From the NCBI RefSeq assembly GCF_000755245.1, contig NZ_BBMP01000027.1, positions 1 through 64,000 on the forward strand: a stretch of DNA of 64,000 bases, read 5' to 3'. The notes under the pieces were generated by a model. That model was not told the origin of the DNA. It saw only the letters and a program-made list of their open reading frames with translations, and searched no databases. Origin of the DNA: Halococcus sediminicola. GTDB lineage: Archaea > Halobacteriota > Halobacteria > Halobacteriales > Halococcaceae. The translations under genes were made by a program, and so were the position numbers. This document shows positions 1 through 64,000 of this stretch, in pieces (within the stretch, counting starts at the first letter, position 1; each line of letters opens with the position of its first letter).

Positions 1-201
1 TAGTTACGCTGTCATGTGCATCATAGCGTGTGTATGCTAGTGCTAGCTGTGTGCTTCTGTAGGACGAGTCTGTACGTGTGCTTACGTACTGCTTGTTGTT
101 CAGTTGATCTTATTGTTATGTTTTATTTTGTTTAATGAAACCCCGCCCACCAAGATCTACACACTGCATATCGTCGGCAGCGTCAGATGTGTATAAGAGA
201 C
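1..201. other. Sequencing adapter and junk at contig end
   Basis: Positions 171-201 match the Nextera transposase adapter (TCGTCGGCAGCGTC followed by AGATGTGTATAAGAGAC). Positions 163-170 (ACTGCATA) sit where the i5 index belongs. Positions 134-162 are a P5 flow-cell sequence with about five mismatches, and the first 133 bases are non-coding junk with no haloarchaeal character. The segment ttacgtactgct (82-93) resembles part of a nanopore adapter, but that is weak. The segment is an artefact, and apparent proteins reading MCIRD or [11 protein letters not shown] across it are translated adapter. Confidence 0.95.
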
Positions 202-1080
202 GATTTCCTGAGTGCTATCGTCGATGCTTGCGTTCACCAGAGGGAACTCTTTCAAGGCGGGCACGACCGCCTTCAACAGAATCGGCGTGTAGGTGATATG
301 CTGGTCGTGTTTTTCGTTCAGGCGCTCTTTGAGCGCGACGAGTTCGGTGGCGTCGGCCTCGAACCCGGACGTGAGCTGTGCAGTGACGGTCAGTGATCGG
401 GTCATGTTTGCAGCGATCTGTCCCCGAAGTCCCGAGAGGTCCCTGCGCTCCGACCGGGACTCGTCCTCGTCTATCGATGTGGGTTCGATGTCGACGCTCG
501 GATGGAGGCCTCCGGCTTCGGCCGTTTCCGTCCCCGCTCCGCCCGCGTGCTCGTCGATGTCCTCGCGCAACACCCGCCCGTCGGGACCGGATCCCTCCAC
601 GTCCGCGAGGTCGATGCCTTCCTCGCGTGCGTAGCGCCGCGTGCTCGGTGCGGCGAAGACCCGCTCGTCGCCGGTTGCGGGTTCCTCACTCTCGGTTTCC
701 GCCGGTTCGGTTTCTTCTTCGGCCTCTTCAGTTTCCTCTTCGGGTTCCTCTCCTTCGGTTTCTTCCTCGGCCTCGTCGGCTTCCTCTTCTGCTTGTTCCT
801 CGGTTTGCTCTTGGGCTTCCTCGTCCGCTTCTTCCTCTTTTTCGCCCGTGTCGAAAACGACGATGACTGTGCCGACTTCGACCGTCTCCCCCTCCTCGAC
901 TGGGAGTTCCTGAACCGTCCCCGAAATCGGTGACGGGATGTCGGTGACGGCTTTGTCGGTCTCGACCTCACCGAGCACGTCATCCTCTTCGACCTCGTCA
1001 CCCTCCTCAACATGCCACTCCTGGATTTCAGCCTCGGTCAGCCCCTCGCCGGGGTCGGGAAGCTCGAACTCGTAGCTCAT
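202..1080 (-). CDS. 2-oxoacid dehydrogenase E2 (dihydrolipoamide acyltransferase), truncated by contig end
   Basis: Acyltransferase core of a pyruvate/branched-chain 2-oxoacid dehydrogenase-type complex. Residues 1-75 form a lipoyl domain, with the lipoylated lysine at Lys43 in [12 protein letters not shown]. Residues ~80-140 are a very acidic Glu-rich linker. A peripheral subunit-binding domain follows ([15 protein letters not shown]), then the beginning of the catalytic domain ([12 protein letters not shown]). The start is taken at [13 protein letters not shown] (1080) because lipoyl domains begin there; a longer reading from 1092 is possible. The C-terminal half with the HxxxD active site is missing because the contig ends and adapter follows. 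It lies downstream of E1beta in the same operon; an E3 gene would be expected next. The complex is probably used on branched-chain or other 2-oxoacids, since haloarchaea usually oxidise pyruvate with a ferredoxin enzyme (family knowledge). Confidence 0.93.
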
Positions 1081-1140
1081 TGTTCGCCCCACTGACCGTG
1101 ACCGTTCGCCACACGATGCTCGCCTGTCAGAATGGTGTGT

Positions 1141-2166
1141 TCAGAATTCATAGCTCATCACCGCCTCGATAGCATGTTGGGCGCGCTCCTCGTCTGGCAG
1201 ATAATCGTCCTCAATGTCGTGGCTCGGGAAGTGCACGTCGTAGCCCGTCGCGCGCTTGACGGGTGCTTTCAGCCGATCGAGAGCGTACTCGTTGACCAGC
1301 GCTGACAGCTCCGCACCCAACCCGAGGCTTCGCCGTGCCTCATGAACCACGACGCATCTCCCTGTTTTCTTCACGGACTCCAGTATCGTCTCGACGTCCA
1401 GCGGCGAGAGCGAGCGGATGTCCACCACCTCGACGCTCGCATCCACCGCTTCGCTCGCCGCGACCGCATGACGCACCATCGCCCCCCATGTCAGCACCGT
1501 CACATCCTCTCCCTCGCGGACCAGCCGCGCCTCGTCCAGCGGCAGGGTGTAGTCATCGGTTGGCACCGATTGTTCGCCGCCGCGATAGATTTTCTTCGGC
1601 TCCATGAAGATCACGGGGTCGTCATGGCGGATGCTCGCCGCGAGCAGCCCCTTTGCCTGATAGGGTGTGCTTGGACAGACCACCCGCACGCCGGGCGTGT
1701 GGAGATAGTACGTCTCAGTCGATTCCTGATGGTATTCGAGCGCCTTCACGCCACCACCGTAGGCCATCCGAACGGTAAGAGGAACCTCGATATCGCCGCC
1801 CGTGCGGTCGTACATCTTCACGAGCGCGTACATGATCTGGCCGAACGCGGGGTACGAAAAGCCCATGAACTGGATTTCGGGGACCACGCGCTCGCCGGCC
1901 ATCGCCATACCCACGGCGGTCCCGATGATGCCGTTCTCGGACAGGGGTGTGTCGATGACGCGCTCGTCGCCGTATTCGTCCAGCAATCCCTCAGTCGCGC
2001 GATAGACGCCACCGATAGGACCAATATCGTAGCCCATGATTCTGACCCCATCGTCTCGTGCCATCTCCTGATGGAGGGTGTGGTTGACGGCAGTCACGAG
2101 ATCGATGTTCTCAGTCTCGTCGCTCGTGTCGCGCTCGGACGCTGGGCTCGGATAGACTTCACTCAT
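1141..2166 (-). CDS. 2-oxoacid dehydrogenase E1 component, beta subunit
   Basis: Thiamine-diphosphate-dependent decarboxylase subunit that pairs with the alpha subunit encoded just upstream. At 341 residues it is family-length. It shows the transketolase pyrimidine-binding fold (IDTPLSENGIIGTAVGMA, PEIQFMGFSYPAFGQI) and the C-terminal transketolase domain (EDVTVLTWGAMV, VVDIRSLSPLDVETI, VVVHEARRSLGLGAEL). The ATG overlaps the end of the alpha gene by 8 bp, indicating translational coupling. The last residues VMSYEF* repeat the first residues of the downstream E2 (MSYEF); the DNA is similar at both places, so a short duplication is possible. About 60 bp separate it from E2. Confidence 0.95.
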   Translation of the reverse strand: MSEVYPSPASERDTSDETENIDLVTAVNHTLHQEMARDDGVRIMGYDIGPIGGVYRATEGLLDEYGDERVIDTPLSENGIIGTAVGMAMAGERVVPEIQFMGFSYPAFGQIMYALVKMYDRTGGDIEVPLTVRMAYGGGVKALEYHQESTETYYLHTPGVRVVCPSTPYQAKGLLAASIRHDDPVIFMEPKKIYRGGEQSVPTDDYTLPLDEARLVREGEDVTVLTWGAMVRHAVAASEAVDASVEVVDIRSLSPLDVETILESVKKTGRCVVVHEARRSLGLGAELSALVNEYALDRLKAPVKRATGYDVHFPSHDIEDDYLPDEERAQHAIEAVMSYEF

Positions 2167-3340
2167 CGAACCCCTCCCCGTCGAAGTCGGTAAAGGGATT
2201 CTGGCCGTTCTGCTCGCGTTCTAACTCCGCACGCTGGTGGGCGTGATTCCACGGCTCGCCGTGAATTTGGTGGTCGAATATCCGTTCGGGCCCGGAATCG
2301 GGTACGTCGCGGGCCGCATCGACGGCTGCCGAAACCTGTTCGTTGACCTCGCCCTCGATCTCCTCGGCGAGATCGTTGTTGAGCACACCCTCTTCCCGGA
2401 GGTAGGTCTCGTAGCGGTCGAGGGGGTCCTTCTCTTCCCATTCGTCACGCTGCTCGTTGGGGTCACGATAGACATCGGGGTTGTCCGAGGTGTTGTGCTC
2501 CTCCATCCGGTAGGTGACACACTCGATGAACGTCGGTCCCTCGCCGTTGCGGGCGCGCTCGACGGCCTCTTCGGCTTTCTCGCGCACGGCGAAGATGTCG
2601 TTGCCATCGACGCGCTCGTGGGGAACCCCGTAGGCCTCGCCCTTCTTGGCGAACGTTTCGGCTCCTGTTTGCCGGTGTGAAGGCTCGGAGATGGCCCACT
2701 GGTTGTTCTGACAGATTATCACTACTGGGGGTTCGAACACCCCTGCGAAGTTCATCGCGTCGTGGAACGAGCCCTCGCTGGTGGAGCCATCGCCGATGAA
2801 TGCCATCGTCACCGTCTCGTGGTCGTTGAGTTTATCAGCCATCGCCATCCCGACCGCGTTGGTCGTATTGACTCCCACTGGAGTGTAATCCGGCGAGAAA
2901 TTGACCTCCGGCTCGTCGGTGTCGAGATGTTCGGCGACTGTCTCGGGTTCGGCACCCATGTCGCCGGCGACGATCTCGGCCATCGGGTACTCCCAGTAGA
3001 GCAGGGCCGGGTTCTGCCGGTAGGTGTAGAAGATCCAGTCGTCGGGTTCGAGCGCGGCAGCACACCCTAATGGCGTCGCTTCCTCGCCGCGCGAGCGCGC
3101 GACGAGGCTCGCCTCGCCGCTGCGCTGCATGTTCAACATCTTGTCCTCCAGCGTCCGGGTGGCGACCATCGTTCGGTACATCGCCAGCAGTTCGTCGTCG
3201 AACGCTGGAGAATCGCCGTCGAGCTGTCCGTCCGCATCGAGGCGTTGATACTTCCCTTCCGGTGGCTCGTGTTCGGTCCATTCTACCATATCTGAAGTTT
3301 TGTTTGAATTCGACGGAATTGATTTCTCGGCGTCTGACAC
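2159..3340 (-). CDS. 2-oxoacid dehydrogenase E1 component, alpha subunit
   Basis: Binds thiamine diphosphate and decarboxylates the 2-oxoacid together with the beta subunit. At 393 residues the length is normal. The ThDP/Mg motif is clear: GDGSTSEGSFHDAMNFAGV followed by CQNNQWAIS. The loop TYRMEEHNTSDNP corresponds to the usual phosphorylation-loop segment TYRMGGHTTSDDP. The N-terminal ~45 residues are acidic and poorly conserved in the family. It is the first gene of the E1alpha-E1beta-E2 operon. The ATG at 3340 begins the frame and has a plausible TATA box at the leaderless distance. Confidence 0.95.
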   Translation of the reverse strand: MSDAEKSIPSNSNKTSDMVEWTEHEPPEGKYQRLDADGQLDGDSPAFDDELLAMYRTMVATRTLEDKMLNMQRSGEASLVARSRGEEATPLGCAAALEPDDWIFYTYRQNPALLYWEYPMAEIVAGDMGAEPETVAEHLDTDEPEVNFSPDYTPVGVNTTNAVGMAMADKLNDHETVTMAFIGDGSTSEGSFHDAMNFAGVFEPPVVIICQNNQWAISEPSHRQTGAETFAKKGEAYGVPHERVDGNDIFAVREKAEEAVERARNGEGPTFIECVTYRMEEHNTSDNPDVYRDPNEQRDEWEEKDPLDRYETYLREEGVLNNDLAEEIEGEVNEQVSAAVDAARDVPDSGPERIFDHQIHGEPWNHAHQRAELEREQNGQNPFTDFDGEGFDE

Positions 3341-3360
3341 GCCATTGACTCACCGTATCG

Positions 3361-3369
3361 ATTAAAACA
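3361..3369 (-). promoter_or_regulatory. Possible TATA box of the E1alpha-E1beta-E2 operon
   Basis: On the minus strand this reads GTTTTAAT-like, about 25 nt before the E1alpha start codon, the spacing expected for a leaderless haloarchaeal transcript. No transcript data, so this is a pattern match only. Confidence 0.4.
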
Positions 3370-3539
3370 CCATCCCGGCCAATTCAAGCCACTAATATCT
3401 GCCCTATACTGTGTAGTCGCTCAAGCACCCCATTCAATCGGAAAACCAGTGAAGCCAGCTACGTTGTGGTGATTTCTGAAACAGAGCAGCGTATCTATAG
3501 ACAATACGTGTATCCTATTTAGGATACAACCGGCGGGGA

Positions 3540-4270
3540 GGCACTATTAAATCGAGCGCTACAATGGACGGAGTTCTTTGAGGCTGGTAGTCATGCTTGA
3601 GGAACTCCTGTTCGCTGACACGGAATCCTCTCACGTAGCGTTTTTGGACGAACCACGCACGCCAGCCGGCCCGATACAGCTGGCGTGCGCTCTCCACGCT
3701 GTCTCGAGGTCGCTGGCGGAGATTCGCTCCTAGAGTGGTTCGGCATCAGCCGAACCCGACAGGCTGTCCATTATTGGTTTCACGCTACACAGACGCGTGT
3801 GAGCAAGAATTCACCGCCGAACCGAATCGTATCGCGGTCGACGAGAAATAGATCCAGCTCGCTGAGGAGGAAAAAGTGTGGCTCTACGCCACTATTGACG
3901 TTGATTCGAAAGCCGTGCTCTACGCACGACTTCTCAGCGTCGCGGCAAGACCCGGCAACGACGTTTCTCCGCGAGTTGAAAGAGCAACTCCGCGTCGGAG
4001 ACGCGGTGTTCCTCGTCGACGGCATGGCCTACCTAACGGCGCTTGCCAAGACCAATCTCACCGGCCACCTTGACTACTCCGAGCGCAGCATCATCAAGAA
4101 GCTATTTCAGACGTATACGATGCGCATCGGCCGCTTCCACGAAACGTGGAACGGCGGTCAGTTCAGCGCGGAGCACTGGCCGCCTACACACTACTACAAT
4201 CACTTGCGCGGTCATCAAGCTCTAGATAACTGCCCCTGTCGAACAGCTGGAGAACTCGATTTAACAATGC
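3540..4270 (+). pseudogene. Decayed IS6-like (IS240-type) transposase
   Basis: Homology to a DDE transposase jumps between frames. Fragments in order are: an N-terminal piece with WFGISRTRQAVHYWFHA (about 3736-3787); VWLYATIDVDSKAVLYARLL in another frame (about 3876); then TTFLRELKEQLRVGDAVFLVDGMAYLTALAKT and RFHETWNGGQFSAEHW...YYNHLRGHQALDN (3955-4240). Stops and at least two frame changes make it non-functional. The catalytic layout (D in the DVDSK block, D in FLVDG) fits IS6/IS240-type elements, but the exact IS is not recognised. No convincing terminal repeats or target duplication were found. Confidence 0.7.
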
Positions 4271-4340
4271 CGTCTTCAGCGTCGCCTCTGATGCCTTATG
4301 TAATATATAGATGTCTGTGAAAGGCCAAATGTTACACAAG

Positions 4341-4460
4341 GCACGACACGAAAACACTGGCAAGCGGCAGGTCTTTCTCGCGCTGTGTCTGTGGCTTGTC
4401 GTCGCTATCACCAACTACGAGCGTGGAGACAATCCAGACAGCACGATCATCACGGTGTGA
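4341..4460 (+). pseudogene. C-terminal fragment of a transposase
   Basis: Only the last ~39 residues remain (RQVFLALCLWLVVAITNYER...). They closely match the C-termini of two other transposase remnants in this window, at 40326 (HVFLALCLRLAVALTNHER) and 40837 (QVFLALCLRVVVIITNDER). The three share a family that I do not name with certainty. No start or catalytic part is present; it abuts the IS6-like remnant. Confidence 0.6.
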
Positions 4461-4524
4461 CAAGAGTTCTATGACACCCTCTACCGTCTATCTTGGCCAT
4501 CGAGGGTGACCATCGACGGTAAGT

Positions 4525-4905
4525 TCCTTCGACGGCCTCTATGAGACGAATGCCAATCGGAACGCCCAAAAGATGCTTCTGTTCGAAGCGCCGATTATGA
4601 ATCGGACTAGGCCGGGCAGTTAGGCCCTGCTCGTTACCCGCACTACGGTCTTCAGCGGGGGCTGAACCCCAGGTGCGTCCGGACAGACCGGCGCGGGCCC
4701 CGCAAGCCAACGTCGAAGCCTCGTCCGTCGGGGGCGGCGGTTCGCGGTCACTCGTCTGCAGGGACGACCGACCGCGATTGATCGGCGGTAGTCCGTCAGG
4801 CGCGGAAGCGAGCAGCGGACCGCCGGACAGCCGTCGCTCGACGGGTCGCGGGGTGGAGGAGGCACGCGGGTTTCCCCGCACTGGAACGTCGGGCAACCCC
4901 GGGAG
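4525..4905 (-). repeat. Dispersed ~380 bp repeat, copy A (inverted relative to copy B)
   Basis: Read on the minus strand it aligns over most of its length with 11080-11430 on the plus strand, including conserved blocks such as TCAGCCCCCGCTGAAGACCG, GTAGTGCGGG and CGAGCAGGGCCTAACT. The copies differ at roughly 15-20% of positions by eye. The open frames in the two copies do not stay open together, so a conserved protein is not evident. It may be the end of an IS200/IS605-type element, a MITE or a non-coding RNA gene; none is proved. Confidence 0.7.
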
Positions 4906-5176
4906 TCCCCTATCACTACTTTTCTACATTCGAAGGAGAGCGTGATCGGCACGACCACACCCTGTTGTCAAGATGTCTCTGTCGGAATCCCCCAACTACG
5001 ACACCCGCACGCACCCTGCCAAATTCTCGTCGGCGAGTTCGTTTGACACTCAACCGGAGCGGATGAGCGAACCTACAGTCTTCCTCCCCGTGGCAATTGA
5101 CACCTCTTTTCTGCTTATATCGAAACGGTGATTGGTGGCGAATAGACCTATGTGCACGCGTCTCGTTCGGTAACCA

Positions 5177-6004
5177 ATGACTACACGTTTCGTTCCGACC
5201 CATGTCCGGTCTGCAATAGACATCGTCGTGACTGATCGGGATCGTACGGTGAGCGAACGTAGAGCGTTTACGAGCTTTATCGACCGACTCTCGGATTTCT
5301 CGGTGGAGAGCATCGATTCGAATACGAGATTAGATTGCTCCACACCTGTCCAGACAGTACGTGAGCAGACCCGATCATTGCACTCGGAATCAGATCAACT
5401 CGCACGTGTGCGCGAGCTGTATCGGAAGACGGTCATGGGAGTCGAGCATTACCCTGAAGAGTACGGTGATTCGTTCGATGAGAGCATTGCCGAAGAGTTT
5501 GGATCCGAAACCGCTGCTGCAGCACTCAACAGTGACCAACTCACGCCACAACTCCGCGACCGACTCATCGAAGTCAGTAACCAAGCGCGCGAGAGTCGCC
5601 ACGCATTACTCCAGGGTCTCGAGAACGAGTATAACGCCCTCCAGAGTGCCGATGAAGCTCTCACCGAGTTAGGTGCTGATCTCGATGACGTACTTTCCAC
5701 ACACTCGTTCCAGACGTGGCCAGACGAAGAGCTTGCTACTGTCCGAAAAGATCTCCACGCACGAGAACGCGAATGCGACCGATTGGCTGCTGACCGTCAG
5801 ACCACCCTCCACAAACAGCGCGTCCCCAGTACTCATCACATCGACCTCGAATTCACGGAATATCTATATCGATCGCTGCCGGTGACCTATCCCGTATTGA
5901 CGGATATCGCCAGCCTCACCGAAACACTCCGTACCGCACGTCAGAACATTGATCACGCACTCGCTTCAGAAACGAATGCTTCCACTCACTCTTCAGCTAT
6001 CTGA
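5177..6004 (+). CDS. Haloarchaeal coiled-coil protein (DUF7260-like)
   Basis: 275-residue soluble acidic protein without signal peptide or membrane segments. Residues ~70-110 contain RVRELYRKTVMGVEHYPEEYGDSFDESIAEEFG, a pattern I associate with the halophile-specific DUF7260 family. Residues ~150-235 are rich in heptad-like Leu/Ala/Glu and probably form a coiled coil. Function is unknown. It stands alone between repeat copy A and the ISH3-type element. An AT-rich tcttatat-like stretch lies about 60 nt upstream of the ATG. Assignment to the DUF is from memory of motif shape only. Confidence 0.75.
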   Translation: MTTRFVPTHVRSAIDIVVTDRDRTVSERRAFTSFIDRLSDFSVESIDSNTRLDCSTPVQTVREQTRSLHSESDQLARVRELYRKTVMGVEHYPEEYGDSFDESIAEEFGSETAAAALNSDQLTPQLRDRLIEVSNQARESRHALLQGLENEYNALQSADEALTELGADLDDVLSTHSFQTWPDEELATVRKDLHARERECDRLAADRQTTLHKQRVPSTHHIDLEFTEYLYRSLPVTYPVLTDIASLTETLRTARQNIDHALASETNASTHSSAI

Positions 6005-6246
6005 ACTGCGAGAGCATCTGATGCTATCGAAATCACACCGGTCCTCGCTTTTAATTTTGATTAAGCAAAATTAGCACAATTCCTTGCAATCGGTCCGAGA
6101 ACAGCGAAATTTGCAAAATCACCGTGAAACATCTCGAATTATTATATCTTTCATCAACCTCGGTATTCGATAGTATAAACGTCGCCTATCCGTGCTTAGG
6201 CGACAGGACGGGTTGCGGGGTGTTCTTCGTATGGGACAGCTAGTTT

Positions 6247-7649
6247 CAGTACCTCACAAAGCACGTCAGTTGACTGCTTCTGAGACGTGAATTGGGTGGA
6301 GAAATCGGTACCGAGCAACTGCTGAGGAGAGTGGTTCGACACCGAGAGCATCGTACCTGTCGCAGTCGGCGGCGTTCCGCCGCCGACGCGACGGTGTTGC
6401 CACTCGCCAAGCGGGCGTTCCCGGTCGGTGGATTAGCGTCTGAAGCGGTCGTCTGGTGGCTTATTTGCGGGGACGGCGCGACGCACGGTGAGCGCCGTCT
6501 CCGCTGCTCGCCGTATCATCCCAAGGAACTCGTCGAATCGCCACGGCCAGAGGCGTCGCGCGCCTCGGCGCGGCGACGCCACGTACTCCCAGTGGAGATA
6601 CCGCCACGCATTCTGGAGAAGGAAGCTGATCAGCACGTATAGGAACCGCACCGCCGGATTCTGTGTCGTTGTCGACGCGATGCTTCGTTCAGAAAGACGG
6701 TAGGTCGATTCGATCCCGAAGCGTCGGCTGTAGTACTTCCGAGCCTGGTGTGGCGTCTCGATGAACGGCGCGTCGACGGCGTAGCCGTGACGCGCCACAC
6801 CTTCCTCGTCGTACTTTCCTCGCTGGTAGGTGCAGTCGATGTAGACCGGGAAATCGACGGTCCACGTGTGACCGTCGATTTTCCCTCGGAGATCGTGGTC
6901 GATCACGCGGCTCCAGCCCTGGCTCAGTTCGGTCTGGATCGCTTCACCCCACTTCACGATCGGCATGACGAAAGCGTAGTTATGGGCAGCGAGCAGCGTC
7001 AAACAGTACGTATCGTAGAATTCCCGATCGAGGTAGACGGCCTCGACCTTGAGGTCAAGGCCTTCGAGTACGCCGAGCAGTTCCGCGAGGATCGAGCTGG
7101 CGGTGTCGCCGTCGGTCAGACGGCGCACCGCCAGCGCGTAGCGTTTGTTGCGCACCCGCGCGTAGAGTGTGGCATAGCCGTGGAACGACGTTGTTCCGGC
7201 TTTAGCGAGTGATTTGTAGAGTTCCTCCTCGGAGTCGTACTCCTCGCCGTAGTACGGACGGAGGTGGAGGTCGTCGCCGACCTCCACCGGCCGATCTGGA
7301 AGCAGTTCGAGGATATCCTGTTGGATGAGCGTCTTGCCGACTCGTTCGAGCTCTCCGAGCTCGAACTTCGTCCGGAGGTGGTGAAGAATCGTGTTGCCGT
7401 GGGGTGATTCCTCTGAAATCTCGCAGAGGTGGCTGACCGAGTCCTCGTCGGCTGTTGCGCCGACGAGGACGTCCCAGATGTCTTCAGAGTCGATATCGGC
7501 GTTCTCGCCGAGTTCGATATCGATCTCCTCGTCGAGGGCATTGACGAGAAAGTTAAGCACCTGCTCTTCGGTGAGTTCATTGGCTGCTTGGTCCGGCTGC
7601 ATCAACCGACCAAGCAGCCCGTTCACCTAACCCGCTTTGTGAAGTACTG
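6247..7649 (-). mobile_element. ISH3-family insertion sequence, complete
   Basis: A 1403-bp element with terminal inverted repeats: CAGTACCTCACAAAGC at the 6247 end and CAGTACTTCACAAAGC read inward from 7649. It is flanked by a perfect 5-bp target duplication AGTTT (6242-6246 and 7650-7654). Size, 5-bp duplication and transposase type fit the archaeal ISH3 group. A deleted relative with the same ends is at 44023-44603. Confidence 0.93.
6433..7626 (-). CDS. ISH3-family transposase
   Basis: 397-residue transposase filling the element, full-length for the group. Typical segments are LNFLVNALDEEIDIELGENADI (N-terminal), DILELLPDRPVEVGDDLHLRPYYGEEY, YARVRNKRYALAVRRLTDGDTASSIL, VEAVYLDREFYDTYCLTLL (catalytic Asp region), FPVYIDCTYQRGKYDEEGVARHGYA and YSRRFGIESTYRLSE (catalytic Glu region). 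The C-terminus RRAVPANKPPDDRFRR is characteristic. The start could be the first Met or MQPDQAAN eight residues later. No frameshift, so it is probably active and could mobilise the internally deleted copy at 44 kb. Confidence 0.95.
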   Translation of the reverse strand: MNGLLGRLMQPDQAANELTEEQVLNFLVNALDEEIDIELGENADIDSEDIWDVLVGATADEDSVSHLCEISEESPHGNTILHHLRTKFELGELERVGKTLIQQDILELLPDRPVEVGDDLHLRPYYGEEYDSEEELYKSLAKAGTTSFHGYATLYARVRNKRYALAVRRLTDGDTASSILAELLGVLEGLDLKVEAVYLDREFYDTYCLTLLAAHNYAFVMPIVKWGEAIQTELSQGWSRVIDHDLRGKIDGHTWTVDFPVYIDCTYQRGKYDEEGVARHGYAVDAPFIETPHQARKYYSRRFGIESTYRLSERSIASTTTQNPAVRFLYVLISFLLQNAWRYLHWEYVASPRRGARRLWPWRFDEFLGMIRRAAETALTVRRAVPANKPPDDRFRR

Positions 7650-7797
7650 AGTTTCTCGGCATCAGCGACTGCATGGCCGAAGAGGTGGGAGATCACGAGG
7701 TTCATGTAGAACGACAGCGTTGAAGCGGAAGAAGCCAATTGTGCAAAAGCTCCTCTTCCGCTTGGTGGCGGCATCGGCCACCTGATCACCTGTCGGT

Positions 7798-8211
7798 CTA
7801 CTTGTCTTGATCTGTCGGGTGATCCTCGCTGCGCTCGCGCCGTGCGCGTCGCTGGTGACGTTCGGTGACGTGGCGGCGTCCGTCGGCCAACTCCTTGCGC
7901 ACGTCCGATTCGAACTCAACCGCTGCGGCAAGAAACCCGTCGGCGAACGTCTCGACGAGTTCATAGCTCCAGCGCTCGTCGAACACACCGGCTGGGAGGA
8001 GATCGTCGCGGAGTGCATCCACTGGGCCCTCGTGGCCAGTTTCACGGAATTTCTCGCGAGCGTCCTCGAATCGATTCATCCCCCGACCGACCGCATGGTG
8101 GAACGCGAGCAGGTGCCCGTAGCCTCGATGGAAATGTTCGATACCAAGCTGAAGGTCGTGGAGCGCCTCTCGTTCGGTGGTGTTCAGGTCCGCATCCGGT
8201 TCATCATCCAT
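7798..8211 (-). CDS. Conserved haloarchaeal hypothetical protein
   Basis: 137 residues if started at MDDEPDADLNTTEREALHDL (8211), preferred over the longer reading from 8262 because the upstream part is Ser/Arg-rich and unlike the rest. Soluble, mostly helical, acidic, with a basic tail (ERHQRRARRERSEDH). Segments LGIEHFHRGYGHLLAFHHAVGRGMNR and LLPAGVFDERWSYELVETFADGFL look conserved, and the His-rich helix could bind metal. Function not recognised. It lies next to the ISH3-type insertion. Confidence 0.7.
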   Translation of the reverse strand: MDDEPDADLNTTEREALHDLQLGIEHFHRGYGHLLAFHHAVGRGMNRFEDAREKFRETGHEGPVDALRDDLLPAGVFDERWSYELVETFADGFLAAAVEFESDVRKELADGRRHVTERHQRRARRERSEDHPTDQDK

Positions 8212-8396
8212 ACTGGTGGTTAGTGGCCGTTGACAAAACTCTTCACTACGAGAAGAGGACAAGCATGAGATTACCAGTGTTTGCTGTGTTGAATAGCTAT
8301 TATATACGCATAATTGGTGAAATTATTACGAATTCCGGAGTGTCGAGTTGATAATCAACTGTATTTGTTCTAACAATCATCTCGGTGAATCATCAC

Positions 8397-9262
8397 TCAG
8401 CAGTTTCTGAACCAGTCTTTAGCAGCATTCAACTGAAGATCGAGAAAGTCAAGGTAGCGCTGAAGATGGTGTTTTGAGACGTCTCGAAACCTCTCGAGCC
8501 ACTGCCGCACGAAGCCGTGGCGGTTCTCGCACATGTTCATGTGTATATCGCCGATCATGTATGTCTCAGACTGATTGACGGCTAAATGGCCGTCAATCGC
8601 GTCGAAATCGTCGATTTCGTTGTAGATTCTGTAGTCGTCGGTACATAGAATTACGTTCCTGTTGCCGCATTCGGCGATGTTTTCGTCGACACTCTGGAGA
8701 TTCTCCCGAACCAGAAACCGAACTTGGCCGTCGCTCCGACGGACAAGTGTCACGACCGGTGGTTTGTCTCGTTGAAAGGTTCCATATCCTTTTTTGAAAG
8801 CCCGCGTTCGCGCGGGCTTTCTTGCTCTATGCCTTTCTTGCCCGCAGTAACGTAGATTTTGTCGACTTCACAGACGTCGTTGAGCGTGAAGTCAGCGATG
8901 TCGTTGCAGCGGTCTTGAATCTCGTGGACGAAGTTGAGGATGGCTTCGTAGTCTCGGTCAAGGTCCCGAGCGATCTGTGCGGTCGGCACATATCGTATCT
9001 CCTTAAGCATGTAGAATAGCTCCCCGATAGGGAACTTGTGGTGTTCGAACAGGTCCCGGTGAGATCGTTGAAGTACGTCTCGCAGGTGTTGCAGTAGTAC
9101 TGCTGGGCGTCCTTCCCAGTGGTCCTTCCTTACTGACCTCGCCGCTTTCGCAATGGACGCAGGATACCGTCGCGCCCGATTTGGCGCGACGGAGCCGCTC
9201 GTAGCAGTCTTCCCGACCGGCAAGAAGACCGAAACCAACATACTGTCCATTACCGGCAGCAT
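8397..9262 (-). pseudogene. IS1595-family (ISXO2-like) transposase, frameshifted
   Basis: Two overlapping frames together spell one transposase. 9262-8750 holds the N-terminal part (HHKFPIGELFYMLKEIRYVPTAQIARDL, then VCEVDKIYVTAGKKG with the first Asp). 8753-8397 holds the rest (VILCTDDYRIYNEI, NQSETYMIGDIHMNMCENRHGFVRQWLERFRDVSKHHLQRYLDF). The order, the DDE layout and the H-x-N-x-CENRHGF block match the ISXO2-like domain of IS1595 elements. The N-terminal zinc-binding cysteines are in a further frame around 9120-9180. At least one frameshift, so inactive as written; clear terminal repeats were not found. Confidence 0.8.
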
Positions 9263-9361
9263 TTATTCTTCGTCTTAGTAGAAGTTATTACTTATCGAGA
9301 TGTGCGAATTTTCATTCACGCTCTCAAATACAAGCTTCCACCTGCAAAGCTGAGACTGCAG

Positions 9362-10921
9362 TTAATCGGGCTTACTGGGGTCATCCTCGGAATCCGGGAA
9401 CGAGGGCGTGATTGGCTGACCAATGTGGTTGCCGAATAACCAATCTGACCAGTCAAGTGTAAGTCCGCGCTGGTCGCGGTTTTGGAGTCGCCGGTTGCGC
9501 GTCTGGCTGTAGTTCAATAGCGCGACCAGTAGGACGCCACCGACGGTATTGCCGAGCGTCGCGGGTGCAAGGTAGTGAGTGAAAAATGCCCACAACGACT
9601 CCTCACCGCTAAACACCACGTACAACGTCTCCGCTGATCCAACAATGGAGTGAGACAGCTCCGCGGCCCCCACAGCGTAGGTGAGTATAAAGATCACCAG
9701 TACCCGAGCAGCCGTATCCCGTGCAGCGTGGATCAACCATACCATTCCGGCAATGAGCACGCCCGCAAATACGGCTTTCCAGAAGATATCCCACCACGAC
9801 AGCTCGAAGAAGTGACGTCCAATCTCTCCAGCGACGCTCGCTGCCGACGGCGAAAAGACGCCCGTGTTGGCCAACACGTACGCACTCAACGCCACCCCGA
9901 GGACATTCGCGGTGAATACGATACCCCACACACGGAGGAGTGCTGGAACAGATGCAACTCGGGTCATTACAAGTGTCACCGGCGTAATCGTGTTCTCGGT
10001 GAACAACTGGTAGCTTCCTAACACTACGAAGACGAACCCGAGCGGGTACAGGAGGTACCCCGCCGCCGAGGCGGATCCCCCATCGCCGGAGATCAATGCG
10101 GTCAGCGAGGCCGTGCCAACAAACGAGAGGCTCATCGCGAACCCGGCCGCGAGCCCACTCAAAAATAAAAGACGGTTGTTCTGGCTGAATTCATCGTGAG
10201 CGGTCGCCACGATCCGTTGGAAGATCTCGTCCGCCGAGAACCGATCGCGAACCGCCGATCCCGCCGCCGGCGCACCTCGCTCAGATTGATCCAACGTCTC
10301 GCGAAGGTCGTCTTGGGAAGGAGTGCGATCGCCGCTATTAGTCATTTTCGCGGGTGTATCGGAGAGTTGATCCGACTCCGTGAGTGCTCGGTGGAGTGCC
10401 TCAACCGTGTGTTGCCCCTCGTACCGTTCGCCATTGATGAATAACGCTGGTGCGCGATTCACTCCTCTATCGAGCCCTTCTTGGAAGTCCTCTCTGACAC
10501 GTTCTTCGTGCCGATGATCGTCAAGGTCTGCTGCGAACTGTTCAGTATCAAGCTCAAGCGCTTTTGCGTGTTCGGTCAGATCTGTCTCGCCAATTGCTCC
10601 CTGGTGCTCGTAGAGGCGGTCATACATTTCCCAGAACCTCTCCTGTGTGGCAGCAGCCTCGGCCGCCTCGGCAGCGTGCTTCGCGTTCGGATGCAGTTCG
10701 GTTAGCGGGAAATGCCGATACACATACTGGAGCTGCGACCCCAACTGTTCGCGTACTTCTTCAATCACGGTATAGATCTCGCCACACTCAGAAGAGCCGA
10801 AGTCGCCGTATAGGACGAGTGTGAGGCGAGCGTCATCTGGGCCGCGGACGTGGTCACGCTCGCGAATCAATCCGTCAGGGCGGTGTCCCGCAGCGGATGA
10901 ATCTGAGTATGGTTGGTTCAT
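9362..10921 (-). CDS. DsbA-like domain fused to a formate/nitrite transporter (FNT) channel
   Basis: 519 residues with two domains. Residues ~20-190 are DsbA/thioredoxin-fold: LTLVLYGDFGSSECGEIYTVIEEV, YRHFPLTELHPNAKHAAEAAEAA, RFWEMYDRLY, then VNRAPALFINGERYEG with the cis-Pro loop. The active-site position reads S-S-E-C instead of C-x-x-C, so the nucleophilic first Cys is replaced by Ser. After a linker (~190-240), residues ~245-480 form six hydrophobic segments of FNT type (FLSGLAAGFAMSLSFVGTA, GFVFVVLGSYQLFTENTITPV, LAPATLGNTVGGVLLVALL). FNT proteins are pentameric channels for small anions such as formate, nitrite or hydrosulfide (family knowledge). The thioredoxin part may bind rather than catalyse. 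No signal peptide is visible, so it probably lies on the cytoplasmic side. A single-gene unit. Confidence 0.88.
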   Translation of the reverse strand: MNQPYSDSSAAGHRPDGLIRERDHVRGPDDARLTLVLYGDFGSSECGEIYTVIEEVREQLGSQLQYVYRHFPLTELHPNAKHAAEAAEAAATQERFWEMYDRLYEHQGAIGETDLTEHAKALELDTEQFAADLDDHRHEERVREDFQEGLDRGVNRAPALFINGERYEGQHTVEALHRALTESDQLSDTPAKMTNSGDRTPSQDDLRETLDQSERGAPAAGSAVRDRFSADEIFQRIVATAHDEFSQNNRLLFLSGLAAGFAMSLSFVGTASLTALISGDGGSASAAGYLLYPLGFVFVVLGSYQLFTENTITPVTLVMTRVASVPALLRVWGIVFTANVLGVALSAYVLANTGVFSPSAASVAGEIGRHFFELSWWDIFWKAVFAGVLIAGMVWLIHAARDTAARVLVIFILTYAVGAAELSHSIVGSAETLYVVFSGEESLWAFFTHYLAPATLGNTVGGVLLVALLNYSQTRNRRLQNRDQRGLTLDWSDWLFGNHIGQPITPSFPDSEDDPSKPD

Positions 10922-11079
10922 GGTATTGTATTATGAATATTACACGGGTGACAATCGAACGCTTCGTCCTTCCCGAAGTTGTTTGGGCACTATTTCATCC
11001 TTATCATGACGTTCGCTCAGCAGTACGCAAACTACTCTCGGATATGTTTGCATGGTGGCTAGTCCACATCGCCCGACGT

Positions 11080-11430
11080 TCCGGCACGGGGAGACCTGCG
11101 TGCCTCCTCCATCCCGCGACCCGTCGAGCAACGGCCGTCCGGCAGTCCGCTGCTCGCTTCCGCGCTTGACGGACTGCCGCCGATCAATCGCGGCCGGTCG
11201 TCCCTGCAGACGACCGACCGCGAACCGTCGCCCCCGACGGATGAGACTTCTCAGTTGGCTTGCGGGGCCCGCGCCGATTTGTCCGGACACACTCGGTTCA
11301 GCCCCCGCTGAAGACCGTAGTGCGGGAAGCGAGCAGGGCCTAACTACCCAGCCTAGTCAACCTAAAGTAGCCGCTTCGCACACAAACACCTTTTGCAGGG
11401 ACGTTCTGATTGGTGTTTGTGTCAGTCAAC
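11080..11430 (+). repeat. Dispersed ~350 bp repeat, copy B, ending in a hairpin
   Basis: Inverted partner of 4525-4905. The right end carries a perfect 11-bp inverted repeat (ACACAAACACC ... GGTGTTTGTGT, about 11379-11423) enclosing TTTTGCAGGGACGTTCTGATT. The equivalent place in copy A is a partly paired stem. A hairpin at one end is what IS200/IS605-type elements and many RNA genes have, but no TnpA or TnpB reading frame is present. The frames open across it (11052-11510 and the antisense frame) are not convincing proteins. Confidence 0.7.
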
Positions 11431-11703
11431 ATTCCGTGGTAGCGAACCCCCAGTATCAGACACCTATTGTACAAACAGCACCAGTAGAACGCTGCTGGTC
11501 TTTTTTATGATAGCTTGAGCGATATTCGGCAGGCCCAATCTCAAAGACACACTTACAGAATGAGTGCTATTGACACATCATTTTCAGGAATACAATTGTA
11601 GTTGAACCGAATATTTTCTTAATATATAAAACATTGAGATTAGCGGGCAGGAAATACCTGAATATCAGTGAAAGAACGTCGATATCTTGTCAAATTCAGA
11701 ATA
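11431..11703. other. Intergenic, AT-rich, no gene seen
   Basis: Between the end of repeat copy B and UspA. The last ~150 bases are markedly AT-rich (aatattttcttaatatataaaac). I see no reading frame, RNA gene or repeat I can support. Confidence 0.5.
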
Positions 11704-12138
11704 TTATCGCACAATGGTGACTGGAACTGGTGAGCGACGAGCAACTTTTTCTGCAACACTTCCAAGAAGGATACGGCTCACACCGGAGCGACCGTGACTT
11801 CCAATGATGATATGGTCAATCTCGTGTTTCTCAGCGAATTCAACGATAGCGCGGTTTGTATCTCCAGTTTGGAATTCGGTAGAGACGGGAACATCGTTCT
11901 CGTCGGCTTGCTCTTTCGCCTCAGCCAACAGTTGTTCAGCTTGCTCCTGTCTCTGTGAGTGAACCTCCTTATAATTGGCTACTCTACCTCCATCCATTCC
12001 CACGTAGGGTGTCATATCTGTTGGATTGATGACGTGAAAAATTATGATTTCTTCCCCCGAATGGTGAGTTAACGTATATTTCAAGGCATTACTTGCTTGC
12101 TCAGAGCCATCAATCGGGACAAGAATATGTTGATCCAT
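11704..12138 (-). CDS. Universal stress protein, UspA family
   Basis: 144 residues from MDQHILVPIDGSEQASNALKYTL; the frame also contains an ATG two codons earlier. It has the standard single Usp domain: beta1 HILVPIDGSE, and the C-terminal nucleotide-binding motif GSHGRSGVSRILLGSVAEKVARRSPVPVTIV, the G-2x-G-9x-G-S type that binds ATP. Haloarchaea carry many Usp paralogues of mostly unknown partner (family knowledge). It opens the stress-related block that continues to about 24.3 kb. Confidence 0.95.
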   Translation of the reverse strand: MDQHILVPIDGSEQASNALKYTLTHHSGEEIIIFHVINPTDMTPYVGMDGGRVANYKEVHSQRQEQAEQLLAEAKEQADENDVPVSTEFQTGDTNRAIVEFAEKHEIDHIIIGSHGRSGVSRILLGSVAEKVARRSPVPVTIVR

Positions 12139-12193
12139 ATTCACAATATTATAACGCGTATTCGTAAATGCATTCTGCTACACCAATTTGCGG

Positions 12194-12882
12194 TTAGACG
12201 AGACTTTCAGGCGGGTTTGGGAGTTCTTCGAAATGCTTGCGATCGTGGGCGAGGTAGACCTCGGCATTCTCTTTTCGTTCCAAATTCCGGATTTTTCGGT
12301 TTGAACGGATCGCGTGTTCGGTATCCCATGCGAACGCCGGTTGGAGTTCTTTCTCGTAGGCTTCTTGGATAAACGCGAGATCGGCCGCGAGGATGACTGT
12401 GCCTGTATCCTCTAATTCGACTTTCACTGCTTGATGGCCTGGAGAGTGACCCGGCGTCGGGATGCACTCGATTGTGCCGTCACCGAAGACGTCGTAGTTT
12501 CCGCTGATCGCAGTCACGCTGTATTCCGGGGAGTGGAACACGCCGAAATCTCCTTCGATGTAGAGATTCTGTTGGATAGGGTCAGCAGGGTCGTAGCCAA
12601 GATCGGTAATCTGATTGATTGCCTTTTGGTCCTCGCTCATCTCGATTTCGTCGGCGGCGAACTTGTCGATATAACCCGCCCCATATGGACCGTACTTCTC
12701 AGGGTTTTCGAGCATCTCGTAGCTAGTGCCGGTATCGATCAATATCGTCTCTTCGGGATATCAATCACGTAGAACGGGGTGAGTGAAGGATACGTCTCAC
12801 CCAGCTTTTGATTGCGCATCATCGCGCTGTACTCGTAGTCCCAATCCGCGGCGTTCAGCGCGTACAGTTCCGGTCGAGCCAT
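12194..12882 (-). pseudogene. Metallo-beta-lactamase-fold hydrolase (lactonase-like), broken
   Basis: The N-terminal piece (12882-12739, MARPELYALNAADWDYEYSAM...TPFYVIDIP) ends in a different frame from the main piece (12742-12194, IDTGTSYEMLENPEKYG...), so there is a frameshift near 12740. In the main piece the segment that should contain HxHxDH is missing: DLGYDPADPIQQN runs straight into LYIEGDFGVFHSPEYS. Later ligands survive (TPGHSPGHQAV, LAADLAF, LAHD). A zinc hydrolase without HxHxDH cannot work, so with two lesions this is a pseudogene resembling the N-acyl-homoserine-lactonase branch. Confidence 0.85.
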
Positions 12883-12988
12883 ACACAGTATTGTGTCTCT
12901 TGTTTCACCTAATGATAATGCCTGAGCACGCAATTAAGGAGATATTCATGTAGTAATGCCCATGTTAGTGTGTCCGTCAATACCCCGC

Positions 12989-13120
12989 ATGGAGATCCGA
13001 TTTACCGTGGATGACGATCAGTACGAACGACTCAAAGAAATCAAGGAGCGAAACGGACTGACATGGAAAGGAATGATGCTCCAAGCAGCGAAACATATGG
13101 ATGCGGAGGGACCACTGTAA
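12989..13120 (+). CDS. Small protein, possible ribbon-helix-helix type (43 aa)
   Basis: MEIRFTVDDDQYERLKEIKE followed by RNGLTWKGMMLQAAKHM. One beta strand and two helices fit a ribbon-helix-helix fold, the kind of small DNA-binding protein common in archaea. The acidic VDDDQYERLKEIKE segment is typical of a real haloarchaeal protein. Divergent from the MBL pseudogene, ~105 bp upstream. No partner toxin is seen nearby, and DNA binding is inferred from pattern only. Confidence 0.6.
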   Translation: MEIRFTVDDDQYERLKEIKERNGLTWKGMMLQAAKHMDAEGPL

Positions 13121-13342
13121 ACACGGTCTTCATTTGTCGCTAGTTAGACTCAACGACAACTTGAGTGACGAAAGCGAACCATTCTTAGAAGATTGAGCCG
13201 CTACTGATAGTTTTCTGACATTCACTACTATCCGCTCTGAGTCTTTAGCTATCAATATAGAATGAAAACATGAGATCTCTATCGGAGGCCTCAACCAGCT
13301 TTGCATAGCTTGAAACTTAACTCCCCTTGCAAATGTCCGGTG

Positions 13343-13354
13343 TATCTTTATGCA
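13343..13354 (+). promoter_or_regulatory. Likely TATA box of the catalase gene
   Basis: The stretch tatctttatgca lies about 27-32 nt before the ATG at 13379, the right distance for a leaderless archaeal mRNA. Pattern match only. Confidence 0.45.
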
Positions 13355-13378
13355 TCTACTACTTGTCCGTGGTAATTG

Positions 13379-15649
13379 ATGTCAAACAACGGGAGCGACA
13401 CCACTGATGGCGAGGGAATCGGCGAAGAAACCACTAAACATAAAGAAAATGCCGAGGACGCCGGAGAGATAGCAGAGAACGAGGATCTACATGGAACCAC
13501 CGATGAGGCCCGTGATCATCTCGACGAGGGAAGTAAACAGGAACAGATCGACGAAGTACGCGAGGACCACGCTGGCGAACACCTGACGACCGACCAAGGG
13601 GTGCGCGTCAACCATACGGACGACTCGCTCAAAGCCGGCGAGCGTGGGCCGACCCTGATGGAGGACTTCCATTTCAGGGAGAAGATGACCCAGTTCGACC
13701 ACGAGTCTATCCCCGAACGCGTAGTCCACGCTCGCGGAACGGGTGCGCATGGCTATTACCAACCCTACGAGGACCCGGATCTCGGGGAATATGACGACGT
13801 CTCGGAGCTCACGAAAGCGGAGTTCCTCACCGATCCTGATCAGAAAACGCCCGTCTTCACCCGGTTTTCGACGGTTGTGGGATCGAGAGGATCGAGTGAC
13901 ACTGTACGAGACGTTCGTGGCTTTGCTACCAAATTCTACACGAAAGAGGGGAACTACGACCTCGTGGGGAACAATATGCCGATCTTCTTCATCCACGACG
14001 CGATCAAGTTCCCCGATCTGGTCCACGCGGTCAAGCCTGAACCTGACGACGAGACACCACAGGCGGCGACGGCCCATGACACGTTCTGGGATTTCGCCTC
14101 ACTCACGCCTGAAATCACCCATATGCTGATGTGGGTGCTCTCGGATCGCGCCCTGCCTCGCGCCTATCGTATGATGCAAGGCTTCGGCGTCCACACGTTC
14201 CGCTTTGTCAACGACGAGGGCAAGTCGCGGTTCGTGAAGTTCCACTGGCTTCCCAAATACGGTACCCATTCGTTACTATGGGATGAGACGGCGAAACTGT
14301 GGGGGAAAGCGTCCGATTACAACCGCAACGCCCTCGGAAATGCAATCAAGAGCGGAAACTATCCCGAGTGGGAACTCGGGGTGCAGATCGTCGAGGAAGA
14401 GGATGCCGACCAGTTCGACTTCGATCTGCTCGACCCGACAAAGATCATCCCCGAAGAGGACGTACCCGTCCGGCGCATCGGGAAGATGGTTCTCAACGAA
14501 ACCGTCGACAACTTCTTCGCCGAAACCGAACAGGTGGCGTTCCACCCCGGCAACGTCGTCCCAGGTATCGACTTCACGAACGACCCCCTGCTACAGGGCC
14601 GGATGTTCTCCTACCAGGATACACAGTTGAACCGCTTTGGCGGCGCAAACTGGGACGAGCTCCCAATCAATCGGCCTCTCGCAAAACGCCACAATAACCA
14701 ACGCGCCGGATTCATGCGCCAAACGGTGAACAAAGGAAAGACCTCGTACTCCCCAAACTCGCTGGAGAGTGATTATCCGAGAGAAGCCACTGAAGAAGAG
14801 GGAGCCTACACACATCACGCTGAAAAGGTTGAGGGGAAGAAAGTCCGCGAGCGAAGCGAGAGCTTCCGGAACCACTTCAGTCAGGCAAAGCTGTTCTGGA
14901 ACAGCATGTCAGACGTGGAGAAAGAGCACATCATCGACGCAACCCACTTCGAGTTGGGCAGCGTTGAGAGTAAAGAAGTCCGCGAACGCATTGTGTACGA
15001 GATCTTCAACAATGTTGATCACGAGTTTGCCGTGCGAGCGGCCGAAGGGATAGGGGTCGAACCGCCCGACGAACCCGGGCCACACCACCAAGACCACGAC
15101 AAGACCTCACCCGCGCTGAGCCAAGAGAACACTGTCAAAGACACTATCGAATCGCGCCAGATTGCCGTCCTTGTCGAGGATGGTTTCGACGACGAACACG
15201 TCGAAGAGATAACGTCGGGACTCGAAACGCAGGACGCACAGGTCACGGTCGTCTCGAAGGTACTCGGCGAGAAAACAGGTGAAAATGGCGAGAAAGTAAT
15301 GGCCGACGAGAGTCACGTCACGACCGATTCCATCGAGTACGATGCGGTCTTCGTTCCAGGCGGCAGCGAGAGCGTCGATACCCTGAAAGAGCAGGGCAAT
15401 GCCAAACACTTCGTGATGGAAGCGTTCAAGCACAAGAAACCAATCGCTGCGCTTGGTGATAGTATTGAGATGTTCGACGAAGTGGGCCTGTCGGACGTCG
15501 ATGTTTCGGATGATGAAGATATCGTTTCGGAGGACGGTATTGTGACGAGCCACGATAGCAACGATCTGGACGCGTTCGTAGACACCTTCAGCGATGCCAT
15601 CGCGGAACACCGCCACTGGGATCGTGACGAGAAGGAGATTCCTGCGTAG
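13379..15649 (+). CDS. katE: Catalase HPII type (large-subunit, DJ-1/PfpI tail)
   Basis: Decomposes hydrogen peroxide. The 756 residues are the length of large-subunit catalases. A ~100-residue acidic N-terminal extension is followed by the haem catalase core: distal His117 in [65 protein letters not shown], and the proximal haem ligand Tyr412 in [14 protein letters not shown]. An immune-responsive/helical region ends ~575. Residues ~590-750 are a DJ-1/PfpI-type domain ([36 protein letters not shown]) without the nucleophilic Cys, as in E. coli HPII. The ATG at 13379 is preferred over the TTG just before it. Single-gene transcription unit. Confidence 0.96.
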
Positions 15650-15828
15650 TCACTCCAAGCAGTCGATTTTGTCCTATTGGTATGGGAGAAGCGTCCTCTC
15701 GCCCGCGTATGGCTGAAGGGAGAACAATATCAGACACTCAATAAACGGTGAGATACATCGACTTATAGTGGTTTAGCACATCCCACTGAGAGGAATATTT
15801 ATTGATTCTTAGAAAGATAGACTAAACC

Positions 15829-16203
15829 ATGGCGACAAGAGCGGACTCACGATTCAGTAGGCCTTCAATGAGAACCCTCGACTACGTTGCCATCGCACTG
15901 GTCGTTATTACGGGAGTTATCCACCTCTATGAGGGCGTTGAGGATTGGGGAGAACCAATAGCGATCTGGTTTCTTCTGGCTGGAGTCGGATTTTTCGGTG
16001 CAATTGTCCTTTTCTGGCTTGGCGTCAGCCGGACGCTGTTGTATTTGGGCGGTGTCGTTTTTACTGGAATTCAGGTTGTTGCATACATTGTCCTCAATTG
16101 GCCAGACATCTTCTCTGTTATTGGTACTTTTGACAAAATCGTGCAACTAGTCCTCATCGGTACACTCGTTGTCTTGTACCAGCAATATCGTGAAAGGAGT
16201 TGA
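15829..16203 (+). CDS. Small haloarchaeal membrane protein, four TM
   Basis: 124 residues with four hydrophobic segments (~18-36, 44-64, 68-90, 100-120) and short charged loops. HLYEGVEDWG after the first helix and a basic C-terminus YQQYRERS suggest the usual orientation of small haloarchaeal membrane proteins of unknown function. The start at 15829 is supported by a TATA-like atatttatt about 28 nt upstream (15794-15802); the internal Met at 15868 is less likely. No function assigned. Confidence 0.75.
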   Translation: MATRADSRFSRPSMRTLDYVAIALVVITGVIHLYEGVEDWGEPIAIWFLLAGVGFFGAIVLFWLGVSRTLLYLGGVVFTGIQVVAYIVLNWPDIFSVIGTFDKIVQLVLIGTLVVLYQQYRERS

Positions 16204-16638
16204 TCAAACCCCACTCAATGAACGCCTACTGTCTGACTAATCTTCAGACCAGTATTGCACTACAAACCGTTTAGTTCCTATAGAGTAAAGCAAGCAGGAC
16301 TGCCGATTTGCACGCGCAGCAGGCATAGCACAGGATGTCATAGAACGGTTGGCATGGGCTTCAGGAGTCGGCTGAGAGGCCTGCTACTGCTGGCTCTGAA
16401 TGGCAGCAATACTAGCTGCTTCTCAAACATCGGTTTTCGGACTGTTACTGAGGCGTGTGAAGAGTTCTATGACACGCTAATAGCATGTACAACATGGCCT
16501 ACGTCTGCAAAAAACCAGTTCGACACCAACTTCGTGTTAGCAAATTCATATACCCCATCACACATCAGTTGGCAAGAGCGGTAGTTGTTTGAACCCAGTA
16601 GAATCGGGGAGGGGGGAGTAACATCAAGTGGTTACAAA
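16204..16638. other. Intergenic, no supported gene
   Basis: A 109-residue open frame (16255-16584) has a mixed composition, many Ser/Cys/Arg residues and no haloarchaeal acidity, so I regard it as chance. No repeat or RNA recognised. Confidence 0.5.
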
Positions 16639-17058
16639 ATGAACGAGCATCCCATGGGATCGATTCCTACCGAGTTCCGCAACCTGTTCGAAAAGCCAAC
16701 GATTGCGTATGTGGCGACGCTCACGTCCGGTGGCATCCCACACGTGACGCCGGTCTGGATCGATTATGACGCTGATGCCGACCGCATACTGGTGAATACC
16801 GAGCGTGGTCGGCGTAAGGAACAGCACATTCAGCAGAATCCAAACGTTGGTGTGGGTATGACCGATCCTGACGACAGGTACTGAGCATTAACTGTCCACG
16901 GGCAGGTTGACGAGATAACCGAGGACGGTGCCCGTGCTCACATTGATGAACTTGCAAGACGGTACACCGATTTCGATGAGTACCAACCAGAAATCCAAAC
17001 CGCACGAGTGCTCCTCAAGATACGTCCGACCGAAGTGATTCCACACGGTGGTGACTGA
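16639..17058 (+). pseudogene. PPOX-class (F420- or FMN-dependent) oxidoreductase with premature stop
   Basis: MNEHPMGSIPTEFRNLFEKPTIAYVATLTSGGIPHVTPVWIDYD is the N-terminal half of a pyridoxamine-5'-phosphate-oxidase-like split barrel. A TGA at 16882-16884 interrupts it after TDPDDRY, and the same frame then continues with ALTVHGQVDEITEDGARAHIDELARRYTDFDEY...VLLKIRPTEVIPHGGD to the natural end. The 139-codon total is family-length. The stop replaces a position usually occupied by Arg (CGA to TGA), so one transition would restore the gene. Such enzymes use reduced F420 or FMN on small redox substrates; the true substrate is unknown. Confidence 0.88.
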
Positions 17059-17285
17059 GAAACCTTATCGCGATTCTCGTCGCCGTTTCGTCGCGTTTGA
17101 AACCAATCCGCCGATGTCTTTCGGCTGTCTCTGGTCCCAGATACTGAAGGTTAACTCCGAAACGACCGTTCGTGCGAGAGAGTGTTTCACTCTACAGATG
17201 AACCGCTTTCTATTGATGAGGACTAGGTTCTGCTTGAATATGCCACTCTGAGATATTTACGATGTGAGCTATTACCAGTGGTGGC

Positions 17286-17735
17286 ATGAGCCAATCCGAG
17301 AGCACCATGAACATTGACGTCGAAGCGCGCCGAGAGAGTCCAACGAAAACGATTGTTGCGGTTCGTGATTTCGAACTGACAGTCGACGAACCCGAAGGGA
17401 TGGGTGGTTCGAACGAAGGCCCCAATCCTCTCGAATATCTGCTGGCGGCACAAGCGGGATGTCTCAATGTGACCGGCCAGCAAATCGCCAGCGAGATGGA
17501 TATCGAGATTAACGACATTGAGCTCGCTATCGAAGGCGAGTTCAACGAGGCGGCATTCGCGGGTGAGGAAGACGGTCGTACTGGGTTGCAGGATATTAAG
17601 GTGACGATGGAAGTCGATGCGGATGCAGATGCGGATACCATTGAGACGTGGGCCGAGCGCGTCGAAACGCGCTGTCCAGTCTCCGACAACATCAAAAACG
17701 AAACATCGGTCGCACTCTCTGTCGAACCTGTCTAA
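17286..17735 (+). CDS. OsmC/Ohr-family peroxiredoxin-like protein
   Basis: 149-residue OsmC-like protein expected to reduce organic hydroperoxides with two reactive cysteines. Both are present: Cys59 in YLLAAQAGCLNVTGQQIA and Cys130 in RVETRCPVSDNI. The GGSNEGPNPLEYLLAA segment is the family signature. Family length is normal. The start is the first ATG of the frame; MNIDVEARRESPT, seven residues in, is an alternative. It stands near the catalase, UspA and CBS genes, fitting a peroxide/stress role. Confidence 0.93.
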   Translation: MSQSESTMNIDVEARRESPTKTIVAVRDFELTVDEPEGMGGSNEGPNPLEYLLAAQAGCLNVTGQQIASEMDIEINDIELAIEGEFNEAAFAGEEDGRTGLQDIKVTMEVDADADADTIETWAERVETRCPVSDNIKNETSVALSVEPV

Positions 17736-18029
17736 CTCTAACTCATCATCGTCTGTATCAGAGAATACAACAATTTCGTTGCATTCCACAGACGTTTCTA
17801 CCTTTGGCAGTGATTCGCCAGGGCAAATTAGACGACCACATCGGGCGAGATCTCATCCTCGGATTCGTCGCTCTCTGAACCGCATCCAGCAAACTGAGAA
17901 ATATTTGGAATGAATTTCCTACGAAATCAGATGACTGAACAGTTTGCCGAGGAGTGAGTATTGTCAACGAGTAATAGCAATGACCAGCTTAGGACGGAAC
18001 TTTTCTGATTACAGCCCCAAATACTGTGT

Positions 18030-18317
18030 ATGCCGACCTATATCGCCCAAATCAACGTGAATGAAGACGAATTTCAGAATTCCCAAGAACTGGTAGCGAT
18101 TTGGGGCACGATTCGAGAAGACATCGAGCGTCTCGGTGGCGAAATCTTGCAAACATATGCGGTTCTCGGCGGCTATGATTTCCACCTCGCCTTTGAGGTT
18201 GAGAGTGGCGAGGTTGCCTTTCAAGTTTCACAGACTATCGAACGGCATGGTCTCGATACGGAAACGATGCGAACACTCCCAGTCGAACGCATCGGCGAAC
18301 TCGTTGACGATATCTAA
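18030..18317 (+). CDS. GYD-domain protein
   Basis: 95 residues with the dimeric ferredoxin-like GYD domain: MPTYIAQINVNEDEFQNSQELVAIWGTIREDIERLGGEI and the defining AVLGGYDFHLAFEVES. The end (MRTLPVERIGELVDDI) is family-like. GYD proteins are widespread with unknown biochemical role. Complete, with no operon partner closer than ~50 bp. Confidence 0.9.
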   Translation: MPTYIAQINVNEDEFQNSQELVAIWGTIREDIERLGGEILQTYAVLGGYDFHLAFEVESGEVAFQVSQTIERHGLDTETMRTLPVERIGELVDDI

Positions 18318-18367
18318 ACTCATACGGGAAGAGCAGCGATAGCGGGTCTTTACGTGAGTGCCTATGG

Positions 18368-18721
18368 TTAGTCGGATTTGGAGAACTCCTGCACGATGGT
18401 ATCGAGGCGTGTGTCTCCTTCAACGCACTGATCGTTGTACGTATTCATGAACTTGCGAGCGACGCCAAGCGCCGCCTCATGATCGGCGGCATTCGTGAGC
18501 AGCTCGATATCACCAGCGGTATCTTCCGGGTCGGAACGCAAATTGATGCGGTAGCTCTCCCCGCTTGTGCTCCCGGTCTGCTGATCGGATGGTATGAGTT
18601 GTATAGCGATGTTCGTCTCTGTGTGTTCATACTCTGTGACAGGCTGGGGGTTATATCGCGTCAGCTCGTCGTCTGGTTGATCGGCTTTTTGCCATCCGGT
18701 CGGCATCTCATTGTCTGACAT
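18368..18721 (-). CDS. Conserved haloarchaeal hypothetical protein
   Basis: 117-residue acidic soluble protein: MSDNEMPTGWQKADQPDDEL, YNPQPVTEYEHTETNIAIQLIPSD, then YRINLRSDPEDTAGDIELLTNAADHEAALGVARKFMNTYND. A beta-rich first half and a helical end are likely. No catalytic motif recognised. The ends face GYD (convergent), and a divergent small gene follows at 18835. Confidence 0.7.
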   Translation of the reverse strand: MSDNEMPTGWQKADQPDDELTRYNPQPVTEYEHTETNIAIQLIPSDQQTGSTSGESYRINLRSDPEDTAGDIELLTNAADHEAALGVARKFMNTYNDQCVEGDTRLDTIVQEFSKSD

Positions 18722-18834
18722 ACCTGCTCGTTCGGGTGCCAGGGTTTAACATTACTCGCTTGACTCTACCAGTCATCGAGAGTTACTATTCGGGGCCATC
18801 ATAGCTATCCGGTTTCCACCCGTGTGAGAATTCA

Positions 18835-19116
18835 ATGGTAATCGACGTAGATGCAGCGCGCGAGGAACTCCAGCGTGCTAGCGATGCGGCGGACGGCGAA
18901 GTACAGCGCCATATCAACTCCATCGACGAAGGACTGATGGAACTCGCCGAGGGTGACAAGATAACCGAGGCAGAGGCGGACCCTGACCGTGTGGCCGAAC
19001 TCGAAGAGAAACTCGCTGGTCTCAGCGCGGAAACCGACGTTCAAGCAATCGTCTCTCACATTGAGAACGCGCTTGACCATCTCGATGCTGCTGCGGACGG
19101 GTTTGGGACATCATAG
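18835..19116 (+). CDS. Small acidic helical haloarchaeal protein (DUF7553-like)
   Basis: 93 residues, almost entirely helical and acidic (VDAAREELQRASDAADGEVQ, HINSIDEGLMELAEGD, RVAELEEKLAGLSAETD, HIENALDHLDAAADGFG). It resembles a halophile-only family of ~90 residues; the DUF number is from memory. No function known. Divergent from 18368-18721, with which it may share a control region. Confidence 0.7.
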   Translation: MVIDVDAAREELQRASDAADGEVQRHINSIDEGLMELAEGDKITEAEADPDRVAELEEKLAGLSAETDVQAIVSHIENALDHLDAAADGFGTS

Positions 19117-19197
19117 ATCCACCTCAGACCGTTTTGTAAGTTGAAGGTGTAGAAAAATTCGCGGATTGTAATGGTTCTCTGCCTTTTACTGCAATCG

Positions 19198-20082
19198 ATG
19201 ACGAAAAGTCTGCTGGAACTACGTGAACCGGAAACCGCTGATGTCGAACGGATACGCGAGCTTATCGAGAGCACGCTGACCGCCTCGTACGCGCTCAGCC
19301 CTCAACAGATCGAAGCACTCCTCAAAGTCGATTTCGACGTGGAACGGCTTGCAGAAACATTCGAAGCATCGGATTCAGTCACACTTGTCGCGGAAAGCAC
19401 CGTCAACGGGACAAAAACCACGGTTGGGGGCATCTTTGAGGGAGAATTCGACGTGGATGGAGGTAGCGGCGAAGTTCGATGGTTGTTCGTGGACCCGGAG
19501 CATCGTGGAGGGGGAATTGGTACCGAGCTATTCGAAACTGCAGTTGGGAGACTTCGCAAACAGGGTGCCGAACGCATCACAGCAACCACGCTTGAAGCCA
19601 ACAGGGAGGGCCCCCAGTTTTTCGAGCAGTTCGGGTTCAAGTATACTGACGACCGACAAGTAGAGTTCGCGGGCGAACCGATCGTAGAGCATGTCTACGC
19701 TGAGCATCTGACGGAAACCGAAACAGCGAGCGAGTCCGATTCGGAGGGCAACTCTGATACCAACCTTCCGAATACGGAAACGACAAACGGTGTTACGACT
19801 GCAACAGCCGATGATAGCAAGCAGGCGTATATCAGCCTTATTGAGGAGGATTCAGGCACTGAAGGATCATTTTTCGTCGCCTACATTGACGAAGATCATA
19901 CCGATCAGTTCGGCTACTACTGCGCTAACTGTGGGTCATTGGATACAGCGATGGACAATGTGGGTCGGATCGAAGTATCGACTGCAGCAATGTCCGTGCA
20001 GAGCGCTCGGATGAAGCCTACGACGATTCGTATCTATAGATTACAAATAGAGCGAGCAACCTGCCGAATACTATTGGTTTAG
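19198..20082 (+). CDS. GNAT acetyltransferase with C-terminal zinc-ribbon domain (DUF5816-like), 3' frameshift
   Basis: Residues 1-165 are a GNAT fold (LLELREPETADVERIRELIES, EVRWLFVDPEHRGGGIGTELFE with the acetyl-CoA-binding RGGGIG, NREGPQFFEQFGFKYTDDR). An acidic linker follows. The C-terminal part (EGSFFVAYIDEDHTDQFGYYCANCGSLDTAMDNVGRIE) is half of a zinc ribbon like DUF5816. The second cysteine pair is in another frame: from ~19980, CSNVRAERSDEAYDDSYL* ends at a stop at 20037-20039. So a frameshift near 19975-19980 replaces the native tail with an unrelated one. The start is MTKSLLELREPE (19198) rather than the hydrophobic extension from 19171. Substrate unknown. Confidence 0.85.
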   Translation: MTKSLLELREPETADVERIRELIESTLTASYALSPQQIEALLKVDFDVERLAETFEASDSVTLVAESTVNGTKTTVGGIFEGEFDVDGGSGEVRWLFVDPEHRGGGIGTELFETAVGRLRKQGAERITATTLEANREGPQFFEQFGFKYTDDRQVEFAGEPIVEHVYAEHLTETETASESDSEGNSDTNLPNTETTNGVTTATADDSKQAYISLIEEDSGTEGSFFVAYIDEDHTDQFGYYCANCGSLDTAMDNVGRIEVSTAAMSVQSARMKPTTIRIYRLQIERATCRILLV

Positions 20083-20285
20083 TGAAACCTTTATGCTACC
20101 CAGTGATTGGTAGCCTGCTGTTTAAAGCCGAATACTGAATCAAACGGCGATACTAATGACTTATCCAAGATGGCAGTACCAATAGCGCAATTATGCACGA
20201 AACCGAATTCCTCAGTGCTGCCACCGATACAGCCGATATTTCTGACCCGAAAGTCATCGATGACAACTCAGCCTACTGAGTTCAC

Positions 20286-21611
20286 ATGAACACTATCCGA
20301 TTGCGCGTTGCAGAAGAAAACCGAGAAGCAGTCTTCGACGCGCTCAACGAGCGAGACATCGATTTCGTTACTGTTCCAACTGAAGACGACGAATCGATTG
20401 TCGAAGCTCCGGTCCCGACAGATGCTCTCGGTGAAGTGCTCGATGCGACCCGAGAAGCGGGTCTCGATGACGATTATATCGTCGTGCTCAACGCCATCAA
20501 TACGGCGACCCCGCATATGGAGGAGCTACAGGATCGCTATGCAAACGACTACGACCCGCTCCGACTGCCCGAGTTACGGTCGAAAGCTCGTGATTTCGGT
20601 TCGGACCCCGGATCGTTTGGCGTGATGGTCTTTCTGAGCGCCGCGATTGCCGCAATCGGTTTGTTGGTTGATTCGCCAGCAATTGTAGTCGGGTCAATGG
20701 TAATCGCGCCGCTGGTCGGGCCGGTACTCACTGCTGCAGTAGGCGCGATTGCTGGCGACCGCGTGATGTTTGCCGACAGTATTCGCATGCAGGCCCTCGG
20801 GGTCGTTGCAGCCATCGTCGGTGCGTTCGTGACGGCTCTGGGTCTCCAAATCAGTGGATTGGTCCCCGCACCAGTTGCCATCAGTTCAATCGAGTTGATC
20901 GGTCTCCGCATGGCACCGACTCCTCTGTCGGTGCTTGTCGGGTTCGCTGCTGGCATCGCTGCTGCAGTAGGGCTGACCACGAAAGGAACGAAATCCCTCA
21001 TCGGGGTATTGATTGCTGCCGCGCTTGTGCCTGCTGCCGCTGCTGCCGGTATTGGGGCTGCCTACGGTGCACCGCGCGTTGCGATAGGAAGTGCGGGCCT
21101 CCTGATCGGAACCATGGCAGCGGTTGATATCGGAATGTACGCGACCCTTCACGTACTGTATCGCTCGCGGGGCCTCAATGCAGCGCTGTTGACTGATCGT
21201 GATCTCTCGCGAGCGGCCGCAGTAACTGTCGCAATAATCGTTCTCGGGGCTGCTGTCGCCGGTTACACGGTTGTCGAACAGACGACGTTCCAACGGACTG
21301 TCGCTCAGGAGACCGCAGACACACTCAATGAACCAGCATATACGAATCTCAGTCTCGTCTCGCTTCGCTATCAGTACGGTGGACCGCTCTGGCTCCATGG
21401 ATCGCCAAACGTCACGGTAACTGTTACACAACCGCCGAATGGTTCCTATCCTGAGTTGCCGGATCGACTAACCAACCGAATCGCGGACGCGACTAGCCGG
21501 AACGTAACCGTCCACGTTCAATTTCAGTCTACCGGGAAGCCAGAAGCAACTCCAGAATCTAACGTAACAGCACGCCTCAGACCGACATCTGAGGATTCCG
21601 TTCGCTCCTAA
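20286..21611 (+). CDS. TIGR00341/DUF389 family membrane protein
   Basis: 441 residues. The N-terminal ~105 residues form a soluble alpha/beta domain (MNTIRLRVAEENREAVFDAL). Residues ~115-350 contain seven or so hydrophobic helices, including the signature DSPAIVVGSMVIAPLVGPVLTAAVGAIAGD and TTKGTKSLIGVLIAAALVPAAAAAG. A C-terminal ~100-residue external domain carries several N-x-S/T sequons (NVTVTV, NGSYPE, NVTVHV). The family is common in haloarchaea; transport has been suspected but is not established. Complete gene. A 28-codon open frame (20193-20279) lies just upstream and is not recognised. Confidence 0.9.
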   Translation: MNTIRLRVAEENREAVFDALNERDIDFVTVPTEDDESIVEAPVPTDALGEVLDATREAGLDDDYIVVLNAINTATPHMEELQDRYANDYDPLRLPELRSKARDFGSDPGSFGVMVFLSAAIAAIGLLVDSPAIVVGSMVIAPLVGPVLTAAVGAIAGDRVMFADSIRMQALGVVAAIVGAFVTALGLQISGLVPAPVAISSIELIGLRMAPTPLSVLVGFAAGIAAAVGLTTKGTKSLIGVLIAAALVPAAAAAGIGAAYGAPRVAIGSAGLLIGTMAAVDIGMYATLHVLYRSRGLNAALLTDRDLSRAAAVTVAIIVLGAAVAGYTVVEQTTFQRTVAQETADTLNEPAYTNLSLVSLRYQYGGPLWLHGSPNVTVTVTQPPNGSYPELPDRLTNRIADATSRNVTVHVQFQSTGKPEATPESNVTARLRPTSEDSVRS

Positions 21612-21727
21612 GCCAACATAGATAGTGTTCTCTACATGTCCTATAAGAGGAATACTTGATAATCAACCCCCTGGTCAAAGCTGCGGACTAAGTTGAGTGT
21701 CTGACTGCTTTCTATTGGAACAACACA

Positions 21728-21970
21728 TTAGAGGTCGCCACGCAGTCGGACTACTTCTCCGGCTGTTGACTGCACCATTTCGTCATGAATAGGATACACA
21801 TCCTCTCTGGAGTTACTGAAGCCGAGCGCAGATTTGACCTCTTCGCCAACGCTGGGATCTAAATCTACGTATCCAGTGCCATCTTCCACTTTTACAATCT
21901 TTCCAATGTGTTCGTACACATCATCATGAACTGGTTTTCCCTCGTCCTCTTGAGTAAAGTCCGTGCGCAT
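21728..21970 (-). CDS. PRC-barrel-like haloarchaeal protein
   Basis: 80 residues from MRTDFTQEDEGKPVHDDVYEHI. The pattern GKIVKVEDGTGYVDLDP followed by YPIHDEMVQSTAGEVVRLRGDL resembles the small haloarchaeal PRC-barrel-like proteins. These are single beta-barrel adaptors of mostly unknown partner. Starts one codon after the first Met of the frame. No neighbours in the same direction. Confidence 0.7.
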   Translation of the reverse strand: MRTDFTQEDEGKPVHDDVYEHIGKIVKVEDGTGYVDLDPSVGEEVKSALGFSNSREDVYPIHDEMVQSTAGEVVRLRGDL

Positions 21971-22137
21971 CAATGCCGCTGAAGTGGTGTTTTCGGATAG
22001 TAGTTCGGCTTGCGTGATTCCGACAGCAACTTTCTATTGAATTCTCGTGGTATGTTGCGTAATAACTCGGCTCACATTGAGAGTGCTTATGAGTGCAAAG
22101 TCAACGATTAAGACTGTTGCGCCGTTAATGTTCAGTT

Positions 22138-22632
22138 ATGTCAATCGTTGCAACCCTCAGTACCATGCCTGTCCAGGACGAGGGTTCAACTGAAGAGATC
22201 GCTACAGCCATCAGAACACTCGATAACTACGATGTAGAGTATGAAGTCAATCCATTAGGGACGATCATCGAAGCGACTGATATTAGCGAGTTTTTCGCTG
22301 CTGTGCAGGCCGCCCACCAAGCTATCGAAGCAGACAGAGTGACTACAAAAATCGAAATCGATCACGAACGAAATCGTGACCGAGATGCCGCCGAACGGGT
22401 TGCTACCGTCGAAGATGCTCTTGCCGATAATGCTGCAGATAGGGAAGAAATGGACAACACAACGGAACCTATTGAGGAACGGGACACTGTTGACATGAGC
22501 GGCCATGCGCCCGAAGACGTCGAAAGCGAAGCGAAAGAAGACGATATCAATATGAAAGGCGGTGACTACAAGACCGACGAAGTCGACGAAACAGAGAATG
22601 AGTCTCTCAGTGAGAAATACGATGATACCTGA
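22138..22632 (+). CDS. Thiamine-binding-type (MTH1187/YkoF-like) protein with acidic tail
   Basis: Residues 1-97 match the MTH1187/DUF77 fold: MSIVATLSTMPVQDEGSTEEIATAIRTLDNYDVEYEVNPLGTIIEATDI and AAVQAAHQAIEADRVTTKIEIDHERNRDR. Related proteins bind thiamine and may serve thiamine uptake (family knowledge). The family is usually ~100 residues, but here ~65 extra, highly charged residues follow (DNTTEPIEERDTVDMSGHAPEDVESEAKEDD), probably disordered. Complete, single gene. Substrate binding in this copy is inferred. Confidence 0.82.
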   Translation: MSIVATLSTMPVQDEGSTEEIATAIRTLDNYDVEYEVNPLGTIIEATDISEFFAAVQAAHQAIEADRVTTKIEIDHERNRDRDAAERVATVEDALADNAADREEMDNTTEPIEERDTVDMSGHAPEDVESEAKEDDINMKGGDYKTDEVDETENESLSEKYDDT

Positions 22633-22726
22633 ACTCGGCTAGGTTAATTCATTGTGAATAGTACCATGTGAAACTTGGATCATCAGTCGATTCCAACCAC
22701 ACTGTACATGAGGAATTGCCTCTCTT

Positions 22727-22830
22727 CAGACAAGTCAGATTGAATGTAGTAGCTGCAGCAACATCCACGTAGAGCGGTCGGACGAAGCCTATGGATGCGT
22801 GACCTCGGACAGAACCGAGTTAGTATCGCC
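22727..22830 (+). pseudogene. Orphan zinc-ribbon tail (DUF5816-like remnant)
   Basis: The frame reads TSQIECSSCSNIHVERSDEAYGCVTSD. It closely parallels the out-of-frame tail of the acetyltransferase at ~19980 (CSNVRAERSDEAYDDSYL). There is no start codon and no first cysteine pair, so it is a fragment of a paralogue. Confidence 0.5.
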
Positions 22831-22841
22831 GCTTAGTAGCA

Positions 22842-23270
22842 CTATTCTTGGCCAGGATGTTCTTCCGCATCCGCTAGCTCAAATAACTGGCCGTATTCAT
22901 CGGGCAGTTGATTGCGAAGATCATCCAGCTGTCCCCCACTGACCGCGTCTTCAAGCACGTCAACCACAACTCGGGCATGAAACGTTGCCGCCGAGAGGTC
23001 ATTGCCATCGTCGCTTTCTCCGAAGTTCTCGTCACGGTCGGCGACGCGCTCGATGAACTCGTCGAAGCTGAACGATTCAGTCGTCTTGGCGTGTTCTTCA
23101 AGGAAGCGCCCGAGTTCATCGGAGAGTTGGGCCGCAAGGTTCGTTGCTTCTCCTTCTTGAATCCGGTCGCCGAGCGTTTGAAGCGTCGCTCGGCTCGCAC
23201 CGAGTGCCGCACCCCGTGAGGGCAATTCCGCACGGTTCTGTACTTTGCCAATGAAAGTATCGTGGTCCAT
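22842..23270 (-). CDS. DUF2267 family protein
   Basis: 142 residues from MDHDTFIGKVQNRAELPSRGAALGASRATLQTLGDRI. This start matches the usual beginning of DUF2267 proteins; 23 upstream codons in frame are rejected. The family repeat is visible: helix-rich with EATNLAAQLSDELGRFLEEH, FSFDEFIERVADRD and FHARVVVDVLEDAVSGGQLDDLRNQLPDEYGQLFEL. Function unknown; in bacteria and haloarchaea it often sits beside stress genes, as here. Confidence 0.88.
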   Translation of the reverse strand: MDHDTFIGKVQNRAELPSRGAALGASRATLQTLGDRIQEGEATNLAAQLSDELGRFLEEHAKTTESFSFDEFIERVADRDENFGESDDGNDLSAATFHARVVVDVLEDAVSGGQLDDLRNQLPDEYGQLFELADAEEHPGQE

Positions 23271-23496
23271 GGCAAACCGTTGTGGCGAATGATGCATAAG
23301 CATACTGTCGATCGGCAATTTCATTCCAGCACAGTTCAAGTCATAAGCGCTCAGAGCAAGATCCGAGGCTACGCTCCAGTAATACTCTCTCCGTGTAGTG
23401 GTTCAGCTGAAGATCGAAAGCCCGATCACAGTGTCGTTCGCTCAGCTCGGTGTCAAAAGCCATGAAGAGGCTTAGTAGCGATGCTACTGGCGACGC

Positions 23497-23772
23497 TCAC
23501 GATTCAGATTCAATCTTTTCAACGATCTCTGCCGCCTGCTCTTTGGCTTTGTCCTCACCGACGCTTTTCGCAAGCAGAACGGTCTCAACTAGCCAATCGT
23601 CGCTGTCTTCCAATTTCCCCGTGCGGACTTTAGATCCTTCTGAGACCGATTGGGCTGCGTTCTCTGCCCAGTCCGGCGTTCGAATCTCATCGAATTGATC
23701 TGGGTCTCTAAATTGGACGTGAATGTAGTCATCTTCTGTTTCAACAGCGTTGATCTCGGATGTTTCGGCCAT
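23497..23772 (-). CDS. Conserved haloarchaeal hypothetical protein
   Basis: 91 residues from MAETSEINAVETEDDYIHVQF (six codons after the first Met). It contains RDPDQFDEIRTPDWAENAAQSVSEGSKVRTGKLEDSDDWLVETVLL, apparently a short beta domain, and a helical Glu/Lys-rich tail. I recognise the look of a small halophile family but not a function. Single gene between DUF2267 and CBS genes, same strand, spaced by >200 bp. Confidence 0.7.
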   Translation of the reverse strand: MAETSEINAVETEDDYIHVQFRDPDQFDEIRTPDWAENAAQSVSEGSKVRTGKLEDSDDWLVETVLLAKSVGEDKAKEQAAEIVEKIESES

Positions 23773-23866
23773 GATTGAATTACCTACCATTCGGTTCGCT
23801 GTGTGGGTACCGCTGTCGTCGTATCGTGCCGGTTATCACTGGAAATCGATTCCGCTTCGGCTAATA

Positions 23867-24292
23867 CTACGGTTCGTAGCCGGGTGATTGCTTTTCGATG
23901 ACGGTGGCTGCGTCGCCCAATTGTTCGCCGGTCAGGGCAACCACATCATCGAGCGAAACGAGTCCGACCAGTGAGTCCGACTCATCGACAACGGGAACCC
24001 GTCGGACTCCCTCCTCAGCCATTGTTCTCGCTGCTTCAATGCTCTCATCGTCTTCAGAGAGCGTGTGCGTTCCCTCAGTCAGTACATCTTCAACAGTGAC
24101 ACCCGAGAGGTCGCCCTCGTGTTCTGCGACCGCCAGCGCGATTTCGCGGTCGGTGACGACTCCCTTAACTGTGCTGCTTTCCTCAACAACTAGCGCGCCG
24201 ATGCCCTCGGTGTCCATGGTCTCGGCAGCGTCGATCACCGATTCGTCCGCAGTTGTCGTTACAGCGTCATGTGCGATTTGTCCAACGGTCAT
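23867..24292 (-). CDS. CBS-domain pair protein
   Basis: 141 residues: MTVGQIAHDAVTTTADESVIDAAETMDTEGIGALVVEE is CBS1 and TVEDVLTEGTHTLSEDDESIEAARTMAEEGVRRVPVVDESDSLVGLVSLDDVVAL is CBS2. The VVTDREIA and VSLDDVV segments end each motif. A stand-alone Bateman module, usually sensing adenosine nucleotides (family knowledge). The start is set at the domain beginning (24292); the 44 upstream codons read like non-coding sequence. Confidence 0.93.
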   Translation of the reverse strand: MTVGQIAHDAVTTTADESVIDAAETMDTEGIGALVVEESSTVKGVVTDREIALAVAEHEGDLSGVTVEDVLTEGTHTLSEDDESIEAARTMAEEGVRRVPVVDESDSLVGLVSLDDVVALTGEQLGDAATVIEKQSPGYEP

Positions 24293-24647
24293 GGCTACAA
24301 GCGTATCTCTTATCCCCCTCTCGCTAAACATGCTGCCTGAACTCGCCAGCGTATTACGTCGGGACTCCGGTAAGCAAGCGTTCGTACAACGAAGAGAGAC
24401 TGCACGATGTCTGGCGTTCGTCACCCGGTCTGTGAAGGAATTCTGTGGCGGTGCTGTCGCGGTCGGTGTCTCAAACCGCGCGTACTGGTCGGTAACAAGC
24501 CCTCTACAGTTGCTATAGGACCGGCATACGCCGGATCGTCCGTTGGGTCGCGGACTGATCGTTGCCCTGCACAGACAGCGCTATGGGATGGGTGGAAAAG
24601 GGAGACCCTCGGCGTTATCCGTTGGCATAATGAACGCCTGTATACTC

Positions 24648-25316
24648 ATGGCATCCATCGTTCGGGGAACGATTCCGGCCGAGGAGTTCGCGCTGTACGA
24701 TGCGTCGTCATCACTTGAGAACGTCGAATACGAGGTCGAACGAGTAGTCGAGAGCGCCGAAGGCGTGGTGATGCCGCTAGTGTGGATACGCGGATCTGAC
24801 ACTGAAGCTATCACGGACGCGTTCGCTACCGATTCGAGTGTGCGCGATCTCTCGTTACTCGCGGAGTTCGACGACGAATTACTCTACCGGATGGAGTGGA
24901 CTGAAGACGTCGCAGTCGTGATTCAGATGCTGACGAACTCCGAGGCGACGATCATGGATGCGTACGGCAAGGACGGCTGGTGGACGCTGCGGGTACTGTA
25001 TCCGATACGCGAGGCGGTCTCGAAGACCGTCGAATTCTGTCGGGAGGAGGGACTCACCTTCGACATCGAGATGATCCGCGAGATGGAAGGTGAACCGGCC
25101 GGCCGATACGGACTGACGGATAACCAATACGAGGCACTGCGGGTGGCGAGTGAGTTGGGATATTTCAAAGTCCCACGCGAAATCGATATGAACGAACTCG
25201 CTGAGGAACTCGATATCTCGCACCAAGCGCTCTCCGAGCGGCTACGGCGTGCATACGACACGCTGGTCGAAGACGCGGTTCTTGTCGGGTCTGACCGAGA
25301 CGACAGCGAGAGGTGA
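24648..25316 (+). CDS. HTH_10 (bacterio-opsin activator-type) regulator 1
   Basis: 222 residues. The N-terminal sensor-like half (MASIVRGTIPAEEFALYDAS, VEYEVERVVESAEGVVMPLVWI, YRMEWTEDVAVVIQML) is followed by the C-terminal HTH_10 domain: YGLTDNQYEALRVASELGYFKVPREIDMNELAEELDISHQALSERLRRAYDTLVEDAV. This is the standard arrangement of haloarchaeal bacterio-opsin-activator-like DNA-binding proteins. The start at 24648 fits family N-termini; 24630 is an alternative. Target unknown. Confidence 0.9.
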   Translation: MASIVRGTIPAEEFALYDASSSLENVEYEVERVVESAEGVVMPLVWIRGSDTEAITDAFATDSSVRDLSLLAEFDDELLYRMEWTEDVAVVIQMLTNSEATIMDAYGKDGWWTLRVLYPIREAVSKTVEFCREEGLTFDIEMIREMEGEPAGRYGLTDNQYEALRVASELGYFKVPREIDMNELAEELDISHQALSERLRRAYDTLVEDAVLVGSDRDDSER

Positions 25317-25340
25317 CAAGTCGTATCTTTCTCGTCGGTA

Positions 25341-25601
25341 TCACTCGAATTCGAAAGTAAGACTTCCCTGAATCTCGGCGAGTTGGAGGTCGTCGTCGCT
25401 TCGACTCAACTGATGTGCAGTTTCGATCTTATTGTGCTCCGGGTAGACGGTGACACGAACCGAATCGTTCGGTGGGATGTACGCGAGTCTACCGAGTTCG
25501 ATAGGGAATCCGAAGCGCTGCTGGAGCGCATCCCGCATGGCAGTAGTGCAGTCTTCGGTACCGGCTTTCGTATCGTGGATTGCAGCGGCCAGTTCACTCA
25601 T
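25341..25601 (-). CDS. Conserved haloarchaeal hypothetical protein
   Basis: 86 residues: MSELAAAIHDTKAGTEDCTTAMRDALQQRFGFPIELGRLAYIPPNDSVRVTVYP, then a beta-rich acidic end LQGSLTFEFE-like. Probably a small alpha/beta protein. Not recognised. Convergent with the HTH_10 gene just upstream. Confidence 0.55.
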   Translation of the reverse strand: MSELAAAIHDTKAGTEDCTTAMRDALQQRFGFPIELGRLAYIPPNDSVRVTVYPEHNKIETAHQLSRSDDDLQLAEIQGSLTFEFE

Positions 25602-25796
25602 GATTGTTCTCCGTTCGGGTGACCCTGTGAAGTGGGAAGAAGCTACCCTATGTCGTACGATTCCCCGCTACTGTGGAGGTTTCGGAGCAGCGGGAACTTG
25701 GTTCTGCATCTCTCTGGGCTGGCCCTTACTTACAGTGTCGGGTTCCATGCGGATAAACAGTAGTGCCTGCCAATGGCCGGGTATTCGATTGCGTCA

Positions 25797-26141
25797 ATGA
25801 GCATTGAGACAGTCGCCCCACATCGTGGGCTGCCGACACGAGCTACTACGTTTCGGGTCGGCGGGCAGATTGGTGAAAACGCTTTGTTGGAAGCACTGAA
25901 GGCGGCGGAGGAACGCCTACCGGCTAATATCTATTTCTTCTCCGAATTCAGTCCCGGAGATTTCGTGGGGTTCCTCGAAGTAGCCGCGTTCAAGCACGAG
26001 CACGAGAGCTTCAACGAGGTGTTCGTCAGCGTAGGTTTGCTCACCTCAGTGATTTCAGCTACGATTACCGACGGGCAAGAACGACACGCAGGACGCACAG
26101 TACGGCCTCTATACATCGACAATTCTTGCTCGCCTCGATGA
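25797..26141 (+). CDS. Possible hypothetical protein
   Basis: 114-codon frame from MSIETVAPHRGLPTRATTF. The first 70 residues look plausible (GQIGENALLEALKAAEERLPANIYFF, GDFVGFLEVAAFKHEHESFNEVF); the C-terminal part is less protein-like. No family recognised and no partner. Could be a remnant. Confidence 0.35.
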   Translation: MSIETVAPHRGLPTRATTFRVGGQIGENALLEALKAAEERLPANIYFFSEFSPGDFVGFLEVAAFKHEHESFNEVFVSVGLLTSVISATITDGQERHAGRTVRPLYIDNSCSPR

Positions 26142-26271
26142 GTCGAATATATGGTATTCAATTTTAGCCCAACAATCGAAATTTGCGAACATACAGGGCT
26201 GCAACAAGATATTTTGAAACGTCGGAGGTTTCGACCTAATCCCGACACGGATTTCTGTGGGCTGAGATGGT

Positions 26272-26279
26272 TAAATACC
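26272..26279 (+). promoter_or_regulatory. TATA-like box before uORF/HTH_10 regulator 2
   Basis: ttaaatac ends 28 nt before the ATG of the 16-residue uORF at 26308 but 75 nt before the regulator start at 26355. This spacing suggests a transcript that begins at the uORF. Pattern only. Confidence 0.45.
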
Positions 26280-26307
26280 CTAGAGATTTAACAGAGTAGT
26301 CCGAAAC

Positions 26308-26358
26308 ATGTGTGCGACAGGGTTGATCCACAAAACCACGATCAAGGTCAAACAATGA
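26308..26358 (+). CDS. Candidate 16-residue leader peptide overlapping HTH_10 regulator 2
   Basis: ATG at 26308 gives MCATGLIHKTTIKVKQ*. Its TGA (26356-26358) overlaps the ATG of the regulator in an ATGA quartet. It lies at the leaderless distance from the TATA-like box. It could provide translational coupling or control; expression is not shown. Confidence 0.4.
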   Translation: MCATGLIHKTTIKVKQ

Positions 26359-27023
26359 CTCTCATTGCCAGTTTCAGTGTTGACACCGGCGACATAGAAT
26401 TTGGGCAGGCGCTTGCGGGAACCGAAACCCGCATCGAACTCACCCAATTCGTGCCTGTTGGCGGTCAATTCATTCCCTACTTCTGGAAGGAACGCGGCGG
26501 TGATAGAGAGACATTTGAACAGAGTGTCCGCGAACATCCTGCCGTCGCTGATCTCGTATATCTCGATGGCCGGGTTGATGCTGCCCTCTATCGTATCGAC
26601 TGGACCGATGATGTCGATGGCTTTCTCAACGCGCTCTGCGATTTGGACATCATCGTTGAGGAGGCGAGTACCAACCACGGAGAGAAGTGGTCCTTCCGTC
26701 TCCGCGCATTCGATCAAGCCGGATTCACGGCATTCCAGCACGCCTGTTCCGACCACGGCATCAATCTTGATATGCGGCGTATGATACACAATCCTGATGC
26801 TGGTGGCGGCAGACACGACCGTGCGCTCGTTGGTGTCACTGAAAAACAACGCGAAGCCATCGAACTCGCACTCGAACAGGGGTATTTCGAGGTTCCCCGA
26901 CAAACCACGGCGACAGAACTCGCCGAGAAGATGGATATTAGCCGACAGGCGTTCTCACGACGGCTTCAGCGTGCTGAACAAACTGTTTTCACCAATCTTC
27001 TCACCGACTTCGGTGAGCAGTAA
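26355..27023 (+). CDS. HTH_10 (bacterio-opsin activator-type) regulator 2
   Basis: 222 residues. MTLIASFSVDTGDIEFGQALAGTETRIELTQFVPVGGQFIPYFW is a typical sensor start. The middle part includes YRIDWTDDVDGFLNALCDLDI and WSFRLRAFDQAGFTAFQHACSDHGI. The HTH_10 domain is GVTEKQREAIELALEQGYFEVPRQTTATELAEKMDISRQAFSRRLQRAEQTVFTNLL. The ATG at 26355 matches paralogues; the frame also extends back to a GTG at 26310. Likely DNA-binding regulator of unknown target. Confidence 0.92.
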   Translation: MTLIASFSVDTGDIEFGQALAGTETRIELTQFVPVGGQFIPYFWKERGGDRETFEQSVREHPAVADLVYLDGRVDAALYRIDWTDDVDGFLNALCDLDIIVEEASTNHGEKWSFRLRAFDQAGFTAFQHACSDHGINLDMRRMIHNPDAGGGRHDRALVGVTEKQREAIELALEQGYFEVPRQTTATELAEKMDISRQAFSRRLQRAEQTVFTNLLTDFGEQ

Positions 27024-27248
27024 TCGCCGCCAGTGAGCGGGATACTCGGACCTGATGCCCCTACTGGGTGCGACCGTGTGCGGACAGTAAGAGATCGAAG
27101 ATTAACTCGTCTTACTCTTCTCCCGAACAGGCATAAATGGGGTACATTAGAACGGGATTATGCGATCCCCTCCTCCTTTCGTGGACATAAATACTGCACA
27201 CGAGAAACGCGAGTTCTCATTCGATAGCCGATTTTGTACTGGAGTGCA

Positions 27249-27419
27249 ATGTCCGAATGTGGGAACTGTGGGGGGTTCGTCACAGAACAGTACGTTCGAG
27301 TATTCGCGCCGACAGGGATGGGGAAAGTGCGCGTCTGCCCGAACTGTGAGGACAAACTTCGTGACGGGGCGAAGGTTCGCGAGGCTCAAGCATCCCGCCA
27401 GACCAGTACCAATGCCTGA
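27249..27419 (+). CDS. Small zinc-finger protein (DUF7563-like)
   Basis: 56 residues from MSECGNCGGFVTEQYVRVFA. Two CxxC pairs (CGNC at residues 4-7, CPNC about 30) form a treble-clef/zinc-ribbon-like site; the tail is charged. Similar ~55-residue proteins are common next to HTH_10 regulators in haloarchaea. The stop overlaps the start of regulator 3 by 8 bp, implying co-translation. Confidence 0.8.
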   Translation: MSECGNCGGFVTEQYVRVFAPTGMGKVRVCPNCEDKLRDGAKVREAQASRQTSTNA

Positions 27420-28128
27420 ATCCATTCAGCCGGTGAGCACGCCGACGCCACAGGCTCCTTCAGCGAGCACCAACGCAAGCACTGCGCGGTTCGTACTTCC
27501 AGCCAAGGGCTTCGCGCTTGCGGACCTGTTTGAGCGTGTTCCCGACGCTTGCGTGAAATGTGAAGCTACGGTCGCCAACCCCGATGATCACGCACTGTTA
27601 GTGGTGCAAACCGATGAGGACGAGCGTGAGGTCGACGCCGCGCTGCGGTCGGAGTCGGACATCGCGACGGTTGAGTATTTCGGCGGTTGTGTCGATAGCT
27701 GGCGGTATCGGGTAACGTGGACGGGACACCCGCGCCAGCTCATCCAGCAGCTCGTTGCCGCGGATGTTTCGATTGTGACTGTGCAGGGACGGGGTGGTGA
27801 GTGGAGACTCCACCTGCTGGCTCCCGACCGGGAGGGGATTGCCAGAGCACACGATGTTATGGAAAATTTCGACTGTGGGGCTGATTGCCGGAGCATCTCA
27901 ACAGTCAATAGTGAGCGGTCGGACTGCTTGGAACTGACCACCGAGCAGCGTGAGGCACTTGTGGTAGCATTCAATCAGGGCTACTATAACGTCCCGCGAG
28001 ATGCTACAGCAAACGATATCGCGGACGAGCTTGGCATTTCTCATCAAGCACTCTCCGAACGCTTCCGGCGTGCGTACCATCAACTAGTCAAAACCGAGTT
28101 CGCCCTCGACGAGGAAAAACACCCGTAA
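27412..28128 (+). CDS. HTH_10 (bacterio-opsin activator-type) regulator 3
   Basis: 238 residues from MPESIQPVSTPTPQAPSAST. A low-complexity Ser/Pro/Thr start leads into FVLPAKGFALADLFERVPDACVKCEATVANPDDHALLVV, then the WRYRVTWTGHPRQLIQQLV and WRLHLLAPDREGIARAHDVM segments. The HTH_10 domain is LELTTEQREALVVAFNQGYYNVPRDATANDIADELGISHQALSERFRRAYHQLVKTEFA. The start is chosen because it overlaps the preceding zinc-finger gene; the frame is open further upstream but reads as the zinc-finger gene in another frame. Confidence 0.9.
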   Translation: MPESIQPVSTPTPQAPSASTNASTARFVLPAKGFALADLFERVPDACVKCEATVANPDDHALLVVQTDEDEREVDAALRSESDIATVEYFGGCVDSWRYRVTWTGHPRQLIQQLVAADVSIVTVQGRGGEWRLHLLAPDREGIARAHDVMENFDCGADCRSISTVNSERSDCLELTTEQREALVVAFNQGYYNVPRDATANDIADELGISHQALSERFRRAYHQLVKTEFALDEEKHP

Positions 28129-28145
28129 GGTACAGAATTGCAAGC

Positions 28146-28256
28146 ATGTCCAGACCAAAACCCGAGAACGTAGACGAGACGATCGAAGAATGTCGTAACT
28201 GCGGTGATTCAATGCTGACAGCATATCTCGAAGGTGGACTGTGTTCTCAGTGCTGA
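28146..28256 (+). CDS. Tiny zinc-finger protein (36 aa)
   Basis: MSRPKPENVDETIEECRNCG then DSMLTAYLEGGLCSQC*. Two CxxC pairs separated by 14 residues, with the last Cys being the C-terminal residue. Starts 17 bp after regulator 3 and could be co-transcribed. Confidence 0.6.
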   Translation: MSRPKPENVDETIEECRNCGDSMLTAYLEGGLCSQC

Positions 28257-28384
28257 GAGTAGGTGTGGATTTCTCGCTGATGTTTCTCGCCGGTGATCTC
28301 GCAGTAGTGTTCAACAAACCAGACTAATAGAGGGGTTGCATTCGCCGGGCAAAGTCAGAGTATTAGCAAGGTACACAGTCAAAT

Positions 28385-28534
28385 ATGGGTAGAAGAGGTC
28401 TCTATGAGTGTCTGAAGTGCGAGTACCGGGCTTATAGCACTAGAGACGAGGCTCGTATCGACAGTTGCCGGCAGTGCGGAGGCGGCATGGAAAATATAAG
28501 TGTCCCAGCAAAAAGCTGGCTATCGGGTGAGTAG
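28385..28534 (+). CDS. Rubrerythrin-like zinc-ribbon protein (49 aa)
   Basis: MGRRGLYECLKCEYRAYSTR then DEARIDSCRQCGGGMENISV and a short tail. The CxxC...CxxCGG-M-NISV arrangement is the one found in haloarchaeal 'rubrerythrin-like domain' mini-proteins. A single zinc (or iron) site is expected. Function unknown. Confidence 0.75.
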   Translation: MGRRGLYECLKCEYRAYSTRDEARIDSCRQCGGGMENISVPAKSWLSGE

Positions 28535-28543
28535 TTCAGGATC

Positions 28544-28882
28544 ATGGCCGACCCATTCAGTGGTCAGGCGTCATCCGAGGACCAGTTCAGTCTCAGTGTT
28601 GTAGAGTTCGTCTGCCCCCACTGCCAGAAGGCTCCTGATGCGATAGAGGAGACGGGCAGTACGATCACACTGCAACCGTGTGAACACGTCTTTCATCGCT
28701 CTGACCTCGCTACAGTTGTCGAGCACCTCTGCGCTCTCGATGAGCTGATTCAGCACCATGACGCAGCCACAACTCCCTTTGAACGCCACGGGATCCGAGA
28801 AGAGATACATACTCTCGGGGTGGAACTCGATACTGCTATCGAACAATGCACGGCACACATGGACGCTGCAGAGCCTGTGTAG
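28544..28882 (+). CDS. Haloarchaeal protein with N-terminal CxxC zinc site
   Basis: 112 residues. VEFVCPHCQKAPDAIEETGSTITLQPCEHVFH supplies C-x2-C and C-x-x-x-x-H ligands resembling a RING-like or zinc-ribbon half. The rest is helical (LCALDELIQHHDAATTPFERHGIREEIHTLGVELDTAIEQC). Nine bp after the previous small gene, same strand. Not recognised beyond this. Confidence 0.65.
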   Translation: MADPFSGQASSEDQFSLSVVEFVCPHCQKAPDAIEETGSTITLQPCEHVFHRSDLATVVEHLCALDELIQHHDAATTPFERHGIREEIHTLGVELDTAIEQCTAHMDAAEPV

Positions 28883-28926
28883 GGAGTGTACAGAAACCCA
28901 CAGATCTAAAAGCGTTGTTCAGACAG

Positions 28927-29061
28927 TCAGTGTTTCGCTGCCAATTCGCCGCCACATTCCGGACATGTCTCAGTCTCGTTTTGACTTTCGTACCCACAGT
29001 TCAGGCAGATGAATATCTCATCACTCTCATGTGGGGTGGGTTGATCTTCGTGGCGGGTCAC
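28927..29061 (-). CDS. Small zinc-ribbon protein (44 aa), GTG start
   Basis: VTRHEDQPTPHESDEIFICL then NCGYESQNETETCPECGGEL and AAKH*. Two CxxC pairs 12 residues apart make a zinc ribbon. The GTG at 29061 is the only plausible start, because stop codons precede it. Antisense to its neighbours. Confidence 0.65.
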   Translation of the reverse strand: MTRHEDQPTPHESDEIFICLNCGYESQNETETCPECGGELAAKH

Positions 29062-29232
29062 ACACTACTAGAGGTGCTCGAATTGATTAAGCATGCTGGC
29101 CGGCACGCGTTGCTGTTTGTCTGCTCGGGATCTCAACTGCGATAGGATTCGTCGTTAGTCAACTTCAGAGATTTCATTGCTGGTCATAGCAAGGTGGACG
29201 AATAAGTGGAGAGCAATCCATCATGTGTATAC

Positions 29233-29426
29233 ATGTCCGAATCAGAGATGATGCCGGAAGACTCGGGCGCACCATATCTCGCGTTTAGTGCTCTCGGTTC
29301 CGTCGCGCTCGCACTGTGTACGAGTACTATGTCCGAGACAACCAGCAGCGAGGGATGTTCATCGGCTTGTGGCCGCCGACAATGATCGGGTTCGCAATCT
29401 ATCTCAAGCAGCAGGAATCGAGTTAA
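29233..29426 (+). pseudogene. Small membrane protein, frameshifted
   Basis: MSESEMMPEDSGAPYLAFSA followed by LGSVALAL, then the frame is lost near 29318. A +1 frame continues YEYYVRDNQQRGMFIGLWPP and TMIGFAIYLKQQESS*. The joined 64-residue reading has two hydrophobic helices and looks like a common small haloarchaeal membrane protein. Confidence 0.65.
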
Positions 29427-29840
29427 CCGCGTCTAAGTAATAGCTGTCACCGAGCGGTTCAAGCGGGGATGGTGACCCGCCGAACCGCTGCCAGTAGTTG
29501 AATGGCTCCCGGTGGTGTAGCGAGGTGGTTCGTCTCTGGATCTATTCGACGCTTCGTGCCTGTCGGTGCCACCGACATCGATGTTATGAGCCGACAGGCC
29601 ATCCCTCTGTTTGCTATACTACAACACGGGCGTTGAGGCTGCACATGTAAGCTGCTTATGTTAGGTGGGGGCTGGTGAATCGTGACTGCACGATTGACCT
29701 CTACCGTGACGAGCGTGGCATGGTTCTGAGCTATGGAGTCGGAATTCGACGGTTGTTTCGCGTGAAGGCATTTGATTGTGCGGCTCCTTGATTCGCGCAC
29801 CTGAGAGGGAGAATCCCTACGAGTGACCGTTCTCTGCCGA
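29427..29840. other. Intergenic, no supported gene
   Basis: The only long frame here is an Arg-rich minus-strand ORF (29459-30328) that also runs antisense through two zinc-ribbon genes; I reject it. No repeats recognised. Confidence 0.5.
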
Positions 29841-29972
29841 ATGAGGCCCTTCCCGACTGTCCTGACTGTGCATCCGAGAATGTCGTTCCGACGCACCATG
29901 CAGACCGAGTACCGCTGTCTCGACTGTAACGCTGAGTTCACCGGGACGGGTGGCGGGTGGGCGTTCGAGTAA
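29841..29972 (+). pseudogene. Zinc-ribbon protein, frameshifted
   Basis: The ATG frame ends with MQTEYRCLDCNAEFTGTGGG, the second CxxC half of a zinc ribbon. The first half, PDCPDCASENVV, is encoded in another frame at ~29852-29887. One frameshift separates them. Same architecture as the four intact copies that follow. Confidence 0.65.
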
Positions 29973-30024
29973 CGGCCATGAGATTTACCCGCACACGCGA
30001 CGAACAGTAATGCCGGTGAAACCC

Positions 30025-30201
30025 ATGAGTGATAGACCCGACGCAACCGGCGATAGCCCCGAGGCCTACATGGACGAACACGCCATTCCATGTCCAACCT
30101 GCGAGTCACTGAACACCGTCCAAATCGCCGCACGCGGACTCCAATACCAGTGTCGGGATTGTAACAACGAATTCGCAAAAGAGGATAGGCCATTGGAATA
30201 A
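30025..30201 (+). CDS. Zinc-ribbon mini-protein A (58 aa)
   Basis: From MSDRPDATGDSPEAYMDEHA. CPTC (ESLNTVQIAARGLQYQ) CRDC NNEF: two CxxC knuckles 16 residues apart in a single zinc ribbon. Acidic N-terminus. First intact member of a tandem set; an in-frame ATG at 30010 is an alternative start. Confidence 0.8.
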   Translation: MSDRPDATGDSPEAYMDEHAIPCPTCESLNTVQIAARGLQYQCRDCNNEFAKEDRPLE

Positions 30202-30217
30202 CCCCTCCCCGAGAATC

Positions 30218-30394
30218 ATGAGTGACATCTCCAACACACCCGTAGACGAGAGAACAGTCACGTGTCCGACCTGCGGCTCGGAGAATCTCGTCCGAATTGG
30301 CCCACACGGACCTGTCTATCAGTGTCAAGACTGCACCGAGGAATTCAAACTGAATCGGTGGCCGGCAGACGCCGAGGCGGAGAAGTTCCGATGA
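30218..30394 (+). CDS. Zinc-ribbon mini-protein B (58 aa)
   Basis: MSDISNTPVDERTVTCPTCG, SENLVRIGPHGPVYQCQDCT, then EEFKLNRWPADAEAEKFR*. Same CxxC-x16-CxxC ribbon as A, with a charged tail. The stop overlaps the next start (ATGA, 30391-30394), so B and C are translationally coupled. Confidence 0.85.
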   Translation: MSDISNTPVDERTVTCPTCGSENLVRIGPHGPVYQCQDCTEEFKLNRWPADAEAEKFR

Positions 30395-30555
30395 GCGACC
30401 CGCCGAGCGACGTCGTGGATGAGGACAACGAAATGGTCTGTCCTTTCTGTGGGTCTATAGATACCGAAATCGGGGCAGGCGACGGCCTCGATTATCGGTG
30501 TCACGATTGTGACGCAACGTTCGACCCGAGCAGCGGCCCTGTCAACGTCGAGTGA
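30391..30555 (+). CDS. Zinc-ribbon mini-protein C (54 aa)
   Basis: MSDPPSDVVDEDNEMVCPFC, GSIDTEIGAGDGLDYRCHDC, DATFDPSSGPVNVE*. Paralogue of A, B and D with the same ribbon spacing and an acidic start. Coupled to B by a 4-bp overlap. Confidence 0.85.
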   Translation: MSDPPSDVVDEDNEMVCPFCGSIDTEIGAGDGLDYRCHDCDATFDPSSGPVNVE

Positions 30556-31001
30556 CTGTCCTCTACTCGACGCTCTCGATTACCGCCGGCGGTCCCCGCT
30601 GAGAGAGGGATTCCACTTGGACGCGATTTCCTCAATAATCACCACTGGAGATTCGGTGGATCAGACGGTCGTGTGCCGCCTCAAGTCAATAGATGTTGAG
30701 TAAAGCGGATCCAAGTAGATATGAGTGGGCCGGACGCAAAATAGAGTGTGAGCGCCACGAAAGCACCCGGCTCACCGGTTCCGTTCAAGGTAGCAGTATG
30801 TAATGATCTGTTAGAATGCTCAGGGTGCAACTACCACTAAAGGGCGACGATTGGCGAAGAGAATGACGGAATATAGAGTGGTGTCTGGCGTAATCGAGAG
30901 CCGGCCGGTGTACACTGAGCGAAAGCAGCGGAAGCCGCGGAGTGTCTGAGGAGCCAAAAAGCCGATAATGGTTGCCCCCTATCCATCTGATAGGCAAAAA
31001 C
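30556..31001. other. Intergenic between zinc-ribbon genes, no supported gene
   Basis: Open frames here are short and without haloarchaeal composition (for example 30785-31069 minus). It separates paralogue C from D by ~450 bp and may hold a decayed copy, but I could not show one. Confidence 0.4.
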
Positions 31002-31160
31002 ATGAGTGATACTACCGTTGGCGAGGACCCATCCGACATGGTCTGTCCATCCTGTGACGCAGAGAACATCGAACAGATCCAGTCAACACAACCTGTCTAC
31101 AGGTGCCGTGCATGCGGGGCGGAATTCCATCCGGATGGCGAACTGGTCGACGAGGAGTGA
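31002..31160 (+). CDS. Zinc-ribbon mini-protein D (52 aa)
   Basis: MSDTTVGEDPSDMVCPSCDA, ENIEQIQSTQPVYRCRACGA, EFHPDGELVDEE*. Same CxxC-x15-CxxC ribbon and MSD- start as A-C. Start chosen at MSDTT, ten codons inside the open frame, to match the paralogues. Confidence 0.82.
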   Translation: MSDTTVGEDPSDMVCPSCDAENIEQIQSTQPVYRCRACGAEFHPDGELVDEE

Positions 31161-31346
31161 ACGGCCACAGAGAGCAGCGCAGACCATAGTTGCTGTTGCT
31201 TTCTGTCGAGCGTGTCATAGCAGCAGCTATCGGCTAGATCGATTTGTCAGGCACAACCACTGTCGAAGTTCAGATTAATGATCTCGGGTTCGGATTTCTT
31301 TAGACCCGTGATATTCTTTCTTCGATTCTGCTCGATTGATTCGGGG

Positions 31347-32135
31347 TTAGAACATGCCTGCGATGAACCCAATCCCCATGCCGACGAGGATCACTGCCGT
31401 GATCGTCGGCAGATATTCGGTATAGCGTTCGAGTCGGTCTTCATAGCGCTCGTAACCGGCCACGAGTACGAGCGTGATCCCGACGAGTGAGATGATGACG
31501 GAGGTCGCGTAGAGGAGCATGAGTTCGAGGCAGTACGTCGACCCCGTACAAATCGCGATGATGTCGAATTCCTCGTTGTGAGCAAATCCGAGTGCGAATG
31601 CAAGCGCAGCCATTCCGTACAGCCCTCGATCCGTCTCCTCGGGAGGGCTGTGCGAGTGTGAATGGTCGGGATCACCTACGAACGGAAGCGCCTGACGGAG
31701 CCGAGCGAACTTGCCTGTGCTTTCGTCGGTGGTGTGTGCATGGCTGTGGTCGTGAGAACGGCCGTGATTGTGGTCGTCTTGGTACTGAATATCCTCGTCG
31801 GGATCGTGGTCGTGTTCCTCGGCGCTGTGTTCGTGGCCGTTGAAATACTGCCAGATTCCGAGCGCGATCAGCATCGTGCCTGCTATGTAGTGCATCCAGC
31901 TGATCTGCGTCAGATCGAAATACGAGAGCGCAAAGAAGTAGACAAGCACCATCGCGATGCTGCTGATCAGGTGACCGACACCGAGGATGAGACTCGATGC
32001 GGCACCGTAAAACCACTTGTTCGGCTTGTCGAGTGCGTAACTCGCGGCGATTGCCCAGCCGTGACCCGGTGCAAGTCCGTGAACGAGACCGAGAGCGCTT
32101 GCGCCGAGTGCAAGCCCTACTACCCCGTTTGCCAT
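31347..32135 (-). CDS. NicO/RcnA-like metal transporter with His-rich loop
   Basis: 262 residues, six hydrophobic segments. The first has ALGLVHGLAPGHGWAIAASYAL, close to the HGLEPGHG signature of NicO/RcnA nickel-cobalt exporters. Between segments 3 and 4 lies a loop of ~60 residues full of His and Asp (NGHEHSAEEHDHDPDEDIQ, HNHGRSHDHSHAH, DPDHSHSHS), typical metal-buffering sequence. The second half (FALGFAHNEEFDIIAICTG) contains further conserved polar residues. Probably exports or imports Ni/Co. Direction and metal cannot be read from sequence. A ~110-bp palindromic repeat sits in the upstream region. Confidence 0.85.
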   Translation of the reverse strand: MANGVVGLALGASALGLVHGLAPGHGWAIAASYALDKPNKWFYGAASSLILGVGHLISSIAMVLVYFFALSYFDLTQISWMHYIAGTMLIALGIWQYFNGHEHSAEEHDHDPDEDIQYQDDHNHGRSHDHSHAHTTDESTGKFARLRQALPFVGDPDHSHSHSPPEETDRGLYGMAALAFALGFAHNEEFDIIAICTGSTYCLELMLLYATSVIISLVGITLVLVAGYERYEDRLERYTEYLPTITAVILVGMGIGFIAGMF

Positions 32136-32152
32136 ACAGATACTACCGACAC

Positions 32153-32262
32153 ATCAGAGGTCGGCTAGCTAGATTCGTCATGCACAGCCATCTGCAAAAT
32201 TTAGACTATCGGTGTAGATTTCGAACCAAGTCGTGCATGAGCAATCTACCTACCTGACTTCA
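32153..32262 (-). repeat. ~110 bp palindromic repeat (R family), copy 1
   Basis: Imperfect terminal inverted repeats of the form TAGnTAGATTnnTCATGCAC at both ends. On the minus strand it is very similar to 57489-57600 (shared AGATTGCTCATGCACGACT, CCGATAGTCTAAATTT, GCATGANGAATC). Lies between the divergent NicO and HTH_10 genes. Confidence 0.8.
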
Positions 32263-32449
32263 GAAGGAACGAGAAGTGCGGTGAATCAGAACAGCCCCTG
32301 TCACAGTCCCCTAGCACGGCAGTGATGAAATCGGATATCGATACCCAAATCCACGAGAATGTGGTCTGGGAGTAACACATGTTCAGTGACATCCAGAAGA
32401 TCATGGTCGTGTCAAAGTAGAAGTGGCCGGGAATCGAAAGGAGAGGTAG

Positions 32450-33074
32450 ATGCCCCACATCCGATTGAAGTTCAAACTCCCGGGGGGGCGTGTTCGAGTT
32501 TTCAACCGATCATCCTGACCAGGAGTTCCGGATACTCGCTGCCTTCCCCATGGATGATGAACTCTTCGTCGCGTTTGAGGCACCAACGGAGAATCAGCAG
32601 GCCGTCCTTCGCTATTTCGATGAAGCTCCGCTCACCTATGACGTGCTCCACACCGGCGAACAGTCCGTTCTGCTCCAGTATGAGATGCCGGTCATTCCAC
32701 CACCAATTCACGCAGTCTTGGCCTCCGGAAACCTCGTGCAATTTCCGCTCACCCTCCGAGATGGATGGATAACGTTTGACCTGACGACCTCACACGAGCG
32801 GCTATCGAGGCTCAAAGCCGAGTTCGAGGACGCTGGCTTCACGTATGAGGTCGTCTCAGTCACACAATCGACCCAGCCGACCGATCTATTGACCGACCGC
32901 CAACGCCGATTCATGATCGAAGCCCTCCAGCGCGGCTACTACGACAGCCCACGCGAGTGTTCGCTCACCGATCTTGCGGCCGGACTTGATGTTGGCAAAT
33001 CGACGGTGAGTAGGGTGCTCCACAACGCCGAAGAGAAGATCATCAAGAAGTTCTTCGCAGAGCCAATCGAGTAG
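32450..33074 (+). pseudogene. HTH_10 (bacterio-opsin activator-type) regulator 4, frameshift at G7
   Basis: The natural start MPHIRLKFKLPGG (ATG 32450) is separated from the rest by an extra G in a run of seven (about 32482-32488). Removing one G gives PGGVFEFSTDHPDQEFRILAAFPMDDELFVAFE in one frame to the end. The C-terminal HTH_10 domain is intact: LLTDRQRRFMIEALQRGYYDSPRECSLTDLAAGLDVGKSTVSRVLHNAEEKIIKKFF. It may be functional if the G-run is a read error, or if translation starts internally (~32490). Confidence 0.88.
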
Positions 33075-33303
33075 ATCGATGGTTGAACAGGGACCAACCA
33101 CAGCTCACAACAGAGGACGCCAGGGTCTGGTTACGCTGTTCATTCCCCCGAAGCGACCGGCTCGGAACACGGTTCCCCGCTCGTAGCTTATGTAACTGGC
33201 TGGTGAATGGAACATGTTGCAGTGAACATCCATCACCCGTGCTCCCGTACGTGGATATATGGGTGCGAGACTAGAGCCGATAGAGAAGCCCGGTGGACTC
33301 AAA

Positions 33304-33858
33304 ATGCGGGTAGTCTACTGGATGATGCGACGGAAGTTCGGCAAGGTAATGACCCCGTTGAAGGTCGTGACCGCGCGCATTCCGGGGTCTCTAGGACTTA
33401 ACCGCAAGTTCCAGAAGTTCCATGCGAATGGGATTCAGCTTGAACCTGAACTCAAGCTCATGGTGGGGACGCTCACCTCGGAGATCAACGGATGCGGCTT
33501 TTGTGTGGATCTTGCGCAGTCGGAGGCAGTCCGCGAGAACCTCGGGATAGAGAAGATGAACGCGCTCGTAGAGTATCAGACGAGCCCGCTCTTTTCTGGT
33601 CGGGAGCGCGCGGCGCTAGCGTATGCGGAGGAAGTCACGCGCCACAAGAACGTCTCCGACGCCACGTTCGAAGAGCTCCGCAAGCATTTCACCGATCGGG
33701 AGATCGTCGAAATTACGTGGGTGAATGCATTCCAAAACTACACGAACCTCGTTAATATTCCGCTCGAAATCGAATCCGATGGTTTGTGCGCGATCGCTCA
33801 GTCGGAGACAGGGATGGACCATGATGAACGAACGCCCGTGCAAAACGTACAGGAATAA
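33304..33858 (+). CDS. Carboxymuconolactone decarboxylase/AhpD-like protein
   Basis: 184 residues from MRVVYWMMRRKFGKVMTPLK (an upstream ATG at 33259 adds 15). The AhpD core is visible: PELKLMVGTLTSEINGCGFCVDLAQSEAVRE with the CxxC redox pair (CGFC), then ALAYAEEVTRHKNVSDATFEELRKHFTDREIVEITWVNAFQNYTNLVNIPLEI. Such proteins are alkylhydroperoxidase-type peroxidases or decarboxylases; the CxxC favours redox activity. Followed after 3 bp by a DoxX-like gene, so probably an operon. Confidence 0.9.
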   Translation: MRVVYWMMRRKFGKVMTPLKVVTARIPGSLGLNRKFQKFHANGIQLEPELKLMVGTLTSEINGCGFCVDLAQSEAVRENLGIEKMNALVEYQTSPLFSGRERAALAYAEEVTRHKNVSDATFEELRKHFTDREIVEITWVNAFQNYTNLVNIPLEIESDGLCAIAQSETGMDHDERTPVQNVQE

Positions 33859-33861
33859 ATC

Positions 33862-34224
33862 ATGGCACTCACCATGTCCTCCGCCTACATCGGTGCCAGT
33901 ATTCTGACTATCGTCGCTGTCGGTATCTCGGCGGCAGGCTTCTTTCGCCCACCTGAGGCCATCCTCGAATCCATGGCCAAGGTAGACGTGGAGGAATCGT
34001 GGCTGCCCATGCTGGGCATCCTGAAAGCGACGGGCGCACTCGGTCTACTGATCGGCATCGGCGTACCAATACCATCGGTTGGGACGGCCGCCGCAGTCGG
34101 CCTCGTTGTGTACTTTGTCGGTGCCGCCATCGTCCACTTGCGCGCTGGCGATTACTCAGTCAGTGGGCAGCACGTGTACCTTCTGCTGGCCGTGGCCACA
34201 CTGATATTGGACGTGGTCTCGTGA
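33862..34224 (+). CDS. DoxX-like membrane protein
   Basis: 120 residues with four hydrophobic helices (about 8-26, 50-70, 74-94, 102-118) and the segment GFFRPPEAILESMAKVDVEESWLPMLGILKATGALGLLIGIGVP, typical of the DoxX/DoxX-like family. Such proteins are often paired with AhpD-like or other redox genes; its start lies 4 bp after the preceding stop. Confidence 0.88.
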   Translation: MALTMSSAYIGASILTIVAVGISAAGFFRPPEAILESMAKVDVEESWLPMLGILKATGALGLLIGIGVPIPSVGTAAAVGLVVYFVGAAIVHLRAGDYSVSGQHVYLLLAVATLILDVVS

Positions 34225-34252
34225 ACCGCCCCTAGAAGAGGTCGTCAATGAC

Positions 34253-34368
34253 GTCTGAAGTCAGGCAGGTGGATTTCTCATGCACAGGCGTCTGTGAAGT
34301 TTGTATTATTGGCATGACTCAACACGTACTGCGCATGAGAGAAGTAGCTGCTCGACCTCAGTCAGGAG
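34253..34368 (+). repeat. ~115 bp palindromic repeat (R family), copy 2
   Basis: Begins CTGAAGTCAGGCAGGTGGAT, contains TCTCATGCACAGG and ends with GCATGAG...CGACCTCAGTCAGG. More diverged in the centre than the others. Located between the DoxX-like gene and the 3' end of the glycosyltransferase. Confidence 0.7.
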
Positions 34369-34435
34369 AGGAACGTCCCTGCCGGAGGGCTGACGGCACG
34401 CGGCGACGGGAAATGGGTTGCCCTCGTACGGGTCG

Positions 34436-35354
34436 CTACTCGACAACCGTCACGTCGAACTTCCCGCGCCAGCGGTATCGCCGACCGCTCCAGACGAACG
34501 TTCGGCGGGCAAGCGCGTACAAAATGAGGGGCACGAACACGAATACCGCCGGATAGGCCAGCATGGCCGTCCACCGGCGGACGCCTAGCACCTCGTTGAC
34601 TGCGAGGTGCAGCACCGTCAGGACTGCCGCCGTATAGAGCGGGGTCAGGACCGCACCGGTAAGGACGAGTAACGAGACGAGACTTATCCCGGCGACGGTA
34701 CCGGGGAAATGCCACCGGAGAATCTGCGTCCATCGGACTGGGCGCTCGATCGCCTCGCGGATGGTCCCCCCCCCCAATGGGGACGATGCGCGTCCGGCCG
34801 ACTGTCGTTACTTGGAGGTACTCCATGAGGAGTCCGTCGTCGCTGATGGTCCGCCGAAGGTCATCGAGAAACGCGGCCTCGTCGATGTCGTCTCGCTCGA
34901 ACATGACCGCACCGCCCCATATCTGATTACCGAGGTAGAGACCCAGCGAGCCAGCCGAGGCGTACAGCGGTTCGAGAACCACCGACAGGGAGTCCTGCCC
35001 GACGAAGTACGGCACCTCCGACACCGGCCCGTGATCCGCATAATCCGCGCTGAAGGTCGCCAGCCAGTCCGGGGGATGGTGGAAGTCGTCGTCCGTCCAG
35101 ACGAGGCGGTCGTGGCGCGCGGCCTCCATCCCGGCGACGATGGCGTTGGCCTTCCCCGAACAACCCTCCGGCTCACCAGCGTCGACGATCCGAACACCTT
35201 CGGGGTGATCTTCCCACCCGGCGATGGGGTCGTCTTCACGGTCGTGGATGAGCAACAGCTCGTCGCTGTCCCCGAGTTGGGCGGCCAGCTCCGCGCATGC
35301 GTCTGTCCACCTCGTCGTCGGCAGGAGGACGCTCGTCGGCGGCCGGTCAGACAT
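34436..35354 (-). pseudogene. Family 2 glycosyltransferase, frameshift at a G10 run
   Basis: N-terminal part: MSDRPPTSVLLPTTRWTDAC, GEPEGCSGKANAIVAGMEAARHDRLVWTDDDFHHPPDWL (DDD metal site), VPYFVGQDSLSVVLEPLYASAGSLGLYLGNQIWGGAVMF. The frame changes at a run of ten G (34765-34775 on the plus strand, as C) after IVPIGG. The C-terminal part, with two or three TM helices, continues in the frame 34777-34436 (TIREAIERPVRWTQILRWHFPG...KFDVTVVE). The intact paralogue at 52818-53732 shows the expected junction (PIGGTIHEAIERP). A membrane-anchored GT2 enzyme of unknown acceptor. Confidence 0.9.
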
Positions 35355-35477
35355 GGCAGTTACCCCTTCCGGGGGTGATGAGCGCACTCCCGGCGATCCA
35401 TGGACGCTTATGATTAACGGGTTTAGGGTGTGTCTCTTGCGCGTCCACAGGAGTTCGGTACCAGATCGCTTGTGTCA

Positions 35478-36242
35478 TTATTCTGAGTTTCTGATGACCC
35501 CTGCCGTCATTCTTCGCCAGAGGGACGGAAACCGTCGGGTAAGCGATAGACCGATTCTCGTTGTCCTATCGGGCGTGATCACCGGCTGGGTCGAATGGAT
35601 CTTGGTGACCAGTTTGCGGCCGATCTCTTCGGCTTCGACCGTCATCCATTCTGGGTACTCGATATCGGCGGTCATCTGCGTGTTTGTGGATGGCGGAATC
35701 ATCAACGTGCAGGAGACATCGGTATGTCGGAGTTCGAGCTGAAGTGAGCGGACGAATGCCTTGATTGCACCTTTGGTCGCGGAATACCCGGACAGACCAG
35801 GGTGCCCGGTGTCCGCTGTTCCAGAACCCATGTTGTGGATAATACCGGTCCCCTGCTCCAGCATGTGCGGGAGGACCGCCCGAATCAGTCGCTGATAGCC
35901 GAAGAAGTTGACCTCGAACTCACGACGCGTGTCAGCCGGTGAGCGCTCCTGAAATGAAGCGACTCGGGCGACCCCTGCATTGTTGACGAGGATATCGATT
36001 CGACCCCACTGGTCGATGATTTTGCTCACCGTCGTGTCCACGTCATCGGTGTCAGCGACATCGCACTTGTAGTATCGAACTTGGCTGGGATAATCGTCTC
36101 GAACGTCACGAACGTTGTCGCCAGTAATATCGAGTGCGGCAATCCGAAGATCTTCTTCGGTCAAGGCTGTCAACATGTGGTAACCGATTCCCTTGTTCGC
36201 GCCAGTAAGGACGATGACCTTCTCGTCGTTCGACGTAGTCAT
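35478..36242 (-). CDS. Short-chain dehydrogenase/reductase
   Basis: 254 residues from MTTSNDEKVIVLTGANKGIG. Classical SDR: nucleotide motif TGANKGIG, NNAG, catalytic Ser in MGSGTADTGHPGL and YSATK (YxxxK). KCDVADTDDVD is the usual acidic patch. NAD(P)-dependent oxidoreductase of unknown substrate. The 34 codons upstream of the chosen start are rejected because family N-termini begin here. Confidence 0.93.
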   Translation of the reverse strand: MTTSNDEKVIVLTGANKGIGYHMLTALTEEDLRIAALDITGDNVRDVRDDYPSQVRYYKCDVADTDDVDTTVSKIIDQWGRIDILVNNAGVARVASFQERSPADTRREFEVNFFGYQRLIRAVLPHMLEQGTGIIHNMGSGTADTGHPGLSGYSATKGAIKAFVRSLQLELRHTDVSCTLMIPPSTNTQMTADIEYPEWMTVEAEEIGRKLVTKIHSTQPVITPDRTTRIGLSLTRRFPSLWRRMTAGVIRNSE

Positions 36243-36366
36243 GCTCTTGGTAGTACCCGATCGGCGATGGGATAAAACGATCGCTGGTATCCACGTACTG
36301 GATACGTCTGCTGTCTGTAGCGGTTCACACAATTCTGAAATCAATCAGTATATCGACTGAAGCAAC

Positions 36367-36595
36367 CTACAGGAGTCTCGTCTTCACGACGGCAGGAGCG
36401 ATTGAAGAACGGAGACCAATGACGGATATCGAAACGGCAGGGATAAGTTTGACCATCTGTTGAATGTTCGACGTCCCCACGAGGATGATGTTCACGATCG
36501 GCAGCCCGCCGATGAGTGCCGAGAGGATTCGCTCGCCTGATCCCGGCGTTGGGACCGAAGCCCAATGTCTCTGCGATTGTCTTTACGAGATCCAT
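36367..36595 (-). pseudogene. Fragment of a small hydrophobic protein
   Basis: MDLVKTIAETLGFGPNAGIR then, in another frame, SGERILSALIGGLPIVNIIL and IQQMVKLIPAVSISVIGLRS to a stop at 36367. A frameshift joins an amphipathic start to hydrophobic segments. Not recognised; may be chance. Confidence 0.25.
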
Positions 36596-36692
36596 CAGTT
36601 AACCCTCCTCGCTCGGGGACGATGAGCGCGCTGCCGGCGATCCATGGACGCTTATATGTACGACTTTTGCAGCGACACCCCATCGTTGGCGC

Positions 36693-37018
36693 ATGCGCTA
36701 CGTCACGGTCGTGGCCTATCCCGACGATGGGGGCTCAACCGGCTCGACCGGCGGGTCAACGAGCTCAGCCTGGAGTACCGGGCATCCACCGCATGGAACT
36801 CCTCGACAACGATACCGTCGCGATGTTCGCCAAGGGCCGCGGCAATGTCGAGGCGTTCTGTCAAGTGCTGTCGGAGTTGGAGGAAGTGTTAGAATTCTCG
36901 GTCACCGGCGACGATGCCGGATTCTTCTCCTACACGCGGTATGCGGCGGACGATCTGACACGGATGCTCATGCAGGATCGGCGCGAGTCGTCGTATCTGA
37001 TCAGAGGTTGGCTAGTTT
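36693..37018 (+). pseudogene. HTH_10 regulator, N-terminal fragment
   Basis: MRYVTVVAYPDDGG starts like family members. The next stretch is in a second frame (LNRLDRRVNELSLEYRA), then the first frame resumes (IHRMELLDNDTVAMFAKGRGNVEAFCQVLSELEEVLEFSVTGDDAGFFSYTRYAADDLTRMLMQ). Coding then ends inside the R-family repeat at ~36998, and no HTH domain follows. Thus two frameshifts plus truncation at the repeat. Confidence 0.7.
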
Positions 37019-37099
37019 GATTCGTCATACACAGGCATCTGTGTAATTTAGAATCGGAGATGTTTTCAACCATATCTGTGCATGAGAAAACCATCCGCC
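36998..37099 (-). repeat. ~100 bp palindromic repeat (R family), copy 3
   Basis: Plus strand reads GGCTAGTTTGATTCGTCATA...TGTGCATGAGAAAACCATCC; same inverted ends as copy 1. Replaces the C-terminal part of the HTH_10 fragment upstream. Confidence 0.75.
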
Positions 37100-37187
37100 A
37101 AACTTTAGCGACAGCGTGGCAAAATAACTCTTGAGTTACCAAAACGGATTTCAGGGAATCGTTATTATCACTCTGTCCATTGCTTAG

Positions 37188-37294
37188 CTGAAGTCAGGCA
37201 GATGGTTTCTTCATGCACGATGGGTGCTAGAATCAATTGACATCCTAAATTTCATACAGGGCTATACATGACGAATCGACCTAGCCGAGTTTAG
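37188..37294 (+). repeat. ~107 bp palindromic repeat (R family), copy 4
   Basis: CTGAAGTCAGGCAGATGG...TTCATGCACGATGG...CTAAATTTCATACAG...ACATGACGAATCGACCTAGC. Opposite orientation to copy 3, 88 bp away, so the two form a larger inverted pair. Confidence 0.75.
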
Positions 37295-37354
37295 ACCCAA
37301 TAGGCCGATTCCTACTCCCGTAAGATTAAGGTAATACAACGAGTATTACTGAGT

Positions 37355-37615
37355 ATGGGCAAATCTACACGTGTCACGGAGAAGGGACAGACAACGATCC
37401 CAAAGAACCTTCGCGAAAAATACGACTTAGAGCCCGGTGACGAGGTCGTCTGGGCGGATACAGATGAGGGTATCGTCGTAAAAAAGCGTACTCGCACCAG
37501 TGGGCGTGGGATGCTCGTGCCCAACGATACCTCCGAGGGGAAGCGTGAGGAAATTGCCGAGGAGTTGGAGCACCGCGTCCGCAAGCGCCGAGATCACAAC
37601 TACGAGGAAGCCTGA
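37355..37615 (+). CDS. AbrB/VapB-type antitoxin
   Basis: 86 residues. MGKSTRVTEKGQTTIPKNLR and EKYDLEPGDEVVWADTDEGI form a swapped-hairpin AbrB DNA-binding domain. The C-terminal GMLVPNDTSEGKREEIAEEL-EHRVRKRR is the toxin-binding tail. The TGA abuts the ATG of the PIN-domain gene, the usual antitoxin-toxin arrangement; such pairs autoregulate (family knowledge). Confidence 0.92.
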   Translation: MGKSTRVTEKGQTTIPKNLREKYDLEPGDEVVWADTDEGIVVKKRTRTSGRGMLVPNDTSEGKREEIAEELEHRVRKRRDHNYEEA

Positions 37616-38022
37616 ATGTCGACGTACACTGCCGACGCCGTCTCCCTCCTTGTCTACCTCGTTGATGCGCTCCCAGGAAAGGCTGACCAGATCTTCGCCG
37701 AAGCCGAAGCCGCGAAAACGGTCATCCAGGCACCGAGCACGGCGCTCGCTGAAGTGCTGTACTCGGTTTCCCGCGACAAGACATCCGAGGCATTACCCTT
37801 ACAGGAACGCCAGAGGATGCTCGAGAGGCGCTGGTTGGAAACGGACCTATCGCTGTTGCACCAGTCAACGACGCGGAACTGGTTGAGTACGCGCAGGTGG
37901 TGGACGAGTTCAGCATCCACGACGCCCTGACCGTCAGTAGTCACCGATCACAGGACACGGACGCGATCATCACTACAGACGGTGTTATCCGCGGCGCTGG
38001 CTACGAGACCGTTTGGAACTGA
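37616..38022 (+). pseudogene. VapC-type PIN-domain ribonuclease, frameshifted
   Basis: MSTYTADAVSLLVYLVDALP with the first Asp, then QAPSTALAEVLYSVSRDKTS with the conserved Glu. The frame changes near 37850-37870 (ETDLSLLHQ / VAPVNDAELVEYAQVV). It ends FSIHDALTVSSHRSQDTDAIITTDGVIRGAGYETVWN*, carrying the remaining acidic residues. Joined length ~135 residues, normal for VapC. One frameshift, so probably inactive unless it is a read error. Confidence 0.88.
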
Positions 38023-38236
38023 TATCAGCGACACAACGGATCGCAAACCGTTTTTCACCCCACTCATCGAAGATGGCCACGTGTACGTTCGGCTGCACTA
38101 GTAGGTCACGTCCGTTATTAGTCGTCGAACCCAGTTCCAGACCGCTCCATGCATTGAGAGTACTGGTTTCAACTTCTACGCGTCGATTATGTAATTGGGA
38201 TTTGGAAGACAGCGACACTCAATCGCTCAAAGACAT

Positions 38237-38440
38237 TCAGCTAATAAGTCCGTTTACGTATTCAATACACCGATCGCTGGCTATTACGCCTCCGTAAATG
38301 ATCGCTCCAAGTCCGAGAACAATCACGATCAGTACTAGCCAATGTGGCACTGGTGTAGATTTTGCATAACAAGATAGGGGTACGATCGGACGCAAAACGC
38401 TCGTTACATGGGTCAGCAGGAAAGTGAACTCGATCATCAC
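38237..38440 (-). CDS. Small membrane protein, coupled to DUF2243
   Basis: 67 residues (GTG 38440 or ATG 38437), one or two hydrophobic segments (PHWLVLIVIVLGLGAIIYGGVIA). Begins one base after the preceding gene ends, so translational coupling is likely. Not recognised. Confidence 0.6.
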   Translation of the reverse strand: MMIEFTFLLTHVTSVLRPIVPLSCYAKSTPVPHWLVLIVIVLGLGAIIYGGVIASDRCIEYVNGLIS

Positions 38441-38989
38441 TCAGGCCTCACCCGGTTTTTCTTTCTGAGGTCTCGATGCGGTCCTGTATATATAATAACC
38501 AGCACCGATGAACAGAAGGCTGACCACTGTCCAGTGTATGTTATACTGTCCTCCGATTCCCAATGGTCGTCCTGCACCTGAGAAAGGCTGATGAATACCC
38601 AGAATGGCATGGTCAACGATTGCATCATACAAATCAAAACCCCCTAATCCGATGATTCCCGCGCCAGCTAAAGGACGTACAGCCAACTGATGTGTGTGAC
38701 GGCGCTCGGACTGCCAGAGAAGCCCACCACCAATACACATAATAACCAGCATAGCAATAGAGAACACTCCATCGGCCACGATGTTCGTCTGTAGTCCCTC
38801 CAGTGTATACATTGGATAGATCCCGGAAAGTAGATGATGCCATTGGAAAACGAGATGAAGCACAAGCACATCGATCAACCCACTGAAACCGAATCCAAGT
38901 ATACCCGCTGCAAGGAGTGCTCGCCGCGTCACCCCTCCAATTGATTGCTGTTGACTTACGGTGTTGCTTTCGCGTTTCATCCCACTCAA
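38441..38989 (-). CDS. DUF2243 family membrane protein
   Basis: 182 residues, four TM helices. RRALLAAGILGFGFSGLIDVLVLHLVFQWHHLLSGIYP and GLGGFDLYDAIVDHAILGIHQ are the DUF2243 hallmarks, with conserved Asp/His residues in the first and third helices suggesting metal or haem ligation. Function unknown; family members occur near copper or respiratory genes. Divergent from the Tat-exported protein at 39089. Confidence 0.88.
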   Translation of the reverse strand: MSGMKRESNTVSQQQSIGGVTRRALLAAGILGFGFSGLIDVLVLHLVFQWHHLLSGIYPMYTLEGLQTNIVADGVFSIAMLVIMCIGGGLLWQSERRHTHQLAVRPLAGAGIIGLGGFDLYDAIVDHAILGIHQPFSGAGRPLGIGGQYNIHWTVVSLLFIGAGYYIYRTASRPQKEKPGEA

Positions 38990-39088
38990 AGGTATTCCGT
39001 GACAGAATTAAACACCAAGTCTGCATGTACAAGCAATCGGATTAACTCATTGGCTACTAATCATACTAGTAATTCGGACGATCAGATC

Positions 39089-40177
39089 ATGAAACGACGT
39101 ACATTTCTGCACGCTGGATTAGGAACCCTCACAGCAGGAGCGGCCATTTCTGCTGGTTACATTGGTGCCTCAGGTACACCAGTCGCCTGTGAACCGCCTC
39201 TGCCGGAAAACCGTCCTGATACAGTGTATTACCCTTCACATATACAGGGGATGAAGTCAATTGGCGTAAGCCGCCCAGGAAAAAAAGGTGAAACAACTAC
39301 TCGACCCAAATACAAATGCGCTCTTCTGTACAGTTCTCCTCATCGTTTTTGGACCGTAACAGGAAACGAGCGGGAAAAAGTGAGCGTTAAAAAGACCGAC
39401 TCAATTCATCTGATGGTTGCTGTCTGGTATGTGCGAACAGGAACCCCTCTCTCAGACACTAACCCTACTGTACATATTAGCAGAGATGGCGAAGCCAAAG
39501 AGACGGTCACTCTCTGGCCAATGCTTTCGCAAAATATGGGTTTTCATGCAGGCGATAACATTCCACTTTCTGGGGAGGGCCAATACTCGATTACTGTAGA
39601 TGTTACACCGCCACAAAAGAATGCAACCGCACCCCACAAACCCAATTTTGGTAACAAACGGCGTTTCGATTTCGAATTTGTATACAGAACACGAAAATTA
39701 AGCGAGATCGCCTCCACAGGCCCGAAATCAAAATCAATCCAACCAGGAGCAGCCAACCCAACGAAAATGAATCACGTGCCGATCACATATGCCCCGAAAT
39801 GGCAGAACTTACCTGGTAAAGTTGTACATGACTTTACTACGGGAGATGCGGCATTCGTCGTTTCGCTTTTAGAAAACAAACAGGGCAAAGGTGAGAGTAC
39901 ATATCTCGCAGTATCGGCTCGAACACCCTACAATCGGTATGTACTACCTGGCATGTCCCTCACCGCTCAAGGCATACGGGACGGCAACGTATTATTCAAC
40001 GAATCACTTTCGACGACGGTATCCCCAAATCTCAGTTACCACTACGGGAGGAATATAAAAGAAATTAAATCTGAGGACACGATAGAAATCACGATCGATG
40101 CTCCTCCCCAAATTGCTCGTCACGAAGGTTATGAAACAGCCTTCTTCAATATGCAGCCAGAGAGATTTGTTGTTTAA
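39089..40177 (+). CDS. Tat-exported P19-like (iron-transport-associated) protein, DUF7350-like
   Basis: 362 residues. MKRRTFLHAGLGTLTAGAAI is a twin-arginine signal with RR-x-F-L. The mature part contains VYYPSHIQGMKSIGVSRPG, a segment like the beginning of P19/Tp34 iron-binding periplasmic proteins, and further beta domains (HLMVAVWYVRTGTPLSDTNPTVHI; SLLENKQGKGESTYLAVSARTPYNRYVLPGMSL). Likely cell-surface, metal-associated. The ATG at 39089 is set by the signal peptide; the frame extends upstream artefactually. Lower GC and more neutral composition than its neighbours hint at transfer. Confidence 0.8.
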   Translation: MKRRTFLHAGLGTLTAGAAISAGYIGASGTPVACEPPLPENRPDTVYYPSHIQGMKSIGVSRPGKKGETTTRPKYKCALLYSSPHRFWTVTGNEREKVSVKKTDSIHLMVAVWYVRTGTPLSDTNPTVHISRDGEAKETVTLWPMLSQNMGFHAGDNIPLSGEGQYSITVDVTPPQKNATAPHKPNFGNKRRFDFEFVYRTRKLSEIASTGPKSKSIQPGAANPTKMNHVPITYAPKWQNLPGKVVHDFTTGDAAFVVSLLENKQGKGESTYLAVSARTPYNRYVLPGMSLTAQGIRDGNVLFNESLSTTVSPNLSYHYGRNIKEIKSEDTIEITIDAPPQIARHEGYETAFFNMQPERFVV

Positions 40178-40325
40178 GGATGTCACTTAAGATTAGATAA
40201 CTGGACAATCATTTCGTATTGGAAACAGATGCTATTGACTCATTTCAATTGGGCGTTCACGAAGAACGATCTCGCTAGGTACAGTCTCAGTAGTTCACAC
40301 CTCAGGCGGTGGCGCAGAATGGTTC

Positions 40326-40826
40326 TCATAGGGTGATGGTTGGACTGGCGATATCGTTGTCTCGTTCGTGATTCGTGAGTGCAACAGCGAGCCGAAGACA
40401 CAACGCCAAGAAGACGTGAGATTCGACTCTGACTCGGCCTCGGGACCCCACGGGTCCGAGGCCGAGGTCCTTGCAGACACCAATCGCTGTCTCGATCCGC
40501 GACCGCTTCCGGTAGGCCTCCTCTAATCGCTCCTCTGTAACTGCAATCGTATCCTCAACACGGTATTCGATATCGGGCGGATCAGTAGCGTTGGTTGTAC
40601 GGGACAACCGGCACGACCCCTGCTCCAGCAGGCGGTCGTGCCAGTCGAGCATATCGAATTCCGCATCACCCAGCATCCAGATCGGTTTCTTGACGGCGAG
40701 CGCGTCACTGGTGACGCGCATGCCCGTCTCCTGATCGACCTTCTTCGCGGGTGTGAACGTGGCTGCGACTGGAATGTTATGGGCGGCGGTCACTAGACAG
40801 CAGCCGTATCCGTAGGAGCGTGTCAT
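40326..40826 (-). pseudogene. Transposase, C-terminal two-thirds
   Basis: 166-residue frame MTRSYGYGCCLVTAAHNIPVAATFTPAKK, PIWMLGDAEFDMLDWHDRLLEQG (catalytic Asp likely), DIEYRVEDTIAVTEERLEEAYRKRSRIETAIGVCKDLGLG (catalytic Glu likely), HVFLALCLRLAVALTNHER. The N-terminal third is missing compared with DDE transposases. The C-terminus has homologues at 4341 and 40837. Family not named. Confidence 0.7.
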
Positions 40827-40836
40827 AGAATCCGTC

Positions 40837-41520
40837 TCATGCCGTGAGAATTTCGCGGCCCGGGTTGTCTCCTCGTTCGTCGTTGGTGATTATGACGACC
40901 ACTCGGAGACACAACGCGAGGAATACCTGCGCCCGTGCATGGACGCGGCCTCGAGCACGAACAGGCCCGAGGCCGCAGTTCTTGACCGCATCATTCGTTC
41001 GTTCAACCTGTGTCCAGCGGTTGTACGTCTCGTCTAAGATCGAGCGCTTGAGTTGAACGTCCTCGCTGTGCTTTTCGATACGGTCTTCGACCCTGTACTC
41101 GATATCGATCGCCCGGACGCAGTCGGGGCACGGATAGCCACGCGACCCGATGGCCGTCGGGCCGGCGCACCCGCGAACGCCGTGAGCGCACCCGTGCTCA
41201 CGGGCATGCCGGGCCACCTCCGCAACGAGAGCGGTCGACCGCTGCTCGCCGTCGAACAGAACGGCGAGACACGCGCGAATGGCGTGTTTGCAGACGAGTC
41301 GCTCGCCTCGAAACTCGTAGTCACGGCACTCGCACGCGCCGGACTCAAGCTCGACGCGGTAGGTCTCGCCGTCGTGGCTGACGTCGGCGATACCCGGCGC
41401 GGCGAACTGGACGTTCATGCGCTCGGTCGTCGCGCGCACGAACCGCCCGCTCTCGATTGTTCGTTGACCAATACCACTTTCTGCTGTCGTCGTTTGGGTC
41501 GACATGGCTGTTGCGTTCAT
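40837..41520 (-). CDS. SWIM zinc-finger protein fused to a transposase tail
   Basis: From MNATAMSTQTTTAESGIGQR. Residues ~55-85 contain CECRDYEFRGERLVCKHAIR, the CxC-xn-CxH SWIM zinc finger; a second Cys-rich part ends GSRGYPCPDCVRA. From there the frame continues directly into DIEYRVEDRIEKHSEDVQLK ... QVFLALCLRVVVIITNDERG, the C-terminal part of a transposase homologous to 40326-40826. So a SWIM gene has lost its own end to a transposase remnant, giving an open chimera of 227 residues. The start could also be at 41505. Confidence 0.8.
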   Translation of the reverse strand: MNATAMSTQTTTAESGIGQRTIESGRFVRATTERMNVQFAAPGIADVSHDGETYRVELESGACECRDYEFRGERLVCKHAIRACLAVLFDGEQRSTALVAEVARHAREHGCAHGVRGCAGPTAIGSRGYPCPDCVRAIDIEYRVEDRIEKHSEDVQLKRSILDETYNRWTQVERTNDAVKNCGLGPVRARGRVHARAQVFLALCLRVVVIITNDERGDNPGREILTA

Positions 41521-41682
41521 GAGACAGCCGGCGTCGGATGTTACAAGCACCCGGCGCGTTCTCCGAAGAACACACCCGAGGACGCCGTCTGTTTCTGCCT
41601 ATTGCTATACTCCCAAAGGAGATGAAGGTTCCCTTTGGGACCACCCCAATAGGCTTATCACCGCCGTCAGTGTAGGAGAGGC

Positions 41683-41964
41683 ATGACTCGACCGGAGAGG
41701 AAGCGCAACCAGCAGGGGCGGTACGTCGAGACGGTGACGCCCGAGCGCGTGCTCGCCGTGCTCGCCGACGCCGACGACCCGTTCATGGCGACCGGGGACG
41801 TCGCCGACGCGCTCGATTGTAGCCCCGAGGCGGCGCGCCTGAAACTCACTGAGTTAGCCGACCGTGGCGATGTTGAGCGCCGTAATGTCCGCGGCGCAGT
41901 CGTTGTCTGGTGGCCCGCCAGTAGCGAGCCAGACGATGGACAGGACCAAGAGGTGACAGCATGA
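41683..41964 (+). CDS. Winged-helix DNA-binding protein
   Basis: 93 residues: VTPERVLAVLADADDPFMATGDVADALDCSPEAARLKLTELADRGDVERRNVRGAVVVWWP is a compact winged helix. First of three genes with HicB and HicA; overlaps HicB by 4 bp (ATGA). It may regulate the toxin-antitoxin pair. Confidence 0.85.
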   Translation: MTRPERKRNQQGRYVETVTPERVLAVLADADDPFMATGDVADALDCSPEAARLKLTELADRGDVERRNVRGAVVVWWPASSEPDDGQDQEVTA

Positions 41965-42245
41965 GCGCCGAGACTGACCGACGACCCAACGGTGACCGCC
42001 AGCGGATAACGCTCACCGAGGAGGAGGACGGACGATGGACCGCTCACGATGATAGCCGCGGGCTGACTGCTATCGGCGATACCCGTCATGACGCGCTCGA
42101 CGCGCTCGATGAAGTTATCGACGCCGTCGAGGGTGATGGTGGCCGTCCGCCGACCGACGAGGAACTTCGAGAGGTCGGAATCGACCCAGAGGAGAACCGC
42201 CGTCGCGGTGAGGGCGAGGGCGAGCTCCCCGACGTGCTCAAATGA
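41961..42245 (+). CDS. HicB-type antitoxin
   Basis: 94 residues: RITLTEEEDGRWTAHDDSRGLTAIGDTRHDALDALDEVIDAVEGDGG is the partially RNase-H-like HicB core. The C-terminal part (PPTDEELREVGIDPEENR) is typical of haloarchaeal HicB. Neutralises the HicA ribonuclease (family knowledge). HicA begins 67 bp downstream, so this is the reversed hicB-hicA order. Confidence 0.85.
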   Translation: MSAETDRRPNGDRQRITLTEEEDGRWTAHDDSRGLTAIGDTRHDALDALDEVIDAVEGDGGRPPTDEELREVGIDPEENRRRGEGEGELPDVLK

Positions 42246-42312
42246 AGCGCACCCGCGCACGCACGCGCTCTCGCCAGAACTACTCCCCGGCGGAGAGTTG
42301 GTGAGAGTACGA

Positions 42313-42567
42313 ATGGTTACACGGGATTTCAGCGGCTTCGAGGTCGCAAAAGTGCTTGCCAACAGCGGGAACTTCGACTGGGTACGGACGACCGGCGACC
42401 ACGCGATTCTGAAATGGAGCGCGCCGGCGGACCACGATACGCCCGACCGAACGGTGAGCGTCCCGCTCCATGACCGAGTGCCGACGGGGACGCTCCGTTC
42501 TATCGGCGATGACGCTGGGATGAACGACTTCGATGAGTTCTGCCGGTGGATTGACCGCAACCGATAA
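42313..42567 (+). CDS. HicA-type toxin
   Basis: 84 residues: MVTRDFSGFEVAKVLANSGN, FDWVRTTGDHAILKWSAP with the catalytic His, and TVSVPLHDRVPTGTLRSIGDDAGMNDFDEFCRWIDRNR. Small dsRBD-like mRNA interferase. A GTG at 42301 could also start it. Pairs with HicB upstream. Confidence 0.88.
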   Translation: MVTRDFSGFEVAKVLANSGNFDWVRTTGDHAILKWSAPADHDTPDRTVSVPLHDRVPTGTLRSIGDDAGMNDFDEFCRWIDRNR

Positions 42568-42692
42568 CCGACGACCACACGGCCGCCGAGCAGGCGGTCA
42601 TCGACGAGATAGCCGACGAACGCGGCGAGGAGTGGACCGAGGAGAACGCGACACTCATCATCACGCAGGCGGAACTCGCGGGCGAGCTGTAA
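42555..42692 (+). pseudogene. Small ORF fragment after HicA
   Basis: The frame reads DHTAAEQAVIDEIADERGEE then WTEENATLIITQAELAGEL*, acidic and protein-like, but no ATG or GTG opens it after the preceding stop. Probably the end of a truncated gene. Confidence 0.3.
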
Positions 42693-42794
42693 TCGACAGT
42701 CCTGCGTAGCTTGATCGTGCCCTCTTACCTACCAAGATGCCCCTGTCAGCGACCAAGTGATTGTTGACAGGGATAATCGAGATGTTCTCGCTGA

Positions 42795-43136
42795 TCAGTT
42801 TCTGAGTGTGACCTCAGCTAACGTTGTAAACCCAGTGAGGGTGAGGTCTGACTCATTCTGCGCTTCGTTGGGTGTCGGACGAGTCCTCCGGAGGTCCTTG
42901 AATTCCGCTAGTGGGGCTGTTATTTTGGTATTGATCTGCCAGTCGTCAGGCACGGTGATGTCGATCTCGGCAAAGACTGTTCGTACATTCAGCACTACCG
43001 GCGGCGTTGCCACCTCCGACCCTCGCAAATCGAGATCAGTTGTTGCGAGCACGGTTGTCAGCGTACCACCCTCAAATTGAGACGATGTGATCCGACGAAT
43101 GTACCCACCCAGGATCACTTGATGACTGAGTTTCAT
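42795..43136 (-). CDS. LiaF-type (cell-wall-active antibiotics response) C-terminal domain protein
   Basis: 113 residues. YIRRITSSQFEGGTLTTVLATTDLDLRGSEV followed by VLNVRTVFAEIDITVPDDWQINTK is the beta-propeller-like toastrack domain at the C-terminus of LiaF/DUF2154 proteins. The usual N-terminal membrane helices are absent, so it is a stand-alone soluble domain. Role unknown in archaea. Confidence 0.8.
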   Translation of the reverse strand: MKLSHQVILGGYIRRITSSQFEGGTLTTVLATTDLDLRGSEVATPPVVLNVRTVFAEIDITVPDDWQINTKITAPLAEFKDLRRTRPTPNEAQNESDLTLTGFTTLAEVTLRN

Positions 43137-43291
43137 GATGTGATTTGAAGGGAAGAGCTAGGAAGTATAGTTTGTGGCTCACAGCATCACAGATTGGGTT
43201 TGAATCCATCTTAATTGCTCTCGGTGGCTCGGAAATCGCCTCGGTGCAGGCAGGATAAGCTATGAGACCACGACCAAAGTCAGACTGTTAA

Positions 43292-43462
43292 ATGGAGCCG
43301 AGCGCACAGGAGGGAACACTTCAAGGTGCCGTAATATGGCGGATTGAAGATGGCAAGGGTCGATACACTGATGCGAGCGGACTAGTGGTGTCCACATTTG
43401 CCTTTGAACCGGATGTACCAACCTCCCGTGAGCTTCAGATCATCCGACTATTTCTGTCTTAG
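43292..43462 (+). CDS. Possible small protein (56 aa)
   Basis: MEPSAQEGTLQGAVIWRIED, GKGRYTDASGLVVSTFAFEP, then a neutral tail. GKGRYTDASG resembles the repeated turn of small beta-barrel (DUF3224/allene-oxide-cyclase-like) domains, so it may be the end of a truncated gene. Low confidence. Confidence 0.35.
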   Translation: MEPSAQEGTLQGAVIWRIEDGKGRYTDASGLVVSTFAFEPDVPTSRELQIIRLFLS

Positions 43463-43479
43463 AGAAAAACATAATACAA

Positions 43480-43983
43480 ATGAACGAAGAATTAGAACTC
43501 GTTATACGTGTAGCTTTGATAGGAGTCGGTGCCACTGTCATAATGGACATCTGGGCTTTGTTTCTAAAACATGCTTTTGGAATTTCATCACTAGATAACA
43601 GAATGGTTGGCCGTTGGTTTGGTCACTTCTCACACGGGAGCTTCATGCACAACAACATTAGAGAGTCCTCTCCTATTCCTGGCGAGCGCATTATCGGATG
43701 GAGCGCTCACTATGTAATCGGTATTACTTGGGCAGGTATCTTACTAGCGATATGGGGGCTGGACTGGGCACGTCATCCAACCTTGCTACCAGCATTGATT
43801 GTCGGTCTCGCCACTTTGGTCGCCCCCTTCCTCATAATGCAGCCAGGAATGGGTATTGGCATCGCCGCTTCGAAAACCCCGAATCCGAACGTTGCTCGCC
43901 TAAAAAGCATTGCCGCCCACACAGTCTATGGTATCGGTCTGTATAGTTCCGCCTTGCTATCGGCGCTACTGATCCAACCGTAG
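43480..43983 (+). CDS. DUF2938 family membrane protein
   Basis: 167 residues, four TM helices. VALIGVGATVIMDIWALFLKHAFGIS, GRWFGHFSHGSF, GWSAHYVIGITWAGILLAIWG and LVAPFLIMQPGMGIGIAASKTPNPNVARLKSIAAHTVYGIGLYSSALL are typical of DUF2938. Function unknown. Neutral composition and lower GC than the haloarchaeal average suggest acquisition from elsewhere. Confidence 0.88.
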   Translation: MNEELELVIRVALIGVGATVIMDIWALFLKHAFGISSLDNRMVGRWFGHFSHGSFMHNNIRESSPIPGERIIGWSAHYVIGITWAGILLAIWGLDWARHPTLLPALIVGLATLVAPFLIMQPGMGIGIAASKTPNPNVARLKSIAAHTVYGIGLYSSALLSALLIQP

Positions 43984-44022
43984 CCTCGATGATCGTATAT
44001 TTCTAGCAATAGCGGCTAGACT

Positions 44023-44603
44023 CAGTACCTCACAAAGCGGGTTAGGTAAACGGGCTGCTTGGTCGGTTGATGCGACCGGACCAAGCAGCCAACGAACTCA
44101 CAGAAGAGCAGGTGCTTAACTTCCTCGTCAACACCCTTGACGAGGAGATCGATATCGACCTACCATTTTTCCGAACGAAGCATTGCGAATACGACGACAC
44201 AGAATCCAGCGGTGCGTTTTCTGTACGTGCTGATCAGCTTCCTTCTCCAGAATGCGTGGCGGTATCTGCACTGGGAGTACGTGGCGTCGCCGCGCCGAGG
44301 CGCGCGACGCCTCTGGCCGTGGCGATTCGACGAGTTCCTCGGAATGGTACGTCGAGCAGTGGAGACGGCGCTCGCGGTGCATCGCGCCGTCCCCGCAAAC
44401 AAGCCACCAGACGACCGCTTCAGACGCTAATCCACCGACCGGGAAGCCCGCCCGGCGAGTGGCAACACCGTCGCGTCGGCGGCGTTCCGCCGCCGACTGC
44501 GACAGGCACGATACTCTCGGTGTCGAACCGCTTTCCTTAGCAGTTGCTCGGTACCGATCTCACATCTCAAAACCAGTCAGCTGGCGAGCTTTGTGAGGTA
44601 CTG
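44023..44603 (+). mobile_element. Internally deleted ISH3-family element (non-autonomous)
   Basis: Same ends as the full element at 6247-7649: CAGTACCTCACAAAGC at the left and its complement GCTTTGTGAGGTACTG at the right. Flanked by a perfect 5-bp duplication AGACT (44018-44022 and 44604-44608). The transposase start (MMRPDQAANELTEEQVLNFLVNTLDEEIDIDL) joins directly to its C-terminal part (FSERSIANTTTQNPAVRFLYVLISFLLQNAWRYLHWEYVASPRRG), a deletion of about 0.8 kb with loss of frame. It may still be mobilised by the intact transposase. Confidence 0.92.
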
Positions 44604-44708
44604 AGACTTCATTACAGAGCCTGGACGGTTACTTTTCGGCCGTCAGACTTCTTGCAAGCAACGATGTAAACACCTCTTATACGGACTTATAGTGTCCTTC
44701 GTTGGGCG

Positions 44709-45021
44709 CTGTCTAGTTACTTGACTTCGCACGTTTGCTGACTGACAGCAAACTCAGAGGAGCGATGCCGCTAAGCGGATCGCCTGCGTACGGAGAATTG
44801 GGCGTCTCAGGACATGGTAGCGGTTCACTTGGCTTGCATGGAAGGTGCGCGTCCTGCCCTCAGGCAGGAACCACCAGACGTGGATGCTGGCCCTGGCGTG
44901 TCCTGTGACGCCCTTCTCTACCGGTAAGAACACACTTCAGCCGCATTACTCTCACGGCAGAATCACTCGCTTATCGCTAATCTGTCGGATTCACAACGTG
45001 CGAAGTCAAGTAACTAGACAG
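44709..45021. mobile_element. 313-bp MITE with 27-bp perfect terminal inverted repeats
   Basis: Left end 44709-44735 begins CTGTCTAGTTACTTGACTTC; right end 44995-45021 is its exact reverse complement. The interior has no open frame of note. The end sequence TACTTGACTTCGCACGTT also occurs at the left end of the IS701-type transposase at ~63005, pointing to it or a relative as the mobilising element. Confidence 0.85.
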
Positions 45022-45175
45022 TGCCAGCATACCATTCCTATCAGTTACTGCGGGTTTCAACAGAGTCAGTATTGTGAAAATCTGTGTACAGAACAAGCTG
45101 GGCTCAAGGTAGCGGTTCGAAAATACGTCAGTCAACGGAGGAAACCAAACACCGACAAAGCACGTCGATGAACGG

Positions 45176-45997
45176 TCAGCGTTCGGGCATTTCCTCTATT
45201 CGAGGAACACCATCCACGGTGATTGTCTCCCCGACGATGTGCGACGAGGCGGGACTGGCGAGAAGCTGTGCGATATCGGCGATCTCTATTGGGAGAGCGA
45301 TCCAGCGTTCGACGTCGTTACGGTCGATATCGGCCGCGGAGATTCCCAATCCCGATTCGATAGCTGGCGTCGCGACGAATCCTGGTGCGATGCAGTTAAC
45401 CCGGACATCGTCGCCCGCCCACTCGTAAGCGAGCGTCGTCGTGAGATTGATTACGGCTGCCTTTGCGGCGCTGTAGTGGCTCAGATGCGGCGTTCCCCGC
45501 TGACTTGCGGCGCTAGAGAGACCGATATTGATTACTGTTCCACCGCCCTCCTTGAGGTACTTGCCAGCGGCCTGTGTACAGTGATACGTTCCGTGGAGAT
45601 TGACATCGATGACCGTCTTCCACTCGTCTTCTGAGATGACATCGAAGTCGGTCATGAACCTCGTGCCGGCATTGTTTACCAGCACATCTACGGTACCGAA
45701 TTCTTCAACAGTTGCGGTGACGAGGGCCTCCACCGCTTCGCGGTCGGTCACGTCACATTCGACAGCGAGTGCTGTGCCGCCTGATTCCTCGATTCGCTTG
45801 GCGACGGCATCGACGTTCTTCTGGTCGCGAGAGCAGATCACGACGTTGGCTCCATCAGCGGCGAATCGCTCGGCGATTATTTCCCCGATTCCACTTGAGG
45901 CCCCCGTTACGATTGCAGTGGTTCCTTCGAGACTGGATGGGGAACTCGTTGTAGTCTCTCGATTAAGATGGTCACGAGTTTCGTCTTGCGGTTTCAT
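45176..45997 (-). CDS. Short-chain dehydrogenase/reductase
   Basis: 273 residues from MKPQDETRDHLNRETTTSSP. Classical SDR: IVTGASSGIGEIIAERFAADGA, VNNAGTRFMTDFDVISEDEW, catalytic Ser in INIGLSSAAS, YSAAK, and RVNCIAPGFVATPAIE. Resembles glucose/3-oxoacyl reductase branches; substrate unknown. Start at 45997 because upstream codons overlap the divergent gene's promoter. Divergent HTH_10 regulator 93 bp away may control it. Confidence 0.93.
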   Translation of the reverse strand: MKPQDETRDHLNRETTTSSPSSLEGTTAIVTGASSGIGEIIAERFAADGANVVICSRDQKNVDAVAKRIEESGGTALAVECDVTDREAVEALVTATVEEFGTVDVLVNNAGTRFMTDFDVISEDEWKTVIDVNLHGTYHCTQAAGKYLKEGGGTVINIGLSSAASQRGTPHLSHYSAAKAAVINLTTTLAYEWAGDDVRVNCIAPGFVATPAIESGLGISAADIDRNDVERWIALPIEIADIAQLLASPASSHIVGETITVDGVPRIEEMPER

Positions 45998-46056
45998 TTT
46001 GGGTACTTGTGATAGTCGGGGAACTATCGTAGCCTCATCCAGAAACCGGTTTCCGT

Positions 46057-46064
46057 GTTTAAAT
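46057..46064 (+). promoter_or_regulatory. TATA box of HTH_10 regulator 5
   Basis: tttaaata ends 26 nt before the ATG at 46091, ideal for leaderless transcription. Good match to the haloarchaeal TATA consensus. Confidence 0.6.
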
Positions 46065-46090
46065 ACTACCGAAGCAGATACCAGCACGAG

Positions 46091-46726
46091 ATGGCTCATC
46101 TACGACTGAAGCTTAACGCGGCGGCAGCGGAGGACTGGTTGGCCGATCTCTCAACCACACTTCCAGAGACGACGTTCAACGTATCAGCGACGATTCCAAT
46201 GGATGAAGGCTTGCTCGGAATTGTCGAAGTACGGACGCTGGACAGCAAGACACTCGTGAGCTATCTTGAAGAAGTATCGGAGATGACCTCGTTCGAAGTG
46301 CTCCATGAGGATGATCAGATGGTGGTATTTCAGTTTAAGAGCCGGATGACGGAGTCGTACAGCGTACTGTTAGCGTCTGGAACTGTTCCACAGTATCCCG
46401 TCAGCCTTCAAAACGGGTGGTATTCTGCCCAGTTGACGGCTTCACAGGAGCGGCTGTCGGAGTATTTGGATAGATTATCAGTAGTTGAGATTCCGTATGA
46501 GATTGTATCGCTGACTCACTCGTATGATCCGAGTGAGGTCCTTACGGAGCGCCAGTGGCAGGTCATCACCGAAGCAGTCGAACGCGGGTACTACGAGCCT
46601 TCTCGACGCTGCACGCTCGCCGAGTTAGCAGATGTATTTGACATCAATAAATCATCGGCAAGTAAATTGCTTCAACGGGCCGAAAACAGGATCGTCAAGG
46701 CATTCGTCGCTGAAGCGACTCCTTAG
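46091..46726 (+). CDS. HTH_10 (bacterio-opsin activator-type) regulator 5
   Basis: 211 residues from MAHLRLKLNAAAAEDWLADL. Sensor part with VSATIPMDEGLLGIVEVRTLDSKTLVSYLEEV and ASGTVPQYPVSLQNGWYSAQLTASQERLSEYL. HTH_10 domain VLTERQWQVITEAVERGYYEPSRRCTLAELADVFDINKSSASKLLQRAENRIVKAFV. Same architecture as regulator 4. The start is fixed by the TATA box. It probably regulates the divergent SDR gene (inference from position). Confidence 0.93.
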   Translation: MAHLRLKLNAAAAEDWLADLSTTLPETTFNVSATIPMDEGLLGIVEVRTLDSKTLVSYLEEVSEMTSFEVLHEDDQMVVFQFKSRMTESYSVLLASGTVPQYPVSLQNGWYSAQLTASQERLSEYLDRLSVVEIPYEIVSLTHSYDPSEVLTERQWQVITEAVERGYYEPSRRCTLAELADVFDINKSSASKLLQRAENRIVKAFVAEATP

Positions 46727-47113
46727 CTTGGACGTGCTCTCTTGGCGAGCTACCGCAGATGATGCCTACTATTCAAGCGTATTTCTTCCCAGATTATCGG
46801 CCGAAGTTGACCTTCACACATCATGATCTGAATAATCTTCTCCTCTATTCACCGAAGACATCCCCCAATCGCCCCTCATGAGAGGTCGAGCTCGGTTGCC
46901 AGTCACGTTGCGTTGCACGCTGCAGAATGATATATTGGGATTAGCAATGGAATCCATACTCTGTTTTGTGTGCTCTCCGACCGCTGTCAGAAATGCCGTG
47001 CAAGATACAGAGGCTGTATTCATCAAGACCATTCTTTGTAGATTTCCGATGGATAAACACGGTCGCCCCTTTGCGATTTGATTATCACGCCCGTCTTGCT
47101 GTGCTTTGGAGGA
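46727..47113. other. Intergenic with S-family repeat
   Basis: No supported gene. Contains S-family repeat copy 1 (46965-47028). The open frames across the region are low-quality. Confidence 0.5.
46965..47028 (+). repeat. S-family dispersed repeat, copy 1 (partial)
   Basis: Core CCGTGCAAGATACAGAGGCT followed by GTATTCATCA. The same core recurs in other intergenic spots to 54 kb. Confidence 0.6.
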
Positions 47114-47137
47114 CTATTTAACTATAGGGTTAAATAG
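47114..47137 (+). promoter_or_regulatory. Operator/promoter of the ArsR operon
   Basis: A perfect 9-bp inverted repeat CTATTTAAC / GTTAAATAG with a 6-bp spacer, its right arm forming the TATA box 25-30 nt before the ATG at 47161. A classic arrangement for an autorepressor. Confidence 0.65.
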
Positions 47138-47160
47138 TAGGGCCACATATACTCAACCGG

Positions 47161-47499
47161 ATGGTTGAACAGGAGCCAGACGACCTAAAGCTCGACGCGG
47201 TCTTCCAGGCGCTCTCTCACCCGATACGGCGGGCAATCCTCGAACAGTTGACCGACGGTCCAGAGAGTGTGGGCAACTTGGCCGAACCTCACGACGTTTC
47301 CCTGCCGGCTGTATCCAAGCACCTGCGCGTGCTAGAGGACGCTGGGTTACTCAACGTCGAGAAGGATGGTCTTGTTCGCCGCTGCCACCTTGATGCCGTA
47401 CCGCTTTCTGCGGCGTTCGGGTGGTTGACTCAGTACCGCGTTTTCTGGGAAGACCGGTTAGCGGCACTGGCCGACCATCTGGAGAACGAAAACCAATGA
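47161..47499 (+). CDS. ArsR-family winged-helix regulator
   Basis: 112 residues: LDAVFQALSHPIRRAILEQLTDGPESVGNLAEPHDVSLPAVSKHLRVLEDAGLLNVEKDGLVRRCHLDAVPL. No metal-binding ELCVCDL motif in the recognition-helix region, so it belongs to the non-metal ArsR group usually paired with SRPBCC proteins, as here. Overlaps the next gene by 4 bp. Palindromic operator upstream. Confidence 0.94.
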   Translation: MVEQEPDDLKLDAVFQALSHPIRRAILEQLTDGPESVGNLAEPHDVSLPAVSKHLRVLEDAGLLNVEKDGLVRRCHLDAVPLSAAFGWLTQYRVFWEDRLAALADHLENENQ

Positions 47500-47984
47500 C
47501 AGACAACCCCCACGAAGGGAATTCGCCAGCGAAAGAGAACATGAGAAACGAAGAGCGAAGCATTACCGCAAGTCGCGTGATCAAAGCGTCACCCGAACGA
47601 GTTTACGAGGCATTTCTCACTCCTGGCGACATGGCGGTGTGGGCGCCTCCGGAAGGGTTCCGCGCTGATGTCCAGGAGGTCGAATCCGAAGAAGGCGGGT
47701 CCTTCAGAATCGAGAACATTGGAGAAGAAGGGATGGAACAATACTCTCATACGTTCGAAGGCACCTACCAGGAGCTGAAACGCGGCGAGAAGATAGTTTG
47801 GACCGAAGAATCAGAAGAAGATAATGACCGTAGTACTGTCACGGTCACCTTGGATACAGTTCCTGATGGGACCAAGGTGACCCTCCGCTTAGAAGGCATC
47901 CCCGAGGATATTGCCGATGAATACGGGGTCGCGGAGGCCTGGGAAGGTACCCTCGAAAAACTCGCCGATCAGGTGGAGGAATGA
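47496..47984 (+). CDS. SRPBCC/AHSA1-domain protein
   Basis: 162 residues. ITASRVIKASPERVYEAFLTPGDMAVWAPPEGF starts the helix-grip (START/Bet v1) fold, and TFEGTYQELKRGEKIVWTEESEE and VTVTLDTVPDGTKVTLRLEGIPEDIADEYGVAEAWEGTLEKLADQV complete it. AHSA1-like proteins bind small hydrophobic ligands or partner proteins. Second gene of the ArsR operon, with 4-bp overlaps at both ends. Confidence 0.92.
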   Translation: MTDNPHEGNSPAKENMRNEERSITASRVIKASPERVYEAFLTPGDMAVWAPPEGFRADVQEVESEEGGSFRIENIGEEGMEQYSHTFEGTYQELKRGEKIVWTEESEEDNDRSTVTVTLDTVPDGTKVTLRLEGIPEDIADEYGVAEAWEGTLEKLADQVEE

Positions 47985-48367
47985 CCATGCCAAGTAACGA
48001 TGAATCATCAAAACCAAAGGACGTTGATTCGTACATCGCTAATTCCGCGAGGGAGGCCCGTCCGACACTTGAAGAATTCCGCGAAATAATCAAATCGACT
48101 GTTCCAGAGGCAGAGGAAGGAATAAAATACAACATTCCGTTCTATGAATTTCACGGAACTCACGTTGGGTTTACCGCATTCAAGAACCACGCTACCGTTG
48201 GCATTGGTGCAGACGCACTTCAGAGTGAAGACCGCAAAATGCTCGAAGAGAAAGGCTACAAAACCGGAAAAGAGACCATCCAAATCAAATACGACCAAGC
48301 GGTGCCGACCACGGAGATACAGCAACTTCTGGAAGCGAAAGCAGAAGAGGCCAAAAAGGCGCAGTAA
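47981..48367 (+). CDS. DUF1801 (YdhG-type) protein
   Basis: 128 residues (or 126 from the second ATG). VDSYIANSAREARPTLEEFREIIKSTVPEAEEGIKYNIPFYEFHGTHVGFTAFKNHATVGIG is the DUF1801 pattern, related to the iron-chaperone-like YdhG fold. A helical Lys/Glu tail follows. Third gene of the ArsR operon. Function unproven. Confidence 0.9.
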   Translation: MTMPSNDESSKPKDVDSYIANSAREARPTLEEFREIIKSTVPEAEEGIKYNIPFYEFHGTHVGFTAFKNHATVGIGADALQSEDRKMLEEKGYKTGKETIQIKYDQAVPTTEIQQLLEAKAEEAKKAQ

Positions 48368-48454
48368 TCGAGGCTTCACGGTTTGAGGGGGCAGTGCTCG
48401 CAACTCATTACGGGAACGGGCGTAGTTGTTCTTTAGCTTGAATACGGATTAGTG

Positions 48455-48570
48455 ATGCATTCGCGCTTGTATTCAGCAGCGTTTTCCGAACTGCCGAGTT
48501 GCTGCCGAGTGGCGCGGGGCGCAGAGGGTGTATCTCGAACCTGGCCTCTGTTGCTATCTCTTGTTTTTTA
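48455..48570 (+). repeat. S-family dispersed repeat, copy 2
   Basis: TGTATTCAGCAGCGTTTTCC, GAACTGCCGAGTTGCTGCCG, then GCAGAGGGTGTATCTCGAAC and CTCTGTTGCTATCTCTTG. The second half is nearly the same as in copy 4 at ~50940. Confidence 0.7.
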
Positions 48571-48571
48571 G

Positions 48572-49039
48572 CTATTGAGTTGACCTCTGTCGTTCAATCA
48601 TCCCCAGGAGTATCCAAGAGATGACGGACTCGTCGTTCTGGTTGAAGCCGGTAAGCTTCGCATGGATATGTCCCACCCCAGAACCACCCTCTGAAGAGTG
48701 TTTATCAATGATTTCCATCTGGAGGGACAGCGTGTCTCCTGGTCTGACCGGTTTGTGCCACCGGAGTTCATTGACGCCGCGCCCGCCCGCACTAGCCATG
48801 TCTGTGATAATCCCATCGACAAGCATCCGCTGGCAAACCGCTGCTGTATGCCATCCACTTGCAATGAGTTCCCCAAAGATAGAATCCTGTGCTGCACTCT
48901 CATCAACATGGAATGGTTGCGGATCATACCGTTCTGCGAACTCAATAATCTCCTCTTCCGTTACTGTGTAGCTGCCGAACTCAAACGTCTCTCCCACGTC
49001 GAAGTCTTCGAAGTAGTAAGGGGGGTCACTTGGTGCCAT
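48572..49039 (-). CDS. MaoC-family dehydratase (hot-dog fold)
   Basis: 155 residues from MAPSDPPYYFEDFDVGETFE. FAERYDPQPFHVDESAAQDSIFGELIASGWHTAAVCQRM is the MaoC hydratase motif with the Asp/His pair. GGRGVNELRWHKPVRPGDTLSLQMEIIDK completes the fold. Enoyl-CoA-type hydratase or acyl-binding enzyme. Substrate not determinable. Confidence 0.93.
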   Translation of the reverse strand: MAPSDPPYYFEDFDVGETFEFGSYTVTEEEIIEFAERYDPQPFHVDESAAQDSIFGELIASGWHTAAVCQRMLVDGIITDMASAGGRGVNELRWHKPVRPGDTLSLQMEIIDKHSSEGGSGVGHIHAKLTGFNQNDESVISWILLGMIERQRSTQ

Positions 49040-49391
49040 CAATTGTTCTATACCACATATCTACATCAATACATCTACCGTGATATTTTACCGTTTGTAG
49101 CCCTCGCTGCAGCAAAGACGAGATGAGCACAATTGTGGAAGCCTATAAAAAGCGACTCTCGCATGATTTTATAGGTTTCCCAACGGATAGAACGCCATTT
49201 TGATTTCATACAGTAGATCTCGCCATTGAATGCCGGAAATTGCAAAATACACGCTGTCTATGCAGCAACGTTTGCACGAACTGCCGAGTTTCTGGCAGAA
49301 GCGGCGTGCTGCATAGAGAGGCTGTATTCAGTAAGGAGTGGCTACTGACAGAGCAAGTGCTGATTCGCTGTAGAAAGAGGGAGATTGCTGA
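49040..49391. other. Intergenic with S-family repeat copy 3
   Basis: No supported reading frame. Contains the S repeat at 49245-49350 and AT-rich promoter-like sequence near 49150. Confidence 0.5.
49245..49350 (+). repeat. S-family dispersed repeat, copy 3
   Basis: GCAGCAACGTTTGCACGAAC, TGCCGAGTTTCTGGCAGAAG, then GAGAGGCTGTATTCAGTAAG. Shares the 'aactgccgagttt' core with copies 2 and 4-6. Confidence 0.65.
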
Positions 49392-49949
49392 TTAGTTTTC
49401 TTGTCTCTCTGGCTGGTAAGTGAGGATGAGGACGTCCGAACCGACCGTTTTCGTATCCACGAGTTGTAGCGCTGTCGTATCGCTCGGATCTTCGAAGAGG
49501 CGCTTCCCGTTCCCTAAGATGACGGGGAAAGTCATGAGCCGGTACTCGTCGACCAGATCGTGTTCCATCAGTGTTTGGACGAGCTGTGCGCTGCCGTTGA
49601 CCAGAATGTCGCCGTCCAGCTCCTGCTTCAGGGTAGAGACCTCGTCCGCGACGTTTTCATCGATGAGCGTCGAGTTGTTCCATTCGAGGGGTTCCTCGAG
49701 GGTCGTCGAGACGACGTACTTGGTCATACTGTTGAACTTATCGGCGAACCCCGTTTCGTCCGTCTGGCCCGGCCACGCCTCCGCGAACCCCTCGTAGGTC
49801 ACTCGCCCCAGCAACAGCGCGTCGCTTGCCATCACTTCGTCGAGTTTGAACGCGTCTCCGTCGTCTCCGCGGTCGAACTCGAACGTCCAAACCGGGTCTT
49901 CCATGACGCCGTCCACCGACACGAACTCCGAGACGATTACGTTACCCAT
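49392..49949 (-). CDS. Dihydrofolate reductase-like (RibD C-terminal) protein
   Basis: 185 residues: MGNVIVSEFVSVDGVMEDPV, DALLLGRVTYEGFAEAWPG, KYVVSTTLEEPLEWNNSTLI, DILVNGSAQLVQTLMEHDLVDEYRLMTFPVILGNGKRLF. The DHFR/RibD-like fold family, common and mostly uncharacterised NADPH-dependent reductases. Complete, single gene. Confidence 0.93.
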   Translation of the reverse strand: MGNVIVSEFVSVDGVMEDPVWTFEFDRGDDGDAFKLDEVMASDALLLGRVTYEGFAEAWPGQTDETGFADKFNSMTKYVVSTTLEEPLEWNNSTLIDENVADEVSTLKQELDGDILVNGSAQLVQTLMEHDLVDEYRLMTFPVILGNGKRLFEDPSDTTALQLVDTKTVGSDVLILTYQPERQEN

Positions 49950-50053
49950 GTGATTTCACCACGAAAGCTACCATGAGCGAGGACGTATTCAATTAATCGT
50001 TCGTGAAATTACTGACCACTGATGAATGTGTATCTTTATGTCTAAGTGTATAA

Positions 50054-50071
50054 TACTACTTCGGCGGTTGA
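50054..50071 (+). repeat. 18-bp inverted repeat, left arm
   Basis: TACTACTTCGGCGGTTGA. Its exact reverse complement is at 50800-50817; together they bracket the alpha/beta hydrolase. Confidence 0.75.
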
Positions 50072-50200
50072 TGCAGAGTAGCCAGAATCCCAAGCTGACA
50101 GTGATTGACTAAACATCGCAGGGAGTGGCTAGTCCACTTTCGCCGCTTAGCGCTTCTATAACTCGATAGATGGAATAGACACCTATCGAGAGTAGATTCT

Positions 50201-50740
50201 ATGAAACAACAAGTGCTGTTTATTCATGGTGCCGGTGGGTACGAAGAAGACAAAAAATTGGCAGCAGAGCTGCGGGATGGATTAGGGACTGCATACGAGG
50301 TGCAGTACCCACAGATGCCAAATGAAGATCATTCTGGATACGAGGCATGGAAAAATCAGATCGGAAAGGAACTCGCTGTGCTGGATGGCGAGGTGATTCT
50401 CCTTGGACACTCTCTGGGCGGTTCGATTCTGTTGAAATGTCTTTCCGAAGAGAAGACAGAAACGTCTATTGGCGGTATATTCCTTATCGCACTGCCGTAC
50501 TGGGGTCCCGAAGGTTGGCAAGTCAGTGAATACGAACTGGAGAAAAACGTTGCGTCAAAGCTCCCGAGTGAATTGCCTGTATTCTTTTACCACGGCCGCG
50601 ACGACGAAATAGTACCGTTTGCCCACCTCGCGCTGTACGCTGAAAAACTCCCGCAGGCAACGTTTCGCGAATTTGATGGCCGCGGACATCAGTTCAACAA
50701 CGATTTGTCTGAAGTTGCCCAGGACATCAAAAGACTGTGA
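50201..50740 (+). CDS. RBBP9/YdeN-type alpha/beta hydrolase
   Basis: 179 residues. VLFIHGAGGYEEDKKLAAEL, nucleophile Ser71 in VILLGHSLGGSILL, Asp in FFYHGRDDEIVPF, and His in DGRGHQFNND: a complete triad. The small single-domain type (~180 residues) resembles RBBP9/YdeN serine hydrolases. More neutral composition than typical haloarchaeal proteins. Enclosed by 18-bp inverted repeats, so possibly a mobile cassette. Substrate unknown. Confidence 0.9.
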   Translation: MKQQVLFIHGAGGYEEDKKLAAELRDGLGTAYEVQYPQMPNEDHSGYEAWKNQIGKELAVLDGEVILLGHSLGGSILLKCLSEEKTETSIGGIFLIALPYWGPEGWQVSEYELEKNVASKLPSELPVFFYHGRDDEIVPFAHLALYAEKLPQATFREFDGRGHQFNNDLSEVAQDIKRL

Positions 50741-50780
50741 AGAAAGAACTCATAGAGAGATAACAGCCGGTTTACTCATG

Positions 50781-50815
50781 CTACTTCGGCGGTATCGGTT
50801 CAACCGCCGAAGTAG
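50781..50815 (+). repeat. Perfect 13-bp stem hairpin
   Basis: CTACTTCGGCGGT / ACCGCCGAAGTAG with a 9-base loop, directly after the hydrolase. Its right arm is also part of the 18-bp inverted repeat. Could act as a terminator-like or recombination hairpin. Confidence 0.7.
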
Positions 50816-50817
50816 TA
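50800..50817 (-). repeat. 18-bp inverted repeat, right arm
   Basis: Reverse complement of 50054-50071. The pair spans 764 bp. Confidence 0.75.
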
Positions 50818-50860
50818 ATAAGCAGAACGTGGTGAGACACCTCGACTTGACCTACCGATG

Positions 50861-50990
50861 TGTAAGATACGCGCTCTGTATACAGCAGTAACTGAGCTAC
50901 TTACTGGGTTTCTGGCAGAACGCCCGTGCAAGATGTAGAGGCTATATCTCGCATCTGGTCTCTATCGCTATCTCTTGCCTTCTTAGCAGT
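50861..50990 (+). repeat. S-family dispersed repeat, copy 4
   Basis: GCGCTCTGTATACAGCAGTA, GGGTTTCTGGCAGAACGCCC, GTGCAAGATGTAGAGGCTAT and TCTCTATCGCTATCTCTTGC. Longest and best-preserved copy along with copy 2. Otherwise no gene between 50741 and 51042. Confidence 0.7.
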
Positions 50991-51042
50991 GGAGGCAACC
51001 GCTGTCAGCACTCAAGTGGCTACTACAGGGTGAATTGAACCG

Positions 51043-51783
51043 TTACGACTTCGACAGCGCTACCTGATAGTGAGGTCTGTATGTGTTGGTAGGTCGACTA
51101 ATCTTAGCAACATCCCACTCGGTACCCACCACAGCCTCTTGCACCCTGTCTGGACTGAATAGCCGGAATAAAAGCGTCTTATCAACATCGCACTCATATT
51201 CGAAGTGCATCACCCGGTAGGCGAGTCCAGTTGTCGGATCGGCTCGGTACCCGAGCATATTGGCGGATTCCTCCTCTTCAGGATCAAAGCCGTCAAGCAC
51301 GGCAGTTGCGTCGGATGTCGTCACGAACGCGAGATCGCCGAGAAACTGGCGAAGACCTTGCATTGACCCCGCGAGACCTAGCTGGGTTCCAATTGCGAGC
51401 GCCGACTGGAATCGGTCGCGTTCGAACGTCTTGCGGAGCGCGAACATATCGGCATAACGAGCGTCATTGACACCACGCTCACGCATCGTCTCGACAAGGT
51501 GCTCACTCACCTCGATGGCGACTGTTTCGAAGTGATCCTGAAAGTAGACCGTATCACGCCCCGCACCTGCACCCATATCTAGTAATGGGCCATCGAGCCA
51601 CGACACGCGCCACCCACCACGCTTACCGGCAGTAGGATCGAGTTCGCCAAAGTAGTTTTCCTCAACTGGGTGCTCACGGGCTTCTTTACCATCCCGTTGA
51701 ATAAGTGGTTCATCCATTTTGCCGCGCTGATAGTCGTGAATAGCACGACCGAATGCATCGGATTTCATCACATCATGTGACAC
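51043..51783 (-). CDS. SAM-dependent methyltransferase (class I)
   Basis: 246 residues. Motif I is DGPLLDMGAGAGRDTVYFQ, followed by VAIEVSEHLVETMRERGVND (motif II acidic residue) and FQSALAIGTQLGLAGSMQGLRQFLGDLAFVTTSDATAVLDGF. The N-terminus is SDAFGRAIHDYQRGKMDEPL. Small-molecule methyltransferase of unknown substrate. An alternative start is the Met at residue 6. Confidence 0.9.
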   Translation of the reverse strand: MSHDVMKSDAFGRAIHDYQRGKMDEPLIQRDGKEAREHPVEENYFGELDPTAGKRGGWRVSWLDGPLLDMGAGAGRDTVYFQDHFETVAIEVSEHLVETMRERGVNDARYADMFALRKTFERDRFQSALAIGTQLGLAGSMQGLRQFLGDLAFVTTSDATAVLDGFDPEEEESANMLGYRADPTTGLAYRVMHFEYECDVDKTLLFRLFSPDRVQEAVVGTEWDVAKISRPTNTYRPHYQVALSKS

Positions 51784-51952
51784 AGCCTCACTTGTAATAA
51801 AACCGCCATGAGAATCGATAGCGAGCGCGAAGACCTAGCGAATCGTATTGAGGAAGAATGGACGTGAGCGAAACAGAATCGGGTGGATGCTCTGTCACTC
51901 GCTGCTGCACCACCTCCACTACCGCGGCACTGGCAGGATAAGGATGAGCGTG

Positions 51953-52036
51953 GCGTGCAAGATACGCGCTCTGTAGTCAGCACTGTCGTTCAGAACTGCC
52001 GTATCTCTGCCAACTCTCGCCTGACCGATTCAGAGG
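51953..52036 (+). repeat. S-family dispersed repeat, copy 5
   Basis: GGCGTGCAAGATACGCGCTC, CGTTCAGAACTGCCGTATCT and CTCGCCTGACCGATTCAGAG. Very similar to copy 6. Lies immediately downstream of the LysE stop codon. Confidence 0.7.
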
Positions 52037-52038
52037 GG

Positions 52039-52670
52039 TCAGCCACTCGCGCGCTCTTCGAGCGCCAGTCTGATCCCAAACCCAACAAGGACACTCCCAC
52101 TTGCGTATCGGAGAGCACTCCGAACGAGTTCGCGCTCGGCAATTACTCGCCGAGTCTTACTGGAAAAGACGGCGAGTGCGGCCTGATACAGAAACCCGAG
52201 CGTTGCGAAAATCACTCTGAAAGCGAAATTTGGAGCGGAACGTTCCCATTCGATTGAACAAACTGCGGAAGAAACGCCAGAAAGAAGATGGCAACCTTCG
52301 GATTAAGGACGTTGATCATGAGCGCGTGGCGGTATGACTCTGCCGGGGTATACTCGGTCGTCTCATGTGTGATCTCGAATTCTTCACGATTCAGAATCGT
52401 TTGAATGCCCAAGTACACGAGGTAGCCTGCGCCAACGAATTTTACTGCGGTGAACGCGAGCGCTGATGTCCTGAAGATGGCCGACAGTCCCAGAACAGCA
52501 CCAGCCGTGTGAACGATACTGCCGCTTGATGATCTAAGCGCGGCGGTGATGCCTGCGGCTCGTCCGTCGCTGATGGCTCGGGTCAGCGTGTAAATGCTGT
52601 CCGGCCCAGGAGCGACGATGAGACCCAATGCAGCAGGAATGAATGCGATCAGTACACTGAGGTCAAACAT
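52039..52670 (-). pseudogene. LysE/RhtB-type exporter, frameshifted
   Basis: 152 residues of LysE-type transporter (FIPAALGLIVAPGPDSIYTLTRAISDGRAAGITAAL, VKFVGAGYLVYLGIQTIL, NVLNPKVAIFFLAFLPQFVQ) end at SE* near 52212. The shifted frame continues VIFATLGFLYQAALAVFSSK...VRSALRYASGSVLVGFGIRLALEERASG* to 52039. Together ~210 residues, the family norm. Exports amino acids or analogues (family knowledge). A single frameshift. Confidence 0.87.
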
Positions 52671-52817
52671 ACGACAGGCTTACCTATCACTGGCATAAAC
52701 ATATCGTTTGTCTGTCTCCCGACGTTACATTCGCTCCCCACTGTCGCGCTCGCTCACGAAGAGGGGGCCGTCTAGTGACTTGGGGTGGTAGTTCATCACC
52801 TGGGTGCTGTGGGGACG

Positions 52818-53732
52818 CTACTTGACAACCGAAACGTCGAACTTCCCGCGCCAGCGATATCGCCGGCCGCCCCAGACGAACGTCCGGCGGACCAGCGCGT
52901 ACGGGACGAGAGGCACGAACGCGAACAGTGCCGGGTAGGCGAGCGCAGCCGTCCACCGACGGACGCCCAGGACTTCGTTGACGGCGAAGTGCAACATCGT
53001 CAAGGCCACCACCATAGGGAGCGGGGCCAAGATTGCAGCCACGAGTGCGAGCACCAAAACGAGACAGATCCCGGTGACGGTGCCGGGGAAATGCCACCGA
53101 AGAATCTTCGTCCACCGGACTGGCCGCTCAATCGCCTCGTGAATGGTCCCACCAATGGGAACGATGTGTGTCCGGCCGACCGTCGTCACCTCAAGGTACT
53201 CCATGAGGAGTCCGTCGTCGCTGACGGTCCGCCGCAGTTCATCAAGAAACGCTGTCTCGTCGATGTCGCCGCGGTCGAACATGACCGCGCCACCCCATAT
53301 CTGGTTGCCGAGGTAGAGGCCCAGTGAGCCTGCTGAGGCGTACAGTGGTTCGAGCAGCACCGACAGAGGGTCTTGTCCGACGAAATACGGTACCTCTGAC
53401 ACCGGGCCACGCTGCTCATAGTCCGCGCTGAGGGTCGCCAGCCAGTCCGGAGGGTGGTGGAAATCGTCGTCAGTCCAGACGAGGCGGTCGTGGCGCGCGG
53501 CCTCCATCCCGGTGACGATGGCGTTGGCCTTTCCCGAACAGCCCTCCGGCTCCCCTGCGGCGACGAGCTGGACGCCTTCGTAGTGATTTTCCTGACCGGT
53601 GACGGGGTCGTCCCCGCTATCGTGGATGACCAACAGCTCGTCGCTATCTCCGAGTTGGGCGGCCAGCTCCCCGCATGCGTCGGTCCACCTCGTCGTCGGC
53701 AGAAGGACACTCATCGGTGACCGGTCAGACAT
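52818..53732 (-). CDS. Family 2 glycosyltransferase, intact paralogue
   Basis: 304 residues, MSDRSPMSVLLPTTRWTDAC to KFDVSVVK. Nucleotide-sugar-binding region with CSGKANAIVTGMEAARHDRLVWTDDDFHHPPDWL (DDD), VPYFVGQDPLSVLLEPLYASAGSLGLYLGNQIWGG, and two or three TM helices at the end. About 80% identical to the frameshifted copy at 34436-35354 by eye; a duplication, ~18 kb apart. Probable polysaccharide or lipid glycosylation at the membrane. Confidence 0.92.
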   Translation of the reverse strand: MSDRSPMSVLLPTTRWTDACGELAAQLGDSDELLVIHDSGDDPVTGQENHYEGVQLVAAGEPEGCSGKANAIVTGMEAARHDRLVWTDDDFHHPPDWLATLSADYEQRGPVSEVPYFVGQDPLSVLLEPLYASAGSLGLYLGNQIWGGAVMFDRGDIDETAFLDELRRTVSDDGLLMEYLEVTTVGRTHIVPIGGTIHEAIERPVRWTKILRWHFPGTVTGICLVLVLALVAAILAPLPMVVALTMLHFAVNEVLGVRRWTAALAYPALFAFVPLVPYALVRRTFVWGGRRYRWRGKFDVSVVK

Positions 53733-54148
53733 GGCGGTGACTTCTGTCGGTGACTCGAAAAATGAATCGATTCCTGTCGTTCCAGTACGTTTAGGACGAA
53801 CAATCGCCGTCTTCAGCCTACTCGTGGAAATTTCATACTCTGAGAGGCGTTCGACGGGGGGCAGATTGATGAATACGGGCTGTGTCGTCCGTATCGTCGT
53901 TCAGAACTGCTGTATCCTGTTAGCTCTTGCCTGACCGACTCAGAGAGTGTATTCAGCAGGGAATGTAGCTGTGGTGGGAATATGGAAAGCAATCGGTTGC
54001 GTTAGGCGGAGGGGTTGGTGACAGAGAGGTACTGAGAATAGTCGTGGCCGTATCCGATGCAGGTTTGTCACCAAAGTCACCAAGCGTTGGAGAATCGGGC
54101 CTCAGTCGAAGCACTCGAACGGAATGGTTCAACCTAGCAGTATCCAGT
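53733..54148. other. Intergenic with S-family repeat copy 6
   Basis: No supported gene. Upstream of the glycosyltransferase and downstream of the ABC permease. Contains repeat copy 6. Confidence 0.5.
53871..53960 (+). repeat. S-family dispersed repeat, copy 6
   Basis: CGTCGTTCAGAACTGCTGTA, CTCTTGCCTGACCGACTCAG and AGTGTATTCAGCAGG. Near-identical core to copy 5. Confidence 0.7.
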
Positions 54149-54952
54149 TTACTGAATGTCCATCCGCGTGAAACGGACCTGGCTCACGGCTATCAATACG
54201 AGTGTGGCAGCGAGCAGAATTCCCGCACTCGTGAAGTCGTAGGTCCCTTCGAGCATGATTTCGTTCGCGTCGAAGTACCTCATCGGAGCGATGTTTGCCA
54301 GCCAGCCGTAGTCCGTCACAGGGATGAACGACTGGAACAGGTACAGCGCGAAGAGCACGCCGATCGCCGCGTTCTGGGCGGTGTCCTTGTCGTCAAGCAA
54401 CACCGATAACACCAGCCCGATGGCCCCACAACACAGTAGGTACGGGATTGAGAGTACGTGGACCATGATGAGTTCCTCCACCGCTATCGACGGGTCGATG
54501 AATAGCGTACCGACGTAAATCGCCGCCGGCGTGATGACGCTGGCGATGAGGATCGGTACCAGCAGCGAGAGGAACGTCTCAACGAGCACGGTCGTCCGCG
54601 AGACCGGGTTCGCAAGCAGCACGTCCATCCGGTCTTCGTCGATATCGCCCCGAACCGACCCTGCCGCGCTGTACGTGAGGTAGAGACCGAAAAACACCGC
54701 CCACATCAGAGTGTAGAATTCGCCGGCGAGTAGCCCTCCGAGACTCGTCATGCTCTGGAGACCGAACGCTTCGATGAACGGCTGGGGTAACTCCGCCATG
54801 ACCTGCTTGAACTGGGCGCTGGCGGCAATGTTGGTCGTGATCAGCGGAGCGGACGCGACGAACAACATCGCCAGCAGCGCGAACGCAACGCTGATCCCGA
54901 ACGCGCTCTTGAGTCGGTGCTCTCCTTCGTAACGCAGGACGTTAAGAGTCAT
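54149..54952 (-). CDS. ABC-2-type permease 2
   Basis: 267 residues from MTLNVLRYEGEHRLKSAFGI. Six TM helices, with GEFYTLMWAVFFGLYLTYSAAGSVRGDIDEDRMDVLLANPVSRTTVLVE and IPYLLCCGAIGLVLSVLLDDKDTAQNAAIG. Ends RFTRMDIQ*, like its neighbour (RFGWMDIQ). Third gene of ATPase-permease1-permease2; overlaps permease 1 by 4 bp. Paralogous permeases arisen by duplication. The long upstream extension of the frame is antisense noise. Confidence 0.93.
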   Translation of the reverse strand: MTLNVLRYEGEHRLKSAFGISVAFALLAMLFVASAPLITTNIAASAQFKQVMAELPQPFIEAFGLQSMTSLGGLLAGEFYTLMWAVFFGLYLTYSAAGSVRGDIDEDRMDVLLANPVSRTTVLVETFLSLLVPILIASVITPAAIYVGTLFIDPSIAVEELIMVHVLSIPYLLCCGAIGLVLSVLLDDKDTAQNAAIGVLFALYLFQSFIPVTDYGWLANIAPMRYFDANEIMLEGTYDFTSAGILLAATLVLIAVSQVRFTRMDIQ

Positions 54953-55734
54953 TGGATATCCATCCACCCGAACCGCCACTGACCGGCGAGAACCAATATC
55001 ACGGCGGCCACAAGCAGGATTCCTGCGCCTGCGAGATCGTAGTTGGCGTTGACGAGAATCTCGGTCGGATCGAAGTAGTTCATCGGGGTGAGAACGCCGA
55101 GGAACTCCAGATCCGTGCCGATGAACGCCGTCTCGACGAGGAAGGCCACCACAAGCACGCCGACCGAGGCGTTTTGGGCGAGGCTCTCGCTGCCGAGAAA
55201 CACTGAGAGTGCGAACCCGACCGCCGCACAACACAGCAGATACGGCACCGCCAGCGCGTGGAGCGCGACGAGGTTCGTAACGTCGAGCGGTTTGTCGATG
55301 AGTACCGAACCGACGTAGAGCACGATCGGCGTGATGGCGTTGACTGCGAGAATCGGCACTAGCATGGAGAGAAATTCCTCACCGACGAGTCTCGTTCGGG
55401 AGATTGGCGCGGAAAGGAGGGTATCCATCCGGCCTGTCTCGATGTCACCCGCGACCAGTCCAGCAGCGGTGTAGGCGAGATAGAGGCCAAGCACGAGTAT
55501 CCAGCCGAACTGATAGAGTTCGACCGCGAGCAGTCCCGGAAGGGTGTTGAACGCCGCAAGACCGAACCCCTCGGTGAACTGCTGGGGGAAGTTACTGAAG
55601 ATCGCTTCGAGGTCGAAATCGGAATAGGCGGGCGAGAGCGCGACGAACATCGCGCCGTAGAAACTCGCCGCGATTGCAATAGTGGCCCCGAGCACCAGTT
55701 TGCGTTCGCCCTCGTAGCGTGCGACCTCAAACAT
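54949..55734 (-). CDS. ABC-2-type permease 1
   Basis: 261 residues from MFEVARYEGERKLVLGATIA. Same architecture as permease 2: VELYQFGWILVLGLYLAYTAAGLVAGDIETGRMDTLLSAPISRTRLVGEEFLSML and VPYLLCCAAVGFALSVFLGSESLAQNASVGVLVV. Forms the exporter with the ATPase just upstream (8-bp overlap). Exported compound unknown. Confidence 0.93.
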   Translation of the reverse strand: MFEVARYEGERKLVLGATIAIAASFYGAMFVALSPAYSDFDLEAIFSNFPQQFTEGFGLAAFNTLPGLLAVELYQFGWILVLGLYLAYTAAGLVAGDIETGRMDTLLSAPISRTRLVGEEFLSMLVPILAVNAITPIVLYVGSVLIDKPLDVTNLVALHALAVPYLLCCAAVGFALSVFLGSESLAQNASVGVLVVAFLVETAFIGTDLEFLGVLTPMNYFDPTEILVNANYDLAGAGILLVAAVILVLAGQWRFGWMDIQ

Positions 55735-56743
55735 TCGCCTGTCTCCCGACGGTGCCCGACTTGCGGTCGGGGTCGACCTCACCATAGAATCGCATGAACA
55801 CGTCTTCGAGTGGTGCGTCCTCAATGTCGAGATCGAGGACGTCGTACCCGATGAGGTGTTCGAGCAGGGCGTTGTAATCGCCCGTGTACGTGAAGTTCAC
55901 GCTCGTCCCATCACGGCCGTCCGACGAGGTGTCATCGCTCTCCGTCGATGGGCCGTCTCCGCTGCCGTCGGCGGCGGTGGGCTGGACTGGCTGCTCGTCG
56001 CCGGTGACGCTCACGTCGTGTGCGCCCTCGATGGCGAACGCGCCAGCCTCGACAGGTTCGGCGACGCGGATCGAGACGCGCTTGCCGCCGCGTTCGAGCA
56101 GCGTCTCGACATCTTCGAGCTCGACGAGGTGGCCGTTCCGGATGACGCCCACTCGGTCGCAGATCTTCTGGACCTCGCTCAGGATGTGCGAGGAAAAGAA
56201 GAACGTTTTGCCCCTGGCCCGTTCGCCGCGAATGAACTCGTAGAACCGCTCCTGCATCAGTGGATCCAGCCCCGAGGTGGGTTCGTCCATGATGACGAGG
56301 TCGGGATCGTGCATGAACGCGAGCACGACCGCGAGCTTGCGCTTGTTGCCCGTCGAATACTCGCCGATCTCGCGATCCATCGGCGGGTCGAACAGTTCCA
56401 GCAACTCATCGCTGCGCGTATCGCCCTTGAGCGACGCCTGGTACCGCAGAAACCGCCGGCCGGTAACGCTCTCGTCGAAACCCATCTCCGCGGGGATGTA
56501 CCCCACGTGTCGCTTGGCCTCGATCATCGCGCTTCGGTCGGTGATGTCGTGGCCGAGCACGCTCGCGCCCCCCTCGGTCGGCGATTGGAACCCCATCAGC
56601 GTCCGAATTGTGGTAGACTTGCCTGCCCCGTTCGGTCCGAGAAAGCCGAAGATTTCACCATCTTCGACGGCAAACGATAGTGACTCGATTGCACGAACGT
56701 CTCCGTAGTCTTTCGTGAGACCGTTTACTTCGATCGCTGCCAT
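55727..56743 (-). CDS. ABC exporter ATPase
   Basis: 338 residues from MAAIEVNGLTKDYGDVRAIE. Walker A GPNGAGKST, signature EYSTGNKRKLAVVLAFM, Walker B LVIMDEPTSGLD, H-loop FFFSSHILSEVQ. Typical ABC-2 exporter NBD plus a C-terminal ~110-residue extension with an acidic, low-complexity insertion (GDGPSTESDDTSSDGRDG). First gene of the exporter operon, divergent from TetR with a candidate operator between them. Confidence 0.95.
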   Translation of the reverse strand: MAAIEVNGLTKDYGDVRAIESLSFAVEDGEIFGFLGPNGAGKSTTIRTLMGFQSPTEGGASVLGHDITDRSAMIEAKRHVGYIPAEMGFDESVTGRRFLRYQASLKGDTRSDELLELFDPPMDREIGEYSTGNKRKLAVVLAFMHDPDLVIMDEPTSGLDPLMQERFYEFIRGERARGKTFFFSSHILSEVQKICDRVGVIRNGHLVELEDVETLLERGGKRVSIRVAEPVEAGAFAIEGAHDVSVTGDEQPVQPTAADGSGDGPSTESDDTSSDGRDGTSVNFTYTGDYNALLEHLIGYDVLDLDIEDAPLEDVFMRFYGEVDPDRKSGTVGRQANV

Positions 56744-56778
56744 GTCTGATACTCGGCTCCATAACCAGATATCTGTTT

Positions 56779-56824
56779 CGGTCATGTATTCACATACGAT
56801 GACCGTATTAGTTATGTATTCACA
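56779..56824. promoter_or_regulatory. Candidate TetR operator
   Basis: Inverted repeat CGGTCAT ... ATGACCG (56779-56785 / 56799-56805) around TGTATTCACATAC, plus a second ATGTATTCACA 30 bp downstream (56784-56794 and 56814-56824). Positioned between the ATPase and TetR genes, suitable to control both. Confidence 0.6.
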
Positions 56825-56839
56825 GGCCGGAGGAGTGGT

Positions 56840-57478
56840 ATGCGTGGTTTCAGCGACGAGGAACGAGATCGCATTCGAGAACAGTTGATCGAGACAGGAC
56901 GTGAATTACTACTCACGTACGGACCGAAGAAAACGACGGTCGAGGACATCACAGATCCCGTCGGGATCGCGAAACCGACGTTCTACCAGTTCTTCGACGC
57001 GAAAACCGACCTCTACATCGTGATTCTGGAACGCGAACTACAGGAGTACATGGAAACCGCCCGGTCAGAGCTTGAGGGCGTCAACGACCCCCAAGAGGCA
57101 CTGGAGCGATTGTTCTGGTGTTATGCTGAGTTCGGCGAAGGGAACCGGTTCATCCAGCAAACAGTCATTCAGGGCAACTACCAGGATATAATTGGAAGCG
57201 GAAAATCGGAGCAGCTCGACAATCTAGTTCGAACCGAGATGGCGGAGTTCATTCCTCTCATCGAAGACATCCAGGGTCGAAGTGATGGTCCAGTCTCTGA
57301 GATGGACCCACTCACTGTTCTGGGCATCATGGGGTCATCGATCGGTCTGTTGGTGCTCCACAAGGACGAATACGAGCAATACGAGGGTCAGTTCGAGGGT
57401 ATCGAGGAAGGCTACTACTACCACATGCAGGACACGTTGATCACAACCCTCGCACGAGGATTGACAGTCGAAGGATGA
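56840..57478 (+). CDS. TetR-family regulator
   Basis: 212 residues. The N-terminal HTH reads ELLLTYGPKKTTVEDITDPVGIAKPTFYQFFDAKTDLYIVILE; the ligand-binding half is helical (LERLFWCYAEFGEGNRFIQQTVIQGNYQDIIGS). Probably represses the divergent exporter and responds to its substrate (inference from arrangement). The start ATG at 56840 begins MRGFSDEERDRIREQLIETG. Confidence 0.93.
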   Translation: MRGFSDEERDRIREQLIETGRELLLTYGPKKTTVEDITDPVGIAKPTFYQFFDAKTDLYIVILERELQEYMETARSELEGVNDPQEALERLFWCYAEFGEGNRFIQQTVIQGNYQDIIGSGKSEQLDNLVRTEMAEFIPLIEDIQGRSDGPVSEMDPLTVLGIMGSSIGLLVLHKDEYEQYEGQFEGIEEGYYYHMQDTLITTLARGLTVEG

Positions 57479-57488
57479 ATTCTGGTAT

Positions 57489-57600
57489 CTGAGATCAGGC
57501 AAGTAGATTGCTCATGCACGACTGGACTCGAAATCTATACCGATAGTCTAAATTTCACACATATATCTATGCATGATGAATCGACCTAGCCGTCATCAGA
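57489..57600 (+). repeat. ~112 bp palindromic repeat (R family), copy 5
   Basis: CTGAGATCAGGCAAGTAGATT, CTCATGCACGACTGG, CCGATAGTCTAAATTTCAC, GCATGATGAATCGACCTAGC. Best match to copy 1 (32153-32262, opposite strand). Located between TetR and the second exporter. Confidence 0.8.
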
Positions 57601-57718
57601 TACAACTGAAGAACGCAAGAACAACCATTTCAGACCTTCATTCGACCACTTTCACCCCACACATGGCTCAGGTTTATCATCTAAAAAAAACGTATGGAAA
57701 GCGAGGAGATATAGAGCA

Positions 57719-57862
57719 ATGACTATCGACAAGTACACCAAGAGTCTGCTGACCGCAACCAGCACTCGAGGCGTCAGCACCACCAATTCAGATGGGATCG
57801 AAGCAACACGTCGCTTCGCGAACAACCGACCACGACTCGTGAACGAAGGAACGAGCGCATGA
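57719..57862 (+). CDS. Small ORF coupled to the second exporter (47 aa)
   Basis: [47 protein letters not shown]. The stop overlaps the ATG of the ATPase gene (ATGA). Basic, Ser/Thr-rich, not recognised; may be a leader. Confidence 0.45.
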
Positions 57863-58977
57863 ACGAACGCCAGCCGCCGCGACGTCCTGCTGAAGTTACA
57901 GAACTGTCAGACATTGCGGGAACAGACTCTACTGAGACGAGCCAATGTCAGTCTCTCTCGTCATCGTCACTTCCTGCCGATCGTGACCGCACTCTCGAGA
58001 AGTATGACGACAAACTAGATCTCGCAATCGAAACTGATGGTCTCAAGAAATCATTCGGAGACACGCGCGCCATCGACGGCATCGATCTCCGAATACCCCG
58101 GGGCTCCGTATACGGGCTTTTAGGTCCTAACGGAGCCGGTAAGACCACGGCGATACGAATACTCACGACGTTGCTCCGCCCTGACGCCGGCACTGCGACC
58201 GTTCTCGGGCACGACGTCGTTCAGGACGCAGCCGACGTCCGTGCAAAGGTGAGTCTCACGGGCCAGTACGCCTCGGTCGACGAGGACCTCACTGGACACG
58301 AGAACCTCGTCCTCGTGGGACGCCTGCTCGGCTTCTCGTGGCGAGACGCGAAGAAGCGCGCCGATGAACTACTCACGGCCTTCGGCCTCGAAGACGCTGC
58401 CACGCGCCAGGTACGGACGTACTCCGGTGGTATGCGGCGTCGACTCGACGTCGCCGCGAGCCTCGTCGTCACACCCGAGGTGCTGTTCTTAGACGAGCCG
58501 ACGACAGGTCTCGACCCACGCAGCCGAAATCAGGTCTGGGCCATCATCCGCGCCATCGCTGCCGAAGGAACTACTGTTCTTCTCACCACGCAGTATCTCG
58601 ACGAGGCCGACCGTCTCGCCGATCGCCTCGCCGTCATCGACAATGGCCGCGTCATCGCTGAGGGGACGAGCCGCGAACTGAAGGCCGCCGTGGGTGCGAG
58701 CACTCTCCATCTTCAAGTCCAAGATCCGAGACGCCGAGAAGAAGCCGAAGCTATCTTGCGAGACCACTTCAGCATGGACGTCCATAATGGAACCGACCGG
58801 GATACCCTCTCCGCGAGCGTTCCACACGATGAAGAGCCAGCGGCGGTGCTGACGGCACTCTCGGATGCCGGCGTAAATGTCGCCGAGTTCTCGCTCGGGC
58901 AGGCGAGCCTCGACGAGGTCTTCCTCGCACTCACCGGTCAACCCGCTGAGGACACGACGGAGGAGGTGGCCGCATGA
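57859..58977 (+). CDS. DrrA-type ABC exporter ATPase
   Basis: 372 residues. A ~55-residue acidic/Ser-rich N-terminal extension precedes [46 protein letters not shown] (Walker A). Then [40 protein letters not shown], signature [17 protein letters not shown], Walker [18 protein letters not shown] and [28 protein letters not shown]: the daunorubicin-resistance (DrrA) subfamily. Overlaps the permease gene by 4 bp. Exports a hydrophobic compound or lipid. Confidence 0.95.
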
Positions 58978-59813
58978 GCAACGAGACCACTCCATCGAAC
59001 ACAGTCGTCGAGGAGGATCTCGACGATGTCCTCTCGCGGGTCGAACGGCCGTCTCGCCCAGGCCCAATCTCCGCCTCGCTCACTCTCGGGTGGCGGGCGC
59101 TCCTGAAGATCAAGCACGTGCCGTTTCAGCTCCTCGACGTCACGGCATTCCCGCTCATGTTCACGCTGCTGTTCACCTTCCTGTTCGGGGGCGCTCTCGC
59201 CGGATCACCACAGCAGTATATCCAGTTCCTGCTGCCGGGTATCCTCGTCCAGTCTATCGTCTTCATCACTGTCTATACGGGCGTCGGCCTCAACACGGAC
59301 ATCGAGAAGGGCTTGTTCGACCGTTTCCAGTCACTCCCGATCTGGCAGCCTGCGCCGCTGGTCGGGGCACTCCTCGGCGACGTGTTGCGCTACTCGATGG
59401 CGGCGCTCATGGTTGTCGGGCTCGGTGTCGTTCTGGGTTTCCGTCCCGGAGCTGGGATTGTGGGAGTGCTCCTCGCGCTCGCGCTGGTGCTCGTCTTCGC
59501 GTTCAGCGTCTCATGGATCTGGGTTCTCGCGGGGTTGCTCGTCGACACCCCTGAGTCCGTTATGACGGCGAGCTTTCTTCTGCTCTTCCCGCTGACGTTT
59601 GTTAGCAACATCTTCGTCGACCCGGCGACCATGCCAGCGTGGCTCCAGACCGTGGTCAGCGTGAATCCCGTTACGCATCTCGTCGACGCCTCCCGGGGCC
59701 TCATGCATGGAAACGTCGCTTTGATGGATGTGACATGGGTGCTCATCGCCTCTGCCATAATCATTATCGTGTTCGCACCGCTATCGCTTCATATGTACCA
59801 CAAGGAGCGATAA
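58974..59813 (+). CDS. DrrB-type ABC exporter permease
   Basis: 279 residues, six TM helices. [81 protein letters not shown] is the ABC-2 signature region; [46 protein letters not shown] ends it. Forms the exporter with the ATPase immediately upstream. Confidence 0.95.
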
Positions 59814-59845
59814 GCGCATTTCTGGAATCAAGAGAGAACTATCCT

Positions 59846-60955
59846 ATGCAACTATATGACCGGGTGAAGGACTTGCCGCTCGATATAGACAGCTATGAAC
59901 TCACCCACCACGAGCAGAACTGCACGGGGGATTTTGCCCGTGCAAGCGTCGTCTTATCAATACAAGACCACGCTCCAGACACTCCTGAATTCAGGAGACC
60001 ATGCACTCAGATCGCACTGCGCGGACAGGAGAGTATCGGCTACGGCGAAGACGTTACCTATGACAAAGTAGACCATCAGGCGCTCCTCGAATCTTCGTCT
60101 GAACTCCCGCTTGCCGGGAAGTACACGATAGCGTCGTTTTCGGCAGCGCTCGACAGAATCGATCTCTTCCCCAACCGTGAACCAGAACGTGAGGCGTCTC
60201 GGTACTACCGCCGGTGGGCACTCGAAAGCGCGGCCCTTGATCTCGCACTCAAACAGGCTCGAATGGATTTGGCCACCGTCCTCGACCGGGAGTACGACCC
60301 TGTTCGGTTCGTTGTGAGCAACCGCCTTGGCAATCCCCCGACGTTTGACCGAGTAGCTACTTGGCTTGAATTGAACCCCAATTTGGAGTTCAAGCTAGAC
60401 ATCGACTCTGGATGGACAGGCACACTGATTGGACAACTCGCGGAGATCGATGCCGTGCAGGTTCTCGACTTCAAAGGCCGATACAAAGGAACGATGGTCG
60501 ATCAGCCCTCGAATGCGGACCTCTATCGGCGTCTCATCGAGAATTTTCCTGATGTGCTCATCGAAGATCCCGTTCTCACCGACGAAACACAAGCACTCTT
60601 CGAAGGCATTGAACATCGAATCACATGGGATGCGCCGATCACGGGCGTGAGGAGTATCGAGCAACTACCGTTCGAACCCGACTGGCTAAACATCAAGCCT
60701 TCGAGATTCGGGACGCTTGAGAGCCTCTTCAATTCGATCGAGTACTGTCTCAATCACGATATCCAGATGTACGGCGGCGGTCAAACCGAGTTGGGTGTCG
60801 GCCGTCAGCACATCCACGCTCTCGCGTCGCTGTTCTATCCTTCGTCGCCGAATGATATCGCTCCCCGGCCGTACAATCACCCGGAACCCACTTCTGGCCT
60901 CCCAACTAGTCCACTCTCACCTCCAGCAGATCCTCGCGGATTCGAATGGCACTGA
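59846..60955 (+). CDS. Enolase-superfamily (mandelate racemase/muconate lactonizing-like) enzyme
   Basis: 369 residues from MQLYDRVKDLPLDIDSYELT. An N-terminal capping domain, then a barrel with FKLDIDSGWTGTLIGQL, VQVLDFKGRYKG (metal Asp and Lys-like positions), DVLIEDPVL (Glu-Asp), ITWDAPITGVRSI and LNIKPSRFGTLESLFNSIEYCLNHDIQMYGGGQTELGVGRQHI. Metal-dependent abstraction of an alpha-proton is expected; the exact subgroup is unclear. About 30 bp after the exporter genes. Confidence 0.82.
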   Translation: MQLYDRVKDLPLDIDSYELTHHEQNCTGDFARASVVLSIQDHAPDTPEFRRPCTQIALRGQESIGYGEDVTYDKVDHQALLESSSELPLAGKYTIASFSAALDRIDLFPNREPEREASRYYRRWALESAALDLALKQARMDLATVLDREYDPVRFVVSNRLGNPPTFDRVATWLELNPNLEFKLDIDSGWTGTLIGQLAEIDAVQVLDFKGRYKGTMVDQPSNADLYRRLIENFPDVLIEDPVLTDETQALFEGIEHRITWDAPITGVRSIEQLPFEPDWLNIKPSRFGTLESLFNSIEYCLNHDIQMYGGGQTELGVGRQHIHALASLFYPSSPNDIAPRPYNHPEPTSGLPTSPLSPPADPRGFEWH

Positions 60956-62442
60956 CAACCGAGGAGAATGACAACGGCCGATTATAGAGTTCGCCAAAGG
61001 CCGAAGGAAAAAAGAGCGGTTCGGGAATCGATTTTGAGATTGGTCGGAAGTGGCTTGGAGGTCAGCCGACGGCTGGATGTTCTGGGTCATGTGGAACACG
61101 TTCTCAGGATCCCACTCGGTTTTCAGTTTGACGAGGCGATCGTAGTTCTCGCCGAAGGCGTGCTTCACGTCGTCGTCCTGCATCAAGTAGTTCGCGTAGA
61201 TCCCCTCCGTCGAGTGCGGTCGCACCATCTCGTAGATGTCTTGGGCCCAGCCCATCATCGCCTCGTCGTCGGCTGGGTCCGACCACCCGATCCCAATTCC
61301 GACGTTGTACGCCGCATCCCGGTGTGAGAAGGCCGTCTCGGTGGATCTGACTCGGGTGACGGCACCGCCCATCGACTCGAACCAGACGCTCGAGAACAGG
61401 TTGGGGAGGGCATCGATCGCATCAACGAGCGTATCGATGAGGTCGTCGGAAAGCTCCTCGATGTACACCGATTTGCCGTAGTAGCGCTGGCCTGGCTGGC
61501 CCTCGTCGGAGGTTGCCTTGAACGCGGTGTACGACATCGACTCAACGATCGGGAGGATCGGCTCGCCCCACGAAATGAGCGGCTCCAACGCGACTCGACC
61601 GGCGTCGACCTCACCCGACCAACAGCCGATGAACGCGATGCCCGTCTCGCCCTGCTGCTCCTCGGGGAAGGGCTCCATCGGCGGGATGGTCATGATCATC
61701 GGGAAACAGGTGAGCTCGTCGGGTGCGTCGATCATGAACTCCCGGAACATCCGAAGTGCCTCACCGGCGACGTCGAACGGGTGGAAGATCTGGACGGTGA
61801 GCACCTCGTGGCCGATCTCATGGAGTTGGAATTCGAACTCGGTCACCACGCCAAAGTTGCCCCCACCGCCGCGCAACCCCCCGAAGAGGTCGGGGTGTTC
61901 CGACTCGCTCGCCCGGACGATCTCGCCGTCGGTTGTGACGACCGTAGCGCCGGTGAGATTGTCGCACGTGAGGCCATAGTTACGCATGAGCCAGCCGATG
62001 CCGCCACCAAGAGTCAGGCCACCAATGCCGACCTCGGGGGAGCCCCCGTGGTCACGGCGAGTCCGTGGGCCTCTGTGGCCGCGTCGAGGTCGTTCACCAG
62101 CGCACCACCCCCGACGCGGGCCTTCTTCGCGACGGGATCGACCGTGACGTCGTTTATCCGTGAGAGGTCGATTACGAGGCCATCGTCAACGATGGCCATT
62201 CCGGTGGTGTTGTGACCGCCCGCCTTCACACTGAGTGGTGTGTCGATCTCACGAGCGTAGGTGACCGCGGCCACCACGTCGTCAGTGTCGAGACATTGTA
62301 CAATCAGCCTCGGATGTCGGTCGATCATGCCGTTGAACACCGTTCGCGCGTCGTCGTATCCGTCTTCACCCGGCTTCAGGAGCTTTCCGGTGAGGAGTTG
62401 AGCGAATGCTTCTTGCCTATCCACATCGTTGGATGCTGTCAT
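60917..62442 (-). pseudogene. BBE-type FAD-linked oxidase, frameshift at a G-run
   Basis: The N-terminal part (MTASNDVDRQEAFAQLL, VNDLDAATEAHGLAVTTG) contains the FAD-binding SVKAGGHNTTGMAIVDDGLVIDLS. It breaks at ACGGGGGCTCC (about 62036-62043 on the plus strand), where one more G restores [33 protein letters not shown]. The frame from 61987 then carries the rest (HPDLFGGLRGGGGNFGVVTEFEF ... YANYLMQDDD ... KTEWDPENVFHMTQNIQPSA) with the conserved C-terminal BBE motif. The protein ends in an extra tail overlapping the enolase gene's 3' end. A secreted-type or cytosolic FAD oxidase for sugars or alcohols. Confidence 0.9.
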
Positions 62443-62626
62443 CGCATTAGCCTCTGTAAGACGGTAAGGTAGGCTGTGCTAGTGGTCTGATCGAGGAATA
62501 GTCCAAGCATAGCCGACATACTCAACTATCATTGATAAGTGTTATCTGTCTTAATAAATTCGTATCACCCCGCACTCTCTAGTTGAGGTGGCTTGAGGAA
62601 TGAGCAGGTCGTAGCGAGAACTGATC

Positions 62627-62998
62627 ATGGAACTCGGTGACCTGCTCGAAGAGACGTTGAGCGTGGATTGTGATGAGGTTTGGGACAACGAGCGCACCCT
62701 GACACCCATCAGGGTGTTCGGGGTACGTCTCCATTCGATGGGGCTGTCGCTCCGAGAGATTGTCGCCGTCTTCGAGTGGCTCGGCGTCGACCGTTCCCAT
62801 GAAGCGGTCAACGTCGAGGAGATCGAGGATCGCCACGGTCTCTCGGAGCGACAGTCCCGCAGAATGGAGTTGGACGGTGAACGCCCTGACGGGCGTCGCC
62901 GTCCACTCTCGGTCCCAACAGTCACTATCTGTCGTCCCTAACGCATCATCGAGCAGGTCGCTGAGTGGCATGAACAACCAGCTCTTCGACCTGCTCAC
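62627..62998. repeat. Palindrome of two IS6-family transposase 5' ends
   Basis: Plus strand from 62627: MELGDLLEETLSVDCDEVWD...TPIRVFGVRLHSMGLSLREIVAVFEWLGVDRSHEAV. Minus strand from 62968: MPLSDLLDDALGTTDSDCWDREWTATPVRAFTVQLHSAGLSLRETVAILDLLDVDRFMG. These are homologous N-termini of IS6-type (ISH14/15-like) transposases meeting tail to tail near 62800. Neither has the catalytic part. A ~170-bp-arm imperfect inverted repeat. Confidence 0.75.
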
Positions 62999-64000
62999 TC
63001 TTAACTACTTGACTTCGCACGTTATGCTGACTGAGCGCGTAGAGAGCGTGTGAAACGCTGATGCTACCGATCACGTCGTTCCTGTCGTGTACCGAGCCAA
63101 TCGACCAGTTGGAGTGTTTCTCAACGAGGCAGAAACACCACGCCAAGACCTACGTGACAGGTCTTGTTGCCGCCAGCAACAAGACCGTTCAGGGCATCTC
63201 GAACCACGTTCTTCCAGCCAAAAGCGAACGCGCACTCAACAAATTCCTCACCGAGTACGACTGGGACGAAAACCAACTCAACAGAGAACGACTCGAACTC
63301 CTTCAGCAGGCCAACGAGACCCGATGGACCAGTGAAGGTGTCGTCATCATCGACGACACCTTCACGCACAAAGTCGGTGAACACATCCCCAACGCCGGGA
63401 AATTCTACGATTACACCGTCCCGGGATACATCTGGGGCCAGAATCTCATCTACGCACTCTATGCTGACGAGAAAACTACCTACCCGCTCGGTTTCCGTCT
63501 CTACGAAAAAGACGCACAGCGACGCGTTGAGCTTGCTATCGAACTCGTCGACGAACTCTCCGAGATAGGTGTCCCCGCGGACACCTATCTCTTCGACACG
63601 AGCTACTGTTCCGAGGAGTTCGTCATGTGCCTCGAAACCTATGGCAAAGAGTGGGTTTCAGCTGTCAAAAGTAACGCACGCGTGAGCTACGGTGGTGAAC
63701 GAATCCGTGTCGATGCGCTCGGCAAGCGCATCGACATAGTCCCACGCACGATCAGCAGCGAAACCTACCACATCTGGACGCAGAAGCGTGACGTCAGCCG
63801 TCTCGGCGAGGTGAAGTTGCTGATCACCGAGAAGGAACCGAACGAAGAAGGCGAAGCAAGTGTGAAGTACATCGTTTCGAATAAGATCGACGCGCCAGCG
63901 AGCCATCTCATCGAGTTGTACGCGATGAGATGGCGAGTGGAGACGGTCTTCAGGGACACCAAGCAAGATCTTGGTTTGGGAGACTGCGAGCTCCGGCACG
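62998..64000 (+). mobile_element. IS701-family element, left part (continues beyond the window)
   Basis: The left end contains TACTTGACTTCGCACGTTAT and TGCTGACTGAG, the same end sequence as the 313-bp MITE at 44709. The transposase begins at 63061; the right end is not in the window. Confidence 0.8.
63061..64000 (+). CDS. IS701-family DDE transposase, partial (3' end outside window)
   Basis: At least 313 residues: MLPITSFLSCTEPIDQLECF, GLVAASNKTVQGISNHVLPAKSERALNKFLTEYDWDENQLNRERLELLQQ, first Asp in EGVVIIDDTFTHKVG, second in ADTYLFDTSYCSEEFVMCLE, catalytic Glu in LYAMRWRVETVFRDTKQDLGLGD. This order is typical of IS701-like DDE transposases. The frame is open to the last base with no stop or frameshift, so probably active. 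Confidence 0.92.
   Translation, partial: MLPITSFLSCTEPIDQLECFSTRQKHHAKTYVTGLVAASNKTVQGISNHVLPAKSERALNKFLTEYDWDENQLNRERLELLQQANETRWTSEGVVIIDDTFTHKVGEHIPNAGKFYDYTVPGYIWGQNLIYALYADEKTTYPLGFRLYEKDAQRRVELAIELVDELSEIGVPADTYLFDTSYCSEEFVMCLETYGKEWVSAVKSNARVSYGGERIRVDALGKRIDIVPRTISSETYHIWTQKRDVSRLGEVKLLITEKEPNEEGEASVKYIVSNKIDAPASHLIELYAMRWRVETVFRDTKQDLGLGDCELRH

Follow-up and report, generated by a model that had tools for sequence, protein, structure and literature searches.

A DsbA-like domain with a degenerate active site fused in one frame to a predicted YfdC-type FNT channel in Halococcus sediminicola

Introduction

What does a thioredoxin-fold domain do in front of a membrane channel once its first active-site cysteine is gone? 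The question is raised by a gene in a 64,000-nucleotide stretch of Halococcus sediminicola DNA (the window). A sequence-only reading of the locus took the product for a DsbA-fold domain ahead of an FNT anion channel for formate, nitrite or hydrosulfide. It proposed that the domain is a binding or gating module, perhaps sensing redox or sulfide, rather than an oxidase, and that other such fusions be sought and their CxxC positions compared. Here the gene was compared with its relatives by profiles, structure prediction, phylogenetics, codon models and gene neighbourhood.

Gene structure and predicted fold

The interval 9362-10921 on the minus strand is a single open reading frame of 519 aa with two domains and no internal stop, and the stop-to-stop frame is 522 aa, 3 codons beyond the ATG start (Table 1). 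Pfam matches were above cut-off for both parts, with Thioredoxin_4 at residues 22-180 (72.2 bits, cut-off 23.2) and Form_Nir_trans at residues 232-471 (167.1 bits, cut-off 34.6, profile positions 1-239 of 240). The AlphaFold2 model, a monomer built from an alignment of 46 sequences, had a mean pLDDT of 84.5; both folds were predicted, and the linker was poorly ordered at 189-220. In structural comparisons, the N-terminal part matched 3gyk and BdbD (3eu3) as a thioredoxin fold with the DsbA-type helical insertion. The FNT part matched HSC, LciA and FocA (Z about 31), with an rmsd of 1.8-2.1 over 246-249 residues for HSC and LciA. The gene is a DsbA-like domain and a complete FNT channel in one frame, as originally read. 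Two separate genes or a frameshift artefact were discarded as explanations, as the same one-frame fusion is found in 23 other intact genes, and the window active site differs from its relatives at several codons without any indel.

Table 1. Features of the fusion gene and its product in the window.
Feature	Position	Strand	Details
dsbA-fnt fusion gene	9362..10921	-	519 aa, ATG start, stop 9362-9364
DsbA-like (Thioredoxin_4) domain	10376..10858	-	Residues 22-182; Pfam; AlphaFold2 pLDDT about 93-98; Z 22.7 to 3gyk and BdbD
Degenerate active site S43-S44-E45-C46, in place of CPxC	10784..10795	-	Alignment of relatives
Cis-proline loop A157-P158-A159	10445..10453	-	Pro kept, next Thr to Ala; cis position assumed by homology
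Linker, residues 183-225	10247..10375	-	Mostly low confidence, pLDDT <50 at 189-220
FNT channel domain, residues 226-478	9488..10246	-	Pfam; alignment to 3kly and 3tds
Cytoplasmic C-tail, residues 470-519	9365..9514	-	Gln484 where close relatives have the RDC cysteine

Active site of the DsbA-like domain

Residues 38-47 read Y-G-D-F-G-S-S-E-C-G. The C-P-x-C of the relatives aligned to S-S-E-C without a gap, which upholds the reported replacement of the first cysteine by serine and adds the loss of the proline beside it. Cys46 is the sole cysteine in the entire protein, and the proline ahead of the third strand of the thioredoxin fold is present (P158). With SSEC in place of the CxxC of DsbA-like Thioredoxin_4 proteins, the module can no longer act as a dithiol oxidoreductase, and its family membership is one of fold and sequence only.

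The comparison covered 53 DsbA columns that show conservation across at least 95% of 22 other N-terminal fusions. The window protein keeps 47 of these and alters 6 (C43S, P44S, T159A, L110I, E132D, S152R), and 3 of the 6 changes sit within 5 active-site columns (hypergeometric P 0.008). Because the same leave-one-out count gave 5 altered columns for L017 and 4 for L076, the number of changes is unexceptional; their position is exceptional. In the channel part, residues 425 and 430 (beside the central His and five on) are Ser and Ala, where many relatives have Cys.

Occurrence of DsbA-FNT fusions

One genome per species was scanned with six peptide patterns, and open reading frames and profiles were then applied to the 69 loci with a relative. 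These comprised 13 intact N-terminal DsbA-FNT fusions, 5 genes in the reverse order, 48 loci without a DsbA domain in the FNT frame, and three incomplete loci: L014 split by an in-frame stop, L035 frameshifted and L012 cut by a contig end. After repeats of loci already counted were dropped, ten further distinct intact fusions (L076, L077, L095, L097, L098, L101, L103, L104, L105, L107) brought the total to 23 besides the window; one of the 23, L017, lies in a bin that carries the label Thermoplasmatales, possibly through misbinning. The class survey (391 genomes) and a survey of the Bacteroidota-type phylum (394 genomes) used strict E limits at which diverged fusions would be missed. At E<=1e-105, 18 genomes of the class passed, 16 with the fusion (window included) and two with the FNT alone (G005 and G007). 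Of 1325 plasmid records with a match, 8 span 80% or more of the window protein.

The search thus revealed a recurring family. CxxC is present in 25/25 other N-terminal fusions with a readable motif (the 23 intact genes, L014 and L035), always as CPxC except for CLSC in L020, and loss of the first cysteine appears peculiar to the window gene among N-terminal fusions. Two sister genes of the same genus (L080 and L081), with FNT parts 74-77% identical to that of the window, have no DsbA domain, so the module is dispensable in the window lineage.

Some copies are disrupted or shortened in annotation. In Natrialba aegyptia (L014, the same gene as L108) the stop at 6523-6525 divides an otherwise normal fusion, as a pseudogene or a natural fission. 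The fused gene of Halobacteriales archaeon QS_8_65_32 (L035:3172-4575) is disrupted by frameshifts. In Halocatena salina (NZ_CP096020.1, L128:4959-6470) DsbA and FNT are in frame, and the annotated start at 5523 omits the DsbA domain.

In Rhodothermota/Balneolota bacteria the order is reversed, FNT then DsbA. At E<=1e-100, 7 genomes of the phylum survey passed, 6 with the reverse fusion and one (L118) with the FNT alone, and nine distinct reverse-order genes were collected in all (L022-L025, L029, L109, L114-L116). All nine carry CxxS, as CPTS (7), CVTS (1) or CETS (1), and all nine lack the cis-proline, with TSN, SSN, TNN or TAN at its position. Taken with SxxC in the window, this means that DsbA domains linked to FNT have lost their dithiol by two distinct routes. 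Since a stand-alone relative in a Balneolaceae genome (L121) reads CPYS with the proline kept, the second cysteine may have gone before fusion in the bacterial line. Four FNTs without DsbA (L027, L032, L050, L118) have C-tails with some resemblance to the linker of reverse-order fusions (e.g. LLDQPV); these tails may be what is left of a domain since lost.

The sequence-only reading named no earlier description of the fusion, and no published description of DsbA-FNT fusions was found in a literature search that was itself weak and gave nothing useful on NhaA-thioredoxin fusions. The words 'formate' and 'DsbA' do not occur in the main text of a paper on archaeal fusions (PMC11237513).

Phylogeny of the two halves

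Four clades with N-terminal fusions were distinguished: N1, the window clade (window, L076, L077, L080, L081, L007, L017); N2 (Natrinema, Natrialba and others); N3 (Haladaptatus, Halocatena, Natrialba and others); and N4 (Halocatena). In the FNT tree, N1 groups with Rhodothermota/Balneolota channels (100/97), apart from the N2, N3 and N4 fusions. AU tests on this tree rejected N1+N2+N3 as a single clade (p-AU 0.014), N2+N3+N4 as a single clade (1.9e-65) and N1 with the reverse fusions (4e-5), and did not reject N2+N3 as one clade (0.19); the groups were named after a quick first tree, which makes these p-values optimistic. In the DsbA tree, the window domain falls among the DsbA domains of its FNT sisters (100/99), and this group is placed nearer N3 (93/83); the reverse-order domains are all gathered in a single clade (100/98). 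The trees indicate several fusion origins, or FNT halves swapped behind an N-terminal DsbA; either way the pairing recurs, at either end of the channel.

The idea that the window FNT received its DsbA domain from a foreign source was considered and found unsupported, given the grouping of the window domain with that of its FNT sisters. Four-fold sites differing from L076 numbered 33/47 in DsbA vs 63/132 in FNT (Fisher 0.010), and with this unequal synonymous distance between its halves the window gene may possibly be a mosaic.

Selection on the window domain

In a five-taxon codon model of the DsbA part, omega was 0.017 on the window branch if free and 0.039 if shared, and an omega of 1 on that branch was rejected (2dlnL 29.05); dS is saturated, and the model averages a long branch before and after the loss of the cysteine, so that these values do not amount to proof of selection after the loss. 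A relaxed-selection test by NG86 dN/dS was dropped, as dS was too saturated, in favour of the codon branch model, which shares the problem in part. Window branch lengths were 0.44-0.46 for DsbA vs 0.09-0.14 for FNT. The window domain is read as one with its fold retained and its catalysis lost, with decay as the main rival.

Pore signature and substrate

Pore positions were assigned by an alignment to 3kly and 3tds, with residue numbers counted by hand along the protein, and the signature was taken from PMC5525234. The pore residues of the window FNT are Y292, L306-F307-T308, G387, V417, H424 and V427; they include the central His (H424) and the omega-loop LFT (L306-F307-T308) of FNT channels. 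According to the part of PMC5525234 available to us, YfdC channels have Gly for Asn172, an aliphatic residue for Phe202, Val for Ala212 and a small residue for Glu208, and YfdC-alpha is the largest FNT cluster, its function left unassigned. The window protein has G387, V417, V427 and S423 at these four positions, respectively, and by this signature is predicted to be an uncharacterised YfdC-type channel.

Fold and profile bear out the FNT assignment of the sequence-only reading; the formate, nitrite or hydrosulfide that it named are guesses because the pore signature is of the YfdC type. The transported species is probably a small monovalent anion. Gene neighbourhood gave little guidance, with no neighbour family common to most of the 24 loci compared. 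Formamidase genes adjoin one fused gene in Halocatena salina, a single case that hints at formate.

Topology and gene neighbourhood

The N- and C-termini of FocA are both cytoplasmic, according to the part of PMC5572259 at hand. Residues 1-60 of the window protein, by reading, hold no hydrophobic stretch ahead of the DsbA domain, and Lys/Arg number 5 in the C-tail and 0, 1 and 0 in the three external loops. By this reading and FNT topology, the protein would have no signal peptide or anchor that places the domain outside as in a secreted DsbA. The domain is expected to lie in the cytoplasm at the inner mouth of the channel, unlike the extracytoplasmic classical DsbA. Because both FNT ends are cytoplasmic, N- or C-terminal fusion would place the domain inside alike, which would explain why domain order is of no consequence. 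Other haloarchaeal FNTs carry Usp repeats at the C-terminus (L034), in keeping with the same rule.

Redoxin genes adjoin 5/9 genes of clade N3 (L019, L020, L021, L101, L105). None was found beside fusions of the other clades, where some flanks were only about 1.5 kb, and the window held no match to the N3-clade redoxin. Redoxins also adjoin stand-alone DsbA relatives, two of them with Dps, or USP and DegQ, as well; another such relative sits in a GroEL-Hsp20-DnaK cluster. Judging by these neighbours, the window domain probably belongs to a stress-linked DsbA subfamily. A thioredoxin occurs in a transmissible stress-tolerance locus (PMC8290217, in the part available). In distant species (Halocatena, Bosea, Azospirillum; L133, L134, L135) a redoxin is directly followed by a DsbA family gene, a recurring pair.

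The nearest same-strand neighbour of the window gene is a Usp gene at 11704-12144, about 780 bp upstream, and a large catalase lies nearby upstream at 13376-15649. The frame at 12194-12742 matches lactonase models over their C-terminal part alone, with scores under the cut-offs, and is likely a truncated metallo-hydrolase. An IS1595-type transposase fragment (8397-9262) lies immediately downstream of the fusion gene, and an ISH3 transposase above its cut-off at 6433-7626.

Discussion

We propose a YfdC-type anion channel in which every protomer bears, at its inner mouth, a cytoplasmic module of thioredoxin fold. In most haloarchaeal relatives the module keeps a dithiol that probably trades electrons with a redoxin or some other thiol partner in the cytoplasm, and this exchange would tie the activity or location of the channel to oxidative stress. 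In the window protein, with the nucleophilic cysteine and neighbouring active-site residues gone and the fold kept, the module would most likely act by binding, either as a docking site for a partner or by steering the pore at its mobile cytoplasmic face. Relatives with CxxC could signal through their thiol state; for the window protein the candidates are limited to binding and the single Cys46. That the module is redox-active in most relatives, and in the window a dead but retained docking or gating module, is a reading to which we give about an even chance. The N-terminus of FocA is the docking site of the cytosolic protein PflB, and its N-terminal helix is able to reshape the pore or to block it (PMC12559229); a domain joined at that point could therefore gate the channel or couple it. 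The interpretation first suggested was kept in part: the dithiol chemistry is lost, and the serine is not family-wide. A non-catalytic role gains plausibility from the nine reverse-order fusions, all of which lost the second cysteine and the cis-proline. Channel cysteines, or the RDC cysteine of the C-tail, were dropped as partners of the DsbA dithiol for want of consistent co-occurrence; the RDC cysteine is also found in FNTs without DsbA and in CxxS fusions, and is absent from clades N2-N4.

The main rival holds that the module is jobless in the window lineage and en route to loss, with S-S-E-C as an early decay step and the channel working alone. It would fit the two same-genus orthologous FNTs without the domain, the faster evolution of the window DsbA than of its FNT, the disappearance of every other cysteine and the position of the gene among transposase remnants. 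Against these stand the intact frame, the rejection of an omega of 1, the fold predicted at high confidence, and 47/53 conserved columns kept with losses enriched at the active site. A redox-dead version is, moreover, stably kept in 9/9 reverse-order fusions, and we consider decay unlikely, if a serious contender.

The module may instead be a fused redox enzyme throughout the family, e.g. a redoxin reductant, with the channel as a mere membrane anchor and the window copy a nonfunctional allele. CxxC in every other readable N-terminal fusion and the redoxin genes beside one clade and beside stand-alone relatives speak for this. However, the pore residues are conserved, central His included, fusion has repeatedly involved a channel or antiporter (FNT, NhaA), where a mere anchor would call for neither, and the redoxin association was confined to that clade among the fusions (some flanks only 1.5 kb); we regard it as improbable. 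A protein with one cysteine only cannot sense redox state or sulfide through a dithiol. A single-thiol version, in which Cys46 is linked to a partner or to sulfide as a mixed disulfide or persulfide, would accord with the survival of Cys46 while all other cysteines were lost, and with the one motif cysteine likewise kept in reverse-order fusions. The cysteine kept is, however, the second of the motif. In thioredoxin-fold motifs the second cysteine is buried and a poor nucleophile. The reverse-order fusions keep the other one, which leaves no common single-thiol mechanism, and we hold this version to be quite improbable.

Alongside the docking or gating module that we favour for the window, a broader history is offered tentatively. 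Among halophiles, both archaeal and bacterial, FNT channels would several times have gained a thioredoxin-fold module at one end or the other, to serve in the cytoplasm as a subunit for regulation or docking. Its thiol chemistry would have been discarded independently in the window lineage (first cysteine) and in all sampled bacterial fusions (second cysteine and cis-proline), turning a redox enzyme into a non-enzymatic channel regulator. The recurrent fusion to a stress-linked thioredoxin-fold domain is a first handle on YfdC-type channels, and the natural variants among relatives (CxxC, SxxC, CxxS, no domain) make redox gating of FNT directly testable.

Comparison with known systems

YfdC-alpha/beta channels (PMC5525234) share with the window protein the FNT fold, the central His and the Gly/Val/hydrophobic/small pore substitutions. 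Their N-terminal segments, as given in the part of that paper available, are 42-55 residues long, vs about 220 residues with a folded domain before TM1 in the window protein; the words 'thioredoxin' and 'fused' do not occur in that part. FocA with PflB (PMC12559229, likewise in part) offers a cytosolic protein at the FNT N-terminus that is coupled to flux, as proposed for the window module, but PflB is a separate protein and an unrelated enzyme with no thioredoxin fold.

Stand-alone DsbA family proteins share the domain family of the window protein and show DHxxGPxDA, CPYC and GTPTFFING-like motifs; unlike the window protein they are unfused and have an intact active site. NhaA antiporters with a C-terminal Thioredoxin_4-like domain (Streptomyces, Stutzerimonas plasmids) also join the same DsbA subfamily to a transporter, and their domains reach up to 51% identity to the DsbA domain of the close relative L076. 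They differ from the window in the transporter, in the C-terminal position of the domain and in the motif, which was CPYC in 3/4 examined and CAYC in 1/4.

Haloarchaeal FNTs with C-terminal Usp repeats were seen at L034:5929-7866 and in similar long frames (L039, L041), with Pfam run on L034 only; nine long-tailed FNTs form one clade in a quick FNT tree, and a literature search for FNT-Usp fusions found no paper. L034, too, combines an FNT with a cytoplasmic stress-type domain, and differs from the window protein in carrying Usp rather than DsbA, at the opposite end.

Follow-up and report, generated by a model that had tools for sequence, protein, structure and literature searches.

A predicted HTH_10/DUF7563 regulatory module of Halococcus and a neighbouring tandem expansion of zinc-ribbon micro-proteins

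The window analyzed here, a stretch of 64,000 nucleotides of Halococcus sediminicola DNA, belongs to contig C27 (95.8 kb), one of 27 contigs in a 3.76 Mb assembly. Within 4 kb, the window encodes eight intact mini-proteins with two CxxC motifs and one decayed copy (Table 1). All of the open reading frames (ORFs) listed in an earlier note on this DNA are present; its count of ten ribbons holds for the eight intact proteins but includes the frameshift-decayed copy and the 28544 protein, which has another Cys/His pattern. The spacer between the CxxC motifs is 22 residues in the 27249 protein, 13 in 28146, 15 in 28385 and 10 in 28927, a range of 10-22 in the cluster rather than the 12-17 claimed, while the common spacing noted for the four MSD- paralogues is borne out (16 residues in each). 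All eight intact ribbons fall within the definition of C(P)XCG micro-proteins (<70 aa, two C(P)XCG-like motifs), and the 28544 protein does not. As judged by profiles, the cluster ribbons belong to several unrelated families; only 30218 is among the listed matches to the Brz zinc ribbon (PF23454), at 14.6 bits versus a gathering score of 27.9. With one filter for both (<80 aa), ribbons number 39 in the 1.32 Mb of genome sampled by stretches (~3 per 100 kb) versus six in the 4 kb cluster, a ~50-fold density based on counts that are not independent, since tandem duplication accounts for four of the six. Coding of the ribbon ORFs is backed by an excess of synonymous change; the four tandem paralogues of the window are hard to judge among themselves due to synonymous saturation.

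Table 1. Features of the ribbon cluster and its adjoining HTH_10 genes in the window.
Feature	Coordinates	Strand	Evidence
HTH_10-A, regulator with BAT and HTH_10 domains, leads the module	26355..27023	+	PF04967 67.6 bits, PF15915 30.0 bits
DUF7563 zinc ribbon, 56 aa, pI 8.5	27249..27419	+	PF24444 53.2 bits, cut-off 27
ATGCCTGA, overlap of DUF7563 stop with HTH_10-B start, 8 bases	27412..27419	+	sequence
HTH_10-B, BAT + HTH_10, Cys-x3-Cys before HTH	27412..28128	+	PF04967 64.9 bits, PF15915 26.7 bits
Second module ribbon, 36 aa, acidic (pI 4.3), 18 bp past HTH_10-B	28146..28256	+	homologues beside HTH_10
DUF7129 rubrerythrin-like ribbon, 49 aa, 257 bp past HTH_10-B	28385..28534	+	PF23455 38.8 bits, cut-off 30
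Orphan protein, 112 aa, one CxxC (CPHC...CxHxxxH)	28544..28882	+	no Pfam match at 0.001
DUF7129-like ribbon, 44 aa, GTG start	28927..29061	-	PF23455 25.1 bits, short of the cut-off of 30
Fifth tandem-family copy, decayed, frameshifted	29822..29972	+	motif halves split between two frames
Tandem ribbon 1, 58 aa	30025..30201	+	family profile
Tandem ribbon 2, 58 aa	30218..30394	+	family profile; modelled three-strand ribbon, modest confidence
Tandem ribbon 3, 54 aa, ATGA-coupled to ribbon 2	30391..30555	+	family profile
Tandem ribbon 4, 52 aa	31002..31160	+	family profile

Three intact HTH_10 genes of the window (24630-28128) match both PF04967 and PF15915, and a further gene at 32490 has the HTH_10 domain only, without a BAT match. 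In the putative module, DUF7563 is preceded by HTH_10-A and overlaps HTH_10-B. This 8-base overlap went unnoticed in the earlier note, which had rightly recorded that two ribbons are ATGA-coupled; within the tandem set, 30218 and 30391 are the sole such pair.

The HTH_10-A/DUF7563/HTH_10-B order recurs in paralogous copies of the same genome (C24:8.7-10.3 kb, C24:96.1-97.7 kb and C14). A C12 locus has HTH_10-A and DUF7563 but is missing HTH_10-B, and a C23 locus has a decayed DUF7563 with HTH_10-B. Coupled DUF7563/HTH_10-B pairs are found elsewhere in genomes G003 (three loci), G008 (Halococcus thailandensis JCM 13552; two loci), G002 and G007, bringing the pair to five Halococcus species with that of the window. 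At 12 of the 12 loci with HTH_10-B, its start codon overlaps the DUF7563 stop codon, in the form of either ATGA or an 8-base ATGnnTGA/GTGnnTGA. A same-strand HTH_10-A was found upstream at seven of the 12, whereas several coupled loci lack it or gave no match. Overall, paralogues of HTH_10-A precede DUF7563 at four loci of the window's genome besides that of the window and at four loci in other species. Partial modules include (i) an HTH_10-B fragment with LDCGAKC and a 28146-type ribbon in G005, and (ii) HTH_10-A with DUF7563 in G006. DUF7563 is directly upstream of all HTH_10-B relatives that score above ~245 bits, while the relatives examined below ~205 bits are without it.

The ribbon at 28146 is, by its position, a second member of the module that is less constant than DUF7563. 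The 28146-type ribbon is spaced 18 bp from HTH_10-B in both the window and G003, overlaps by ATGA at C24:97728 and lies directly 3' of HTH_10 at G005:C3 and C23. Weaker homologues mostly have no HTH_10 gene nearby, and the 28146 ribbon matched no family profile.

The DUF7563 gene is under purifying selection as estimated from seven coupled copies, with a pairwise dN/dS of 0.05-0.28 where dS is finite and a pooled pN/pS of 0.30; HTH_10-B pairs have a dN/dS of 0.19-0.44. The first position of the HTH_10-B Cys-x3-Cys is a cysteine in 12 of 12 coupled proteins and in no other HTH_10 protein examined, as seen when HTH_10 proteins of the window's genome and of relatives were aligned to a profile, with some proteins entered twice under different locus names. 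The second position is a cysteine in eight distinct coupled proteins and a leucine in the other four, and C-x-C replaces Cys-x3-Cys in three coupled proteins. As the coupled HTH_10-B proteins form one clade, the shared cysteine may reflect a single evolutionary event and not repeated support. The Cys pair could simply mark the clade. The cysteines of DUF7563 are retained in most coupled copies; by contrast, the copy at G008:C164 has lost two cysteines, yet its partner HTH_10-B retains the Cys pair. Resolution is poor in the gene tree of DUF7563, and a single origin of the coupling is not seen in it. The DUF7563 fold model is of modest confidence (pLDDT 72); its top hit in Foldseek is RNA polymerase-bound TraR, at an E-value of 4.4 that is not significant.

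DUF7563 is found in 59 of the 59 haloarchaeal genomes searched, and no mention of it was found in the literature searched. A general linkage of DUF7563 to HTH_10 is rejected, as no HTH_10 gene lies within 1.5 kb at any of the 30 best DUF7563 loci, nor so close to any closer-subfamily locus from other genera. DUF7563 usually neighbours a UvrD-type helicase (13 of 22 loci) or, judged by eye, an ArsA-like ATPase (five of 22). In one other genus of the Halococcaceae, DUF7563 lies a few bases before a TFIIB-family gene, after which comes an HTH_10 gene ~1.5 kb away. On named plasmids of other genera, its neighbours are varied (RNase Z, macro domain, TFB) and HTH_10 is absent from the annotation. 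Since DUF7563 elsewhere is nearly always without HTH_10, and HTH_10-B relatives outside of the coupled group are without DUF7563, the pairing is best read as a Halococcus innovation in which a general small ribbon appears to have been captured. The coupled loci, as paralogues found only in Halococcus, are not independent evidence.

Profile searches place the four MSD- ribbons in a mainly Halococcus family of C(P)XCG micro-proteins, of which they are a local expansion; the family has no conserved link to HTH_10. A profile built from the four members identifies tandem pairs at C4 and C9 of the window's genome and further members at C3 and C4:135 kb; beyond this genome, confident matches are restricted to the same genus, and no match is found on plasmids or phages. 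The fifth copy (29841) is broken as the earlier note had described, with a frameshift placing CPDCASENVVPTHH in one frame and QTEYRCLDCNAEF in another. Several groups of relatives have a pooled pN/pS of 0.12-0.25, a strong synonymous excess that marks this as a real family. For the four paralogues in the window, the pooled pN/pS is 0.57, with synonymous sites near saturation, and divergence is too great for a firm estimate. The PaaD ribbon profile (PF23451, cut-off 27) scores 28.1 bits for 30218, 27.8 for 30391 and 26.9 for 30025, and NF041869 scores at most 25.7 versus a cut-off of 100; thus, the tandem ribbons are not PaaE. Structural matches of the modelled fold (pLDDT 70) are to the eL43/L37ae and TFS4 ribbons, at E-values of 0.03-0.16 that are not significant. 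Matches to C2H2 finger-array profiles are read as driven by cysteines and not by homology. The MSD- ribbons are probably metal-binding adaptors with partners other than HTH_10.

A ribbon working with an HTH_10 protein has been described in Halobacterium salinarum, where the CPxCG micro-protein Brz and the HTH_10 protein Bat are both required for bop transcription, as are the motif Cys and His of Brz; the authors also noted that boa2 and boa4, which encode Bat homologues, have zinc-finger genes next to them, and suggested cooperation at the protein level (PMC2253796). Brb, a basic protein, was added later, and bp4 and OE2447F were found to be co-transcribed with boa4 (PMC3184054). Haloferax volcanii has 49 C(P)XCG micro-proteins; nine of the 14 purified bind zinc, and several bind a non-zinc metal that is likely Co or Ni (PMC11241148). 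These studies were overlooked when the system was termed not well described: zinc-finger partners for Bat-type HTH_10 proteins are a published idea (Brz/Bat, OE2447F/boa4, OE3131F/boa2). The joint need of Brz and Bat for bop, together with the linkage of OE2447F to boa4 and of OE3131F to boa2, provides a precedent for the module, although the Brz-Bat interaction is itself only proposed.

The window locus resembles Brz/Bat in that a zinc-finger micro-protein gene adjoins, or is co-transcribed with, a Bat-type HTH_10 gene. Boa2 and Boa4 do not have the PAS domain of Bat, and the HTH_10 proteins of the window likewise have no PAS match. By contrast with Brz/Bat, the ribbon of the window is a member of DUF7563 (PF24444) and not of the Brz family, its gene is flanked by HTH_10 genes on both sides and overlaps the downstream one, and the window-type HTH_10-B carries a Cys pair. 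A Brb-like basic gene would have no room between HTH_10-A and DUF7563 at both C24 loci (gaps of ~80 bp), and the ribbon that follows HTH_10-B is acidic. Members of DUF7563 elsewhere adjoin UvrD-helicase, ArsA-like or TFB genes rather than HTH_10. Similarly to the Haloferax C(P)XCG proteins, the ribbons of the window are <70 aa, single-domain and have two CxxC motifs; the tandem family differs from these in being confidently detected only in Halococcus and in forming a local tandem set. Thus, what appears new here is a different ribbon family tightly coupled in a Brz/Bat-like arrangement, with a function that is predicted.

Zinc-ribbon micro-proteins and HTH_10 regulators each number in the dozens in haloarchaea and, to our knowledge, almost none of them has a known partner or target. 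The locus is explained best, with about even confidence, by two unrelated neighbours: a conserved Halococcus HTH_10/DUF7563 module with a predicted role in regulation, and a tandem ribbon expansion that is independent of HTH_10. In the module, DUF7563 is most likely a protein partner of HTH_10-B that would be co-produced by coupled translation, such that the two are made in matched amounts. DUF7563 may dock on HTH_10-B as a Brz-like co-regulator, perhaps at the BAT-domain segment with the Cys pair, and HTH_10-A and HTH_10-B may act on common promoters. The overlap kept at 12 loci singles out one specific and testable ribbon/HTH_10 pair; if the partnership is true, Brz/Bat would be one case of a recurring partnership built from different ribbon families.

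The main rival to the partner model is a neutral, inherited linkage in which DUF7563 was inserted before an HTH_10 gene in a Halococcus ancestor and the operon was copied around plasmid-like regions with no functional interaction. This reading has a real though minor chance of being correct, given that the coupling is found in one clade, that cassette copies have decayed in places and that DUF7563 elsewhere precedes TFB, UvrD-helicase and ArsA-like genes; the persistence of the pair and its overlap in copies where HTH_10-B is only 50-55% identical, with DUF7563 still under selection, argues against it. An extension of the partner model, in which DUF7563 and the Cys pair of HTH_10-B would form a shared metal/thiol site and thereby a split metal- or redox-sensing transcription factor restricted to Halococcus, is rather unlikely.

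The earlier note had proposed that all ten ribbons, the tandem set included, could be co-regulators or metal-sensing adaptors of HTH_10 factors. Within Halococcus the link is conserved for DUF7563 and, less so, for the 28146 ribbon, but does not extend to the tandem paralogues, which are scattered without HTH_10 neighbours, the outcome that the note itself had listed as refuting: no HTH_10 gene lies within 5 kb at any of the 17 other family loci (seven of which have a flank of <5 kb to one or both sides), the nearest being at 6.7 kb. In the sampled genome outside of the window, ribbons <80 aa show no significant excess around HTH_10 genes (p = 0.11, 0.22 and 0.29 for distances of 2, 3 and 5 kb, respectively). 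With these results, and with ribbons that come from several families, a common role with HTH_10 is doubtful at best, despite the adjacency in the window and the Brz/Bat precedent. Equally doubtful is a function of the tandem ribbons as metal buffers or chaperones for a His-rich, nickel-transporter-like protein (31347-32135), as suggested by its adjoining ribbon 4, a NicO match of 25.9 bits that is just under the cut-off of 27.7 and the likely Co or Ni bound by several Haloferax C(P)XCG proteins (PMC11241148); the gene is convergent with the tandem ribbons and not in one operon with them, and no such transporter is recognized among the genes, most of them unannotated, around the other family loci. 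Least probable is that the DUF7563 ORF is mainly a leader that sets HTH_10-B translation with an incidental peptide, as the start/stop overlap at every locus might suggest, since the peptide itself is conserved: its gene shows a synonymous excess, and most copies keep the cysteines.

The remaining proteins of the cluster include the 28544 product, which is classed as an orphan after a search of 40 other genomes with no homologue found. The ribbons at 28385 and 28927 both score under the NCBIfam rubrerythrin-like cut-off of 32. The 28927 ribbon has a close copy on C22 near 449.6 kb, and a DUF7129-like ORF lies 253 bp past HTH_10-B in H. thailandensis versus 257 bp in the window.

In another Halococcaceae genus (L235, contig G009:C42), DUF7563 is followed within a few bases by the start of a TFIIB-family gene, whose product has an unusual, highly charged N-terminus, and then by an HTH_10 gene; this locus is one more neighbourhood pairing DUF7563 with transcription factor genes. 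Among 22 haloarchaeal loci (L193-L214), DUF7563 adjoins a UvrD-type helicase at 13 and an ArsA-like ATPase (judged by eye) at five; DUF7563 may have a part in nucleic-acid transactions.

The congener G006 holds a further ribbon cluster (L246, contig G006:C44), in which about 1.2 kb carries three small ORFs with two CxxC each, two of them 28146-type; no HTH_10 gene lies within the 6 kb examined. A unit duplicated on contigs C4 and C9 of the window's own genome consists of a DUF7129-like ribbon and, after it, two ribbons of the tandem family; on C9, one of the copies is missing a Cys (C to Y). The island in the window contains dead copies too, as seen from a decayed HTH_10 fragment. A NicO-like gene is convergent with the last tandem ribbon gene.

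Coordinates of the features
Feature	Locus	Position	Strand	Remark
DUF7563 / TFIIB-family neighbourhood	L235	3300-4349		
Three two-CxxC ORFs	L246	2457-3623		
DUF7129-like plus two tandem-family ribbons	L001; L003	14077-14703; 11025-11720		Duplicated unit, C4 and C9
HTH_10 fragment, decayed	Window	25875-26015	-	Internal stop codon
His-rich protein, NicO nickel/cobalt transporter-like	Window	31347-32135	-	Pfam match slightly under cut-off
Adapter-like sequence	L095; L004	107-310; 9843-10061		Contig ends

Translations at contig ends, such as VSYTHLRAHETEADLVCRLLLEKK, resemble Illumina adapter sequence read through, and are probably assembly contamination.
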